Part shown: in pieces, positions 1 to 10,339 of the stretch
How positions within the stretch are numbered: the first letter of the stretch is position 1
Layout: the number at the start of each line of letters is the position of its first letter
Source: Chloroflexota bacterium
Lineage (GTDB): Bacteria; Chloroflexota; Anaerolineae; B4-G1; SLSP01
Direction: 5' to 3'
DNA: 10,339 nt
Assembly (NCBI GenBank): GCA_012798275.1
Contig: JAAZNO010000688.1
Location: 1-10,339 of the forward strand
Made by a program: the position numbers and the translations under genes
The notes under the pieces: generated by a model
Database searches by the model: none
What the model was told of the DNA's origin: nothing
Seen by the model: the letters and a program-made list of their open reading frames with translations, nothing else

Positions 1-494
1 TTGCCCTGCAGCACGCCACGCTGGAGGCTGTAGGCCACGTCCTCAGCGGTCAGATCGGCGCCGTTGTGGAACTTCACGCCCTTGCGGATGGTGAACGTGT
101 AGGTCTTGCCATCGTCCGAGATGGTCCAGTCGGTCGCCAGCGAGGGGACGAACTCCGTCGCCTTGGGGCCGGCGTAGGTGACCAGCTGGTCATAGACGTT
201 GAGGATGATGGCGTCGCCATCACTTTCATAGTTGAGGGCCGGGTCCAACGAGTCAATGCCCTCGCTGATCGTAACCACGTTCAGGGTGGTAGGATCGGCG
301 GACTTGAACTCCTTGGCCTCTGGTGGAGTAGGAGTCGCGGTCACGACGACCTCTACGACTTCCCCTTCCTTTTCGACCGTGACGACCACAGTTTCGACCA
401 CTTTTTCGGGCGTAGGCGTAGGGCCACAGGCCGCCAACATCATGCTGGCTACCAGCAGCACACTCGCAATGGCCCACCAGGTTTTCTTAGACAT
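1..494 (-). CDS. ABC transporter solute-binding lipoprotein, family 5 (N-terminal part)
   Basis: This is the N-terminal 164 residues of an extracytoplasmic substrate-binding protein of the SBP_bac_5 (oligopeptide/dipeptide/nickel, also oligosaccharide) family. The gene runs off the left edge, so the C-terminal lobes are not seen. Residues 1-22 form a lipoprotein signal peptide: basic MSKK, a hydrophobic stretch, and the lipobox LAAC with Cys23 as the lipidated residue. Residues 24-60 are a Val/Glu/Thr/Pro linker (KVVETVVVTV, then VVVTATPTP) of the sort common in Chloroflexota binding proteins. The family fold begins near residue 70; a stretch resembling LxPALxYxxxG and the strongly diagnostic W-SDDGKTYTFTIRKGVKFHNGADLTAEDV (residues 123-153) identify the family. 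The start at 494 has AAGGAGGAG 5-9 bases upstream. The gene follows the two ATPase genes on the same strand and should supply substrate to that importer. The substrate cannot be read from this fragment. Confidence 0.93.
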   Translation of the reverse strand, partial: MSKKTWWAIASVLLVASMMLAACGPTPTPEKVVETVVVTVEKEGEVVEVVVTATPTPPEAKEFKSADPTTLNVVTISEGIDSLDPALNYESDGDAIILNVYDQLVTYAGPKATEFVPSLATDWTISDDGKTYTFTIRKGVKFHNGADLTAEDVAYSLQRGVLQG

Positions 495-521
495 GAACTC
501 CTCCTTCAAAGTCTAGTGAGA

Positions 522-581
522 TTAGATGGACAATACAATACACCACATAACAGGGAACATGTTGCACTTCTCGATACACAT
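522..581 (-). CDS. Possible 19-aa leader peptide upstream of the binding-protein gene
   Basis: A 19-codon ORF (starts MCIEKCNMFP, ends TAA) lies 27 bases upstream of the binding-protein start. Its only support is an unusually perfect ribosome binding site, AAAGGAGGTGAT at 580-591, which overlaps or immediately precedes its ATG. A GTG two bases further on (579) would instead give a 30-codon ORF ending at 487, overlapping the first codons of the binding-protein gene and allowing translational coupling. The SD-to-start spacing is short for both. The peptide resembles nothing I recognise. The strong SD could equally act as a ribosome standby or mRNA-stabilising site without a product. Confidence 0.25.
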   Translation of the reverse strand: MCIEKCNMFPVMWCIVLSI

Positions 582-593
582 CACCTCCTTTCA
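582..593 (-). promoter_or_regulatory. Perfect anti-SD complement in the oppF to SBP gap
   Basis: On the minus strand the bases around 580-593 read AAAGGAGGTGAT, complementary to the 3' end of 16S rRNA over its full length. It sits about 90 bases ahead of the annotated binding-protein start, which has its own AAGGAGGAG site, so it is surplus to that gene's initiation. It either serves a small leader ORF or marks a ribosome-loading or mRNA-stabilising site. Confidence 0.5.
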
Positions 594-595
594 TT

Positions 596-660
596 ACGTA
601 TCAACACGTATCAACGTAACGTATCAACGTAACGTATCCACGTAACGTATCCACGTATCA
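596..660 (-). repeat. Tandem repeat array, 8-bp core GATACGT in 13-bp units
   Basis: On the minus strand the core [T/G]GATACGT occurs six times between 660 and 596. The middle part (657-606) consists of four 13-bp units TACGT[G/T]GATACGT without indels; the first two units have G and the next two T at the variable position. The first core contains the TGA stop codon of the upstream ATPase gene, so the array begins exactly at the stop. It ends a few bases before the strong ribosome binding site at about 590. It spans part of the 163-bp gap between the ATPase and binding-protein genes. Confidence 0.85.
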
Positions 661-1677
661 CGCCTTGCCCTTCAGCAGATGGCAGGCGCAAAAATGGCCC
701 GGCGCGATCTCGACAATGTCTGGCTCCACCTCGAAGCAGGTGTCGAAGACCTTGGGGCAGCGCGTGTTGAAGTTGCAGCCCTTGGGCGGATTGGCGGGAC
801 TGGGCAGGTCCCCCTCCAGGATGATACGGTGACGTTTTTCCTCGACCACCGGATCGGGGACGGGGACTGCCGAGAGCAGCGCCTGCGTGTAGGGGTGCTG
901 CGGATTACTGTACAGCGTATCCCGGTCGGTGAGCTCCACAATCTTGCCCAGGTACATCACTGCCACCCGGTTGCTGATGTGGCGCACCATGCTCAGATCG
1001 TGCGCGATGAACACATACGTCAGCCCCAGCTTCTCCTGGAGATCTTCCAGCAGGTTGACGACTTGCGCCTGGATCGAGACATCCAGTGCCGAGATCGGCT
1101 CGTCGCAGATGATGAGATCGGGATTGAGCGCCAGCGCGCGGGCCAGACCGATGCGTTGCCGCTGACCACCGGAGAACTCGTGCGGATAGCGGCGCATGAA
1201 ATCCGGGTTCAGGCCCACCAGTTCCAACAGTTCTGCCACGCGATCCTTGCGTTCTTCCCCGGCGGCGACGTGGAAGACTTCCAGCGGCTCACCGACGATA
1301 CTGAAGACGCTCATGCGGGGATTCAGCGAAGCATAGGGGTCCTGGAAGATCATCTGTATCTTCTGGCGTATTTGCCGCAGGGCCTCGCCCTTGAGCAGCG
1401 CCATGTCATGCCCGAGAAAATCCACGCGCCCCGCCGTCGGTTCATAGAGGCGGATGATGGTGCGGCCTGTCGTGGTCTTGCCGCAGCCGCTTTCGCCGAC
1501 CAGGCCCAGGGTCTCCCCTCGATGAACATCAAAGCTCACGCCGTCCACGGCCTTGACATCCCCCACGTGCCGTTGGAATATGCCACGGTTGATGGGGAAA
1601 TACTTCTTCAAATTTTCCACGCGCAGCACGACTTCGCGCGTGTCGGTTGGGGACGTAGTGGGGACAGCCATGGTCAT
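658..1677 (-). CDS. oppF: Opp/Dpp-type ABC transporter ATP-binding protein (OppF-like)
   Basis: This is a 339-residue cytoplasmic ATPase that pairs with the upstream ATPase to drive import through an Opp/Dpp-type permease. All nucleotide-binding motifs are intact: Walker A GESGCGKT (61-68), Q-loop FQDP (111-114), ABC signature FSGGQRQR (168-175), Walker B LIICDEP (188-194) and the switch histidine (IAHD, His226). The N-terminal [13 protein letters not shown] is typical of the OppF/DppF branch. The C-terminal oligopeptide-transporter extension ([19 protein letters not shown], then GC-x5-RC-x6-C and a final CAC) holds Cys301, 307, 314, 330 and 332, the cluster associated with a 4Fe-4S site in some DppD/DppF-type proteins. 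The ATG at 1677 overlaps the preceding gene's stop (ATGA), which favours it over a second in-frame ATG at 1671. The symbol is given at family level; the transported substrate may be a peptide or an oligosaccharide. Confidence 0.95.
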
Positions 1678-2687
1678 TGTATTCTCCTCACCTTCTCTTT
1701 TTCCCAGCAGGCAGCCACATGCCCTGGGCCGACGTCTTCCAGAACCGGCGTCTCGAAATTACACCGTTCTACGCGGTAGGCGCAGCGCGGGGCGAAGGGG
1801 CATCCCTGGGACAGACCCAACAGGTCCGGCGGCTCGCCTTTGATGGAGTACAGCCGGTGCGTGTGGTCACGTCGCGCGGCGGGGAGGGAGCCCAGCAGCC
1901 CTACGGTGTAAGGGTGCCGGGGATTGCCATAGATTTCCTTGACGGGGCCGGACTCGATGATGCTGCCGGCGTACATCACGTTCACCCGGCGGGCCATGCC
2001 GGCGACGATCCCCAGGTCATGCGTGATCCAGATCACCGCCATGCCGAGCTTCTCCTGCAAACGCTTGACGAGCTCCACAATCTGAGCCTGGATGGTGACA
2101 TCGAGGGCCGTGGTGGGCTCATCGGCGATCAGCAGGCTGGGGTTGCACGAGAGCGCCATCGCGATCATCGCGCGTTGGCGCATGCCGCCGGAGAACTGAT
2201 GAGGATAGTCGTCCAGCCGTTGTTGGGCTTCGGGGATGCCTACCAGCACCAGCAGTTCTCCCGCACGTTCGCGGGCAGTTTTGTTATCCATGCCCTGGTG
2301 CAGCTTGAGCGCTTCCATGATCTGGTACCCAATGGTCAGCACCGGGTTGAGTGAGGTCATGGGGTCCTGGAAGATCATGGCGATTTCGGCGCCGCGTACT
2401 CGCCGCATCTCGTCGTCGGTGAGGTGGAGCAGGTCGCGTCCCTGAAAGAAAACCTCGCCGCCGGTGATTTTTCCTGGCGGCTGAGGGATCAACCGCATGA
2501 TGGAGAGCGCGTGCACGCTCTTGCCGCAACCGCTTTCACCTACCACGCCCAAGGTGTCGCTTTCGTCCATCGTGTACGAAATGCCGTTGACCGCGTGGAC
2601 GATGCCGTCCTCGGTGTAGAATTGCGTCTCCAGTTTTCTAATGTCCAACAGATGTTGTGAGGCCGATTGTGTTTGCTGTCCCGTCAT
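1674..2687 (-). CDS. oppD: Opp/Dpp-type ABC transporter ATP-binding protein (OppD-like)
   Basis: This is a 337-residue ATPase, the usual length for OppD/DppD. Motifs in order: Walker A GESGCGKS (50-57), Q-loop [10 protein letters not shown] (106-115), signature FSGGMRQR (165-172), Walker B LLIADEP (185-191), D-loop ALDV and switch His223 (ITHD). The methionine in the signature (SGGMRQR, against SGGQRQR in the partner) is the usual distinction between OppD-type and OppF-type subunits, so the pair forms a heterodimer. The C-terminal extension [15 protein letters not shown] is followed by GCPFAPRC-x6-C and AAC (Cys296, 302, 309, 327), a candidate Fe-S ligand set. Translation starts at 2687 with AGGAG ten bases upstream. 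It is the first gene of the leftward operon and overlaps the OppF-like gene by 4 bp, implying translational coupling. No strong promoter is visible directly upstream. Confidence 0.95.
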
Positions 2688-2965
2688 GCGTTTTTAACTC
2701 CTGAAAGAATGGCTGGCTGCTTTGCGGCTTCCCTCATGTCTCCCGCCGTTATCATAGGGTTACAATGTTTGACTCGCTTTTGTCTATACCGGCGATCGTC
2801 ATGCCTTATCAGCATTTATACTCTCTTGTCCTGGGCTCAGTTCAACTGCGGAAGCGAAGATTTCGGAAAAAGGTGATTTCGAGAGGCACGCGGGCTTCAA
2901 GGGGGAAGCGTCCGGCAGACAATGTGTGTTGCAATGCCGTGTCGTCGCCATGCACGTTCGCAGTT

Positions 2966-2983
2966 CGGGGAAAACATTCCCCG
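2966..2983. other. Small inverted repeat
   Basis: CGGGGAA and TTCCCCG form a perfect 7-bp stem around a 4-base loop. No T-run follows on either strand, so a rho-independent terminator is unlikely. Its function is unknown. Confidence 0.4.
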
Positions 2984-3073
2984 TGGCGGGCGTCTGGTTG
3001 ACTTGGGTTGAAGCATCGTCATTGGCGCCGGCTGCGCTCTCCACATGGTATGGACTCCCATACGCGATTTAGA

Positions 3074-3130
3074 TTGCCGAAGCTAACCATAGGTTATATT
3101 ATATCCCGTCTGTGGATAAGTCAATTGACA
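3074..3130. promoter_or_regulatory. AT-rich candidate promoter/operator zone for divergent transcription
   Basis: Several weak signals overlap here. On the plus strand TTGCCG (3074-3079) and TATTAT (3097-3102) are 17 bases apart. On the minus strand TTGACT (3124-3119) and a perfect TATAAT (3103-3098) are 15 bases apart, a short spacer. GTCAATTGAC (3120-3129) is a perfect 10-bp palindrome. The bases 3092-3106 form a near-palindrome GG-T-TATA-T-TATA-T-CC with one mismatch per arm, loosely resembling the operator before the regulator gene. The zone lies roughly 400 bases from either flanking start codon, so the leaders would be long. No single element is strong enough to name alone. Confidence 0.3.
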
Positions 3131-3301
3131 TTTGTATCCCTGTGGCAGGCTTTTATCAAAGAGAGCGAACGCCTGGGGAGGGAACGCGTGCTCGTGCAGT
3201 TGGCCTTTTGGTGAACTGTGCTACACTTTTCCGCTGAGCGTGCGAAACGTGTCCACGTGCCCAGGCGCAAATGCCGTTGGGGAGGGGGGGAAAAAAATAA
3301 G

Positions 3302-3339
3302 GGGGTTTTGCAGGCGGCGTAGCCCGTCTGCAAAACCCC
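3302..3339. repeat. REP-like hairpin 1 (12-bp perfect stem, extended)
   Basis: GGGGTTTTGCAG (3302-3313) and CTGCAAAACCCC (3328-3339) are perfect inverted complements. After one G/T position the stem continues with CGG/CCG, leaving a six-base loop. The unit is preceded by a run of G and A and followed by ACAAAAAG. It lacks coding signals and looks like an extragenic palindromic element, or the remains of one. Transcription in either direction would give a very stable RNA hairpin. Confidence 0.7.
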
Positions 3340-3350
3340 ACAAAAAGAGC

Positions 3351-3383
3351 GCCCCTTTCCCCCGCCGCGCGGGAGAAAGGGGC
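3351..3383. repeat. REP-like hairpin 2 (GC-rich)
   Basis: GCCCCTTTC (3351-3359) pairs perfectly with GAAAGGGGC (3375-3383). After one mismatch the inner arms CCCGC/GCGGG add five pairs around a three-base loop. The flank AGGGGATAGGGGAAAAA (3384-3400) belongs to the same G-rich block. The pattern of C-rich arm, CG-rich tip and G-rich arm followed by repeated GGGGA resembles dispersed intergenic palindromes of many high-GC bacteria. It lies eleven bases from hairpin 1, so the two may form one composite element. Confidence 0.65.
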
Positions 3384-3530
3384 AGGGGATAGGGGAAAAA
3401 TTGATCCTCAATCTTCAACGGCCACCAGGAAATTTGGCGTTTTTTAGTCAATGGCTGAACAGTCACCATGTGAACCATAGCCCGTGATCAGAGGCTGTGA
3501 CGACTCTCTTCTCACGGCTCTCTATTTTCC

Positions 3531-3539
3531 GAGGAGGAG
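3531..3539 (+). promoter_or_regulatory. Ribosome binding site of the CE7 esterase
   Basis: GAGGAGGAG lies nine bases before the ATG at 3549 and fixes that start; the encoded N-terminus ([10 protein letters not shown]) also matches the typical beginning of CE7 esterases. Confidence 0.75.
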
Positions 3540-3548
3540 ACTGATCCC

Positions 3549-4517
3549 ATGTATTTCGACATGCCGTTAGAGGCGTTGCAATCCTACCGCCCGCTGCGGG
3601 AGGAGCCGACGGATTTCGAGGCTTTCTGGCAGGCGACGCTCGCCGAGACGCGCGCTTGGCCTCTCGCGCCCCGCTTCGAGGCTGTGGATTACGGCTTGCG
3701 GCGCATGGAGGTCTTCGACGTGACCTTCGCCGGCTATGGCGGGCAGCCCATCAAGGGGTGGCTACTGCTGCCGCGTGAGCGTTCCGGTCCGTTGCCGTGT
3801 GTGGTCGAATACATCGGCTATGGCGGCGGACGTGGTTTTCCTACCGAATGGCTGTTATGGAGCAGCGTCGGCTTTGCCCATCTGGTGATGGACACGCGCG
3901 GACAGGGGAGCACCTGGCGCCATGGTGATACACCCGATGGGGCCCTGGAAGGGCGTGCTCCCCATCATCCCGGCTACATGACGCAGGGGATTCTCGATCC
4001 TCACACGTATTACTACCGTCGGGTGTTTGCTGATGCCGTGCGGGCCGTGGAGACCGCCCGCGCCCATCCGGCAGTGGATGCGGCGCGGGTCGCCGTGGCG
4101 GGGGGCAGTCAAGGCGGCGGCATCACCCTGGCGGTGAGCGGTCTCGTCCCCGATGTGGCGGCGGCGTTGTCCGACGTCCCCTTCCTCTGCCATTACCGCC
4201 GCGCGGTGGAGGTCACCGACCGCGATCCCTATCACGAGCTGACCCGCTATTGCAAGATCCATCGTGAGCAGGTGGAGGCGGTCTTCCACACGCTGGCTTA
4301 CTTCGACGGCGTGAATTTTGCCGCGCGCGCCAAGGCGCCGGCGCTCTTTTCCGTGGGGCTGATGGATGACGTCTGCCCGCCTTCGACGGTGTACGCGGCC
4401 TATAACATTTACGCCGGCCCCAAAGAGATTTGCATCTGGCCTTTCAACCAACACGAAGGCGGCGGCGCCCATCAAACCCTGGCGCAAATTCGCTTTCTCA
4501 ACGCCTTGTGGGGGTAG
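3549..4517 (+). CDS. CE7 acetyl xylan esterase / cephalosporin C deacetylase
   Basis: This 322-residue alpha/beta hydrolase should remove O-acetyl groups from small acetylated sugars such as xylo-oligosaccharides, and cephalosporin C as a side substrate. CE7 enzymes are cytoplasmic hexamers, and no signal peptide is present here. The family's features are complete: N-terminal YRP-x3-EPTDFEAFW (13-27), RGQG (117-120), nucleophile elbow GGSQGG with Ser187, the acid in [17 protein letters not shown] (Asp273) and catalytic His302 in NQHEGG. These positions are one residue short of Ser188/Asp274/His303 in the Thermotoga maritima enzyme (325 aa, from memory), so the chain is full length. The gene stands first in the rightward cluster. 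Its TAG stop touches a heptamer array leading to a GH65 gene, suggesting co-transcription. The triad makes the family assignment firm; the natural substrate is inferred. Confidence 0.95.
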
Positions 4518-4699
4518 ACTGGATACTGGATACTGGTTGCTGGTTGCTGGATACTGGTTGCTGGTTGCTGGTTACTGGTTGCTGGATACTGGTTGCTGGA
4601 TACTGGTTGCTGGTTGCTGGTTACTGGTTGCTGGATACTGGTTGCTGGATACTGGTTGCTGGTTGCTGGTTGCCATTACCCATTACCCATTACCTATTA
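4518..4699 (+). repeat. Heptanucleotide tandem array, 26 units, with nested 49-bp period
   Basis: Starting on the base after the esterase stop codon, 22 consecutive 7-bp units follow [A/G]CTGG[A/T]T without an indel (4518-4671). Four more units in the same 7-bp phase, of the type [G/C]C[C/T]ATTA, follow (4672-4699). Only two positions vary in the first family. Units 6-12 and 13-19 are identical as 49-bp blocks and units 20-22 begin a third block (4553-4671), so the array grew by copying seven units at a time. No forward frame contains a stop codon inside the array. It occupies 182 of the 202 bases between the two genes, leaving only the ribosome binding site. Such heptamer arrays occur between genes in several bacterial phyla; the role here is unknown. 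Confidence 0.95.
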
Positions 4700-4719
4700 C
4701 TTTTCTCAGTGAGGGATCC

Positions 4720-6879
<2,160 letters not shown>

Positions 6880-6883
6880 GCGT

Positions 6884-6917
6884 GGCCCGTGTGGGGCCGG
6901 GCGCTTCTTTGAGGCGC
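6884..6917 (+). other. Two small adjacent hairpins after the GH65 gene
   Basis: GGCCC/GGGCC (6884-6898, five-base loop) and GCGCTTC/GAGGCGC (6901-6917, one G-U pair, three-base loop) stand back to back just after the GH65 stop at 6879. No T-run follows, so a rho-independent terminator is not demonstrated. They could weaken read-through into the independently promoted regulator gene. Confidence 0.3.
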
Positions 6918-6936
6918 AGTTCGCAGCTCTTGGCTC

Positions 6937-6965
6937 TTGACAAAGATACATTTTACGCTTATAAT
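6937..6965 (+). promoter_or_regulatory. Consensus sigma-70 promoter of the regulator gene
   Basis: A perfect -35 box TTGACA (6937-6942) and a perfect -10 box TATAAT (6960-6965) are separated by exactly 17 bases. Transcription should begin around 6972, giving a leader of about 40 bases to the ATG at 7012. The location in the 132-bp gap after the GH65 gene shows that the regulator has its own promoter. Confidence 0.9.
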
Positions 6966-6982
6966 GGTATAAAGTTATACCA
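6965..6982 (+). promoter_or_regulatory. Palindromic operator, probably for the adjacent GntR-type regulator
   Basis: TGGTATAA-AG-TTATACCA is a perfect inverted repeat with 8-bp arms and a 2-bp centre. It abuts the -10 box (the last T of TATAAT is its first base) and covers the expected transcription start, so a bound protein would block initiation. Size and symmetry fit the dimeric winged-helix GntR family, whose sites often contain GT..TA..AC-type half-sites. The immediately downstream gene encodes such a protein, hence negative autoregulation is the simplest reading. I found no second exact copy in this window. Confidence 0.8.
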
Positions 6983-7011
6983 ATGTGCCTCATGGACTGC
7001 CAGAGAGGGCA

Positions 7012-8496
7012 ATGATAGACCGCAATTCACCGATCCCAATCTATTATCAGTTGACGTGCTACTTCAAAGAGCTGATTGAAATGGGCGAGCTGCGCCCAGG
7101 TGATCGGTTGCCCACGGAAATGGAGTTGTGCGAGCGGCATCGTGTCAGTCGCGCGCCGGTGCGGCGGGCGCTCACCGATCTGGCGCGTGAAGGCTACATC
7201 TATCGCCGCGCCGGGCAGGGAACTTTTGTGGCCCCCGTCAACACCTCTCAAGAAGGGCAGCTGGAGCTGCGGCTGGTGACGCATCACGACATTCGCTGGT
7301 TGGCGACACTGGAGCAGGCCGTCTATCTGTGGAACCAGCTGCATCCCGAGCAGCGAGTGCGCATCAGTTCCACCATTTCTTCGCGTAGCGATTTCCATCA
7401 CGTGTTGCGACGGTTGGTGGCGCAGGGTAAGGCGCCCGACATTGCTCCGATGGATTATGTGTGGATCTGTGACTATGCTCTGGGGGGGTACCTCACCCCG
7501 GCGGAGGCGCTGGATGCCCGCTGGACCCGGCGGCTTTGCGAGGGCCTGGAGCCCCTGGTGTATCAGGGCAATGAGGCCGATGGCCGTCTGTACGGCCTGC
7601 CGGTGCAGACAGATGTGACCGGTCTGTGGTATCGCAAGGACTGGTTCGAGCAAGAGGGACTCACGCCGCCCCAAACCTGGCCCGAGTGGCTGGCGCTCCT
7701 GGATTATTTTGCCCGCCCGGAAGTGATGCAACGCCTGGGACACCGGTATGTCACGGCTTTCCCGGTGAGCGAACTCGGCGGCGAAGCCACGGTCAACCTG
7801 TTGATCCCCTTCGTGTGGGGGGCCGAGGCCAGCGGCGCGATCACCTCTGGCGAGGGCGCCCTGGCGACGTTGTTGCCGGGCCTGCAGGAGGCGCTGCGTT
7901 TTCTGCGGGAGATCACGCTCACCCGGCGACAGCTCCTGCCGCCGAATATGGCGGATACCCCCTGGTGGGATTTTCCCCCGCTGCTGTCGCAGGGAGTGGT
8001 GCCCATGATTTTGGGGGGAACTTACGAATGGCCGCGCATTCAGGAAGACAGCGATTGGGAGGACGAAGAGGAGGTCAGCCGGCATTTGGGTTTTGTCCCG
8101 GTGCCGCGCCCGACGCTGGAAACGCCTCCCACTTGTTCTCTCGGCGGGACGAGCTGGGCCATCCTGGAGCAGTCTCCCAATCACGAATTGAGCTTCGAAA
8201 TCCTGAAGCTCGCCGCGAGCGCGGAGCTCTCGGCGGAATTCTGCATGGAGAACCTGCAACTCTCGCCCTATCGCGCGGTCAATGAAAATCTCATCTCGCC
8301 GCAGCATCCCTGGCTGACGTTGATTGTGCCCTTGTTGCACTATGCGCGGTTGCGGCCGCAGCTGGTGAATTACATGCAGCTGTCGCGGGTGCTTCAGGAT
8401 ACGGTGTACCGCGCGCTGTGGCAGGGAGCGGTAGTGGAGGAGACACTGCGCCATACGACGCGCTTGTTGCAGATCCTCGTCGGCGACGTTGGTTGA
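7012..8496 (+). CDS. GntR-family regulator fused to a MalE-like solute-binding domain
   Basis: This 494-residue protein joins a GntR winged helix-turn-helix (about 7-75: PIPIYYQLTCYFKELIEMGELRPGDRLPTE, then the recognition helix VSRAPVRRAL, then EGYIYRRAGQGTFVAP) to a family 1 type sugar-binding domain (about 85-490). The second part shows the MalE-like pattern YGLPVQTDVTGLWYRKDWFEQEGLTPPQTWPEWLALL (194-230). Signal peptide and membrane segments are absent, so the binding domain must work in the cytoplasm as an effector sensor. The usual GntR effector domains (FCD, UTRA, aminotransferase) are absent. AraR is a precedent for GntR plus a periplasmic-type fold, but that one is LacI-like. ATG 7012 is chosen over an upstream in-frame GTG (6985) because it precedes the HTH by the normal distance. 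A palindrome over its own promoter implies autorepression. It probably responds to a sugar made or used by the neighbouring enzymes. Confidence 0.9.
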   Translation: MIDRNSPIPIYYQLTCYFKELIEMGELRPGDRLPTEMELCERHRVSRAPVRRALTDLAREGYIYRRAGQGTFVAPVNTSQEGQLELRLVTHHDIRWLATLEQAVYLWNQLHPEQRVRISSTISSRSDFHHVLRRLVAQGKAPDIAPMDYVWICDYALGGYLTPAEALDARWTRRLCEGLEPLVYQGNEADGRLYGLPVQTDVTGLWYRKDWFEQEGLTPPQTWPEWLALLDYFARPEVMQRLGHRYVTAFPVSELGGEATVNLLIPFVWGAEASGAITSGEGALATLLPGLQEALRFLREITLTRRQLLPPNMADTPWWDFPPLLSQGVVPMILGGTYEWPRIQEDSDWEDEEEVSRHLGFVPVPRPTLETPPTCSLGGTSWAILEQSPNHELSFEILKLAASAELSAEFCMENLQLSPYRAVNENLISPQHPWLTLIVPLLHYARLRPQLVNYMQLSRVLQDTVYRALWQGAVVEETLRHTTRLLQILVGDVG

Positions 8497-8584
8497 CGGG
8501 AGACCGGGAAGAGCGTGAAGCGGCAGCGAGAATGTTTCCATTCGCGTAAGCTTGAGGTCGAGTTTGGCGCCGGCAGTGTTGAGG

Positions 8585-8615
8585 GCGAGCTCGCACAAGT
8601 TCTTCCTTTAAGGAA
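8585..8615. promoter_or_regulatory. Two short palindromes upstream of the binding-protein leader
   Basis: GCGAGCTCGC (8585-8594) is a perfect 10-bp palindrome. TTCCTT-T-AAGGAA (8603-8615) is a perfect 13-base dyad with a single central base, directly before the GGGGGTGATG ribosome-binding sequence. Either could be a protein-binding site. No promoter boxes are convincing in 8497-8711, so the start of the downstream transcript is not located. Confidence 0.3.
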
Positions 8616-8623
8616 AGGGGGTG

Positions 8624-8677
8624 ATGGTCGGGTTAAAAAACTGCGAGAATCCGTTTCACGTTTTTGATAATCGTTAA
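8624..8677 (+). CDS. Possible 17-aa leader peptide upstream of the second binding-protein gene
   Basis: ATG 8624 opens a 17-codon ORF (MVGLKNCENPFHVFDNR, then TAA) and is preceded by AAGGAAAGGGGGTGATG, a purine-rich SD that runs into the start codon. The stop is 34 bases before the binding-protein ATG. The arrangement mirrors that on the minus strand at 581-522: G-rich SD, GTGATG, a short ORF, a gap of roughly 30 bases, then a lipoprotein gene with its own AGGAGGAG site. The peptides themselves are not clearly similar. It may be a leader peptide or merely a ribosome-loading site. Confidence 0.25.
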   Translation: MVGLKNCENPFHVFDNR

Positions 8678-8680
8678 CCC
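8630..8680 (+). promoter_or_regulatory. Inverted repeat in the binding-protein leader
   Basis: GGGTTAA (8630-8636) and TTAACCC (8674-8680) are perfect 7-base complements; inside them AAAAAC (8636-8641) can pair with GTTTTT (8660-8665), with an eight-base bulge on the 3' side. The structure spans the possible leader ORF, so ribosomes on that ORF would disrupt it. It does not include the ribosome binding site of the lipoprotein gene. Confidence 0.3.
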
Positions 8681-8696
8681 AGTTTCCAGTATTTTC

Positions 8697-8705
8697 TTAG
8701 GAGGA
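8697..8705 (+). promoter_or_regulatory. Ribosome binding site of the second binding-protein gene
   Basis: TTAGGAGGAG ends seven bases before ATG 8712 and fixes the start of a chain that begins with a standard lipoprotein signal peptide. Confidence 0.75.
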
Positions 8706-8711
8706 GATCGC

Positions 8712-10339
8712 ATGAAGAAGCAACTGTTTACCGTGCTTGGCGCATTGATCGTGCTGTCAATGCTGCTCTCTGCCTGCGGCGGGACTACAACCCCCGCGCC
8801 GACTCAGGAAGCGACGACCGCGCCGACTCAGGAAGCGACGACCGCGCCGACTCAGGAGGCAACGGAAGCGCCGCCCGCGCCCGCGCAGTATAAGCAGGCT
8901 CCCATGCTCGATAGCTGGGATCTGCCCCCCGTTGAGGAGCGCCTGCCCGTGGCCGAGGACATCATGGTGATCAAGCCGTGGGATTCCATCGGCAAGTACG
9001 GCGGCACCTGGAATACGGTGACCTGGTGGGCCGGCGCCGGCAACATCAAGATGAAGTTGTACGATCCGCCCGTTCGCTGGAAGGCTGACCTCACCGGCTA
9101 CGAGCCGGGCTTGCTCATCAAGATGCCGGAGTGGTCTGACGATGGCAAGACCATCACCTTCACCTTCCGCCGGGGCATCAAGTGGTCTGATGGTGTGCCC
9201 TTCACGACCGCCGATCTGAAGTTCTGGTGGGAAGACCTGGCCTTGAATGAGGATTACAAGACCTCGACCGTCCCGTGGTGGGCGCGCAACAGCGACGGTA
9301 CCCCCATCACCATGGAATTCCCCGACGACATCACCTGGGTGCTGCATTTCGATAAACCGCAGTATATCATGCCCTACATCCTGGCGCAGGGCACCTGGGA
9401 GTGGGAGCCGCTGATGAAGCCGGCGCACTTCCTCAAGCAGTATCATCCTGACTACGAGGGCAAGCCTGGTGAGGAAGGGTACACGGAGCTCGATCGGATG
9501 GACCGCTGGTTCGAAACCCCCGGTTATCCCTGCCTCATGGCCTGGTGCTTGAAGGAGTACAAGGCTGGCGAGTATCTGCTCCTGGAGCGCAACCCCTACT
9601 ACTGGAAGGTAGACACCGAGGGCAATCAACTGCCCTACATTGACTACGTCCGCACGGAGCTGGTGGAGGATTCCGAGGTCCGCTTGCTGCAGGTCGCGCA
9701 GGGCCGCTATGACTGCGTCTTCCGCTACAACGGCAGCCCGCGTGACACACCCTTCCTGCTCGAGAATGCGGAAGCCGGCAACTACCGGCTGGTGCCCGGC
9801 TGGATGAACGGCGCGGGCGCGTGGCCGGGGATCATCGTCAACCAGGACTTCCACCGCGACATGGAGTACGATCCGGCCAAGGAGTCTGAGGAAGACAAGG
9901 AAATTCGCGCTCTCTTGCGCAATCACGACTTCATGGTCGGGCTTTCCTACGCGATGGACCGCCAGCGCGTGCTGGATGTGGTCTGGGACGGCCTCGGCGA
10001 GGTGAAGAACTTCACCATCAGCCCGCAGTCCCCGCACTTTGCCAGCGAAGAGGGCAAGAAGGTGTTCCAGGAGTGGGCGAGTGCCTACGCTGAGTACAGC
10101 CCCGACAAGGCCAAGGAAGCCTTCGACAAGGCCGGCTTCGTGGACGCCGATGGCGACGGCTGGCGCGACCTGCCCAGCGGCAAGCCCTTCACCCTCGTTC
10201 TCCAGGTGAATGACTGGAGCGATCCGAAAGTCAACACCGACTTCGGCGAAGTCTACAAGCTGAATCTCGAGGATGTGGGCGTCAAGGTGTTGATTGATAA
10301 CGCTGTCGGCACGGCCGATGGCGGCATCAACCGTGACAA
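8712..10339 (+). CDS. ABC transporter solute-binding lipoprotein, family 5 (C-terminus beyond window)
   Basis: The visible 542 residues belong to a second SBP_bac_5 lipoprotein; the gene is open to the right edge. Residues 1-21 are a signal peptide with lipobox LSAC (Cys22). Residues 29-52 are three 8-residue repeats APTQEAT[T/E], encoded by 24-bp direct repeats (8796-8867), acting as a flexible tether. The family signature follows at 140-175 (EWSDDGKTITFTFRRGIKWSDGVPFTTADLKFWWED), and later the pattern SYAMDRQRVLDVVWDGLGEVKNFTISPQSP appears, as expected for this fold. The protein is rich in tryptophan (WWAGAGN, FWWED, WEWEP). That, with the neighbouring sugar enzymes and a sugar-type regulator, suggests an oligosaccharide rather than a peptide ligand, as in the family 5 sugar-binding proteins of Thermotoga. 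The ligand is inference; the family is not. Permease and ATPase genes would be expected downstream. Confidence 0.93.
   Translation, partial: MKKQLFTVLGALIVLSMLLSACGGTTTPAPTQEATTAPTQEATTAPTQEATEAPPAPAQYKQAPMLDSWDLPPVEERLPVAEDIMVIKPWDSIGKYGGTWNTVTWWAGAGNIKMKLYDPPVRWKADLTGYEPGLLIKMPEWSDDGKTITFTFRRGIKWSDGVPFTTADLKFWWEDLALNEDYKTSTVPWWARNSDGTPITMEFPDDITWVLHFDKPQYIMPYILAQGTWEWEPLMKPAHFLKQYHPDYEGKPGEEGYTELDRMDRWFETPGYPCLMAWCLKEYKAGEYLLLERNPYYWKVDTEGNQLPYIDYVRTELVEDSEVRLLQVAQGRYDCVFRYNGSPRDTPFLLENAEAGNYRLVPGWMNGAGAWPGIIVNQDFHRDMEYDPAKESEEDKEIRALLRNHDFMVGLSYAMDRQRVLDVVWDGLGEVKNFTISPQSPHFASEEGKKVFQEWASAYAEYSPDKAKEAFDKAGFVDADGDGWRDLPSGKPFTLVLQVNDWSDPKVNTDFGEVYKLNLEDVGVKVLIDNAVGTADGGINRD
8796..8867 (+). 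repeat. 24-bp coding tandem repeat (three copies) in the lipoprotein linker
   Basis: Three direct 24-bp units encode APTQEATT, APTQEATT and APTQEATE immediately after the lipidated cysteine region. The first two are identical at DNA level; the third diverges (GAG, GCA, GAA codons). Copy-number change would keep the frame and only alter tether length. Confidence 0.9.

Follow-up and report, generated by a model that had tools for sequence, protein, structure and literature searches.

A gene on a contig assigned to a Chloroflexota bacterium raises the question of whether a sugar-binding domain of the type found in exported importer proteins can serve, inside the cell, as the sensor of a transcription factor. 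The gene lies in a stretch of 10,339 nucleotides, hereafter the window, and a preliminary description made from the letters alone read its product as a GntR winged helix fused to a MalE-like solute-binding domain, a rare combination without an export signal. We consider here whether the fusion is real and how widespread it is, what it may control and where its sensor may have come from.

A single protein with two domains

The regulator gene (7012..8496, + strand) is one open reading frame that translates into a single protein of 494 residues followed by a stop, and its two-part character is borne out by the translation, Pfam, the relatives and a profile match. The GntR DNA-binding domain (PF00392) occupies residues 13–73 (7048..7230, + strand) with an E value of 1e-18 and 67.1 bits against a cut-off of 27, which places the N-terminal part in the GntR superfamily; the family 1 solute-binding domain (SBP_bac_1, PF01547) was matched over residues 98–405 (7303..8226, + strand) with E 1.7e-19 and 71.4 bits against a cut-off of 26, and the related model SBP_bac_8 (PF13416) over residues 132–421 (E 1.9e-13, 51.3 bits). 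All three families proposed earlier for a domain search are therefore found in the regulator, and the winged helix and the solute-binding domain both exceed their cut-offs within one protein. The ten Pfam families matching at E up to 1 include no other effector domain: UTRA, FCD, aminotransferase-like and LacI-like domains, which would mark the HutC, FadR, MocR or AraR type, are absent, as is PF00496 (SBP_bac_5), the mark of the SgrR family. NCBIfam models of GntR subfamilies, among the 25 of 37 matches listed, cover the N-terminal part only and stay below cut-off.

For comparison with solved structures we used a profile of alignment A1, made of 56 regulator relatives. It matched the sugar-binding protein 5ci5 (E 2.1e-35) over profile positions 112–487, nearly the whole C-terminal part, as well as the trehalose/maltose-binding protein 1eu8 (E 8.1e-30) and MalE3 (6dtq, E 9.4e-29), whereas the repressor YvoA/NagR (2wv0, E 4.6e-26) matched over residues 2–81. 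The match to solved binding proteins extends to about residue 487, beyond the end of PF01547, and the hits to 5ci5 and 1eu8 speak against the concern that the C-terminal part might lack a periplasmic-binding fold. No signal peptide is visible by eye and the N-terminus is the winged helix, as the idea of a cytoplasmic sensor had it. Position 7012 is the consensus start of the family; a GTG upstream, at 6985, would give nine extra residues.

The other concern, a frameshift joining two separate genes, is excluded for the window because the reading frame is uninterrupted and is also single in relatives. The regulator of locus L087 (genome G431), 96.8% identical to that of the window, is likewise one uninterrupted frame, and no internal stop was found in the regulator frames of the 46 loci examined; of the 34 matches from a genome search, two (G425 and G429:C197) have one stop inside the matched stretch. 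The fusion is real.

Notable residues are conserved in both domains. In the sensor, at least 49 of the 50 fused proteins, and all six exported relatives, share each of D148, W151, E258, Y338, G378-G379 and R448; we take these to be putative ligand-loop positions, after MalE-type structures. In the winged helix, the DNA contacts of NagR, named in PMC4918961, are kept at Y11, S46, R47, R51, G68 and T71 and differ at three positions, where Arg38, Thr50 and Gln53 of NagR are Met37, Pro49 and Arg52 in the regulator (mapped with an offset of one, assuming that chain position equals residue number).

Spread of the fused family

Nor is the architecture a one-off. The window protein found 234 relatives, and of the 120 listed, with 441–509 residues and including the window's own cluster (P0002), 119 carry both domains, the exception being a shorter entry, P0114; with a Bipolaricaulota member as the query, both domains are present in 119 of the 120 listed out of 262, all but P0212, a protein of 327 residues. 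Some of the listed relatives bear names from Bipolaricaulota, Acetothermia, Atribacteria, Aerophobetes and Thermomicrobiales. At the level of the order, a search at E 1e-30 gave a match in 28 of 48 genomes, the window's own included; three of the 28 are partial matches. In a draw of genomes from the class, 182 of 396 had a match at E 1e-20; at least 39 of the 396, among the matches listed, had one that extends into the sensor with an E value no worse than 1e-64. The remaining listed matches almost all stop after about the first 80 positions, and a few continue to 114–141. In a draw from the phylum, with three candidates scored per listed genome, 3 of 400 genomes had a match, again including its own. 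The claim of rarity holds in one respect, as we found no described example in the literature, and fails in another, the arrangement being common in its own lineage.

Promoter and putative operator

Upstream of the gene, a −35 element TTGACA (6937..6942, + strand) and a −10 element TATAAT (6960..6965, + strand), separated by a 17-base spacer, form a promoter with a 12/12 match to the consensus. The −10 element shares its last base with the first base of a putative operator, the exact 18-bp palindrome TGGTATAA-AG-TTATACCA (6965..6982, + strand). At up to three mismatches this is the sole match in the window, and none was seen in any of 200 shuffles; in the draft genome (3.06 Mb, 89% complete), the regulator promoter is the only match at the same threshold, the reversed control giving 0, and no second site is present there that could point to a regulon. 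In the genomes of five relatives, the site at the regulator promoter outranks all others in four; in G433 it ties for first place, with two mismatches. With up to three mismatches allowed, these genomes have 2–11 sites versus 1–4 for the reversed control, and the weaker sites are therefore near chance. The palindrome pointed out in the preliminary description is thus exact and unique in the window, but this form of it is common only to close relatives.

What is conserved more widely is a near-consensus promoter accompanied by inverted repeats of varying register. We compared 40 upstream regions, those of the 46 loci minus the duplicates L009, L010 and L112 and the too short L086, L104 and L115. 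A near-consensus promoter (score of 10 or more) is present in 31 of them, versus 0.75% of shuffles, and nine score 12; the nine regions scoring below 10 include those of the Bipolaricaulota loci L012, L013 and L014. Inverted repeats at −10/+1 are perfect in L101 (12 of 12 pairs), nearly so in L105 (11) and weak in many. Across 33 anchored regions, the highest mean numbers of pairs, 4.97, 4.88 and 4.67 of 12, were obtained at offsets 5, 10 and 14, compared with about 3.4–3.5 for shuffles; in the window itself, 9 of 12 positions pair when the offset is 14, and 7 when it is 10. A single palindrome register for the whole family was rejected, as the register varies between subclades and the mean pairing over the 33 regions is modest. 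With register and pairing varying among the upstream regions, the layout of promoter and inverted repeat is better conserved than the site itself. Terminator-like sites near the regulator gene showed no excess (two, versus 1.8 by chance).

Importers beside the regulator

The next gene on the plus strand (8712..10337, cut by the contig end) encodes an importer lipoprotein of family 5 (SBP_bac_5, E 1.2e-44), in agreement with the preliminary description. The further statement that sensor and importer have unrelated folds was too strong: the two belong to separate Pfam families, yet families 1 and 5 both have the type II periplasmic-binding-protein fold. Upstream of the regulator, on the same strand, lie an AXE1 (CE7-type) esterase found with Pfam (3549..4517; nearest solved relative 1vlq, E 5.7e-139) and a GH65 enzyme (4720..6879; closest among solved structures to 3wiq, a kojibiose phosphorylase, E 3e-156), the reading frame of which is open upstream to 4366. 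Between these two genes, a tandem repeat at 4518–4673 (49-base unit, 3.1 copies, 95% matches) falls within the upstream extension of the GH65 frame. The minus strand of the window carries a second importer set, with a putative lipoprotein fragment (3–509) and two Opp-type ATPases within 658–2687; a 13-base repeat of four copies (606–657) sits between the minus-strand genes 3–509 and 658–1677. In L087, the esterase and GH65 genes precede the regulator, which is followed by the genes of the family 5 lipoprotein, of two permeases and two ATPases, and of a small protein with a cyclic-nucleotide-binding domain; the closest solved matches of this lipoprotein are 5ipw, SPH1118 (7ver) and the alpha-galactoside-binding protein 6epy. 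Judging from their similarities, the gene neighbours in the window and L087 suggest carbohydrate import, without naming a sugar.

A survey of neighbouring genes, also proposed in the preliminary description, shows how regular this arrangement is. The 46 loci are 40 fetched stretches, the window and five loci from named genomes, and 31 were counted after removal of the three duplicates and of 12 with under 1000 bases downstream; neighbours were labelled with Pfam for representatives and by BLAST clusters for the rest. The next same-strand gene encodes an importer binding protein in 26 of the 31, 116–375 bases on, and this protein is of family 5 in 9 loci and of family 1 in 17. Arrangements other than that of L087 include a regulator with a family 1 protein and two permeases after it, to which four loci add a GH57 protein bearing a glucodextranase-type module. 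The next gene is something else in L080, L081, L100, L110 and L115. Where representatives were scanned, the regulators of L080, L081 and L082 stand beside a divergent CdAMP_rec-type gene, and those of L080 and L081 face enolase-superfamily and FGGY-kinase genes, with no importer. Directly downstream of the regulator, L083:1463-3838 (−) and L108:5063-7474 (−) encode proteins of 792 and 804 residues with two tandem family 1 domains by Pfam, and a 144-residue protein with a cyclic-nucleotide-binding domain, L084:1217-1648 (−), follows Opp-type importer genes and belongs to a cluster of seven members in six loci.

The pairing of sensor and importer is loose. On the regulator-only tree, the importer type changes at least twice, and L102 and the window share 51% identity in their importer proteins but 37% in their regulators. 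When regulator sensors and the family 1 proteins beside them were placed in one tree, the regulators grouped together, with 3 changes versus 17.8 for shuffled labels; no single branch separates them from the rest, and the neighbours are far apart on long branches. The idea that each sensor is a copy of the binding protein of the neighbouring importer was rejected: a regulator's own family 1 protein is the best match among the neighbours for 2 of 19 regulators (L090 and L095).

Origin of the fusion

A search with a GntR-less relative from L016 found 49 proteins. Six of the same subfamily (P0245-P0248, P0250 and P0252), 35–42% identical to the query, have a signal peptide, lipobox or N-terminal hydrophobic stretch by eye and no GntR domain; three relatives (P0242-P0244) have neither signal nor winged helix. 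The query itself, L016:2541-3818 (+), is closely related to the sensor domain but has no GntR domain or visible signal; it lies on a contig titled Thermoplasmata archaeon and may be a cytoplasmic stand-alone binding protein. P0243 and P0244 resemble it.

The order of events is less clear than the kinship. In the full tree of 68 sensor-domain rows, the exported and solo rows are nested inside the fused ones (support 92/95 and 90/99), and only 8% of bootstrap trees have a single fused clade. Forcing the fused rows into one group lowers the log-likelihood by 2.35, and the AU test on the same set does not reject a single fused clade (p 0.396). A second tree omits nine long-branch rows, four fused ones of the P0270 type and five of the outgroup, a choice made once the first tree was known. 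In this second tree a single clade unites the 46 fused rows (100/97, all of 200 bootstrap trees), the exported rows fall outside in two groups, and a long stem of 1.04 changes per column leads to the clade of the window. We have therefore set aside the derivation of exported forms from fused ones, at which the full tree hints. Because the two trees disagree and the AU test gives no rejection, the direction and number of fusions can be called likely only: the exported form probably came first, and a single fusion followed, although the P0270 type may stem from a second one. A signature, ELC...SRxP, was dropped as evidence of a single fusion: 136 of 224 sequences contain it, and ELC also occurs in L002, an ordinary GntR protein encoded in the window's genome, which holds six GntR domains in all. 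Taking these observations with the importer comparison, we lean towards an exported sugar-binding protein that was captured once by a GntR winged helix and kept its pocket, giving a portable sugar-release switch that was re-paired with family 5/Opp and far-apart family 1 importers.

Discussion

We consider it probable that the protein is a cytoplasmic one-component regulator, a ligand-released autorepressor of its own importer operon. The GntR winged helix, probably as a dimer, would bind the inverted repeat overlapping the −10 element and the likely start site of its own, strong promoter and so shut off the operon of regulator and importer. The family 1 domain would close on a cytoplasmic sugar or oligosaccharide, and, since hardly any linker separates the winged helix from the first strand of the sensor domain, closure would disturb the DNA-binding arrangement and release the promoter. 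The sensor probably descended from an exported binding protein by loss of the signal peptide and gain of the DNA-binding domain, and the regulator would since have been coupled to importers of different kinds. The two domains, the kept NagR contacts, the putative ligand loops, the promoter, the unique palindrome and the importer next door all argue for autorepression; the 5 of 31 loci without an adjoining importer, the 9 of 40 without the promoter, the varying register, the three changed NagR contacts, the loose pairing and the nesting in the full tree speak against it.

The same protein might instead be an activator or dual regulator, with the sugar-bound form switching the importer on; GntR-type proteins can activate, and many binding-protein-like regulators, SgrR among them, are activators. 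We hold this to be unlikely, because the promoter already matches the consensus at 12/12 positions and a protein bound over the −10 and start region should block the polymerase; near-consensus promoters, in the window as in 31 of 40 regions, fit repression better than activation. Less probable still is a solute-binding domain that is past small-molecule binding and serves dimerisation or contact with a protein such as an importer part. The long stem of the window's clade and the loose pairing would agree with such a role, as would the need for a dimerisation part when no other is seen among the Pfam matches, but the putative ligand-loop residues are kept as in the exported relatives.

Autorepression would hardly be touched by another reading, one we regard as quite possible if short of probable, that the sensed sugar differs from the importer cargo, being for example a breakdown product or a storage disaccharide. 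It is compatible with the preferred model save for the ligand, and the changes of importer type on the regulator tree, the 2 of 19 best matches and the GH65 enzyme upstream are in its favour; the adjoining importer gene in 26 of 31 loci is not. Finally, the listed NCBI names of the fused members, "extracellular solute-binding protein", imply an exported binding protein in which the winged helix is incidental. This is very improbable given a GntR match of 67 bits and no signal by eye, while the true exported relatives have signals and lack the GntR domain, and two listed JGI names (P0085 and P0234) already mention DNA binding. Extracellular by their listed NCBI names, the family members look by sequence like cytoplasmic regulators.

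If the single capture outlined above is right, the family would be a GntR subfamily for which we found no description and nature's counterpart of the engineers' binding-protein biosensors. As exported close kin exist, the steps by which a transport protein turned into a sensor linked to DNA binding might be reconstructed in this family; and since importers of different types follow one sensor clade, it lends itself to asking whether the specificities of sensing and import co-evolve. The compact set of sensor, operator and promoter is amenable to tests in Escherichia coli.

Several known systems resemble the regulator in part. AraR also joins a GntR winged helix to a periplasmic-binding-protein-like sugar sensor, and its DNA-binding domain (4egy) matches the A1 profile; its sensor is, however, a LacI-like domain, of type I fold, in contrast to the type II family 1 domain of the regulator. 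NagR/YvoA and DasR, of the HutC subfamily, share the winged helix, but their effector domain is UTRA. The GntR subfamilies named in PMC4918961 are FadR, HutC, MocR, YtrA and AraR, and our literature searches, weak evidence because subscription journals were thinly covered, returned no description of a GntR domain with a family 1 domain. SgrR and DsvR, according to PMC13060122, are cytoplasmic regulators that combine N-terminal DNA binding with a C-terminal importer-type domain in one protein, and E. coli SgrR autoregulates; they differ in having a family 5 domain and another helix-turn-helix. Engineered proteins in which binding proteins are fused to DNA-binding domains, one of them the GntR domain of FadR, follow the same principle but are laboratory-made, whereas the regulator family is natural; the construction of such allosteric regulators is called an "elusive holy grail" in PMC6079105. 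The family 1 importer binding proteins 5ci5, 1eu8 and MalE3 resemble the regulator in C-terminal sequence, including the D148 and W151 positions, but are exported importer parts, while the regulator's domain is joined to a DNA-binding one. Two loops also differ, reading NW and GGW in the 1eu8-like outgroup but GG and GGT/GGM in the regulator family.
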